NCBI GenBank assembly: GCA_903889655.1
Contig: CAISYL010000277.1
Location: 1 to 35,309 of the forward strand
Source of the DNA: an uncultured Alphaproteobacteria bacterium
GTDB lineage: Bacteria > Pseudomonadota > Alphaproteobacteria > Parvibaculales > Parvibaculaceae
Length of the DNA stretch: 35,309 bases
Direction of reading: 5' to 3'
Below, piece by piece: positions 1 to 35,309 of this stretch; the stretch's first letter is position 1, and each line of letters begins with the position of its first letter. Made by a program: the position numbers and the translations under genes. The notes beneath the pieces were generated by a model, which was not told where the DNA came from, did no database searches, and saw nothing but the letters and a program-made list of their open reading frames with translations.

Positions 1-110
1 GCAATTTTCCCGCGAAAAACAAGTAAATTGCCAGCATCGGAAGAGGCGCGTGGAAAAGTTGCCTGTTTACGCGGCATTTAACGATTTGATAAACATGAAA
101 GCGCTAGGGT

Positions 111-213
111 GACCTTGCGTAATCCAGTCTTTCTGGATTTTGAGTGGTCCTATCCACTCTGTTTGACGCCTCCCTGTTAGAACTGAGCCGCGGGCCTTCC
201 GCGGCTCTTTTTT
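111..213 (+). ncRNA. Candidate trans-acting small RNA (alpha-r8/suhB-MmgR-like)
   Basis: Seen: two short hairpins in series (AATCCAG/CTGGATT at 121-127 and 133-139; GAGTGG/CCACTC at 142-147 and 154-159), an unpaired stretch with CCTCCC at 169-174, and a strong intrinsic terminator at 185-213. No convincing reading frame crosses the region. From memory, the alphaproteobacterial suhB/alpha-r8 (MmgR) small RNAs have a CCUCCCU segment between a hairpin and the terminator, which fits, but I could not align it. The 5' end is a guess; no clear -10/-35 pair was found. It could instead be the 3' UTR of a gene left of the window. I am fairly confident that it is an RNA element and less so of the family. 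Confidence 0.55.
185..213 (+). terminator. Rho-independent terminator
   Basis: Perfect 9-bp stem GAGCCGCGG (185-193) with CCGCGGCTC (199-207), a 5-nt loop, then six Ts. It reads rightward and would end the candidate small RNA before rcdA. Confidence 0.85.
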
Positions 214-329
214 ATCCGCATCCATATCCGCACCATTCTCGACATGCGCTCGCTGCAAAGGCATGGCACGAATGTTGATCCTTCAAGACCTGACCGTGCT
301 GTTTCGGCACGGGCCAATGAAGGGGACGG

Positions 330-884
330 ATGATGAGCTTCGATCGGATCGACCAGGATGTGCAGTTTGCAGGCGAGGAAGTGTCGCTGGCGGAATTCAT
401 GTCGTCCGGCCTTTTCCAGCGCACCTATCAGGAAGGCATGCAGCTCGTCGAGGAGACCTCCGCCTATCTCGACGGTCCGGGCCGCGAAGCCTCCCGCAAC
501 CTTTCCCGCGATGCCTCCCTTGCCTATGCCGGCGAAAGCATGCGCCTGACGACCCGCCTGATGCAGGTCGCGGCCTGGCTTCTGGTGCGCAAGGCCGTCC
601 ATGAGGGTGAGATCACGCCCGAAGAGGCTCGCGCCGAGAAATATCGCCTGGCTTCCAAGGATATCGCCCGTTCGGCCCGGCTTGCCGGCGCCCATGCGCT
701 GCCGGAGCGCCTGCTCGACCTCATTTCCCGCTCCGAGCGTCTCTATGCCCGCGTCGAGCGGCTCGATACCCAGCTTCGCGAGCAGCCCCGTGCCATCACC
801 GCGAGCCACCCGATGGCCGAGCAGTTGAGCCGCGTCGAAGCCTTCTACCGCGAGACGCTGAGCCGGAACTTCGGCGAGAATTAA
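330..884 (+). CDS. rcdA: RcdA, DUF1465 adaptor for regulated CtrA proteolysis
   Basis: The 184-residue product matches the DUF1465/RcdA family. In Caulobacter RcdA is an adaptor that, with CpdR and PopA, helps ClpXP degrade the master regulator CtrA and other substrates at the cell pole. The recognisable core is the run near residues 33-80 with RTYQEGMQLVEETSAYLDG, then LSRDASLAYAGESMRL, then TRLMQ; the protein looks all-helical, without a signal peptide or membrane segment. Two consecutive ATGs lie at 330 and 333, preceded by a purine-rich AAGGGGACGG; the first is taken. The gene stands alone, between a terminator-bearing small RNA region and a terminator shared with convergent rpmE. Whether this organism uses it for CtrA turnover is inference from the family. 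Confidence 0.85.
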   Translation: MMSFDRIDQDVQFAGEEVSLAEFMSSGLFQRTYQEGMQLVEETSAYLDGPGREASRNLSRDASLAYAGESMRLTTRLMQVAAWLLVRKAVHEGEITPEEARAEKYRLASKDIARSARLAGAHALPERLLDLISRSERLYARVERLDTQLREQPRAITASHPMAEQLSRVEAFYRETLSRNFGEN

Positions 885-911
885 TTGCCCTGACTTCGGA
901 CCGGCCAAAGA

Positions 912-937
912 AAAAGCCCCGCGAAAGCGGGGCTTTT
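912..937. terminator. Bidirectional intrinsic terminator between rcdA and rpmE
   Basis: GCCCCGC (916-922), GAAA loop, GCGGGGC (927-933), flanked by AAAA on the left and TTTT on the right, so it works in both directions. It lies between the convergent rcdA and rpmE stop codons. Confidence 0.9.
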
Positions 938-960
938 GTCGTTCCGAGCCGGCTAACGGC

Positions 961-1185
961 TTACTTCGTGCCCAGATTGCCGAACTTCTGCTTGAAGCGG
1001 CTGACGCGGCCGCCACGGTCGACGAGCTGCTGGCCGCCGCCCGTCCAGGCCGGGTGCGTGTTCGGGTCGATGTCGAGGACGAGCGTGTCGCCGTCCTTGC
1101 CATAGGTCGAGCGCGTCTGGAAGGTGGTCCCGTCCGTCATCGTCACGGTGATCGTGTGATAGTCGGGGTGAATGTCTTTCTTCAT
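961..1185 (-). CDS. rpmE: 50S ribosomal protein L31, cysteine-free (zinc-independent) form
   Basis: The 74-residue protein begins [19 protein letters not shown] and contains [13 protein letters not shown], both diagnostic of bacterial L31, a late-assembling protein of the large subunit that bridges to the small subunit. It contains no cysteine, so the zinc-binding motif of the C+ L31 form is absent; cysteine-free L31 is common in alphaproteobacteria. Length is normal for the family. It is monocistronic, with a near-consensus promoter upstream (1261-1289, minus) and the bidirectional terminator downstream. The leader of about 70 nt is long enough to hold autogenous control, but I see no specific structure. 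Confidence 0.96.
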
Positions 1186-1260
1186 GGCTCTCGCCTTCTC
1201 AGCGTCGAAAAATGGGCACGGAAAACGGGGCAGCCGATCGGGGCGCCACCGGAATGGGGG

Positions 1261-1289
1261 CTTATAGCGAAGACCGACCGGGCTGACAA
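1261..1289 (-). promoter_or_regulatory. Sigma-70-type promoter of rpmE
   Basis: Read on the minus strand: TTGTCA (1289-1284), a 17-bp spacer, TATAAG (1266-1261). Predicted start near 1254, giving a leader of about 70 nt before the rpmE ATG at 1185. Confidence 0.7.
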
Positions 1290-1358
1290 GGGCGGCGGAC
1301 CCTGTTTTGCCGCCGCCTTGCGCGGACGTGCCGCATGGGAACGGGCCCTAAGGGTTGA

Positions 1359-1393
1359 CCCTGATTGGCGTCAGGGCGATCCGATTGCTATAT
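1359..1393 (+). promoter_or_regulatory. Promoter of the ABC exporter with inverted repeat over the -35
   Basis: TTGGCG (1365-1370), a 17-bp spacer and CTATAT (1388-1393) form a plausible sigma-70 promoter, with transcription starting near 1400. The -35 hexamer sits exactly in the gap of a perfect inverted repeat, CCCTGA (1359-1364) and TCAGGG (1371-1376), a natural place for a repressor operator. The promoter also shows that the reading frame open upstream of 1452 is not translated that far back. Confidence 0.5.
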
Positions 1394-1451
1394 GAACGGC
1401 CGGAGGCTCCTTGCGAGGCCGCCTCGATCGCAATTGCAAGCGGGCCGTATC

Positions 1452-3290
1452 ATGAGCGAAGCGTCGAACGCCGTCGTCGAAGCCATCGAGCAGGAAGCGC
1501 AACGTCGCAAGCCCGCCCGCAGCGTCGGGCCGCTCACCGGCCTCGCCCCCTTCATCGCCCGGTACAAGGGCATGGTCGCTCTGGCCTTCGTTTCGCTGAT
1601 CATGGCCACCGCCGCCACGCTGCTGATGCCGATGGCCGGCCGCCGGCTTCTCGACAACGGCTTCAACAGCACCAATGCCGACTTCATCGACACCTACTTC
1701 CTGGCGCTGATCGGTGTGGCGGCGCTTCTCGGCGTCGCCAGCGCGTCGCGTTTCTATTTCGTGAGCTGGATCGGCGAGCGCGTCGTCGCCGACCTGCGCG
1801 AGGCGGTCTACGCCCATGTGCTGAAACTCTCGCCCGCCTTCTTCGAGGTGACGCGCACGGGCGAGGTGCTCTCGCGCCTCACCGCCGACACGACGCTCAT
1901 CAAGACGGTTGTCGGCTCGTCCGCCTCGGTCGCGCTGCGCAACGTCTTCCTCTTTTTCGGCGCCGCCTCGATGATGGCCGTGACGAGCCCCTGGCTCTCC
2001 GGCCTCGTGCTGCTCGCGATTCCGTTGATCGTGCTGCCTCTGGTCGTCTTCGGCCGCTGGGTGCGCCGTCTCTCCCGCGCCAGCCAGGATCGCCTCGCCG
2101 ATACGAGCGCCTTCGGTTCCGAAAGCCTCAATGCGATCCAGACGGTGCAGTCCTTCACCCATGAAGAGATCGACCGTGCGCGTTTCGCGGACACGGTCGA
2201 ACGGTCCTTCGACACGGCCAAATCGCGCATCACCGCGCGCGCGGTGCTGACGGCGCTGATCTTTTTCATCGGCCTCTCCAGCGTCGTCGGCGTGCTCTGG
2301 TTCGGTGCCCATGCGGTCGTTCGCGGCACGATGACCGGCGGCTCGCTCCTTCAGTTCATTCTCTATGCGGGCTTCGCGGCCACCTCGGTTGCGGCGCTCT
2401 CCGAAGTATGGGGCGACATGCAGATGGCGGCGGGCGCGACCGAACGCCTGATCGAGCTCATCTCGATCGAGCCGCAGATCCGCGCACCTAAAAACCCGGA
2501 TCGTCTGCCCGCCCCGGCGCGTGGCGAGATCTCCTTCGAGAACGTCACCTTCTCCTATCCGACGCGGCCTCTCGTTTCGGCCCTGCACGATTATTCGCTG
2601 CATGTGAAGCCGGGTGAGACGGTTGCGATCGTCGGTCCGTCGGGCGCCGGCAAGAGCACCGTCTTCCAGCTTCTCCTGCGCTTCTACGATCCGCAGAAGG
2701 GCCGTGTACTTTTCGATGGCGTCGACGCCGCGAAGGTCGAGCCCGCCGAACTCCGCCGCCGCCTCGCCGTGGTGCCGCAGGAAACGGTCGTCTTCGGCAT
2801 GAGCGTCGCCGAGAACATCCGTTATGGCCGGCCGGACGCCAGCGACGAGGACGTCCTCGCAGCCGCGAAGGCCGCGCGCATTCACGACTTCATCGTGACC
2901 CTGCCCAAGGGCTACGACACGCAGGTCGGCGAACGCGGCGTGACCCTTTCGGGCGGCCAGCGTCAGCGCATCGCCATCGCCCGTGCGATCCTGCGCGACG
3001 CGCCGGTTCTGCTCCTCGACGAAGCGACCTCGGCTCTCGACGCCGAAAGCGAGACGCTCGTACAGCAGGCGCTGGAAGGTCTGATGGAAGGCCGCACCAC
3101 GCTCGTCATCGCGCACCGGCTTGCCACGGTCCTCAAGGCCGACCGTATCGTCGTCATGGAAGAGGGCCGCATCGTGGCCAGCGGCACGCATGACGAGCTT
3201 GTCCGTCAGGGCGGCCTTTATGCCCGTCTCGCGCGCCTCCAGTTCACGGGCGACATGATCGGCGATGTAAAGAGCGTCGCTCTGCACTAG
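1452..3290 (+). CDS. ABC exporter, MsbA-like half-transporter (fused TMD-NBD)
   Basis: The 612-residue product has an N-terminal six-helix exporter domain (about residues 40-330) and a C-terminal nucleotide-binding domain (about 365-600). Visible motifs are Walker [10 protein letters not shown] (395-403), signature LSGGQRQR (from 499), Walker [13 protein letters not shown] (Asp523, catalytic Glu524) and the IAHR switch histidine. It resembles the MsbA-related exporter subfamily of alphaproteobacteria, inner-membrane homodimers that use ATP to move lipids or hydrophobic compounds outward; the substrate cannot be read from the sequence. ATG 1452 is chosen because the promoter's -10 ends at 1393; the frame is open upstream (TTG at 1365). 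The paraoxonase-like gene follows after 27 bp and is probably cotranscribed. Confidence 0.9.
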
Positions 3291-3317
3291 ACTGCCGGAA
3301 AATCGAGGGGAGAAATC

Positions 3318-4406
3318 ATGTCGCGTCTTCTGCGCAACATCGTCATCTGGCTTGTCGTCATCGTCGTCGTGGCCGCCATCTTCGGCTGGCGCTTCCTCTC
3401 GGCGGCTGGATATTTCACCGGCATCCACGCCGAGGTTCCGGCCGATTGCACGAGCATCGCCTCCGTGCCCGGCCCGGAAGACATCCAGATCGACCACGAG
3501 CGCGGTCTCGCCTTCGTCTCGGCGCTGGACTGGCGGGCGATGATCCGCGGCGAGAAGGCGATCCGGGGCGGCATCTATGTGATCGACCTGAAGCAGCCGC
3601 GCGACAAATGGGTGCTCGCGCCCGTGACGCCGAACGAGCCCGCCGATTTCAAGCCGCATGGCCTTAGCCTCTATATCGGCCCCGACGGCAAGCGCCGTCT
3701 CTTCGTCGTCAATCACGCGACGGCAGGCAATGCCATCGAGATCTTCGACGTCGGCGATGGTGGCACGCTTACCTATGTGAAGAGCGTTAGCAGCCCGCTC
3801 CTCGCTTCGCCCAACGATGTCGTCGCGGTCGGTTCCGACGCCTTCTACGTGACGAACGATCACGCCTCGAAGGGGCTCGGCGCGCAGCTCGGTGATCTGC
3901 TGCTCCTCCGGAACGCCAACGTCGTCTATTACGACGGCGACGCGATGCGGATCGTCGCCGATACGCTGCTCTTCCCGAACGGTATCAATGTCAGTCCCGA
4001 CGGCAAGACGATCTATGTCGGCGAGACGCTGGGCGCCGCGCTCGACGTCTATACGCGCGATCCGGCGACGGGCGCGTTGACCGGACGCGACTACACGAAG
4101 CTCGGCACCGGCCTCGACAATATCGACGTGGAACCGGATGGCTCGCTCCTTATCGCCGCCCATCCCAACATGATCGCCTTCCTCCAGCATGCGTCCAATC
4201 CTGCGAAGCTCTCGCCGAGCCAGATCGTCCGCATCGAGCCCGGCAGGAATGGCGGCGGCAAGGCCGGCACGATCTACCTCAATCTCGGCGAGCAGCTGTC
4301 CGGATCGAGCGTCGCCGCCGGCTTCGACGATCTGATGCTGATCGGCAGCGTCTTCGAGCCGAAGATTCTGGTCTGCAAGCAGTCGAAGGAATTCAAGTCG
4401 TTTTAA
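3318..4406 (+). CDS. Paraoxonase/arylesterase-like calcium lactonase, membrane-anchored
   Basis: The 362-residue protein has one N-terminal membrane segment (about residues 7-30) and then a six-bladed beta-propeller related to animal paraoxonase PON1 and SMP-30. Compared from memory with human PON1, the calcium ligands appear at nearly the same numbers: Glu54-Asp55 (PGPEDIQID), Asn166-Asp167, Asn221 in FPNGIN, and Asp267-Asn268 (LDNID). The PON1 catalytic dyad His115/His134 corresponds to His114 (KPHGLS) and His133 (VVNHA); His282 in AHPN is also kept. PON enzymes hydrolyse lactones, including acyl-homoserine lactones, and aryl esters. The uncleaved anchor would place the propeller in the periplasm. 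GAGGGGAGAAATC precedes the ATG. It follows the ABC exporter in a likely operon. Fold and active site are well supported; the substrate is not. Confidence 0.85.
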   Translation: MSRLLRNIVIWLVVIVVVAAIFGWRFLSAAGYFTGIHAEVPADCTSIASVPGPEDIQIDHERGLAFVSALDWRAMIRGEKAIRGGIYVIDLKQPRDKWVLAPVTPNEPADFKPHGLSLYIGPDGKRRLFVVNHATAGNAIEIFDVGDGGTLTYVKSVSSPLLASPNDVVAVGSDAFYVTNDHASKGLGAQLGDLLLLRNANVVYYDGDAMRIVADTLLFPNGINVSPDGKTIYVGETLGAALDVYTRDPATGALTGRDYTKLGTGLDNIDVEPDGSLLIAAHPNMIAFLQHASNPAKLSPSQIVRIEPGRNGGGKAGTIYLNLGEQLSGSSVAAGFDDLMLIGSVFEPKILVCKQSKEFKSF

Positions 4407-4420
4407 ATTTGAGGCCCATC

Positions 4421-4443
4421 ATGCGCGGGCTTGGCCCGCGCAT
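4421..4443. repeat. Extragenic palindrome (GC-rich, alphaproteobacterial type)
   Basis: ATGCGCGGGC (4421-4430), TTG loop, GCCCGCGCAT (4434-4443): a perfect 10-bp stem, followed by CCACGTC. Elements of this wording are scattered between genes in many alphaproteobacterial genomes. It lies 14 bp after the paraoxonase-like stop codon and could stabilise the mRNA end; there is no T-tract. Confidence 0.65.
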
Positions 4444-4490
4444 CCACGTCTTCCTGCGGACAGATGGGCCCCGATCTTCGCCGGGGCGGT

Positions 4491-4519
4491 GGAGAGATAG
4501 AGCCTCGCTCTATCTCTCC
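4491..4519. repeat. 13-bp perfect hairpin overlapping the stop codon of the MotB-like gene
   Basis: GGAGAGATAGAGC (4491-4503), a 3-nt loop, and GCTCTATCTCTCC (4507-4519). The right arm includes the last codons and stop of the minus-strand gene ending at 4510. No T-tract follows on the minus strand, so it is better read as an mRNA 3'-end stabiliser or factor-dependent termination site than as a classical terminator. Confidence 0.6.
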
Positions 4520-5517
4520 GTCAGCTTGAACTCGATCCGCCGGTTGCGCTTCAGGGCCTCGGGTGTGGTCCCCGTATCGAGCGGCTGATATTCGCCGAAG
4601 CCGGCGGCGACGAGGTGGTTCGGCGCGACGCCTTCCTTCACCATGAAGTCGACGACCGCGATCGCCCGCGCGCTGGAGAGATACCAGTTCGACGGGAATT
4701 GCGCCGTGTGGATCGGATGGATATCCGTGTGTCCGTCGACGCGGATCACCCAGGGAATGTCGGCCGGAATCTGCGCCGCGATTTCCTTCACCGCATCGGT
4801 GATCTTGCGAAGCTGATCGACGCCCGACGGATTGATGTCGGCCGAGCCGGAGGCGAAGAGGATTTCCGACTGGATCACGAAACGGTCGCCGACGATCTCG
4901 ATGTCCGGTCGGTCGCCGAGAATTTCGCGCAGGCGTCCGAAGAATTCGGAGCGGTATCGCGCCAGTTCCTGCACCTTCTGGGCCAGCGCCGCGTTGAGGC
5001 GGCGGCCGAGATCGGCGATCTGCGCCTGACTTTCCTTGTCGCGCTTCTCGGAGGCGTCGAGCGCTTCCTCGAGCGCGGCGAGCTGGCGCCGCAGCGCCGC
5101 GATCTGCTGGTTCAGCAACTCGACCTGCGCCAGCGCCTGATTGGAAATATCCTTCTGCTTCGAAAGCTCGTCCTGCAGCACCGCGACCTGGCTGCCGGTG
5201 CCCGCCGCCGCGGTCAGCTTGTCCTTGTCCGCATTGGCTTCGGCGAGCGAGGCCTGGAGCGTCGCGATCGTCGTCTGGAGATCGGCCTTTTCCTGCTTCA
5301 CCAGCGCGAGCTGGCTGACGAGCTCGGCGATCTGGCTGCGCAGGTTTTCGAGCGCCGTATCCTTGCTGGAGACGAGCTGCGACAGGAAGAACTGCGTCAG
5401 CATGAAAATGGTAAGGAGAAAGATCAGCACCAGCAGCAGGCTCGACATCGCGTCGACGAAGCCCGGCCAGTAATCCGCGCTCGGGGCGCGGCCGCGAATG
5501 CGTCTGCTGTGTGCCAT
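4510..5517 (-). CDS. MotB/OmpA-like peptidoglycan-binding stator subunit (non-flagellar)
   Basis: 335 residues: a short cytoplasmic N-terminus, one membrane helix (about 20-46) with PGFVDAMSSLLLVLIFLL, a long heptad-rich coiled coil (about 50-185), and a C-terminal OmpA/MotB domain (about 220-335) with GHTD and NRRIEF, which bind peptidoglycan diaminopimelate. Asp22, just inside the membrane helix, is where MotB, TolR and ExbD carry their proton-conducting aspartate. With the MotA/TolQ-like protein 10 bp upstream it should form an ion-driven channel anchored to the wall. No flagellar gene is near, and the long coiled coil is unlike flagellar MotB. ATG 5517 is chosen because the mature features begin there; the frame is open to 5598, but that would overlap the upstream gene. 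The machine's role is unknown. Confidence 0.82.
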   Translation of the reverse strand: MAHSRRIRGRAPSADYWPGFVDAMSSLLLVLIFLLTIFMLTQFFLSQLVSSKDTALENLRSQIAELVSQLALVKQEKADLQTTIATLQASLAEANADKDKLTAAAGTGSQVAVLQDELSKQKDISNQALAQVELLNQQIAALRRQLAALEEALDASEKRDKESQAQIADLGRRLNAALAQKVQELARYRSEFFGRLREILGDRPDIEIVGDRFVIQSEILFASGSADINPSGVDQLRKITDAVKEIAAQIPADIPWVIRVDGHTDIHPIHTAQFPSNWYLSSARAIAVVDFMVKEGVAPNHLVAAGFGEYQPLDTGTTPEALKRNRRIEFKLTER

Positions 5518-5527
5518 GTGTCCGCCG

Positions 5528-6490
5528 CTACTTCTTGACGCCGACGGCGGCGGCGAGCCGATCGAGCACGGGCCCCAGCGCTTCCTGATTTTCGGCAAGC
5601 CTGCGGATCAGTTGCTGCTCGCCCCGAAGCTGCTCCGTGAGCGCCTGCACTTGTCCGGCCAGGGCCAGCATCGGCGCATTGGCGCCACCGCCGCTCGACA
5701 GGGCATGTTCGATGCGCTCGAGACGCTTGACGGTTTCGCCGAGCATGCCGGGCCCCCGTTCCGCGTCGCCGGAAATGTCGGTGACGGTCGAGAGCCATTC
5801 TTCAAGCTCGTTGTAGAAGCGGTTTTGCGCCTGTCCGGCCTGCAGATCGAGAAATCCGAGGATCAGCGAGCCCGCAAGGCCGAAGAGCGACGATGAAAAC
5901 GATGTGCCCATGCCGGACAGCGGCCCTTCGAGGCCCGCCTTGAGATTCTGGAAGACGGTCGCCGGATCGGAGGTTTCGACATTGAGATTGTGGATGGTCG
6001 CGCCGACCGAGGTGACGGTCGAGAGCAGGCCCCAGAACGTGCCGAGCAGGCCGAGAAAGATCAGCAGGCCGATCATGTAGCGCGAGACTTCGCGCTGCTC
6101 GTCGAGACGCGAGCCGATCGAATCGAGCAGCGAGCGCATCGAGAGCGTATTGAGCATCATGCGGCCCTTGCGCTCGCCGAGCATCGTCGCCATCGGCGCG
6201 AGAAGCCTCGGCGCGGGTGGAATGACGAGGCCCGGATCGGCGCGGCGGAACTGGTTCACCCAGCGCACTTCCGGGCCGAGCACGACGATCTGGCGAAAGC
6301 CGTAAAGAATGCCGAGCGCAAGCACGCTGAGAATGACGGTGTTGAGCCCCGGATTGGTGAAGTAGGCGGTCTTCAGTGTCGGAGCGAGAATGGCGAGCAG
6401 GAAGCCGACAAGGATCAGGAACAGCACCATGCGCACGAGATAGGGTCGCGGTTGGGAAAGTGCCGCGCCGTCCGAATAGTCCTTCGCCAT
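5528..6490 (-). CDS. MotA/TolQ/ExbB-type proton channel protein
   Basis: 320 residues with hydrophobic segments at about 21-37, 49-64, 139-156 and 198-215. The last two carry the family signatures GLLGTFWGLL and GMGTSFSSSLFGLAGS, which correspond to the pore helices of MotA, TolQ and ExbB. A charged C-terminal tail (230-320) looks helical, with possible coiled coil. A cytoplasmic domain lies between helices 2 and 3, as in the family. It is the middle gene of a three-gene minus-strand set, 68 bp after the OmpA-like gene and 10 bp before the MotB-like partner; AAGGGGTAAGCG precedes its ATG. It is distinct from TolQ, which is separately present at 28562. It is probably the torque- or force-generating channel of a non-flagellar complex. 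Confidence 0.83.
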   Translation of the reverse strand: MAKDYSDGAALSQPRPYLVRMVLFLILVGFLLAILAPTLKTAYFTNPGLNTVILSVLALGILYGFRQIVVLGPEVRWVNQFRRADPGLVIPPAPRLLAPMATMLGERKGRMMLNTLSMRSLLDSIGSRLDEQREVSRYMIGLLIFLGLLGTFWGLLSTVTSVGATIHNLNVETSDPATVFQNLKAGLEGPLSGMGTSFSSSLFGLAGSLILGFLDLQAGQAQNRFYNELEEWLSTVTDISGDAERGPGMLGETVKRLERIEHALSSGGGANAPMLALAGQVQALTEQLRGEQQLIRRLAENQEALGPVLDRLAAAVGVKK

Positions 6491-6558
6491 CGCTTACCCC
6501 TTGATGATCTTACTTCGTCCGCGCCGTCGGCCCGCTCGTCCGGAACCGTCGTTCGCGC

Positions 6559-7164
6559 CTATCCGCCCGCCCTCACGATATCCACCCGGTCGAGCGGCCC
6601 CGCATCGCGAGCGCCGCCCAGTGCCCGCACATTGAGCCGCTCGGGAGATATTCCCTGCGCCAGCAACAGATCGCGCACCGCGAGTACCCGCTTCAGCGAC
6701 AGCCGTCGCGCGTTGGTGCTGACGTCGCCAAGCGCCCCCGCATAGGCCTTCAGCGTGACCCGCCCGCCGCGCTGTTTGAAAACATTCGCAAAGCTCTTGA
6801 TCTGGGCGAGCGACTGATCGGTCGGCGCCGGATCGTCGGGTTGGAAGGCGATGCGCAGGATGGCCGGTTCTGCGGGAACGAGCGCCGGCGCGCCGAGCTT
6901 CGGCGTATCCGTCTCGTTCGGCGCGCTCGGGAGAGCGGGCTCCGGCGGCGCGATGCCGGTGATCGTCGAGGAGGGCATGTCGGGAATGGCGGCGTCATCC
7001 GGGCTCGTCGCTTCAGGCGACGTGACCATATGTGCTCCGGGCCGCTCCAGCGGCACCGCATCCACCGGCGCGGCGTGCGCCGACACTGTCGCCGATACAG
7101 CCAGCACCAGGCCGAGCCCGGTGCGGCGGGCGAGGGTGGTCCAATGCCTGGAGGAAAGCCTCAT
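6559..7164 (-). CDS. Periplasmic OmpA-like domain protein, first gene of the MotA/MotB-like set
   Basis: 201 residues. A cleavable signal peptide is visible (basic MRLSSRHWTTLARR, hydrophobic LGLVLAVSATVSAHA, cleavage near residue 31-32). A proline/alanine/serine-rich linker runs to about residue 100. The C-terminal third (about 100-200) resembles an OmpA-type domain: IAFQPDDPAPTDQS, a strand with VTLKAYAG, and LSLKRVLAVRDLLLAQGI followed by RLNVRALGG. The usual GHxD signature is replaced by KAYAGALGD, so peptidoglycan binding by the canonical residues is uncertain. Its position upstream of the channel pair suggests a periplasmic partner. The ATG at 7164 has only a weak ribosome-binding site. 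Confidence 0.7.
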   Translation of the reverse strand: MRLSSRHWTTLARRTGLGLVLAVSATVSAHAAPVDAVPLERPGAHMVTSPEATSPDDAAIPDMPSSTITGIAPPEPALPSAPNETDTPKLGAPALVPAEPAILRIAFQPDDPAPTDQSLAQIKSFANVFKQRGGRVTLKAYAGALGDVSTNARRLSLKRVLAVRDLLLAQGISPERLNVRALGGARDAGPLDRVDIVRAGG

Positions 7165-7311
7165 GGTGTCGGTCGTGCCCCGGGGAAGACTGAAATCCGG
7201 CTGCCAGTCTAGAGCGCGATCAGCGGGGGAACAACCGCGCGAGCCGCAATCGGATCGTCGCGAGGATTTCTAGGCGTCGAATCGGGCGGAAGTTGGACGC
7301 GGTCGGTCGGC

Positions 7312-8121
7312 CTAGCTTGCCGCCTTCGCCCGCGCGCGCTTCAGCACGGTTTCGAGTTGGGCCCGCAACATGTCGTTGCCGGCGATGACGCCGCCCGTGT
7401 TCAGCATGTCCTCGCGGCCATTGATGTCGCTGACGAAGCCGCCGGCCTCGCGCACGATGACGATGCCAGCCGCCATGTCCCAGGGAGAGAGATGATGCTC
7501 CCAATAGGCGTCGTAGCGGCCCGCGGCGACATAGGCGAGGTCGAGCGCGGCTGCGCCCATGCGGCGGACGCCGGACACCTCGTTCATCACGCCGCGAAGT
7601 TCGGCGAGGTGAACCTCATGGCCCGGCCGGCCGATATTGGGCGTACCGCAGGCGACGACGCCCGAGGCGAGTTCGCGCCGCGCGGCGACGCGCAGGCGCT
7701 TGTCGTTGAGAAAGGCGCCCTGGCCCTTCTCGCCGATGAAAAGCTCGTCCGTGATCGGATTGTAGATGACGCCCGCCACCATCTGCCCGTCGCGCTCGAG
7801 GCCGATCGAGATCGCGAAATGCGGTATCGAATGCAGGAAATTGGTCGTGCCGTCGAGCGGATCGATGATCCAGCGATGCGACTTGTCGCTGCCTTCGACG
7901 GTTCCACCTTCTTCCATCAGGAAGCTGTAGCCGGGACGTGCCTTCGACAGTTCCTCGAAGATGATCTTCTCGGCCTTCTTGTCGGCGGCGGAAACGTAGT
8001 TCGCCGGTCCTTTCAGCGAGACCTGCAGATTGGCGACTTCGCCGAAGTCGCGCTGCAGCCCACGCGCCGCCTTGCGGGCGGCGGCGACCATGACGGCCAT
8101 GACGGGCGTGTGACGGGACAT
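7312..8121 (-). CDS. suhB: Inositol-1-monophosphatase family protein SuhB
   Basis: The 269-residue protein has the full signature of the Mg2+-dependent inositol monophosphatase family: Glu70-Glu71 in MEEGG, DPLDGTTNFLHSIP (metal ligands Asp87 and Asp90), and WDMAAGIVIVREAGG with Asp215. Members hydrolyse phosphate monoesters such as myo-inositol-1-phosphate; E. coli SuhB also works in rRNA antitermination and 30S maturation, which may be the more important role here. Length and ends are normal. It starts 16 bp after the efp stop codon on the same strand, so efp and suhB are probably cotranscribed, linking two translation-related functions. The ATG at 8121 fits the family N-terminus. Confidence 0.93.
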   Translation of the reverse strand: MSRHTPVMAVMVAAARKAARGLQRDFGEVANLQVSLKGPANYVSAADKKAEKIIFEELSKARPGYSFLMEEGGTVEGSDKSHRWIIDPLDGTTNFLHSIPHFAISIGLERDGQMVAGVIYNPITDELFIGEKGQGAFLNDKRLRVAARRELASGVVACGTPNIGRPGHEVHLAELRGVMNEVSGVRRMGAAALDLAYVAAGRYDAYWEHHLSPWDMAAGIVIVREAGGFVSDINGREDMLNTGGVIAGNDMLRAQLETVLKRARAKAAS

Positions 8122-8137
8122 CGGCTCTCGGCTCCGC

Positions 8138-8704
8138 TTATTCGGCGCGGCGGAGATAGGTCACTTCATTGGTGTCGATCACGACCTTCTCCCCGGTGGT
8201 GATGAAAGGCGGCACCATCGTGCGAAGGCCGTTGGAAAGCACGGCGGGCTTGTAAGACGAGGTCGCCGTCTGGCCCTTCACGCTGGGTTCCGTCTCGACG
8301 ACTTCGAGCACCACCTGGTCGGGCAGCGAGATGCCGAGCGGGCGGCCTTCGTGGCTTTCCACCGTCACCTTCATGCCGTCCTGCAGGAAGGCGGAGCGCT
8401 CGCCGACCCATTCCTTGGAGAGCTCGATCTGCTCGTAGGTCTCGTTGTCCATGAAAGTCAGCATCCCGTCATTCTCGTAGAGATACTGATAGTCCTTCTG
8501 CTCGAGCCGGATGCGCTCGACCGCTTCGGCGGAACGGAAGCGCTCGTTGAGCTTGCGGTTGTCGACCAGGTTCTTCAGTTCGACCTGCGCGAAGGCGCCG
8601 CCCTTGCCGGGCTTCACGTGCTGAACCTTCACGGCGGCCCAGAGGCCACCCTGATGTTCGATGACGTAGCCGGGGCGAATTTCGTTTCCGTTGATCTTGG
8701 GCAT
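8138..8704 (-). CDS. efp: Translation elongation factor P
   Basis: The 188-residue protein, the standard EF-P length, starts [12 protein letters not shown] and has three beta-barrel domains. It binds ribosomes stalled at polyproline stretches, between the P and E sites, and stimulates peptide bond formation. The loop [10 protein letters not shown] puts Lys34 at the tip, the residue that is beta-lysylated by EpmA/EpmB in bacteria with a lysine at this position; no modification gene is in the window. The frame is open far upstream, but ATG 8704 matches the family N-terminus exactly. suhB follows after 16 bp. A plausible promoter is at 8852-8880 (minus), leaving a leader of about 140 nt. Confidence 0.97.
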
Positions 8705-8851
8705 AGGCTTTGTCTCTCGGGCGTCGTGCGAAAAATGGTTGCCGGCTTTTCGCGAAAACGACGCGAAAATCGGAAAAGGATCGAGCCGGCTCGCGCAGCT
8801 GACAGGCGCGCGATAACCGCGCCGGCGACGCGGGATCGGCCGACCGGCGCT

Positions 8852-8880
8852 CTGATACCATCTGGAGGCCGGAAGGCCAA
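8852..8880 (-). promoter_or_regulatory. Possible promoter of efp-suhB
   Basis: On the minus strand TTGGCC (8880-8875), a 17-bp spacer, TATCAG (8857-8852). It matches the consensus moderately. The downstream leader contains a perfect 12-bp palindrome, TTTTCGCGAAAA (8747-8758). Confidence 0.35.
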
Positions 8881-8927
8881 CGGGTTTCGGGGCGCGGGCG
8901 CGCATGCGCCTCGCCCGACCGGGCCTG

Positions 8928-10043
8928 TTACGGGGCCGGGGCAGGCTTCTTCGCGGCGGCTTTCTTGGCGGGTTTGGGTTTGGCGGCCGGCTTCTTGCCG
9001 GGCGTCGTCCCGTGTCCGGTCATCCGGATAAGCTCGGCATTGACCCTGGTCTGCATCTCCGGCGTGATCAGCGGCATGATCGCTTCCCTGAGAGGCTGGT
9101 CCACGACGCCGCCACGCTCGGCGAGCGTCAGCCAGAAGAGGGCCGCTGCCGGGTCTTTTTTCGTGCCCTGGCCGGTGTAATAGAGCTGCGCGAGGCGATA
9201 TTGCGCGTCGGGCACGCCTTCCGTTGCAGCCAGCGTGAACCATTTCCCGGCAGTCGCGGCGTCCTTGTCGACGCCCGTTCCGTTGTAATAGGCATAGCCG
9301 AGTGCGGTTGCGGCGCTCGCATCGCCAGCCTTGGCCGCTGCCTTGAAGCGCACGGCGGCCAGCGCCGGGTTCGCCTCGATCCCCTTGCCGTCCTGCAGCA
9401 TCAGGCCGAGCTGGTAATTCGCATCCGGCTGGCCCTGATCGCCGGCGAGTTCATAAAGGTTTGCGGCCTGCTTCAGATCCTGCGGCACGCCCTTGCCGGC
9501 GGCATAGAGCGCGCCGAGATAGAACTGCCCGTTGGCGTTGCCGCCTTTGGCCGACTGACGCAGCCATTTGACCGCTTCCTTGTCGTCTTCCGGGCCGCCC
9601 GAACCGGTCGCATAGGCGAGGCCGAGTTCGGCTTCTCCGCCGGAATGACCCTGCGCGGCGGCTGCGGCGAAAAGCTTCCGCGCGGCCGCTGTGTCAGGTT
9701 TGGTGCCGATACCGTCGCGGGTCAGCAGGCCGAGCGCATATTGCCCGTCGGCGCTGCCCTGATCGGCTGCCTTGCGGAACCATTTCACGGCTTCGGTCCG
9801 GTCCTGCTTCGTGCCGACGCCGTTATTGTAGAAGGTGGCGAACAGGAGTTCGGCCTTCACATTGCCCTTCTCGGCCAGCGGCTTTGCCAGCGCAAAGGCC
9901 TGCTCATATTGCTTGGCGTTGTAGGCCGCTTCCACCGGGGCGAGTTCCTTGGCCTCGGCGGCGGGGTCGGCGGCGAGCGCCGCATCGAGACCGATCGAAC
10001 CGAGGCCCGCGGCAAGCGCCATGACGGCAATAAGGCGTTTCAT
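8928..10043 (-). CDS. Secreted Sel1-repeat (TPR-like) protein
   Basis: 371 residues with a signal peptide ([19 protein letters not shown]... cleavage after AALA near residue 25). About seven Sel1-like repeats of roughly 36 residues follow, between about residues 50 and 315; units such as [13 protein letters not shown] and [13 protein letters not shown] carry the typical LG..Y..G.G pattern. The C-terminus is a low-complexity lysine/alanine/proline tail (about 345-371), strongly basic. Sel1 proteins are solenoid scaffolds for protein-protein contacts; the periplasmic location is inferred from the signal peptide. The ATG at 10043 overlaps the thiE stop as ATGA, implying translational coupling, although no functional link with thiamine synthesis is evident. 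The partner is unknown. Confidence 0.85.
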
Positions 10044-10714
10044 ATGTTTCTCTGTTCCTCGGACAATATCCGGTTGAGCGCACGCACGGCCGCCGCCGGT
10101 CCTTCGGAATGTGCCCAGACGCCCGACGATACGGCCAGAAAATCGGCGCCCGCCCGGACCAGCGGGGCCGCGTTTTCGACCGTGATGCCGCCGATGGCGA
10201 CGCAGGGCACGACGAAGGTCTCCGTCCACCAGCTCAGGATTTCCGGCTCGGCTCTCGTCTTGGCGGCCTTGGTATCGGTGTCGTAAAAGGCTCCGAAGGC
10301 GACATAATCCGCGCCTTCCTCTCCCGCTACCATGGCAAGGTGGCGGGAATTGTGACAGGTCACGCCGACAATGCGATCCGCGCCGACGATCTTGCGGGCT
10401 TCCTTGCAGGACAGGTCGTCCTGGCCGACATGGACGCCATCCGCATTCATCTCGGCGGCAAGATCGGCCCGATCGTTAATGATGAAGGCGACATCCCGCG
10501 ACTGCGCGATCGGCATCAGGATTTCCGTCGCCCGGCGGATCGTGTCGGCGTCCGCCGTCTCTTCGGCCTCGGTCTTCAGCCGCAATTGCAGGGAGGCGAC
10601 GTCGCCCGCGTCCAGCGCCGCCTTCAGCGTATCGGCGAAAGCGCGGGGCTCGAGGCGCGGAGGTGTGATGAGATAGAGCCTGCAGGGCTCGCGTTCGTCT
10701 ACGGTGGTGCTCAT
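10040..10714 (-). CDS. thiE: Thiamine-phosphate synthase
   Basis: The 224-residue TIM-barrel protein couples hydroxymethylpyrimidine diphosphate with thiazole phosphate to make thiamine phosphate. Visible family landmarks are VASLQLRLK (near 39-47), [46 protein letters not shown] and CVAIGGIT. The segment that reads GPIFPTxTK in the best-known enzymes is [10 protein letters not shown] here, a departure seen in alphaproteobacterial paralogs, so activity should be called probable. No other thi gene and no TPP riboswitch is in the window. Its stop codon overlaps the start of the Sel1-repeat gene (ATGA). The small membrane-protein gene ends 40 bp upstream on the same strand. Confidence 0.9.
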
Positions 10715-10754
10715 GGGGCCGCTTTGTAGCGCGAAGGCGGGGCCTGTGCATCCC

Positions 10755-10937
10755 CTATAGGCGAATGCTCCAGTGGAGGAGGTGAAAGAGGCTGTAGATC
10801 GCTAGCCCCCAGACCGCCACGCCGCAGCAGAGCGCCGGCATCATGTACCAGCCCTCCGGCCACCGCGCGTCCGGCGCAGAATCCACCGTCAGCGGCTCGG
10901 CATGCGCCGCACCCTCACCCAAGATATCGCTGTCCAT
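10755..10937 (-). CDS. Small single-span membrane protein, function unknown
   Basis: A 60-residue product beginning [15 protein letters not shown], with a polar first half and one clear membrane helix near the C-terminus (about residues 34-55, [20 protein letters not shown]) ending [10 protein letters not shown] do not recognise the family. Support comes from the amphipathic-then-hydrophobic layout, a reading frame consistent with its GC-rich neighbours, and its place 40 bp before thiE on the same strand. The frame is open further upstream, to 11102, but that would run into the divergent regulator's control region, so ATG 10937 is preferred. It is probably an inner-membrane peptide. Confidence 0.55.
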
Positions 10938-11018
10938 TTGCCCAAAGCCCCCACGCGCCTCACCCAAAAGACGCGGTGTGAGTTTATGTTTGAACGTCGG
11001 GTAAGGAAGGGCGCCTCT

Positions 11019-11076
11019 ACCCAAAATGGGTTCATTTATGTCGTATGTGATACGGCGCTCGCATGTACATTGCGAG
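11019..11076. promoter_or_regulatory. Cluster of three inverted repeats upstream of the winged-helix regulator
   Basis: In 58 bp lie ACCCA-AAA-TGGGT (11019-11031), CGTAT-GTG-ATACG (11042-11054) and CTCGCA-N7-TGCGAG (11058-11076), the last enclosing TGTACA so that the site is almost wholly symmetric. The segment lies between divergent genes, a small membrane protein (minus) and a HTH regulator (plus). They are plausible operators; which protein binds is inference. Confidence 0.45.
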
Positions 11077-11116
11077 ACCGGGCGCCGCCCCGGCACAACC
11101 AAATAGCCGATCGACC

Positions 11117-11584
11117 ATGGAAAAAACCGGCCGCGATCATCCGAATTCGAGAGTGATCGCCCATTTCACCTCCGAATTCATGCTTCGCGCCGCCGCGAAT
11201 ATCGGCGCTTATTTCGCGCATGATTATGAGGTCGTGATCCTGTTTCTGGCGGTTCTGACGCGCACCGGCCAGAATGTCATGAGCGATCCGAAATTGCGCG
11301 AGCGCTTCGCCAGCTACGCCGTCCCGATCCCGGACGAATATTCGACGCCGGTCAGCCGGCTTGCGCTGTCGCGATCCACCGGCCTGCCGCGCGAAACCGT
11401 GCGGCGGAAGGTCGCACGGATGATCGAGCAGGGCTTCCTGATCGAGGACACGCGGGGCGGGCTGCGTGTGCCGTCGGTCCTTACCGAGGATGAAAACCTG
11501 CTGGCGACGATGGAGCCGCAGCTCCCGAACCTGCGCCGGCTTCTCGTCCTGCTGAACAATATGGGTGCCTTAGACAGCGCCTGA
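11117..11584 (+). CDS. Winged-helix DNA-binding regulator, unassigned family
   Basis: 155 residues from ATG 11117. The N-terminal half (about 10-65) is helical (YFAHDYEVVILFLAVLT). The segment near 75-120, VSRLALSRSTGLPRETVRRKVARM then IEQGFLIEDTRGGLRV, is a clear helix-turn-helix with a wing, as in MarR/GntR/Lrp-type folds: STGLPRETVRRKV would be the recognition region. I see no ligand domain I can name. The frame could start at ATG 11063, but that codon lies inside an inverted repeat, so 11117 is preferred; neither has a good ribosome-binding site. The upstream repeats suggest autoregulation. The stop is 2 bp from the convergent tex stop. Confidence 0.75.
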   Translation: MEKTGRDHPNSRVIAHFTSEFMLRAAANIGAYFAHDYEVVILFLAVLTRTGQNVMSDPKLRERFASYAVPIPDEYSTPVSRLALSRSTGLPRETVRRKVARMIEQGFLIEDTRGGLRVPSVLTEDENLLATMEPQLPNLRRLLVLLNNMGALDSA

Positions 11585-11586
11585 GC

Positions 11587-13902
11587 TTATTTCCGTCCGT
11601 CGAAGCCCGCGCGCCGCAAGGCGTCCGCCAGAGCGCCGCCACCGGCGGGCTCCGGCTCGCGGTCCACCTTCGCCTGCGGCTTGCCCGCCGGTCGCGATGG
11701 CTGCCCGCGATCCTTTGAGGGCGCCGCCTCGTCGCCGAGCCTCATGGTGAGCCCGATGCGCTTTCGCTGCACGTCGACCTCGAGCACCTTCACGCGCACC
11801 ACATCGCCGGGTTTGGCGATATCGCGCGGGTCCTTGACGAAACTCGTCGACATCGCGGAGATGTGGACGAGCCCGTCCTGATGGACACCGATATCGACGA
11901 AGGCGCCGAAGGCCGCGACATTGGTGACGACGCCTTCGAGCACCATGCCGGGTTCGAGATCGCTGAGCTTTTCCACGCCGTCGCGGAAGGTGGCCGTCTT
12001 GAAGGCCGGGCGCGGATCGCGGCCGGGCTTTTCGAGCTCCTTCAGAATGTCGCTGACGGTCGGCACACCGAAGGTTTCGTCGGTGAATTCCTTCGCATTG
12101 ATACCGCGTAGCACGGTTGCATTGCCGATCAGGTTCTTCAGATCGTCGCCGGTCTTCTCGATGATGCGGCGCACCACCGGATAGGCTTCCGGATGCACGC
12201 TCGATGCGTCGAGCGGATCGTCGCCGTTCGGAATGCGCAGGAAGCCGGCACAGAGTTCGAAAGCCTTGGCGCCGAGACGCGGCACCTGCTTCAGCGAGGC
12301 CCGTGTGCGGAAGGGACCGTTGGCGTCGCGATAGGCGACGATGCTCTGCGCAAGACCTTCGCCGATGCCGGACACGCGGGCGAGCAGCGGCACCGAGGCC
12401 GTGTTCGCATCGACGCCGACGCCGTTCACGCAATCTTCCACCACCGCGTCGAGCGAGCGCGACAGCTTGTGTTCGCCGATATCGTGCTGATATTGCCCGA
12501 CGCCGATCGACTTCGGATCGATCTTGACGAGTTCGGCGAGCGGGTCCTGCAACCGCCGCGCGATCGACACCGCGCCGCGGATCGAGACGTCGAGGTCGGG
12601 AAGTTCGGCGGAGGCGTAGGCCGATGCCGAATAGACCGACGCGCCGGCCTCCGAAACCATCGCCTTGGTGAGCTTCAGATCGGGGTGCCGCTGCATCAGT
12701 TCGGTCGCGAGCTTGTCCGTCTCGCGCGACGCCGTGCCGTTGCCGATGGCGACGAGGTCGACGTTATGCGCGCGGGCGTGGCGCGCGAGAATATTGATCG
12801 CCTCGTCCCAGCGCTTCTGCGGCTCGTGCGGATAGATCGTGTCGGTGGCGACGACCTTGCCGGTCGCATCGACCACCGCGACCTTGACGCCGGTGCGGAA
12901 GCCCGGATCGAGGCCCATCGTCGCGCGCGTGCCGGCAGGTGCCGCCAGCAGCAGGTCGCGCAGGTTCCCGGCGAAGACTTTTACCGCCTCGTCTTCCGCC
13001 ACCTGGCGCAGACGCATGCGAAGGTCGAGCGAGATGTGGAGCAGGATTTTCGTGCGCCACGCCCAGCGCACCGTGTCGAGAAGCCAGCGGTCGGCGGCGC
13101 GGCCCTTGTCCGTGATGTTGAAGTGAAGCGCGATGCGGCGCTCGAAGCTCGACGGCTGGCTCTCCTGTCCGGGGATCACCTCTTCCGGCACCATGGTCAG
13201 ACCCAGCATCTCTTCCTTTTCGCCGCGGAAGAGGGCGAGGATGCGATGCGAGGGGAGCTTCGTCAGCGGCTCGCTGAAGTCGAAATAATCGGCGAATTTC
13301 GCGCCCGCCTGTTCCTTGCCGTCCTGCACCTTCGAGACGAGCTTGCCCTTCGTCCACACCTCTTCGCGAAGCCCGCCGATCAGTTCCGCGTTCTCCGAAA
13401 AGCGTTCGATCAGGATCGAACGCGCGCCTTCGAGCGCGGCGGCGGTATCCGCGACGCCTTTCTCGGCGTCGATATAGGTCTCGGCGGTCTTCGTGGGGTC
13501 GAGCGTCGGGTCGGCAAGCAGCGCATCGGCCAGCGCTTCGAGCCCCGCCTCGCGCGCGATCTGTGCCTTGGTGCGGCGCTTGGGCTTGTAGGGCAGATAG
13601 ATGTCTTCGAGCCGCGCCTTGCTGTCCGCCGTCGCGATCTGGTGGCGCAACGCATCGTCGAGCTTGCCCTGTTCCTCGACGCTTTTGAGGATCGCCGTCC
13701 GGCGCTCCTCGAGCTCGCGCAAGTAGGTGAGGCGTTCTTCCAGCGTGCGGAGCTGCGTATCGTCGAGCGTGCCCGTCACTTCCTTGCGGTAGCGCGCGAT
13801 GAAGGGCACGGTCGCGCCGCCGTCGAGCAACTCGACCGCCGCCTCTACCTGCCGTTCGAGGACGCCAAGTTCTTCGGCGATGCGTGCATTGATCGACTTC
13901 AT
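11587..13902 (-). CDS. tex: Tex-family RNA-binding transcription accessory protein
   Basis: The 771-residue protein has the standard Tex layout: helical N-terminal Tex domain with IARYRKEVTGTLDD, a YqgF/RuvC-like fold with MGLDPGFRTGVKVAVVD, helix-hairpin-helix modules around VSGIGEGLAQSIVAYRD and LKQVPRLGAKAFE, and a C-terminal S1 RNA-binding domain (about 649-722) with VVTNVAAFGAFVDIGVHQDG. A basic, disordered tail follows. Tex/Spt6-like proteins bind nucleic acid and act with RNA polymerase or RNases; the exact role is unsettled. ATG 13902 matches the family start (MKSINARIAEELG); the frame extends to 13956. It lies downstream of fba but is separated from it by a strong terminator, so it has its own promoter, which I could not locate with confidence. 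Confidence 0.96.
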   Translation of the reverse strand: MKSINARIAEELGVLERQVEAAVELLDGGATVPFIARYRKEVTGTLDDTQLRTLEERLTYLRELEERRTAILKSVEEQGKLDDALRHQIATADSKARLEDIYLPYKPKRRTKAQIAREAGLEALADALLADPTLDPTKTAETYIDAEKGVADTAAALEGARSILIERFSENAELIGGLREEVWTKGKLVSKVQDGKEQAGAKFADYFDFSEPLTKLPSHRILALFRGEKEEMLGLTMVPEEVIPGQESQPSSFERRIALHFNITDKGRAADRWLLDTVRWAWRTKILLHISLDLRMRLRQVAEDEAVKVFAGNLRDLLLAAPAGTRATMGLDPGFRTGVKVAVVDATGKVVATDTIYPHEPQKRWDEAINILARHARAHNVDLVAIGNGTASRETDKLATELMQRHPDLKLTKAMVSEAGASVYSASAYASAELPDLDVSIRGAVSIARRLQDPLAELVKIDPKSIGVGQYQHDIGEHKLSRSLDAVVEDCVNGVGVDANTASVPLLARVSGIGEGLAQSIVAYRDANGPFRTRASLKQVPRLGAKAFELCAGFLRIPNGDDPLDASSVHPEAYPVVRRIIEKTGDDLKNLIGNATVLRGINAKEFTDETFGVPTVSDILKELEKPGRDPRPAFKTATFRDGVEKLSDLEPGMVLEGVVTNVAAFGAFVDIGVHQDGLVHISAMSTSFVKDPRDIAKPGDVVRVKVLEVDVQRKRIGLTMRLGDEAAPSKDRGQPSRPAGKPQAKVDREPEPAGGGALADALRRAGFDGRK

Positions 13903-13964
13903 GGGGACCGCGAGATTCGAGTGAAGGGGCCGCGTTTTTACCGCGCCCCGCGGCATGGTTAAAG

Positions 13965-13998
13965 CAAAACAAAACGCCCCGCTCGCGGGAGCGGGGCG
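13965..13998 (-). terminator. Intrinsic terminator of the tkt-gap-pgk-fba operon
   Basis: A 10-bp perfect stem, CGCCCCGCTC (13975-13984) with GAGCGGGGCG (13989-13998), and a 4-nt loop. On the minus strand it is followed by TTTTGTTTTG. It lies 27 bp after the fba stop codon and insulates tex. Confidence 0.9.
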
Positions 13999-14025
13999 CT
14001 GGATCGCATAGGCTGTGGAGAAGTC

Positions 14026-14958
14026 TTATTCTTCCTTGCCGAGGTAGATTTTCACCAGCTTGTCGAGCATGGCGAGCGCGTCTTCGCGGCTCCGCTGGAA
14101 TGTGTTGCGGCCGATGATCGAACCGTTGCCGCCGCCGTCGCGGATCGCGCGGGCGTCGTCATAGACCGCATCCGCGCCCTTCGAGGCGCCGCCCGAGAAC
14201 ACGACGACGCGGCGGCCGTTGAAGAGCGTCTGCACGATATGCTCGACCCGCTTGGGGAGCGTCGACACGTCGATCTTCTGCTGCTCATAGACCTTCTTGG
14301 CTTCCGACTGTTCGATGAAGTCGGTCGGCAGTTTGATCTTGATGATGGTGGCGCCGAGGAGGGCGGCCATATGCGCCGCATAGGCGCCGATATCGACCGC
14401 GAGCTCGCCTTCCTTGGAAAGGTTGCCGCCGCGCGGATAGGACCAGATGACGACGGCGAGGCCGGCCGACTTCGCTTCGGCCGCCATCTCGCGGATTTCT
14501 TCCATCATGTCGAACTGCGCGTCCGAGCCCGGATAGATCGTGAAGCCGATCGCCGAACAGCCGAGGCGCAGCGCGTCGTCGACCGTCGAGGTGATCGCCT
14601 GGTCGGGCGCTTCCTTCGCACGGGCGAGGCTGTTCGAGCTGTTGACCTTGAGGATCAGCGGGATCTGGCCGGCGAACGTGTCCGCGCCTGCTTCGATCAT
14701 GCCGAGCGGCGCCGCATAGGCGTTGAGCCCGGCATCGATCGCAAGCTGGAAGTGATAGCGCGGATCGTAGGCGGCCGGGTTCGGCGCGAAGCTGCGCACC
14801 GGTCCATGCTCGAACCCCTGATCGACGGGCAGGATGATCATCTTGCCGGTGCCGCCGAGGCGTCCCGTCATCAGCATGCGCGCGAGATTGGCTTTCGTGC
14901 CGGGATTGTCGCTCTCGTACCAGGAGAGAATTTCGCGAACTTTGCGGGTGATCTTCAT
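14026..14958 (-). CDS. fbaB: Class I fructose-bisphosphate aldolase, DhnA/FbaB type
   Basis: The 310-residue protein belongs to the archaeal-type (DhnA) class I aldolases, which cleave fructose-1,6-bisphosphate through a lysine Schiff base and need no metal. Recognisable segments are ILPVDQGFEHGP (residues 42-53), LKVNSSNS, VVIWSYPRGG, IIKIKLP (Lys207 and Lys209, one the likely Schiff-base lysine), VVFSGGASKGADAVY and SIIGRNTFQR, the last two making the phosphate site. Length is normal. ATG 14958 is chosen from the family start; the mRNA shows no Shine-Dalgarno there but ACCTCC just before the ATG. It is the last gene of the operon, with 62 bp and a direct repeat separating it from pgk. Confidence 0.94.
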   Translation of the reverse strand: MKITRKVREILSWYESDNPGTKANLARMLMTGRLGGTGKMIILPVDQGFEHGPVRSFAPNPAAYDPRYHFQLAIDAGLNAYAAPLGMIEAGADTFAGQIPLILKVNSSNSLARAKEAPDQAITSTVDDALRLGCSAIGFTIYPGSDAQFDMMEEIREMAAEAKSAGLAVVIWSYPRGGNLSKEGELAVDIGAYAAHMAALLGATIIKIKLPTDFIEQSEAKKVYEQQKIDVSTLPKRVEHIVQTLFNGRRVVVFSGGASKGADAVYDDARAIRDGGGNGSIIGRNTFQRSREDALAMLDKLVKIYLGKEE

Positions 14959-14973
14959 CGGAGGTCTCGCAAT

Positions 14974-14995
14974 CTTGAGTGGGTGGGCTTGAGTG
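14974..14995. repeat. Direct repeat CTTGAGTG-N6-CTTGAGTG between pgk and fba
   Basis: Two exact 8-bp copies at 14974-14981 and 14988-14995, 14 bp apart. They lie in the 62-bp gap, 16-37 bp upstream of the fba start on the minus strand. They may bind a regulator or be chance. Confidence 0.4.
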
Positions 14996-15020
14996 ATGGG
15001 CTGTCGCCCGCAAAAACGCC

Positions 15021-16238
15021 TTAGGGCCGCATACTGCGTTCCAGCGCCGCAACGCCGGGAAGTTCGACGCCTTCCATCCATTCGAGGAAGGCGCCGCCGG
15101 CGGCGGACACATAGGTGAAGTCTTCGGTCGCGCCCGCTTCGTTGAGCGCCGCAACCGTATCGCCGCCGCCCGCCACCGAAATCACCGATCCCATCTTGGT
15201 CAGCATGGCGACCTGCCGCGCCGCCGCGACGGTGCCCTGATCGAAGGGCGGCACTTCGAAGGCGCCGAGCGGACCGTTCCAGACGACGGTCTTCGCCGTT
15301 TCGAGGCGGCCGGAAATATAGGCGAGCGTATCCACGCCCACATCGAGGATCATCTTGTCGTCCGGCACGGCGTCGATGGAGACGGTCTCCGCAGCCGCGC
15401 CGGCCTTGAACTCGGAAGCGACCACGACGTCCTTCGGCAGCAGGATTTCACAGCCCGCCGACCGCGCATTGGCGAGAATGTGCCGCGCCGTGTCGAGAAG
15501 ATCGCGCTCGCAGAGCGACTTGCCGACCTTCTTGCCTTGCGCGGCGAGGAAGGTATTGGCCATGCCGCCGCCGATGACCAGCGTGTCGACCTTCTTCACG
15601 AGATTGCCGAGAAGCGAGATCTTGGTCGAGACCTTGGCGCCGCCGACGATGGCGACGACCGGATGGGTCGGATTGCCGAGCGCGACGTCGAGCGCCCTGA
15701 GTTCTTCTTCCATCGCACGGCCGGCATAGGACGGCAGCTCGTGCGCGATCGCTTCGGTCGAGGCGTGCGCGCGGTGCGCGCAGGAGAAGGCGTCGTTGAC
15801 ATAGACGTTGCCGTTCTCGGCCAGCGCCTTGGCGAAAGCAGGATCGTTGTGCTCCTCGCCCGGATGGAAGCGCGTGTTTTCGAGAACGATGATGCCGCCA
15901 TTGGGCAGCGCGTCGATGGCCTTCAGCGCGACATCGCCGATGCAGTCGGTGGCGAAACCGGCTTTCCGGCCGAGATAGGGTTCGAGCGCGGCAGCCACCG
16001 GCGCGAGGCTGTATTTGGGTTCCGGCGCACCCTTGGGGCGGCCGAAATGCGACAGCACGATCACCTTGGCGCCGCGATCGGCGAGTTCGGTGAGCGTGGA
16101 CGCGACGCGCTCGATGCGTGTCGCGTCCGTGATGCGCCCGTCGGCCATCGGCACGTTGAGATCCGCCCGTACGAGGACGCGCAGGCCCTTGAGGCCTACC
16201 GCCTTGAACAGGTCGTCGAGTGTCTTGTGACCGGCCAT
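15021..16238 (-). CDS. pgk: Phosphoglycerate kinase
   Basis: The 405-residue two-domain enzyme transfers phosphate between 1,3-bisphosphoglycerate and ADP in glycolysis and gluconeogenesis. Clear family motifs are LVRADLNVP (about 21-29), [34 protein letters not shown] for the phosphoglycerate domain, and [31 protein letters not shown] and [12 protein letters not shown] for the nucleotide domain. ATG 16238 gives the normal start ([10 protein letters not shown]). It follows gap by 20 bp and precedes fba by 62 bp, all on the minus strand, so it is the third gene of a tkt-gap-pgk-fba operon. It is fully intact. Confidence 0.98.
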
Positions 16239-16258
16239 GACTGTTCGTATGCCTGACG

Positions 16259-17266
16259 TCAGAGGAGCTTGCCGAGCACGGCGGCGACGTCGCCCATGCG
16301 GTTCGAAAAGCCCCACTCATTGTCGTACCAGCTCATCACGCGCACGAGCTTGCCGTCGACGACCTGTGTCTGGCCGAGGTCGAAGGTCGACGAGGCCGGA
16401 TTGTGGTTGAAGTCGACCGAGACCAGCGGCTCGTTGTTGGTCGCGAGCACGCCCTTGAGCGGACCCTTGGCGGCGGCAACGATCGCGGCGTTCACTTCCT
16501 CGACCGTCGTCGCCTTCTTCGGCGTGAAGACGAGGTCGATGACCGAGACGTTGGCCGTCGGCACGCGGATCGACGTGCCGTCGAGCTTGCCCTTGAGTTC
16601 CGGCAGCACGAGGCCGAGCGCCTTGGCGGCGCCCGTCGAGGTTGGGATCATCGACAGACCGGCGGCGCGGGCGCGATGCGGGTCCTTGTGCAGCGTGTCG
16701 ACCGTGTTCTGGTCGCCCGTGTAGGAATGGATCGTCGTCATGTAGCCGCGCTCGATGCCGACGGCGGCGTTGAGCACCTGGGCGACCGGCGCGAGGCAGT
16801 TCGTCGTGCAGGAACCGTTCGAGATGATCTTGTGGCTCTTCTTCAGGTCCTTGTGGTTGACGCCGTAGACGACGGTGATTTCAGCGCCTTCGGCGGGCGC
16901 CGAGATCAGAACCTTCTTTGCACCGGCGGTCAGGTGCATGGAGGCCTTTTCCTTCGACGTGAAGATGCCCGTGCATTCGAGCGCGATGTCGACGCCGAGA
17001 TCCTTCCAGGGCAGCTGCGCCGGATCGCGTTCGGCAAGCACCTTGATCGGCCCGCGGCCGAGATCGAACGAAGACTTCGTCACCTTGATCTTGCCGGGGA
17101 AGGGACCGTGGACCGAGTCCCACTTCAGCAGATGCGCATTCGCTTCGACCGAGCCGAGATCGTTGATCGCAACGACCTCGATGTCCTTGCGGCCCGACTC
17201 CGCGATGGCGCGAAGAACGAGACGCCCGATACGACCGAAACCGTTGATTGCGACGCGGACAGCCAT
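16259..17266 (-). CDS. gap: Glyceraldehyde-3-phosphate dehydrogenase, type I
   Basis: The 335-residue enzyme oxidises and phosphorylates glyceraldehyde-3-phosphate with NAD(P)+. The Rossmann fold starts at [16 protein letters not shown]; catalytic Cys153 lies in [12 protein letters not shown] and the partner His180 in [10 protein letters not shown]. The C-terminus has [18 protein letters not shown] near residue 35 is the usual cofactor-discriminating loop; preference for NAD or NADP cannot be decided by eye. ATG 17266 follows AGGAG and AGGA; the frame is open far upstream inside tkt but the family start is clear. Spacing is 22 bp from tkt and 20 bp to pgk, hence cotranscribed. Confidence 0.98.
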
Positions 17267-17288
17267 TTCCTGAAATCTCCTGACGAGG

Positions 17289-19307
17289 TTAGGCCCCGAG
17301 GCAAGCCTTCGCGGCGGCCGCCGCGGCTTCCGGGGTAATGTTGAAGTGCTTGTAAAGTTCCTTGGCCGGCGCGCTCGCGCCGAAGCCCGGCATGCCGATG
17401 AAAGCGCCGTTCTCGCCGATATAGCGATCCCAGCCATATTGAATGGCCGCTTCGATCGCGACTTTCACGGTGCCTTCACCAAGGGTCTTCTTCTTGTATT
17501 CGCGCGACTGCGCCTCGAAGAGTTCGACGCAGGGCATGGAGACGACGCGTGCGCCGATGCCGTCCGCCTCGAGGAGCTTCTGCGCCGCGAGCGCGATCTC
17601 TATCTCGGAACCGGTCGCGATCAGTGTGACCTTTGCGTTGGAAGAGGCGGGCGAAAGCTCGTAGCCGCCCTTGGCGCAGAGGTTCTCTTCGGTGTGAGTG
17701 GTCCTGACGGTCGGCAGGTTCTGGCGCGACAGCGCGAGGATCGAGGGCGTCTTCTCCGCTTCGAGTGCGAGCTGCCAGCATTCCAGCGTCTCGACCGCGT
17801 CGGCCGGGCGGAACACATAGAGGTTCGGCATGGCGCGGAGCGAGGCCAGATGCTCGACCGGCTGATGCGTCGGGCCGTCTTCGCCGAGACCGATCGAGTC
17901 ATGCGTCATGACATAGATGACGCGCTGCTCCATCAGTGCCGAGAGGCGGATCGCCGGCCGGCAGTAATCGGTGAAGACGAGGAAGGTGCCGGAATAGGGA
18001 ATGAAGCCCTTATGCAGCGCGATGCCGTTCATGGCCGCGGCCATGCCGTGCTCGCGAATGCCGTAATGGATGAAGGAGCCGGAGAAATCCGTCGCGGTGA
18101 CGGCCTTCTGGTCCTTCGAACGCGTGTTGTTGGAGCCGGTGAGGTCGGCCGAGCCGCCGATCATCTCGGGCACCACGGCATTGATAACGTTGAGCGCCTC
18201 TTCCGACGATTTGCGCGTCGCCCAGTTGGGCTTCTCGTCGACGAGCTTCTTCTTGTAGTCGCTGATCGCCTTGGCGAAATTCGCGGGCAGCTTCCCCGAG
18301 AGCCGGCGTTCGAACTCGCCGCGCGTCGCCGCATCGAGCTTCGCAAAGCGCGCTTCCCATTCGGCGCTGGTCTTGCCATGCGCAAGGCCGGCGGCGCGCC
18401 AGGCATTCAGGATGTCGGCCGGAACGACGAAAGGTTCGGCCTCCCAGCCGAGCGTCTGGCGCGACAGCGCGATCTCGTCGGCGCCGAGCGGCGAGCCGTG
18501 CGAGGACGACTTGCCGCGCTTGTTCGGCGAACCGTAGCCGATGACGGTGCGGCAGGCGATCAGCGTCGGCTTGTCGGACGTCTTCGCCCGCGCGATGGCC
18601 GCCTCGATCTCGTCGGCGTCATGGCCGTCGATGCGGGTCGCGTTCCAGCCGGCGGCCTCGAAGCGCTTCAGCGCGTCGCCCGATTCCGAAAGATCGAGCG
18701 AACCGTCGATGGTGATGCCGTTATCGTCATAGAGCACGATGAGCTTCGACAGGCGCAGATGGCCCGCAAGGCTGATCGCCTCGTGGCTGATGCCTTCCAT
18801 CAGGTCGCCGTCCGACGCCAGAACATAGGTATGATGATCGACCACCTCGCCGAAGCGGGCGGCGGCAAGCCGTTCCGCCAGCGCCATGCCGACGGCGGTC
18901 GAAATGCCTTGGCCGAGCGGGCCGGTCGTCGTCTCGACGCCCTGCACATGGCCATATTCCGGGTGGCCGGCCGTGATCGCGCCAAGCTGGCGGAAATTCT
19001 TGATCTGCTCGATCGTCATATCCTCGTAGCCGAGGAGATAGTTGACGGCATAAAGCAGCATCGATCCGTGTCCGGCCGACAGCACGAAGCGATCGCGGTC
19101 CGGCCAGTGCGGCTTCTTCGGATCGATCTTCAGGAACTTCGTGAAGAGCACGGTGGCGATGTCGGCGGCGCCCATGGGCATGCCGGGATGGCCGGAATTG
19201 GCCTTCTGCACGGCGTCCATGGCCAGAGCGCGGATGGCGTTCGCCATGTCGCGATGCGAAACCGAGGCTTCTGCCAATGCGGCGGCCGACTGATCGGGTG
19301 GCGTCAT
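17289..19307 (-). CDS. tkt: Transketolase
   Basis: The 672-residue thiamine-diphosphate enzyme moves two-carbon units between sugar phosphates in the pentose phosphate pathway (and the Calvin cycle where present). Family landmarks are [17 protein letters not shown], the [12 protein letters not shown] motif, [12 protein letters not shown] (diphosphate/metal site), [20 protein letters not shown] with the cofactor-activating glutamate, [18 protein letters not shown] and [16 protein letters not shown]. Length is typical. It is the first gene of a minus-strand operon with gap, pgk and fba, an order common in alphaproteobacteria. No RuBisCO, phosphoribulokinase or cbbR is visible, so ordinary central metabolism is the safest reading. 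The leader and promoter lie in 19308-19600. Confidence 0.98.
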
Positions 19308-19663
19308 GTTCTAACTCTCTGAGCCTCGGGACTGGGGCCGGACCGGGGACCGGACGTGGAACCCTCCGCCGGACCTGTCTGAGGCGGACTCCGGGAGCGG
19401 AGCCGGGTCTGATTGCAGAGCTGGCGCCTATCCCGCGCCAAAGTCAGAAGCCCATGCTCCGGACCTGAAGATCGGCCGCTTTGACTATACTTATGCGGTC
19501 CGAATCCGTCCGTTTCGGGGTCTGGCGAGCGGCGCCACAATGACCACCGGGTTACACAGAGTCAATGACGGATTCGCGCAAAATGCCGCGCTTTTCCGCG
19601 TGTTGCGGTCGCACGCGGCGGGGCTTCTCGCCAGGCTTCGCCGTCGCGCCCGCGGCCTCGTTG
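19308..19663. other. Gene-free divergent control region, tkt operon leader
   Basis: No reading frame here looks coding. On the minus strand TTGACT (19565-19560), 17 bp and CATTGT give a weak promoter candidate for tkt, with a leader of about 220 nt. The part nearest tkt (19325-19410) is very GC-rich with imperfect reiterations of GGACCGGGG-like words that could fold. I see no tRNA, riboswitch consensus or mobile element. Confidence 0.4.
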
Positions 19664-19692
19664 TTGACCTTGTTTCCGCCACGCGCCTATGT
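19664..19692 (+). promoter_or_regulatory. Promoter of the coiled-coil gene and zapA
   Basis: TTGACC (19664-19669), a 17-bp spacer and CTATGT (19687-19692). The start is expected near 19699, about 57 nt before the first ATG. Confidence 0.55.
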
Positions 19693-19755
19693 TGAAAAAT
19701 GCCTCTATATTGAAGACGAGGGGCCTGGGCCCCGATTCCGGACAGACGCAACCGC

Positions 19756-20019
19756 ATGAGCAAACTCGATTCCGCGACGGAGCGCTTCAAGGCGGCGCTC
19801 GACAGGCTGGAGGCCGGCATTCACCGCCAGCTTCTGCGTGCCCAGTCGGCGGCCCGGCTCGAAAACGAGGTCAATGCGCTGAAGGAAGACCGGGCGAAAC
19901 TCGCCGAGGAGCTCGACGGGATGAAGTCGGAAGCCCGGCGTCTCAACGAGTTGAACGAACGCGCCTCGGAAACGCTCGCGAACGCCATCGAGGGCATTCG
20001 CGAAGTGCTCGCGGACTAG
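19756..20019 (+). CDS. Small coiled-coil protein, DUF4164-like, upstream of zapA
   Basis: 87 residues, almost wholly charged and helical with heptad spacing of leucines and alanines (LDRLEAGIHRQLL, RLENEVNALKEDRAKLAEELDG, RLNELNERASETL). No signal or membrane segment. It resembles the short DUF4164 proteins found next to zapA in alphaproteobacteria; its size and coiled-coil nature recall ZapB, the division protein that bridges ZapA, but similarity in sequence cannot be claimed by eye. It begins 64 bp after a good -10 and ends 13 bp before zapA, with a GGAGAG ribosome-binding site for zapA in the gap, so the two are coexpressed. A division role is inference from the context. Confidence 0.8.
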   Translation: MSKLDSATERFKAALDRLEAGIHRQLLRAQSAARLENEVNALKEDRAKLAEELDGMKSEARRLNELNERASETLANAIEGIREVLAD

Positions 20020-20032
20020 GACGGAGAGAGCG

Positions 20033-20392
20033 ATGGGACAGGTCACGGTTCAGATCAACGATCGCGCCTACACGGTTGCCTGCGGCGACGGTGAAGAAGC
20101 GCACCTGAAAGACCTCGCCGCCCATATCAACCTCCATGTGACGGACCTTTCCCGTGAAGTCGGGCAGGTCGGCGAGACGCGCCTCCTGCTGATGGCGTCG
20201 CTTCTGGTCGCCGACGAGCTGTCGGACGCGCTGGCCAAGGTGAAGATGCTCGAAGCCGACATCGAGCAGTTGACCCAGACCCGCATTGCCGCGCTCGAAC
20301 GCTCCCGCGAGGCCGAAGACCTCCTTGGCGACGTGCTGGACAGCGCCGCCCGCCGCATCGAGGACATCGCCCGCCGTATCGAGGCGGCGTGA
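20033..20392 (+). CDS. zapA: Cell division protein ZapA
   Basis: The 119-residue protein has the ZapA fold: an N-terminal beta-alpha head starting VTVQINDRAYTVACGDGEE and HLKDLAAHINLHV, then a long coiled coil (about 60-119) with LLLMASLLVADEL, the family's central signature. ZapA binds and bundles FtsZ filaments at midcell. AGGACGGAGAGAGCG precedes the ATG. It is the second gene of a short operon with the coiled-coil protein, and is followed by the 6S RNA gene and fthC, an order conserved across many proteobacteria, including E. coli (zapA-ssrS-fau). That context strengthens both assignments. Confidence 0.93.
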   Translation: MGQVTVQINDRAYTVACGDGEEAHLKDLAAHINLHVTDLSREVGQVGETRLLLMASLLVADELSDALAKVKMLEADIEQLTQTRIAALERSREAEDLLGDVLDSAARRIEDIARRIEAA

Positions 20393-20421
20393 GCCTCCTC
20401 ACTCCCGCGAAATTGCTGCCC

Positions 20422-20450
20422 TTGACCTTTGGCCCCCACAAGCCCGATAT
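20422..20450 (+). promoter_or_regulatory. Promoter of 6S RNA
   Basis: TTGACC (20422-20427), a 17-bp spacer, and CGATAT (20445-20450). The predicted start, around 20456, coincides with the base of the 6S closing stem. Confidence 0.75.
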
Positions 20451-20453
20451 GAG

Positions 20454-20613
20454 GGTGGGTGCTGCCTGGTTCGTCAGGAACACTTTCTCTCGGGGCCTTA
20501 CGATCCTTATGGGAGCTGTCCCTGGTTGGGACCCTGGTCTCTTTCACACGGCGCCCACCTACTTATGTAGGTCTCCGAGGATCCACGTTCCAACGGCCGA
20601 GGCGGCCCCACCT
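20454..20613 (+). ncRNA. ssrS: 6S RNA
   Basis: About 160 nt between zapA and the 5-formyl-THF cyclo-ligase gene, the usual place for 6S RNA. The ends pair into a closing stem: GGTGGG (20454-20459) with CCCACC (20607-20612), and CTGCCT (20462-20467) with AGGCGG (20600-20605), separated by a small internal loop. The middle holds a large bubble-forming region and an upper hairpin with GTCCCTGGTTGGGACC, as expected. 6S RNA mimics an open promoter, traps the housekeeping sigma-70 RNA polymerase in stationary phase and is released by pRNA synthesis. Exact ends are approximate. The downstream fthC ATG is only about 20 nt away, so they are probably a single primary transcript that is then processed. 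Confidence 0.9.
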
Positions 20614-20633
20614 GTTTCCGGGCGGGCGCGCAG

Positions 20634-21239
20634 ATGAGCCGCACCCAGGACACCGCCATTATCGAGGCGAAAAAGCGTGCCCGCATCGCCGCCCGCGACC
20701 GGCGTTCCGCCGCGCAAGGCCGTCTCGGCCGGGACGCCGCGCCCGCCTTCGCCCGCCACTTCTTCGATGCTTTCGCGCTCGCGCCGGGCAGCGTGATCAC
20801 GGCCTATCTGCCGATTTCCTCCGAAGCCGACCCCATGGCGATCCTCAAGGAAGCCGCCGCCCGCGGCCACGTCTGCGCCATGCCTTGCGTGGTCGCACGC
20901 GGCGAGCCGCTGGTCTTCCGCCGCTGGCAGCCCGGCGATCTGCTGATCGACGGACCTCACGGCACCCGCCAGCCGGTGGCCGAGGCGGCGGTTGTCGAGC
21001 CGCAACTAGTGATTGTGCCGCTTCTCGCATTCGATAAGGTGGGCCGGCGCCTCGGTTATGGCGGCGGCTATTACGACCGCACGCTGGCTTTTCTGCGGGC
21101 GCGCGGTGGAAAACAGATCGTCGCGGTCGGTCTCGCCTTCTCAGGCCAGGAGACCGACGAACTTCCGGAACATGCCGCCGACCAGCGGCTCGACTGGATC
21201 GTGACGGAACGCGGTGCCAAAGCTTTCCAGCTCCGGTGA
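20634..21239 (+). CDS. fthC: 5-formyltetrahydrofolate cyclo-ligase
   Basis: The 201-residue enzyme converts 5-formyl-THF to 5,10-methenyl-THF using ATP. The family's signature is present: KRARIAARDRRSA near the N-terminus, the substrate segment AYLPISSEADP, VPLLAFDKVGRRLGYGGGYYDR with the glycine-rich nucleotide loop, and VAVGLAFSGQE at the end. Length is normal. ATG 20634 fits, with 6S RNA just upstream; the zapA-6S RNA-cyclo-ligase order is conserved in proteobacteria. The last codons enter a 14-bp tandem repeat that carries the stop. Confidence 0.95.
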   Translation: MSRTQDTAIIEAKKRARIAARDRRSAAQGRLGRDAAPAFARHFFDAFALAPGSVITAYLPISSEADPMAILKEAAARGHVCAMPCVVARGEPLVFRRWQPGDLLIDGPHGTRQPVAEAAVVEPQLVIVPLLAFDKVGRRLGYGGGYYDRTLAFLRARGGKQIVAVGLAFSGQETDELPEHAADQRLDWIVTERGAKAFQLR

Positions 21240-21282
21240 GCCAACATCGGTGAGCCAGCGCCGGTGAGCCGACGCCGTTGAG
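21234..21282 (+). repeat. 14-bp tandem repeat, about 3.5 copies, overlapping the fthC stop
   Basis: Units CGGTGAGCCAACAT (21234-21247), CGGTGAGCCAGCGC (21248-21261), CGGTGAGCCGACGC (21262-21275) and a partial CGTTGAG (21276-21282). The fthC stop TGA lies in the first unit. Period 14 with an invariant CGGTGAGCC; no protein is encoded by it after the stop. Confidence 0.8.
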
Positions 21283-21329
21283 AAAGCCTTCAAGTCAGGG
21301 CCGCAAGGCGCCTTCGCAGGATGAGTTGA

Positions 21330-22139
21330 ATGAAGTTGCTGTTTCTGGGTGATATCGTCGGCCGCGCGGCGCGCGATGCCATCGTGTCCGATCTGCCGGG
21401 TCTGCGTTCCGATCTCGGCGCCGATTTCGTCGTCGTCAATGGCGAGAACGCCGCCGGCGGTTTCGGCATCACCGCTCAGATCTGCGAGGAACTCTTCGAT
21501 GCCGGCGTCGATGTCATCACGCTCGGCAACCACGCCTGGGACCAGCGCGAGGCGCTTGTCCATATCGAGCGCGAGCCGCGCCTGATCCGCCCCGTCAATT
21601 TTCCGGCCGGCACGCCCGGCCGTGGCGCCGGCCTCTTCGAAACCGCGAAGGGCGAGCGTGTGCTGGTCATCAATGCGATGGGCCGCGTTTTCATGGATCC
21701 GCTCGACGATCCTTTCGCCGCCATCGAGCGCGAGATCGGCGCCTGCCCGCTCGGCGAGGCGGCCGATGCGATCCTCGTCGATTTCCACGGCGAGGCGACG
21801 TCGGAGAAAATGGCGATGGGCCATTTCTGCGACGGACGCGCGAGCCTCGTCGTCGGCACGCACAGCCATGTGCCGACCGCCGACGCGCAGATATTGCCCG
21901 GCGGCACGGCCTACCAGACCGATGCCGGCATGTGCGGCGACTATAATTCCGTCATCGGCATGGAGAAGGATGAGCCGGTCAGCCGCTTCCTCTCCAAGAT
22001 TCCGAGCGGCCGTTTCCAGCCGGCTCTCGGACCGGCGACACTCTGCGGCGTCTTCGTCGAAACGGATGCGGGAGGGTTGGCGCTGCGCGTCGAGCCCGTC
22101 CGGATCGGTGGCAGGCTGAAACAGGCGATGCCCGACTGA
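21330..22139 (+). CDS. YmdB-type metallophosphoesterase
   Basis: 269 residues of the TIGR00282/YmdB family, dinuclear metallophosphoesterases that hydrolyse cyclic nucleotide phosphodiesters (Bacillus YmdB acts on 2',3'-cAMP). All metal-binding blocks are seen: FLGDIVG (residues 4-10), VVNGENAAGGFG, TLGNHAWDQ, DFHGEATSEK and VGTHSHVPTADAQI, then GGTAYQTDAGMCGDY. There is no signal peptide, so it is cytosolic. The gene starts 90 bp after fthC, across the tandem repeat, and may be transcribed with it. This gene is often found beside yebC-ruv in alphaproteobacteria; here an LPS-type pair separates them. The natural substrate in this group is not established. Confidence 0.92.
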   Translation: MKLLFLGDIVGRAARDAIVSDLPGLRSDLGADFVVVNGENAAGGFGITAQICEELFDAGVDVITLGNHAWDQREALVHIEREPRLIRPVNFPAGTPGRGAGLFETAKGERVLVINAMGRVFMDPLDDPFAAIEREIGACPLGEAADAILVDFHGEATSEKMAMGHFCDGRASLVVGTHSHVPTADAQILPGGTAYQTDAGMCGDYNSVIGMEKDEPVSRFLSKIPSGRFQPALGPATLCGVFVETDAGGLALRVEPVRIGGRLKQAMPD

Positions 22140-22164
22140 GGGTGGGACAAGGCCGGGGGGCCGA

Positions 22165-23391
22165 ATGGTCGAGGGGAGTGGCGTGAAGGATATTTCCAAT
22201 CCGTTCGGCGCGTTGCGGCGTGCCGATGTTGCGGCCTTTGCGCTGCTGGCGCTCGTCGTCCCGTGGATCAGTCTCTTTGCGCCCCGCGTTCTCGGCGGCG
22301 TTTTGCCGATCGCCGCGCTCCTCGCCGTTGCGGGCCATTACTGGGCGCATCGCTCCTTTGCGCCAATGGAAAAAGGCCCTTGGCTCGCCATCTCGCTCGC
22401 TGTGACGCTCTGCCTTCTTTCCGCGCTCTGGTCGGCCCATCCGCTCTTCGTTCTGGATCGCTCGAGCCGCGTCGCCGGATCGCTCGTCACGGCCGTGCTG
22501 CTCTTCTTCACCGCCGCCAGCCTCGATGAGGCGGAGCGTGCTTCCTTGCGGCCGCTCCTCCTCTGGAGCACGGTCTTCGGTCTCGCATTGACGGCGGCGA
22601 ACATGCTGATGCATGGCGGCATCTACGAACTCGTCGCCTCGCGCAAGGCGCTCGAAGCGGGCGTCGAAGTCGGCACCAACCGGCCGATGGTCGTCCTCGT
22701 GGTCTTTGTCTGGCCCGCCATGGTCGCGGCAAGCGAAAGCGGCTGGAAGCGCCTGGCGCTCGTTCTTCCAGTCGCCACCTTCGCCGTCTCGACACTGACC
22801 GACAGCCAGACCGCTTTCACCGCCGCCATCATCGGTCTGCTCGTCTATGGCATTGCGCGGCTGAGCCCGCGCTTCGCCGGTTTTGCCGTCACCTGGGGCG
22901 GTGTGGCGCTGATCCTCGCCATGCCGGCGATCATCCTCACGCTGAAGCATTTCGATCCGAACATCCGTTTCGACTGGCCGCAGGCTTCGGCAGGCGCGCG
23001 CCTCGAAATCTGGTATGCCGTCGCGAGCGCGATTCCGCATTCATTGTGGATCGGGCACGGCATCGAGGCGACGCGCTTCGTCGAGGACTGGCACATGGCG
23101 CATCTCTATTTTCCGGAGAAGTCGGTTCTGCATCCGCATAACGGCGCCCTGCAGGTCTGGTATGAATTCGGCGCGGTCGGCGCCGTCCTTGCGTCATGGC
23201 TCTGGTTCGTCATGGCGCGCCGCGCCTCGGCGCTGGCAGGGTCGATGCGCGCGACGGCATTGGCCTGCATGACCGTTGTACTGGTGGTGAGCTGCGTCAG
23301 CCACGGTCTCTGGCAGAGCTGGTGGCTCGGCGCGGTCGGATTGGTGCCGGCGCTTTTCGCGATGGCAGGGAAGAGGACGGAGCTTGCCTGA
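22165..23391 (+). CDS. O-antigen ligase/polymerase-like membrane protein
   Basis: 408 residues with about ten to twelve hydrophobic segments from residue 20 onward. The large loop near 270-335 has ARLEIWYAVASAIPHSLWIGHG followed by LHPHNGALQVWYEFGAVG, the Wzy_C/WaaL landmark in which an arginine and the HPHN histidine serve catalysis. WaaL-type enzymes transfer undecaprenyl-linked polysaccharide to lipid A-core; Wzy polymerises repeat units. Which one cannot be decided by eye. The start is uncertain: ATG 22165 follows GGGGGG, while an in-frame GTG at 22183 lies after GAGGGGAG and may be better. The next gene begins immediately after its stop (TGA-ATG), hence translationally coupled. Confidence 0.82.
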   Translation: MVEGSGVKDISNPFGALRRADVAAFALLALVVPWISLFAPRVLGGVLPIAALLAVAGHYWAHRSFAPMEKGPWLAISLAVTLCLLSALWSAHPLFVLDRSSRVAGSLVTAVLLFFTAASLDEAERASLRPLLLWSTVFGLALTAANMLMHGGIYELVASRKALEAGVEVGTNRPMVVLVVFVWPAMVAASESGWKRLALVLPVATFAVSTLTDSQTAFTAAIIGLLVYGIARLSPRFAGFAVTWGGVALILAMPAIILTLKHFDPNIRFDWPQASAGARLEIWYAVASAIPHSLWIGHGIEATRFVEDWHMAHLYFPEKSVLHPHNGALQVWYEFGAVGAVLASWLWFVMARRASALAGSMRATALACMTVVLVVSCVSHGLWQSWWLGAVGLVPALFAMAGKRTELA

Positions 23392-24420
23392 ATGAGAGTC
23401 GTCATCGTCGGCAATTTCAACGAGCGCAAGGCCGGCGCGAATTTCTATGCGACAGTCCGCAAGCTCTCGAACGGCTTCGTCCGCAACGGTCATCTGGTGA
23501 TGCCGCTGAGCGATCGCGACGTGGCGCGCGAGGCGGGCCGTCTCGGCATCGGTCGCGCCGGGCAGGGCGAGGCCAATCGCCGTCTCGTCGATCTCGCCCG
23601 CAACTTCCGGCCCGATCTCGTCCTGCTGGTCCATGCCGACATCATCCGCAACGACACGCTGCGCGAGCTGAAGACATTGAAGCCTGCGCCGGCCATCGCG
23701 GTCGTCAACCTCGATCCGCTGTTCGAGGCGATCAATCCGCCCCGTGTGCGCCGCTTTGCCGAAGCCGCCGACATGACCTTCATCACGACGGCGGGGAAAA
23801 CCATCGCGGAATATGCGACGCCGACGCATCGCATCGCCTTCATTCCCAATCCCGCCGACCGCTCCATCGAAAACATGGAAGGGTTCACCCGTTCGGATCA
23901 GCGACACGATCTCGTCTGCACCATCATCAGCGAGAAGGGCACGCCCTGGCGCGCGGATTTCATGCGCAAGCTCGAGGCCGCCGTGCCGGAAGCGCGCTAT
24001 GCCTTTTGCGGCCTCGAAGGTCTGCCGCCGATTTTCGGCTCGGCCTATTTCGACATGATCGCCAGCGCCCGCATGGGGCTCAACCTCAACCGCAGCGACG
24101 AGCACTACCTCTATTCGTCCGACCGCATCGCCCAATATGCGGGCAACGGCCTGCTGCTCTTCGTCGGCCGTTCGACCGGCTATGGCGAGATTTTTTCCGA
24201 CCGGGAGTTCGCCTTCTACGACGGCCTCGAAGACCTCGCGGAGAAGTTGCGCTACTTCATGACCCATGACGACGAGCGCAAGGCCATCGCCGCGGCCGGC
24301 CACGCGAAATACCACGCGATCTTCAATGAACGCCTCGTCGCCCGCTTCATCGAAGAAGCCGCCCTCGGCCGGGCCCTCAGCCCGGACTACGCCTGGCCGA
24401 CGACGATCTACGGCGGCTGA
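23392..24420 (+). CDS. Glycosyltransferase family 1-like (CgeB/GT4-like)
   Basis: 342 residues. It begins with a beta strand and loop MRVVIVGNFNERKAGANFY. There are two Rossmann-like halves; the C-terminal half has SDRIAQYAGNGLLLFVGRSTGYGEIFSDREFAFYDG, reminiscent of the nucleotide-sugar part of GT-B enzymes. NLNRSDEHYLYSS precedes it and DDERKAIAAAGHAKYHAIF follows, typical of CgeB/spore-maturation-like transferases. No membrane segment; probably cytoplasmic on the inner face. It directly abuts the O-antigen-ligase-like gene, so it likely adds a sugar to a lipid-linked polysaccharide or LPS core. The donor and acceptor are unknown. Confidence 0.78.
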   Translation: MRVVIVGNFNERKAGANFYATVRKLSNGFVRNGHLVMPLSDRDVAREAGRLGIGRAGQGEANRRLVDLARNFRPDLVLLVHADIIRNDTLRELKTLKPAPAIAVVNLDPLFEAINPPRVRRFAEAADMTFITTAGKTIAEYATPTHRIAFIPNPADRSIENMEGFTRSDQRHDLVCTIISEKGTPWRADFMRKLEAAVPEARYAFCGLEGLPPIFGSAYFDMIASARMGLNLNRSDEHYLYSSDRIAQYAGNGLLLFVGRSTGYGEIFSDREFAFYDGLEDLAEKLRYFMTHDDERKAIAAAGHAKYHAIFNERLVARFIEEAALGRALSPDYAWPTTIYGG

Positions 24421-24442
24421 TTTCTTCAAAAAACATGCGCTG

Positions 24443-24560
24443 AAAATAATGCGCCCCGCTCATGGCATCCGAGGTGGGTGGGAGGCCGTGAACGGGGCGC
24501 GTTCGCCACCGCATCCTGCGGAGGCTGATCTCTGCCGTGGGTTTGGGCGGGCCACGGTCA
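24443..24560 (-). ncRNA. Candidate minus-strand small RNA with CCUCCC loop (alpha-r14-like)
   Basis: Three hairpins can be drawn on the minus strand: stem CCGTGG/CCACGG (24557-24552 and 24540-24535) with a C-rich loop; an 8-bp stem around 24524-24506 with one mismatch; and a large hairpin, GCGCCCCG/CGGGGCGC (24500-24493, 24458-24451) with an inner stem CACGGC/GCCATG. That hairpin's loop includes CTCCCACCCACCTC, complementary to Shine-Dalgarno sequences. ATTATTTT follows the last stem, so it could serve as terminator. From memory, alpha-r14 (NfeR1-like) sRNAs are 115-125 nt with three hairpins and anti-Shine-Dalgarno loops; the resemblance is suggestive. No promoter was identified and no alignment was possible, so this is tentative. 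Confidence 0.45.
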
Positions 24561-24643
24561 GCGATCGCTGCGATTTGTCCCGGCTCGACGGTTGGGCGAC
24601 CGCCTGTGGTGAACCGGAACGTCCTCACAGTAGTAGCGATTCG

Positions 24644-24658
24644 TTAAACACACGTTAA
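24644..24658 (+). promoter_or_regulatory. CtrA-like binding site TTAA-N7-TTAA
   Basis: TTAA (24644-24647), 7 bp, TTAA (24655-24658). This matches the CtrA consensus spacing in alphaproteobacteria; the following AC is close to the full TTAAC half. It lies 190 bp upstream of yebC. Confidence 0.5.
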
Positions 24659-24691
24659 ACGAGCAATTTTAATTAAGCAACACGTTATGAG

Positions 24692-24709
24692 TGTATAGTG
24701 ATGCATACA
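24692..24709. promoter_or_regulatory. Inverted repeat TGTAT-N8-ATACA upstream of yebC
   Basis: TGTAT (24692-24696) and ATACA (24705-24709), overlapping the possible -10 TATAGT. Could be an operator; may be chance in an AT-rich stretch. Confidence 0.35.
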
Positions 24710-24850
24710 GAACGTCCCGCGGGGCGGGCTATGGATTTTGGAAGGGCGGGCCCCTATAAAGCCCGGCATCAGCATTGATGAAGGTCGCTCCGCTGCGGAG
24801 CGGCGAAAAGCGGGCCGCTTCTGCGGCGCTCGCAACGATACGGAGTCGCC

Positions 24851-25597
24851 ATGGCTGGCCATTCGCAATTCAAGAACATCATGTACCGCAAGGGTGCGCA
24901 GGATAAGAAGCGCTCGAAGCTGTTCTCGAAACTTGCGAAGGAAATCACCGTCGCGGCCAAGATGGGCCTGCCAGACCCTGAATATAATCCGCGCCTGCGC
25001 GCCGCCATTCAGGATGCCCGCGCCGAAAACATGCCGCGCGACAACATCGAACGCGCCATCAAGAAGAGCACCGATCAGGGCGGCGAGAACTACGAAGAGG
25101 TTCGCTACGAGGGCTTCGGCATCGGCGGCATCGGCGTCATCGTCGAGACGCTGACCGACAACCGCAACCGCACCGCGAGTTCGGTGCGTTCGATCTTCAC
25201 CAAGCATGGCGGCAATCTCGGGGAAACCGGCTCGGTCTCCTTCATGTTCTCGAAGCTCGGCCGCGTCGAATATGCGCCCGAAGTCGCGACCGCAGACGCC
25301 ATGCTCGAAGCGGCGATCGATGCCGGCGCCGAGGATTGCCAGTCGAGCGCCGAGGGTCACGAAGTCTTCTGTGCCCCCGAGCAGCTCCATGAGGTCTCCC
25401 GCGCCCTCGAAGCGAAATTCGGCGAGCCCCGCTCGGCAAAGATCGTCTGGAAGCCGCAGAACTCGATCCCGCTCGAGGACGACAAGGCCGAGACCCTGCT
25501 GAAGATGCTCGACGCACTGGACGACGACGACGATGTGCAGCAGGTTTATGCGAACTTCGAAATGTCCGATTCGGTGCTGGAGAAGATGTCGGCCTGA
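24851..25597 (+). CDS. yebC: YebC/PmpR family protein
   Basis: The 248-residue protein begins [23 protein letters not shown], the family's signature, followed by a helical domain and two alpha-beta domains ([37 protein letters not shown]). The family binds DNA or acts as a transcription or ribosome-stalling relief factor (YebC type), depending on the member; recent work assigns proline-stretch rescue to some, which would parallel efp here. Length is normal. CGGAG lies ahead of ATG 24851. ruvC follows after 72 bp, a conserved linkage. Confidence 0.95.
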
Positions 25598-25607
25598 TTG
25601 GTCCACA

Positions 25608-25625
25608 TCCGACCGACCGGTCGGA
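25608..25625. other. Hairpin between yebC and ruvC
   Basis: A 7-bp stem, TCCGACC (25608-25614) with GGTCGGA (25619-25625), and a GACC loop. It has no T-tract. It could be a processing site that separates yebC from the ruv genes. Confidence 0.4.
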
Positions 25626-25669
25626 CGACCGGCTCGGGCGGGACGCTCGGGCATGGAGGCAAGTGCCGC

Positions 25670-26197
25670 ATGCCGGCCTCACTCAGATATCTCGGCATCG
25701 ATCCGGGCCTGCGCGCCACCGGCTGGGGCGTGATCGAGGTCGCGGGCGCGCGCCTGACCCACATCGCCAACGGCACCATCACATCGAATGACAGGCTCGG
25801 TGTGGCCGAACGTCTGGTCCAGATTGAACGCGGATTGATCGAGATCGTCGAAACCTGGGAGCCGGACGGCGCGGCGGTGGAGCAGGTCTTCGTCGCCCGC
25901 GATCCGGTCGCGGCCCTGAAGCTCGGCCAGGCCCGTGCCATGGCTCTCCTCGTGCCCGCTCGTGCCGGGCTTCCCGTCGCCGAATATGCGGCGAACCACA
26001 TCAAGAAGTCCGTCGTCGGCGCGGGCCATGCCGGAAAGGCGCAGATCAGGATGATGGTCGAGATGTTGCTCCCCGGCTGCGGTGTCGAAACCGAACATGC
26101 CGCCGACGCGCTCGCCATCGCGATCTGTCATGCGCATTCCGGCGGTGCCAATGCGCGCATCGCGGCGGCGCTCCTGAAAGCCGAGGCCGCCCGATGA
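25670..26197 (+). CDS. ruvC: Holliday junction endonuclease RuvC
   Basis: The 175-residue resolvase cuts Holliday junctions symmetrically. Its acidic active site is complete: Asp11 in LGIDPG, Glu71 in AVEQVF, His143 and Asp146 in [17 protein letters not shown] 25670 follows GGAGG at about 25655 and matches the family start; the frame is open back to yebC. It overlaps ruvA by four bases (ATGA), so the genes are coupled. The length is typical for the family. Confidence 0.97.
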
Positions 26198-26820
26198 TCG
26201 GCAAGCTGAAGGGCCTCGTCGACGAGATCGGCGCCGACTGGCTGATCGTCGACGTCAACGGCGTCGGCTATCTCGTCACCTGTTCGCGGCGCACGCTCGA
26301 AGCGCTGCCGGAGCCGGGCGGTCTCGTTACGCTCTCCATCGAAACGAAAGTCAGCGAAGACGCGATCCGCCTGATCGGCTTCACCTCCGATCTCGAACGC
26401 GACTGGTTCCGCCTTCTCCTGAGCGTGCAGGGCGTCGGCACGCGGGTCGCGCTGGGCGTCCTCGGCACGCTCACGCCCGCCGACCTCGCCCGCGCCATTG
26501 CGCTCGAAGACAAGAAGGCGGTTTCCGCCGCGCCCGGCGTCGGCCCCAAGGTCGCGGCCCGCATCGTCGCCGAACTGAAGGACAAGGCGCCCGCCTCGAC
26601 CAATTTGAACGCTGTCCTCGATGTCGGTGTCGCCCTCGGTGTCGCGGACGCCGCCGACACGGCGTCGGCCTCCATGCGCGACGCGGTCTCCGCCCTCGTC
26701 AATCTCGGCTATCCGCAGGTGCAGGCGGCCTCCGCCATCTCGGGCGCGGTCAGGAAACTTGAGCCCGGCGCCAGCGCGGAGCAGCTTATCCGCCAGGGCC
26801 TGAAGGAGTTGGCACGGTGA
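26194..26820 (+). CDS. ruvA: Holliday junction DNA helicase subunit RuvA
   Basis: The 208-residue junction-recognition subunit: an N-terminal OB domain ([26 protein letters not shown]), a middle domain with two helix-hairpin-helix motifs ([16 protein letters not shown] near 79-94; [17 protein letters not shown] near 112-128), and a C-terminal three-helix domain (about 160-208) that contacts RuvB. Tetramers hold the four-way junction open. Its start overlaps the ruvC stop as ATGA, and its stop overlaps the ruvB start as GTGA. Confidence 0.97.
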
Positions 26821-27875
26821 CCGACCGCCTTATCGGCGCACGCAAGAAGGAAGAAGACGAAGCCGAGCGCTCGCTGCGGCCGCAGGTGCTTGCCGATTTC
26901 GTCGGCCAGGCCCGCGCCCGCGAAAACCTCGCCGTCTTCATCGAGGCGGCGCGCGCGCGCGGCGAGGCGCTCGACCATGTGCTCTTCGCCGGTCCTCCCG
27001 GTCTCGGCAAGACGACGCTCGCCCAGATCGTCGCGCGCGAGCTTGGCGTCAATTTCCGCGCGACCTCGGGTCCGGTCATTTCCAAGGCGGGGGACCTCGC
27101 GGCCCTCCTCACCAATCTCGAACCGCGCGACGTGCTTTTCATCGACGAGATCCATCGTCTCTCGCCGGCGGTGGAGGAAATCCTCTATCCCGCGATGGAG
27201 GATTTCCAGCTCGACCTCATCATCGGCGAAGGCCCCGGCGCGCGCTCCGTCCGCATCGACCTCGCGCCCTTCACGCTGGTCGGCGCGACGACGCGGACGG
27301 GCCTCCTCACCACGCCGCTCCGCGACCGCTTCGGCATTCCGGTGCGCCTCAACTTCTACGAGATCGCCGAACTCGAACTGATCGTCCGCCGTGGCGCCGG
27401 CCTCCTCGGCATCGAGATGACGGCGGACGGTGCCCACGAGATCGCGCGCCGTGCGCGCGGTACGCCTCGCGTCGCCGGACGCCTGCTCCGTCGGGTGCGC
27501 GATTTCGCCGCGGTCGACGGCGTGAAGACGATCGACGCGAAGGCGGCGGACAAGGCGCTACAACGCCTCGAAGTCGACCAGCGCGGCCTCGACGCGCTCG
27601 ATCATCGTTATCTGCGCTGCATCGCCGTCAGTTTCTCGGGCGGGCCGGTCGGCGTCGAAACGGTCGCCGCCGCGCTTTCCGAGCCGCGCGACGCCATCGA
27701 GGAAATCATCGAGCCTTATCTAATCCAGCAGGGCTTCGTGAACCGTACGCCGCGCGGCCGCTTGCTGACCGCCGCCGCCTTCGCGCATCTGGGCTTGCCC
27801 GTGCCCAGCGGCGGCATAGCCGGGCAGGGTGCTCTCTTCGCGGAGCCCCTTTCCACCGACGAGGATACGGAATGA
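26817..27875 (+). CDS. ruvB: Holliday junction branch-migration ATPase RuvB
   Basis: The 352-residue AAA+ motor drives branch migration with RuvA. Walker A is GPPGLGKTT (59-67), Walker B VLFIDEIH (Asp110-Glu111), sensor 1 [10 protein letters not shown], and the arginine region RDRFGI. A C-terminal winged-helix domain ends with [15 protein letters not shown] 26817 overlaps the ruvA stop (GTGA) and gives the MTDRLI start. The stop overlaps ybgC (ATGA). Confidence 0.98.
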
Positions 27876-28339
27876 GCGGCTGGCCGGACATCGCGGGCCG
27901 CATCGAAGGCCGGACACACATCCTTCCCATCCGCGTCTATTACGAGGACACGGATTTTTCCGGCATCGTCTACCACGCCAACTATCTGAGATTCGCCGAG
28001 CGCGGCCGTTCGGACTTCTTGCGCGTGGCCGGCGTCAGCCATACCGAACTCTTCGACGGCGACGATCCGCTGGCCTTCGCCATCCATCGCATGGAGATCG
28101 ACTTCGTGAAGCCGGCCCGCATCGACGACATGCTGGAGGTTCACACGCGCTACACCCGCGCCGGCGGTGCGCGGCTCGAAGCAAAACAAGTGATTTACCG
28201 GCTGGGCGAGGACGCCCCCGAGCCGATCTGGCGCGCGCTGGTTTTTGCCGCCGTCATCGACACCAAAGGCCGGCCCCGCCGCATGCCCACCATCGCCCGC
28301 GATGCGCTCGCCGCCTATGTCGGACCGGGCGATGAATGA
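27872..28339 (+). CDS. ybgC: Tol-Pal-associated acyl-CoA thioesterase YbgC
   Basis: 155 residues with a single hotdog domain of the 4-hydroxybenzoyl-CoA thioesterase family. The catalytic loop [19 protein letters not shown] is typical of YbgC, Asp28 being equivalent to E. coli Asp18, with His35 in YHAN. It hydrolyses acyl-CoA or acyl-ACP thioesters and is cotranscribed with tolQRAB-pal in many proteobacteria; the link to envelope function is loosely defined. ATG 27872 overlaps the ruvB stop, so it is coupled to ruv. tolQ is 222 bp away, a gap with weak promoter candidates only. Confidence 0.93.
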
Positions 28340-28561
28340 GTGGTTGTGGTGGCGCGGCAACAGCCGGCTTTCTAAGCTCTTGTATTCGTGAGATATCCCT
28401 CAATGTGCCACCGTTTCGACATAATTCGTGGACTAACTTCGGCTTCAACTCGGAGGCAGATTTGCGCTACCACCCGCACCGGTGCAGGCATGCTCGGTGC
28501 GAGGCTGGGGGCGCGGCAGGCCGCTCCGATAGAGGCGCATGATTTCGGAGAGGCAATCTGA

Positions 28562-29308
28562 ATGGATCCGACGACCCACATCGACACCGGCGTGAACACC
28601 GCGCAGGTTGTGGCCAACCAGACCGTTAATGCGGCGCCGGTGGATTTCTCCATCTGGGGCCTTTTCATTCATGCCGACCTCGTCGTGAAGGTCGTGATGC
28701 TCGGTCTGCTCTTCGCCTCGGTCTGGTCCTGGGCGATCATTTTCGACAAGTGGTGGCGGTTCAACCGCGTCGAGCGCCGCGCCGACCAGTTCGAGCGCAC
28801 TTTCTGGTCCGGCCGCTCGCTCGAGGATCTCTATCAGGAGATGGGCCACCGCCCGGCGCATCCGCTCTCGGCGCTCTTCATCGCCGCGATGCGCGAATGG
28901 CGCCGCTCGCAGGACATCGCCACCGACAGCTTCCTCGGCCTCAAGGAGCGCGTCGACAAGGTGATGCAGGTCACGATCAACCGCGAGATGCTGGGCCTCG
29001 AAGGCCGGCTCCTCTTCCTCGCTACCGTCGGTTCGATCTCGCCCTTCGTCGGCCTCTTCGGCACGGTCTGGGGCATCATGAACAGCTTCCAGTCGATCGC
29101 CATCAGCCGCGATACCAACCTTGCCGTCGTCGCGCCGGGCATCGCCGAAGCGCTTTTCACCACCGCGCTCGGCCTTCTCGCCGCCATCCCGGCCGTCATC
29201 GCCTACAACCGCTTCTCCAATCAGGTCGGGCGTTTCGGCACCCGCCTCGAAAGCTTCGCCGACGAATTTTCGGCGATCCTGTCCCGCCAGCTCGACGAGC
29301 GGGGTTGA
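28562..29308 (+). CDS. tolQ: Tol-Pal system proton channel protein TolQ
   Basis: The 248-residue inner-membrane protein has three membrane segments (about 40-61, 150-176 and 197-218). The second and third carry the motifs ATVGSISPFVGLFGTVWGIM and APGIAEALFTTALGLLAAIP. With TolR it forms the proton channel that energises TolA, for outer-membrane constriction during division. CGGAGAGGCAATCTGA precedes ATG 28562. The 3-bp spacing to tolR is typical. Confidence 0.96.
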   Translation: MDPTTHIDTGVNTAQVVANQTVNAAPVDFSIWGLFIHADLVVKVVMLGLLFASVWSWAIIFDKWWRFNRVERRADQFERTFWSGRSLEDLYQEMGHRPAHPLSALFIAAMREWRRSQDIATDSFLGLKERVDKVMQVTINREMLGLEGRLLFLATVGSISPFVGLFGTVWGIMNSFQSIAISRDTNLAVVAPGIAEALFTTALGLLAAIPAVIAYNRFSNQVGRFGTRLESFADEFSAILSRQLDERG

Positions 29309-29311
29309 GCC

Positions 29312-29779
29312 ATGGCCTTTTCCGTTCAGGGCGGCGGCAGGGGACGCGGACGCAGCAAGTACATGCGCGCGCCGATGTCCGAGATCAACGTGACGCCGAT
29401 GGTCGACGTCATGCTGGTGCTGCTGATCGTCTTCATGGTGGCGGCGCCGCTCCTCACCGTCGGCGTGCCGGTCGACCTGCCGAAGACGCAGGCCGCGGCC
29501 CTCTCCGGCGACAACGAGCCGCTGACGGTCACGATCGACAGCAAGGGCCAGGTCTTCCTGCAGGAAACGCCGATCGAGCCCGACGAGGTCGTGGCGAAGC
29601 TGCAGGCGATCGCCCAGAACGGTTATGAACAGCGCATTTTCATCCGGGCCGACAACACGATCGATTACGGCAAGGTCATGGACGTGATGAGCCGGATCAG
29701 CTCGGCAGGCTATAGCAAGGTCGGTCTGGTCACGGACTCGTCCAATGTTTCGGCGCCCACCAAGGCGCAGACGAAATAA
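29312..29779 (+). CDS. tolR: Tol-Pal system protein TolR
   Basis: The 155-residue protein has an N-terminal helix with INVTPMVDVMLVLLIVFMVAA, where Asp32 is the proton-carrying residue, then a periplasmic ExbD/TolR domain (VPVDLPKTQ; NEPLTVTIDSKGQVFL; RIFIRADNTIDYGKVMDVM). It pairs with TolQ. The N-terminal glycine/arginine-rich tail GGGRGRGRSK is cytoplasmic and common in alphaproteobacterial TolR. It lies 3 bp after tolQ and about 27 bp before tolA. Confidence 0.96.
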   Translation: MAFSVQGGGRGRGRSKYMRAPMSEINVTPMVDVMLVLLIVFMVAAPLLTVGVPVDLPKTQAAALSGDNEPLTVTIDSKGQVFLQETPIEPDEVVAKLQAIAQNGYEQRIFIRADNTIDYGKVMDVMSRISSAGYSKVGLVTDSSNVSAPTKAQTK

Positions 29780-29806
29780 CAAGTTTGAGCCATTAACAGT
29801 TTGAGA

Positions 29807-30655
29807 ATGCGCAACAGGCCGCTTTTCATTTCCGCCGGGCTTCATGCCGTGGTGTTGATAGCGACCATGGTGGCACTTCCTTCCCCGAAGGAACTGGCGC
29901 CGGTGCAGACGCGCGTCCTGCCTGTCGAGCTTCTCACCGTTTCCGACATCACCAATCTGAAGCGTCAGGCCAAGAAGAAGGTCGAGGCGCCGAAGCCCGT
30001 CGAGACCCCCGCGCCGAAGCCGGAGCCCGACAAGCCCAAGCCCGTGCCGCAGCCGGAACCCGAAAAGACCGAGCCGACGCCCGCGCCGCCGAAGCCGGAG
30101 GAAAAGGCCGAACCCATTCCGGATAAGAATGCGCCGAAGCCGAAGGAAGAAAAGAAAGAGCCGCCGAAGCCCGAATCGAAAAAGCCGGTGATCGAAAAGA
30201 AGGCGGAGAAGAAGCCGCCGAAGAAGAAGTTCGATCCGCGCAACATCGCGGCGCTCCTGAACAAGATGCCCGAAACGGCGACGCAGCCCGACGAGGCCAA
30301 GGATACCAAGGAAAAGGCCGACGCGTCGGAGACGGACAATCCCGACCTGCCGATGACGGCGAGCGAGCTCGATGCGCTGCGCCAGAAGATCAATACCTGC
30401 TGGAACGCGGGCGATCTGGCCGGCAGCGTCGACGCGGACAAGATGTTCGCCGATATGAGTTTTTCGCTGGCTCAGGACGGCAGCGTCGTCGGCACGCCCT
30501 CGATCGACAAGCTGGGCGGCGGCTCGTCGCGCCTGCTTGCCGAACGTGCCCGCGCGGCCATCCTGCAATGCGGTCCCTATAATTTTCTCCCTGCGGACAA
30601 ATACAGCACCTGGGAGGATGTCACCGTGACCTTCAGCCTGTCGGGCATGATGTAA
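29807..30655 (+). CDS. tolA: Tol-Pal system envelope-spanning protein TolA (P/K-rich linker)
   Basis: 282 residues from ATG 29807 (a TTG at 29801 is also in frame). The N-terminus has one membrane anchor, SAGLHAVVLIATMVAL, with the TonB/TolA-like histidine. Then comes a long proline/lysine/glutamate-rich low-complexity region (about 60-165) in place of the alanine-rich helix of E. coli TolA. The C-terminal domain (about 185-282) contains ASELDALRQKINTCWN, with QCGPYNFLPADKYSTWEDVTVTF near the end and two cysteines (Cys200 and Cys257 roughly) that could be disulfide-bonded as in TolA domain III. It transmits proton-driven force from TolQR to TolB/Pal. Confidence 0.88.
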   Translation: MRNRPLFISAGLHAVVLIATMVALPSPKELAPVQTRVLPVELLTVSDITNLKRQAKKKVEAPKPVETPAPKPEPDKPKPVPQPEPEKTEPTPAPPKPEEKAEPIPDKNAPKPKEEKKEPPKPESKKPVIEKKAEKKPPKKKFDPRNIAALLNKMPETATQPDEAKDTKEKADASETDNPDLPMTASELDALRQKINTCWNAGDLAGSVDADKMFADMSFSLAQDGSVVGTPSIDKLGGGSSRLLAERARAAILQCGPYNFLPADKYSTWEDVTVTFSLSGMM

Positions 30656-30889
30656 GGCGCCGGCTTTTGCTGTGTTTAAACTGTTGCAGCGAGAAGTGAG
30701 TATGTGTCGGAACATCGGGAGGTCCCGTTCGCACAATTTCTGCCGGCTGACAAAATAAGACGCCGGGCGTTGAGATCGGACTGAACTTCCCGGAGCGCGG
30801 CGCATTATGAAGCAGGGTATGGCGTCGCTTCGTTACGTGTCGAAGAGGAAATGCTGGGTGAAATGACCCTATTTGCAGGAGAGACGGCA

Positions 30890-32269
30890 ATGTTTGACGT
30901 TCGAGAGCTTGGCCGCCCGGCGGCGGGCCGCATGGCAGCCGGCGGTGCTAGGCGGATGCTGATGCAGCTTCCCATGGCGCTCCTTCTTGCTGCGGCCTGT
31001 GTCTTTGCCGCGCCCGCGCAGGCGGCGATCCACATCGACATCAACACCGCCAACACCGAGCCGATGCCGATCGCGGTGACGGACTTCGTCGGCGGCGCTG
31101 GACAGGAAGCCTCGGCGGGCGTCGACATCGCCACTGTCATCACCAACGACCTCGAGCGCTCGGGCCTCTTCAATCCGCTGCCCAAGACCTCCTTCATCGA
31201 GAAGGTTGCGGACATCAACGTCCCCCCGCGCTTCGGCGACTGGCGCATCATCAAGGCGCAATCGCTGGTGACGGGTCAGGCCAAGATGGAGTCCGACGGC
31301 CGTCTCCGCGTCGAGTTCCGCCTGTGGGACGTCTATGGCGAGCAGCAGTTGACCGGCCTGCAGTTCTTCACCACGCCGGACAACTGGCGCCGCGTCGCGC
31401 ATCTGATCGCCGACGCGATCTATCAGCGCCTTACGGGCGAGCAGGGCTACTTCGACACGCGTGTCGTCTATGTCGCCGAAAGCGGCCCGAAGAACCGCCG
31501 CGTGAAGCGTCTCTCGATCATGGATCAGGACGGCTACAACCCGCATGCGCTGACGAACGGCGCCGAACTCGTGCTGACGCCGCGCTTCAGCCCGAACTCG
31601 CAGGAGATCACCTATCTCTCCTATCACAACAACAATCCGCGCGTTTACCTGCTCGACATCGAGACGGGTCAGCAGGAAGTCGTCGGCGATTTCCGCGGCA
31701 TGACCTTCGCGCCGCGTTTCTCGCCGGACGGCCAGAAGGTCATCATGAGCCTTCAGCGCGGCGGTAATGCGAACATCTACACGATGGATCTCCGCAGCCG
31801 TCAGGTGACGCGCCTCACCACCACCAATGCGATCGACACGGCGCCGAGCTATTCGCCGGACGGCACGCAGATCTGCTTTGAGTCCGATCGCGGCGGCGCG
31901 CAGCAGATCTATGTGATGAACGCCGACGGCTCCAATCAGCATCGGATCAGCTTCGGCCAGGGCCGCTATGCGACGCCGGTCTGGTCGCCGCGCGGCGATC
32001 TCATCGCCTTCACGAGGCTCCTCAGTGGCCAGTTCGTCATCGGCGTGATGAAGCCCGACGGCACGGGCGACCGCATTCTGACCGAGGGCTACCACAATGA
32101 GGGCCCGACCTGGGCGCCCAATGGCCGTGTTCTGATGTTCTTCCGCGAAACGCGCGGCGCGCAGGGCGGCCCCTCGCTCTGGTCGGTCGACCTGACCGGC
32201 CGCAACGAACGTCAGGTGCCGACGCCGACCTTCGCCTCCGATCCGGCCTGGTCGCCGCGCATTCAGTAA
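30890..32269 (+). CDS. tolB: Tol-Pal system periplasmic protein TolB
   Basis: 459 residues from ATG 30890, which follows AGGAGAGACGGCA; the frame is open to 30851. The N-terminus is long before the signal peptide core ([21 protein letters not shown], cleaved near residue 44). Then come the N-terminal domain with [10 protein letters not shown] and a six-bladed beta-propeller with repeated [42 protein letters not shown] and [12 protein letters not shown] blades, from about residue 215 on. TolB binds Pal at the propeller and TolA through its N-terminus. A 234-bp gap before it contains a GTTTAAAC palindrome at 30674-30681. Confidence 0.96.
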
Positions 32270-32277
32270 CGCTTCGC

Positions 32278-32310
32278 GCCGGATCGGATCGCAAAATGAT
32301 CCGGTCCGGC
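32278..32310. repeat. 13-bp extragenic hairpin after tolB
   Basis: GCCGGATCGGATC (32278-32290), 7-nt loop GCAAAAT, GATCCGGTCCGGC (32298-32310); 13 pairs including one U-G. No T-tract. This is a common extragenic palindrome type in alphaproteobacteria, here 9 bp after the tolB stop. Confidence 0.65.
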
Positions 32311-32603
32311 GTAAATCGGTGCAAAAATGTCACTTGGCTCATGCTGAAAAGACGCAGGCAATCCGATGTTCCTTGCCTCGTTTCAGGGCGACAGCTAATA
32401 TTTTGTTGCGGTACGGCAACCCCAGCGTCGGCCAATTTCTGGGCGGCGTGTCATGGTTCGGACGAACTTCGGGCCACTTTGTAGAGCCTCGACTTCCCGG
32501 CAAAGAGGTGACCCCTTTTTCGCTTGGGATGTTTGGCATGCAACAGTAAATAAAGGAACGCTGAGGCACCTTTGGCCGCAGAGATTAAAAGGAGAGCACC
32601 CGA
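32311..32603 (+). other. Non-coding gap before pal
   Basis: The 334-bp tolB-pal interval beyond the hairpin holds no convincing reading frame. It contains the pal promoter at 32524-32552 and GTTGC-GGTAC-GGCAAC-like self-complementary words near 32404-32421. No repeat or mobile-element signature was seen. Confidence 0.45.
32524..32552 (+). promoter_or_regulatory. Promoter of pal
   Basis: TTGGGA (32524-32529), a 17-bp spacer, TAAATA (32547-32552). The start is expected near 32559, giving a leader of about 45 nt that ends AAAAGGAGAG before the pal ATG. Confidence 0.55.
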
Positions 32604-33104
32604 ATGAAGTCCCCGTATGCAGGCCTCCGGTTCGCCGCAGTGGCCGCAGCCTTTTTGGCGGTTGCCGCTTGCAGCTCGACCGATGCAACGACAAGCGCCA
32701 CCCCGTCTTCGTCTTCGTCTTCGACCGTTCAGCCCGGCACCCAGGCTGACCTCGTCGCCAACGTCGGCGACCGCGTTTTCTTCGACCTCGACAAGTCGAG
32801 CCTGAAGGACGAAGGCAAAGCCACGCTGCAGCGCCAGGCCACCTGGATGAAGCAGTACGCGAACCTCACCTTCACGATCGAAGGTCATGCCGACGAGCGC
32901 GGCACGCGTGAATACAACCTCGCGCTCGGCGGCCGTCGCGCCACCGCCGCGAAGGATTTCCTCGTCAGCCTCGGCATCGACGCGTCGCGCCTGAAGACGA
33001 TCTCCTACGGCAAGGAGCGTCCGGTGTGCCTCGAGTCGAACGAGGATTGCTGGGCCCAGAACCGCCGCGCTGTGACGGTGGTTGCCGAGGGCGCCGGCAG
33101 CTAA
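32604..33104 (+). CDS. pal: Peptidoglycan-associated lipoprotein Pal
   Basis: The 166-residue outer-membrane lipoprotein has signal peptide FAAVAAAFLAVAAC with the lipidated Cys23, followed by Ser-Ser (no Asp at +2, so outer membrane). A serine/threonine-rich linker leads to an OmpA-like domain (about 50-163) with FTIEGHADERGTREYNLALGGRR, in which Asp97 and Arg111 bind the peptidoglycan stem peptide. Pal binds TolB and tethers the outer membrane. Its strong ribosome-binding site AAGGAGAG and own promoter and terminator suggest higher expression than the rest of the cluster. Confidence 0.97.
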   Translation: MKSPYAGLRFAAVAAAFLAVAACSSTDATTSATPSSSSSSTVQPGTQADLVANVGDRVFFDLDKSSLKDEGKATLQRQATWMKQYANLTFTIEGHADERGTREYNLALGGRRATAAKDFLVSLGIDASRLKTISYGKERPVCLESNEDCWAQNRRAVTVVAEGAGS

Positions 33105-33131
33105 TCGGCTGACGCACCTGAATGATCGGGA

Positions 33132-33170
33132 GCGCTCTTCCGCTTTTGCGGGAGGGCGCTTCTGTGTTTT
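33132..33170 (+). terminator. Intrinsic terminator after pal
   Basis: GCGCTCTTCCGC (33132-33143), a TTTT loop, GCGGGAGGGCGC (33148-33159), 12 pairs with wobbles, then TTCTGTGTTTT. It stands 28 bp after the pal stop. Confidence 0.8.
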
Positions 33171-33297
33171 CAGGGAGGGGGCTGGCTCTGAAGCCGTATG
33201 CCCCATTTTAGTCGCAGTTCTCGGTACGATGGCCCGTCTGTGCAGCTTTTCCGGTCGCGCAGGGCCCATTGTCCGAAATTCTCTTGAGGCGGATCAG

Positions 33298-34236
33298 GTG
33301 ACAAAAGCGAATTTCCTCGTCGTGGCCGGCGCCGCCGTCCTTGTCGGATTGCCGGTGCTGGTGCCGCTGAGCGCCTCGGCCGATGATTCGGACCTGCGCG
33401 CCATCAACAACCGGCTCGACCGTCTCGAAAACACCGTCAACGATCTGCAGAGCGGCGGCGGTGGCGGCAGCTCGGATAGCGGTGATTCGGGTGGCGGTGG
33501 CGGCGGCAACGCAAATTCGGCCAACACGCAGGCGCGGCTCGACGAGATCGAGGACCAGTTGCGCAGCATGACCGGCCGCATCGAGGAGCTGGGGCATCGC
33601 GTCGACCAGACCTCGCAAGACCTCCAGAATTTCAAGAGCGATGTCGACCTGCGCTTCCAGGATCTGCATCAGGGTGGCGCCGGAACACCGGGCGGGGCAC
33701 CCGGTGCCGGAGCGCCGGTTCGCGAGCCGGGCGACCAGTCGCAGGGCGCCGGCGGCCCGACCGAACTTGCTCCTCCGCCCTCGAACGCGCCGCGCCCCGC
33801 CTCCGCACCGGTCCAGCAGGCTCAGGCCGCGCCGACGGTGACGCTTCCCAACGGCACGCCGCAGGTTCAATACGATTTCGCCATCGATCTGCTGAAGCGC
33901 GGCCAGTTCCCGCAGGCACGCGATGCACTGAAGCAGTTCCTCGCCGACCATCCCAAGGATGCGCTGGCCGGCAACGCGCAATATTGGCTCGGCGAAACCT
34001 ATTACGTGCAAGGCCAGTACAAGGACGCCGCCGACAGCTTCCTCAAGGGCTACACGACCTATTCGAAAAGCGCCAAGGCGCCGGACAGCCTGCTGAAGCT
34101 CGGCATGACGCTTTCCCAGCTCGGCCAGAAGGACGCGGCTTGCGCCACCTTCGGCCAGCTCCGCGAACAGTTCCCGCAAGCCGCCCCCGCCGTCGTCGCC
34201 CGTAACAAGCTCGAGCGTCAGAAGGCCGGCTGCTGA
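33298..34236 (+). CDS. cpoB: Tol-Pal coordinating protein CpoB (YbgF)
   Basis: 312 residues from a GTG at 33298 preceded by GAGGCGGATCAG; this places the start right before a good signal peptide (NFLVVAGAAVLVGLPVLVPL, cleaved near SASADD). Next is a coiled coil (RAINNRLDRLENTVNDLQSG) interrupted by a glycine/serine linker, a second coiled coil (LDEIEDQLRSMTGRIEELG), then a Gly/Pro/Ala-rich linker, and a C-terminal TPR domain (about 190-305) with QYWLGETYYVQGQYKDA. CpoB coordinates Tol activity with peptidoglycan synthesis by PBP1B. ATG 33229 is a weaker alternative start. The C-terminus ends in Gly-Cys. The pal terminator lies between, so cpoB needs readthrough or its own promoter. Confidence 0.9.
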   Translation: MTKANFLVVAGAAVLVGLPVLVPLSASADDSDLRAINNRLDRLENTVNDLQSGGGGGSSDSGDSGGGGGGNANSANTQARLDEIEDQLRSMTGRIEELGHRVDQTSQDLQNFKSDVDLRFQDLHQGGAGTPGGAPGAGAPVREPGDQSQGAGGPTELAPPPSNAPRPASAPVQQAQAAPTVTLPNGTPQVQYDFAIDLLKRGQFPQARDALKQFLADHPKDALAGNAQYWLGETYYVQGQYKDAADSFLKGYTTYSKSAKAPDSLLKLGMTLSQLGQKDAACATFGQLREQFPQAAPAVVARNKLERQKAGC

Positions 34237-34266
34237 TCCGGGTTTGATCCCGCGCCGCCTTTCCTT

Positions 34267-34361
34267 ACCTCTCCCCTTGAGGGAGAGGTCGGAACGCGCA
34301 GCGTTCCGGGTGAGGGGGCTTCTTCGCAAAGACTCTTCCTTGCCGCCTGCCCCTCAAGGGG
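34267..34361. repeat. REP-like extragenic palindrome cluster before tilS
   Basis: ACCTCTCCC (34267-34275) with GGGAGAGGT (34281-34289), then GGAACGC (34291-34297) with GCGTTCC (34301-34307), and after a spacer CCCCT-CA-AGGGG (34350-34361). Repeats with the wording CTCTCCC...GGGAGAGGTC...GGGTGAGGGG are scattered in Rhizobiales genomes. Probably a degenerate copy of such an element. Confidence 0.6.
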
Positions 34362-34415
34362 TGAGTGTTTGTTCATCCACTGGCATCTTCCGCCCCACAG
34401 CGCCATGATCCGCGC

Positions 34416-35309
34416 ATGAACGCCCACTCCGAAAACAAGCCCATCGCCGCCGCCGAATTCGCCGCGAGCCTCGCCGCGCTCGCGCCGTCGGACGGTATCG
34501 CCGTCGCCTTGTCCGGCGGCCCGGACTCGCTCGCGCTCCTTTTTCTTGCGGCGCGCTGGGCGGGGAAGAAACGACGTGTACGTCTCTTTGCCTTCACCGT
34601 CGATCACGGATTGCGGCCCGAATCTGCAAAAGAAGCGCGCCTCGCCGCCGGCATGGCGAAGGCCCTCGGCGTTCCGCATCGCATTCTGACGTGGAAGGGT
34701 GAGAAGCCGAAAGCGGGTCTTCAGGCCGCCGCCCGCGACGCCCGCTATCGCCTGCTTGCGGAGGCTTGTCGCGCGGAGGGCATCCGCGATCTTCTCGTCG
34801 CCCATCATCAGGACGATCAGGCGGAGACTTTCCTGCTGCGGCTGGCGCGCGGCAGCGGCGTCGATGGATTGGCGGCGATGGCGCCCCTGCGCGACATGCC
34901 CGGCGCTCCGAACATTCGTCTGCTGCGCCCCTTGCTCGCGTTCCCGCGTGCCCGCCTCGCGGCGACGCTCGACAAAGCGGACCTCGAAGCGATCCAGGAT
35001 CCGAGCAACGAGAACGAGCGTTTCGACCGCGTGAAGGCGCGCCGCATCCTGAAGGAGCTCGACGGTCTCGGGCTGGATGCCGCGCGCCTTGCCGACACGG
35101 CCGAACATATGGCCCGCGTGCGCATCGTGCTGGAGGCCGACACGCGGGCGCTGCTCGCGCAGCACGCGCGTCTCGCGCCCGAAGGCTACGTCCTCGCCGA
35201 CGCCGGGGCGCTCGCCGCCGCACCCGACGAGATCGCCTTGCGTGCCCTTGCCGAAATTCTGAAATGCGTCGGCGGTGCGGATTATCCGCCGCGCTTCGAT
35301 GCGCTGGCC
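34416..35309 (+). CDS. tilS: tRNA(Ile)-lysidine synthase TilS, 3' end cut by the window
   Basis: The frame is open from ATG 34416 to the window end (298 codons, no stop). The N-terminal PP-loop ATPase domain has ALSGGPDSLALLFL (SGGPDS at residues 33-38), FTVDHGLRPES, AARDARYRLL, LLVAHHQDDQAETFLLRLARGSG, and the LLRPLL segment, all diagnostic of TilS, which attaches lysine to C34 of tRNA-Ile(CAU) so that it reads AUA. A linker and the start of the C-terminal substrate domain follow. tilS after the tol-pal-cpoB cluster and before ftsH is a common alphaproteobacterial order; ftsH would be next, beyond the window. Confidence 0.95.
   Translation, partial: MNAHSENKPIAAAEFAASLAALAPSDGIAVALSGGPDSLALLFLAARWAGKKRRVRLFAFTVDHGLRPESAKEARLAAGMAKALGVPHRILTWKGEKPKAGLQAAARDARYRLLAEACRAEGIRDLLVAHHQDDQAETFLLRLARGSGVDGLAAMAPLRDMPGAPNIRLLRPLLAFPRARLAATLDKADLEAIQDPSNENERFDRVKARRILKELDGLGLDAARLADTAEHMARVRIVLEADTRALLAQHARLAPEGYVLADAGALAAAPDEIALRALAEILKCVGGADYPPRFDALA

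Follow-up and report, generated by a model that had tools for sequence, protein, structure and literature searches.

A MotB-like protein and its MotA/ExbB-like partner in Alphaproteobacteria as a possible wall-anchored motor outside the flagellum

The window, a stretch of 35,309 nucleotides from an uncultured alphaproteobacterium (contig CAISYL010000277.1), was found to contain three adjacent genes on the minus strand, here called O, A and B; all three open reading frames are present where the initial annotation had placed them. The O gene (6559-7164) encodes a secreted protein of 201 amino acids, the A gene (5528-6490) a MotA/ExbB/TolQ/ZorA-like pore protein of 320 amino acids and the B gene (4510-5517) a MotB-like protein of 335 amino acids. 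O and A are separated by 68 bp, and A and B by 10 bp. The start of B was taken as the ATG at 5517, which matches the start of its family and lies 10 bp past the stop of A, instead of position 5598 of the mechanical ORF. On the same strand, next to O, a suhB-like inositol monophosphatase gene (7312-8121; Pfam Inositol_P, 224 bits) is followed by the gene for elongation factor P (8138-8905; Pfam EFP domains), whose true start is probably near 8704, as judged by eye. Of the 80 named loci, which were the best 80 of 381 and the only ones with lineage names, 67 had a suhB-like match, and in 66 it lay within 1.2 kb. Little can be read from adjacency alone here, because O, A and B belong to an old chromosomal block together with the suhB-like gene and the elongation factor P gene.

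The A protein scored 19.9 bits against Pfam MotA_ExbB, under the cut-off of 22.9, and no match to solved motor chains was found by sequence at E up to 1. The AlphaFold models of A and B are single chains (mean pLDDT 77; pTM 0.61 and 0.50). The top chains in the fold search with the A model were ExbB, ZorA, TolQ and MotA, and Foldseek gave no match below E 0.001. The 26 best VIA rows were all ExbB, TolQ, ZorA or Mot/Pom A subunits (Z 9.2-11.2 over 175-215 residues, rmsd 3.1-9.6), although an unrelated design reached Z 9.1, just under the motor rows, and helical bundles, to which the rows outside the motor families belonged, are trusted only above Z of about 13. With this caution for helical proteins, the modelled A looks like a carrier of the A-subunit fold of the 5:2 motors (MotAB, ExbBD, TolQR and ZorAB), the nearest member not being singled out. 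The pore motif of A, LIFLGLLGTFWGLLSTV, aligned with SPFVGLFGTVWGIMNSF of E. coli ExbB and also with TolQ, and is nearer to these than to MotA. Thr151 (codon 6038-6040) falls on the first pore Thr in the alignment with ExbB, and Ser199 (codon 5894-5896) is spaced as the second in a by-eye alignment. Among 142 aligned rows, T151, T158 and S201 were conserved in all, and S199 in 136. Judged from sequence, T151, S199 and S201 would provide the Thr/Ser ring expected of a 5:2 motor. The C-terminal tail of A is short, about 100 amino acids by eye.

The B protein contained a Pfam OmpA domain (61.4 bits) and scored 455.2 bits against the NCBIfam PRK09039 model NF006545 (cut-off 372), residues 6-335 covering model positions 5-342, and is thus a full-length member of this family. 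All 27 members in alignment A2 matched each of the five PRK09039 models (NF006542-NF006546) at E up to 1e-10. The Asp22 codon (5452-5454) lies in the membrane helix, where the initial annotation had put it, and encodes the proposed ion-carrying residue; Asp was conserved in 80/80 rows of one count and in 137/137 lettered rows (138 rows in total) of another, so this residue could serve as the membrane-helix Asp of a 5:2 motor. The residue counts for A and B exclude A matches below 100 bits, B matches below 200 bits, identical sequences and both copies of the window itself. A long predicted periplasmic helix follows, from about residue 46 to residue 200 (4918-5382), modelled by AlphaFold as helices 18-104 and 108-200. 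Its 155 residues contain no Pro and four Gly in the window B, to which this count is confined, whereas the flagellar B subunit has a Gly/Pro-rich plug and linker, as described in the available text of PMC12505986. The peptidoglycan-binding domain of OmpA type (4513-4902) contained conserved Asp265 (4723-4725) and Arg284 (4666-4668), each in 137/137 rows with a letter, and its best Foldseek matches were MotS, a MotB-like protein, PA0833 and TssL. The membrane Asp, the OmpA wall anchor and the A fold are shared with flagellar MotAB.

The O protein contained a signal peptide with an AHA/AP site and no further membrane helix, both by eye, followed by a Pro-rich linker and an OmpA-like domain (Pfam OmpA, 30.9 bits; cut-off 27.2). 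The Asp of the wall-binding GHxD signature, reported as missing by the initial annotation, was indeed absent in 52/52 rows and the Arg of LSxxR was present in 52/52, so O does not carry the residue pair of OmpA-like wall binding. The O gene was located 5' of A in 51 of the 80 named loci (best 80 of 381), mostly at a distance of 130 bp or less. Among 387 sampled alphaproteobacterial genomes, 173 contained both A and O, 93 A only, 39 O only and 82 neither; the 266 A-positive genomes thus include 93 with no O match at E up to 1e-12. An O match with neither A nor B found occurred in 38 genomes, some of these matches being weak (E 1e-13 to 1e-20), and other OmpA proteins may account for some of the O matches near E 1e-12 to 1e-20. 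In 11 inspected regions of these 38 genomes, neither A nor B was seen near O; O was placed directly after suhB in eight, 4 kb further on in one and at the start of the contig in two, and its N-terminal motif persisted by eye. O looks like an optional or unrelated neighbour of the motor. The three-gene machine of the initial annotation was therefore dropped as the definition of the core, which we restrict to A and B.

In the same 387 genomes, A and B occurred together in 256, A alone in 10 and B alone in six, and 115 contained neither. The thresholds differed (E 1e-5 for A, 1e-40 for B, 1e-12 for O and 1e-5 for FlgI) and the best four candidates per genome for A and B, or five for O, were scored, so that misses are possible. 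This near-perfect co-occurrence is given as counts and with no probability, because related genomes are not independent. Eight of the ten A-only genomes had weaker A matches (E 1e-19 to 1e-65), and the two of these whose loci were inspected (G117 and G419) seem to hold a different system, G419 having TolC- and HlyD-like genes. In the order of the window, A was found in 36 of 40 genomes and in 27 of the 27 near-complete ones; together with Asp22 in all lettered B rows, this marks the locus as more than a chance arrangement. The pair is not generally needed, since A was not found in 121 of the 387 genomes and Caulobacter vibrioides gave no PRK09039 match above the cut-off. The A-negative genomes include large ones (4.3 and 3.9 Mb) as well as many that are small; of the 20 listed, 12 are of 1.7 Mb or less. 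Among 36 small A-positive genomes (1.7 Mb or less, rounded sizes), B was found in 31, of which 23 were without FlgI, and was not found at 1e-40 in five; many small genomes contained neither A nor B. Ten small genomes with a known B were inspected at the A region; B was adjacent in five and on another contig in the other five. With FlgI as the sole flagellar marker, 171 genomes had both A and FlgI, 95 had A without FlgI, 59 had FlgI without A and 62 had neither, a mild association (odds 1.9). Homologs are thus not always in flagellar systems, and the non-flagellar assignment made by the initial annotation held.

The B family is already present in databases, where its five models are named only 'peptidoglycan-binding protein' and the family entry describes no function, partner or role. 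In S. meliloti (CP090106) the same pair is annotated as 'peptidoglycan-binding protein' and 'MotA/TolQ/ExbB proton channel family protein'. The earlier description as a poorly described system thus stood for the role, which was not found in the searches made, and not for B, a known PRK09039 member. In the portions of the literature covered, 'PRK09039' occurred as a domain label only and no role was named. ExbB, MotB and OmpA occurred 0 times in the searched text of PMC7327166 (Rgs/Tol-Pal) and PMC9275681 (CenKR), and the available passages of PMC9389320 did not mention the pair.

A possible experimental counterpart was found in Komagataeibacter hansenii, a species without flagella. According to the available passages, overexpression of its motA, motB or both elongated the cells, and GFP fusions were polar (PMC6570709; PMC6315621), while nothing changed in E. 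coli with the same genes (PMC6570709). The proteins are of 348 and 321 amino acids, with four predicted membrane helices in MotA and an OmpA-like domain in MotB (PMC6570709). As far as these passages describe them, the genes resemble the window pair in the adjacency of A and B, the A helices, the OmpA-like domain of B and the flagellum-less alphaproteobacterial host, but they differ in length, are known by overexpression only and are called motility genes. The A and B proteins at three measured Acetobacteraceae loci (379-386 and 386-578 amino acids, respectively) were longer than those of K. hansenii. The MotB of K. hansenii was reported in the same passages with 46-48% identity to other orders, slightly higher than the 39-44% of two Acetobacteraceae B proteins here. 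From these reported identities, the K. hansenii 'motA/motB' may be this pair.

Our leading interpretation, which we put at just short of an even chance, is that A and B form a wall-anchored, ion-driven motor of 5:2 type serving wall growth or division, with O optional or unrelated. An A pentamer and a B dimer would assemble in the inner membrane, the pentamer contributing its Thr/Ser ring and the dimer its Asp22 to the ion path. The long helix of B would act as a stiff shaft across the periplasm, and the OmpA domains of B would grip the peptidoglycan. If B is thus fixed to the wall, the turning part should be A, as in MotAB and ZorAB, and the loop and C-terminal helix of A would pass on the work at the inner membrane or in the cytoplasm. 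The output would be wall growth or division, not swimming. The suggestion in the initial annotation that ion flow is coupled to wall work is a fair one. Our confidence is tempered by the many small genomes without the pair, set against the 31 of 36 that keep both genes, and by the differing lengths in K. hansenii, where overexpression may also elongate cells for other reasons. More tentative is the broader proposal that Alphaproteobacteria have, in addition to Tol and Ton, a third envelope motor. It would be a wall-anchored rotary machine with a stiff shaft of 200-800 residues, turning its inner-membrane ring to power wall growth or division; it would be ancient in the class, with losses in some lineages and retention in part of the near-minimal flagella-less genomes. 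If this is right, an ion-driven wall motor for which no assigned job was found is carried by about two-thirds of the genomes sampled in a single bacterial class, very small ones among them. It would also account for the puzzling effects of the K. hansenii 'motA/motB' on cell length and cellulose, and would qualify the statement in the available text of the PMC12505986 survey that non-flagellar motors lack wall anchors of OmpA type.

It is also possible, though unlikely, that A and B drive a second Tol-like outer-membrane puller with O as the periplasmic force arm. The parts of O (leader, conserved beta motif, Pro-rich linker and globular OmpA-like end) resemble the three-part TolA/TonB-like transducers in the available passages of PMC12204202, O commonly lies upstream of A, and the two are enriched together. 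However, O was missing from many A-positive genomes and present in others without A and B, and its leader seems cleavable. No TolA/TonB-like membrane-anchored arm was seen adjacent to the pair. The A protein shares with TolQ and ExbB the closest pore motif and the joint best fold Z, whereas B, with its OmpA domain, resembles MotB and not TolR/ExbD, and gave no match to Pfam ExbD (PF02472). The window's own Tol-Pal cluster, a separate system on the plus strand (28562-34236), was described as complete by the initial annotation; Pfam supports TolQ, TolR, TolB, an OmpA-domain Pal and a TPR CpoB-like ORF, but the TolA ORF had no Pfam match and was assigned by its position and Pro/Lys-rich sequence.

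An ion channel or wall-tension sensor, in which wall-bound B would gate ions through A with no torque, is decidedly improbable. Its anatomy would be identical to that of the motor, and the inspected loci link no known rotor or pulled partner to A and B; but the well-studied relatives with an Asp and a Thr/Ser ring, namely MotAB, ExbBD and TolQR, convert ion flow into motion.

A role in anti-phage defence as a Zorya-type system is very doubtful. The best PADLOC scores, for which no cut-off is shown, were 42.5 bits for A with ZorA3 and 72.3 bits for B with ZorB3, and the fold of A was tied with ZorA. ZorAB also shares the motor fold, the wall-binding B, the Ser/Thr ring and the Asp, according to the available text of PMC11890865. 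However, the NCBIfam ZorA models gave 20.9 and 19.4 bits, below their cut-offs of 500 and 100, and the Zorya identity was disfavoured. The window pair differs further in its short A tail and long B helix, and no ZorC, ZorD or ZorE was seen beside it in the window, where the neighbours carry other Pfam assignments. The place kept beside the suhB-like gene and the presence of A in all near-complete genomes of the order are unlike a mobile defence system. Among 72,556 plasmid records (tblastn, E up to 1e-20), no small mobile copies of B were seen; the five records with B were all Sinorhizobium/Shinella replicons of 3.5-4.6 Mb.

To an auxiliary flagellar stator we give next to no credence and rejected it, for although B is MotB-like and FlgI is mildly associated, 95 of 266 A carriers are without FlgI, unless the role differs between lineages, and the genome of the window has its own flagellar MotA (374 bits, above the cut-off) with a MotB-like ORF behind it by eye. 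As this genome contains those flagellar genes besides Tol-Pal, the A-B pair brings the number of such motors in it to at least three and is not the second proton-driven envelope complex as first annotated.

The three minus-strand genes that the initial annotation placed at 4510–7164 were all present: O (6559–7164) for an OmpA-like secreted protein, A (5528–6490) for a MotA/ExbB/TolQ/ZorA-like pore protein, and B (4510–5517) for a MotB-like protein; the start codon of B is the ATG ten bases past the A stop, at 5517. The nearest named locus found was that of Parvibaculum sedimenti, with A 89% identical, and the genome is Parvibaculum-like. In our study, we found that the framing of these genes as one three-gene machine was only partly right, and the distinction between the A-B pair and O is the main correction. 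In 387 alphaproteobacterial genomes, A was found in 266 and B in 262; both were present in 256, A only in 10, B only in 6 and neither in 115. O was found in 212 of these genomes (E <=1e-12), with both A and O in 173, A without O in 93, O without A in 39 and neither in 82. O with neither A nor B was found in 38 genomes, some of which were weak matches, and the 11 of these regions that were read contained no A or B. Therefore, the link between A and B is very strong whereas that between A and O is weak, and the latter is partly a shared old neighbourhood.

The gene order efp, suhB-like phosphatase, O, A, B was shared by loci of Parvibaculum, Paramagnetospirillum, other Rhodospirillales and Acidocella. 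Among the 80 named loci (the best 80 of 381), a suhB-like match was present in 67, lying no more than 1.2 kb upstream of O or A in 66 of them, and O was present in 51; the Hyphomicrobiaceae loci mostly contained A-B without O. The order in S. meliloti was thiE, sel1, suhB-like, A, B, which is the frame of the window minus efp and O. An ABC exporter gene convergent to B was present both in the window (1365–3290) and in S. meliloti; the 3.7 Mb S. meliloti record (L182), labelled pSymB, carries the chromosomal-looking genes rpmE and purE, and the label may be wrong.

The O protein contained a leader peptide, a conserved short VxVxLxVL motif and, joined by a Pro/Ala/Lys-rich linker whose length varies, an OmpA-like domain. 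The lack of the GHxD signature, noted at first for this one protein, is general: the Asp was missing in 52/52 proteins and the partner Arg was kept in 52/52. In the 11 regions without the pair, O lay directly after suhB in eight and 4 kb further on in one (L163), and stood at the contig beginning in two (L169, L175); in L165 the contig stops 600 bases past O. The O with the lost wall-binding Asp is retained, mostly beside efp and suhB, where the motor pair was not found (L162–L171, L175). In L164, L166 and L167, where A and B were not found, an ORF resembling the ABC exporter by eye followed directly after O.

The B protein contained a WPGFVDA stretch in its N-terminal region, with Asp22 within the sole membrane helix. 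Beyond it lie a long helix and then an OmpA domain carrying Asp265 and Arg284, the canonical wall-binding residues. Asp22, whose conservation had been left to be checked, was invariant along with Asp265 and Arg284 in the 137 distinct rows with a letter (138 rows in all). The distance from Asp22 to GHxD ranged from 199 to 808 residues (median 255, 136 rows) while the end residues were invariant, so the shaft is free in length and fixed at both ends. Three loci (L147, L148, L151) encoded B proteins of about 730–900 aa with the same ends and a much longer middle. The AlphaFold model of B has helices at 18–104 and 108–200, with a possible hairpin at residues 105–107; if the chain were fully extended, its portion outside the membrane would span about 23 nm (1.5 angstrom per residue), long enough for the wall. 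B belongs to the named NCBIfam family PRK09039, 'peptidoglycan-binding protein', scoring 455 bits against a cut-off of 372; the entry gives no function.

The A protein scored 19.9 bits against Pfam MotA_ExbB, under the 22.9 cut-off, and 25 of 28 alignment members matched this family at E <=0.01. A sequence search of A against solved motor chains found none at E up to 1. All 50 Foldseek rows shown were entries for ExbB, ZorA, TolQ, MotA or PomA, and none reached E <0.001. VIA-align gave Z 9.2–11.2 to 26 motor entries with an unrelated design next at 9.1, and by the tool's own warning helical bundles with Z under about 13 may share only a common arrangement. The pore motif aligned with E. coli ExbB, E. 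coli TolQ and the window's own TolQ; T151, T158 and S201 were invariant in 142 rows, and position 199 was Ser in 136 of them.

In the window's order, A was present in 36/40 genomes and in 27/27 near-complete ones. In the phylum sample (299 genomes), B at E <1e-100 was found outside the class in five genomes among the matches listed (G477, G531, G541, G553, G617); in the other non-class genomes listed the best match was 1e-29 or weaker, and the listed matches cover the OmpA domain. Of the 387 class genomes, 230 had the flagellar marker FlgI, with both A and FlgI in 171, A without FlgI in 95, FlgI without A in 59 and neither in 62, an association that is mild (odds 1.9) and no dependence. The non-flagellar nature proposed for the pair is borne out by these 95 genomes and by the window's genome, which has its own flagellar MotA on a separate contig (C197), with a MotB-like ORF right behind.

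Small genomes point both ways, as many lacked the pair (12 of the 20 A-negatives listed were <=1.7 Mb). Thirty-six A-positive class genomes were <=1.7 Mb (rounded); B was found in 31, of which 23 were without FlgI, and at 1e-40 was not found in five. In a hand-chosen subset of 12, B was present in all 12. Among ten with the A region read and B known, B was adjacent in G063, G081, G095, G172 and G273, and on another contig in G043, G125, G151, G234 and G304. The five unlinked B proteins all kept Asp265 and Arg284, and four kept Asp22; the other (L179) was gapped there in the alignment. That such reduced genomes, which lose most of their genes, keep both members of a separated pair favours a genuine shared function in the lineages concerned. 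At L160 (6569–7912), from a small genome, the unlinked A gene was followed by a gene that is M23-peptidase-like by eye.

Komagataeibacter hansenii is reported to lack flagella yet to contain a 'motA/motB' pair of 348 and 321 aa (PMC6570709). Cells that overexpressed either gene were elongated and spread more, and their cellulose was looser; the GFP fusions were at the poles, and E. coli cell shape was unchanged by the same genes (PMC6570709). When the two genes were overexpressed together, cells became about twice as long, and a role in cell division and outer-membrane invagination was put forward by the authors (PMC6315621). The K. hansenii MotB was reported as 46–48% identical over 95–99% to three alphaproteobacterial proteins (PMC6570709); two Acetobacteraceae B proteins showed 39–44% identity to B of other orders, a little below those values. 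Three Acetobacteraceae pairs were longer than the K. hansenii proteins (A 379–386, B 386–578 aa). From the reported identities, the K. hansenii genes are likely to be the same pair, though the lengths differ. A survey describes flagellar motors with an OmpA-type anchor and a Gly/Pro-rich linker, and generic motors with a compact B without OmpA homology (PMC12505986). The A-B family fits neither class as described there, because its ExbB-like pore motif is combined with an OmpA anchor that sits on a Pro-free helix. ZorAB is like A-B in outline; unlike it, A-B is conserved in place.

Our analysis shows anatomy, conservation and co-occurrence only. A-B is a real, widespread motor-like pair of a family already named without a function, and no assigned role was found in the literature searched, papers in subscription journals being mostly outside its scope. 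From what is established for MotAB, ZorAB, ExbBD and TolQR, an Asp together with a Thr/Ser ring indicates an ion path, and an OmpA-anchored B makes the A ring the mobile side. By analogy, ions would pass along the B Asp and the A Thr/Ser ring, B would be fixed to the wall by its OmpA domain, and the A ring would move; from this arrangement the output would be delivered to the inner membrane or the cytoplasm rather than to the outer membrane. That A-B is a motor we hold to be highly probable. The motor may serve wall growth or division, a role that takes up slightly more than half of that probability, and the combined statement falls just short of an even chance.

Two other pairs were also observed. 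L159 (4083–9249) contained a distant A-like and B-like pair flanked by TolC-like and HlyD-like ORFs (by eye), which suggests a motor linked with type I secretion. L161 (6625–12255) encoded a different, large relative, in which the A-like protein has 1499 aa and a MotB-like protein follows.
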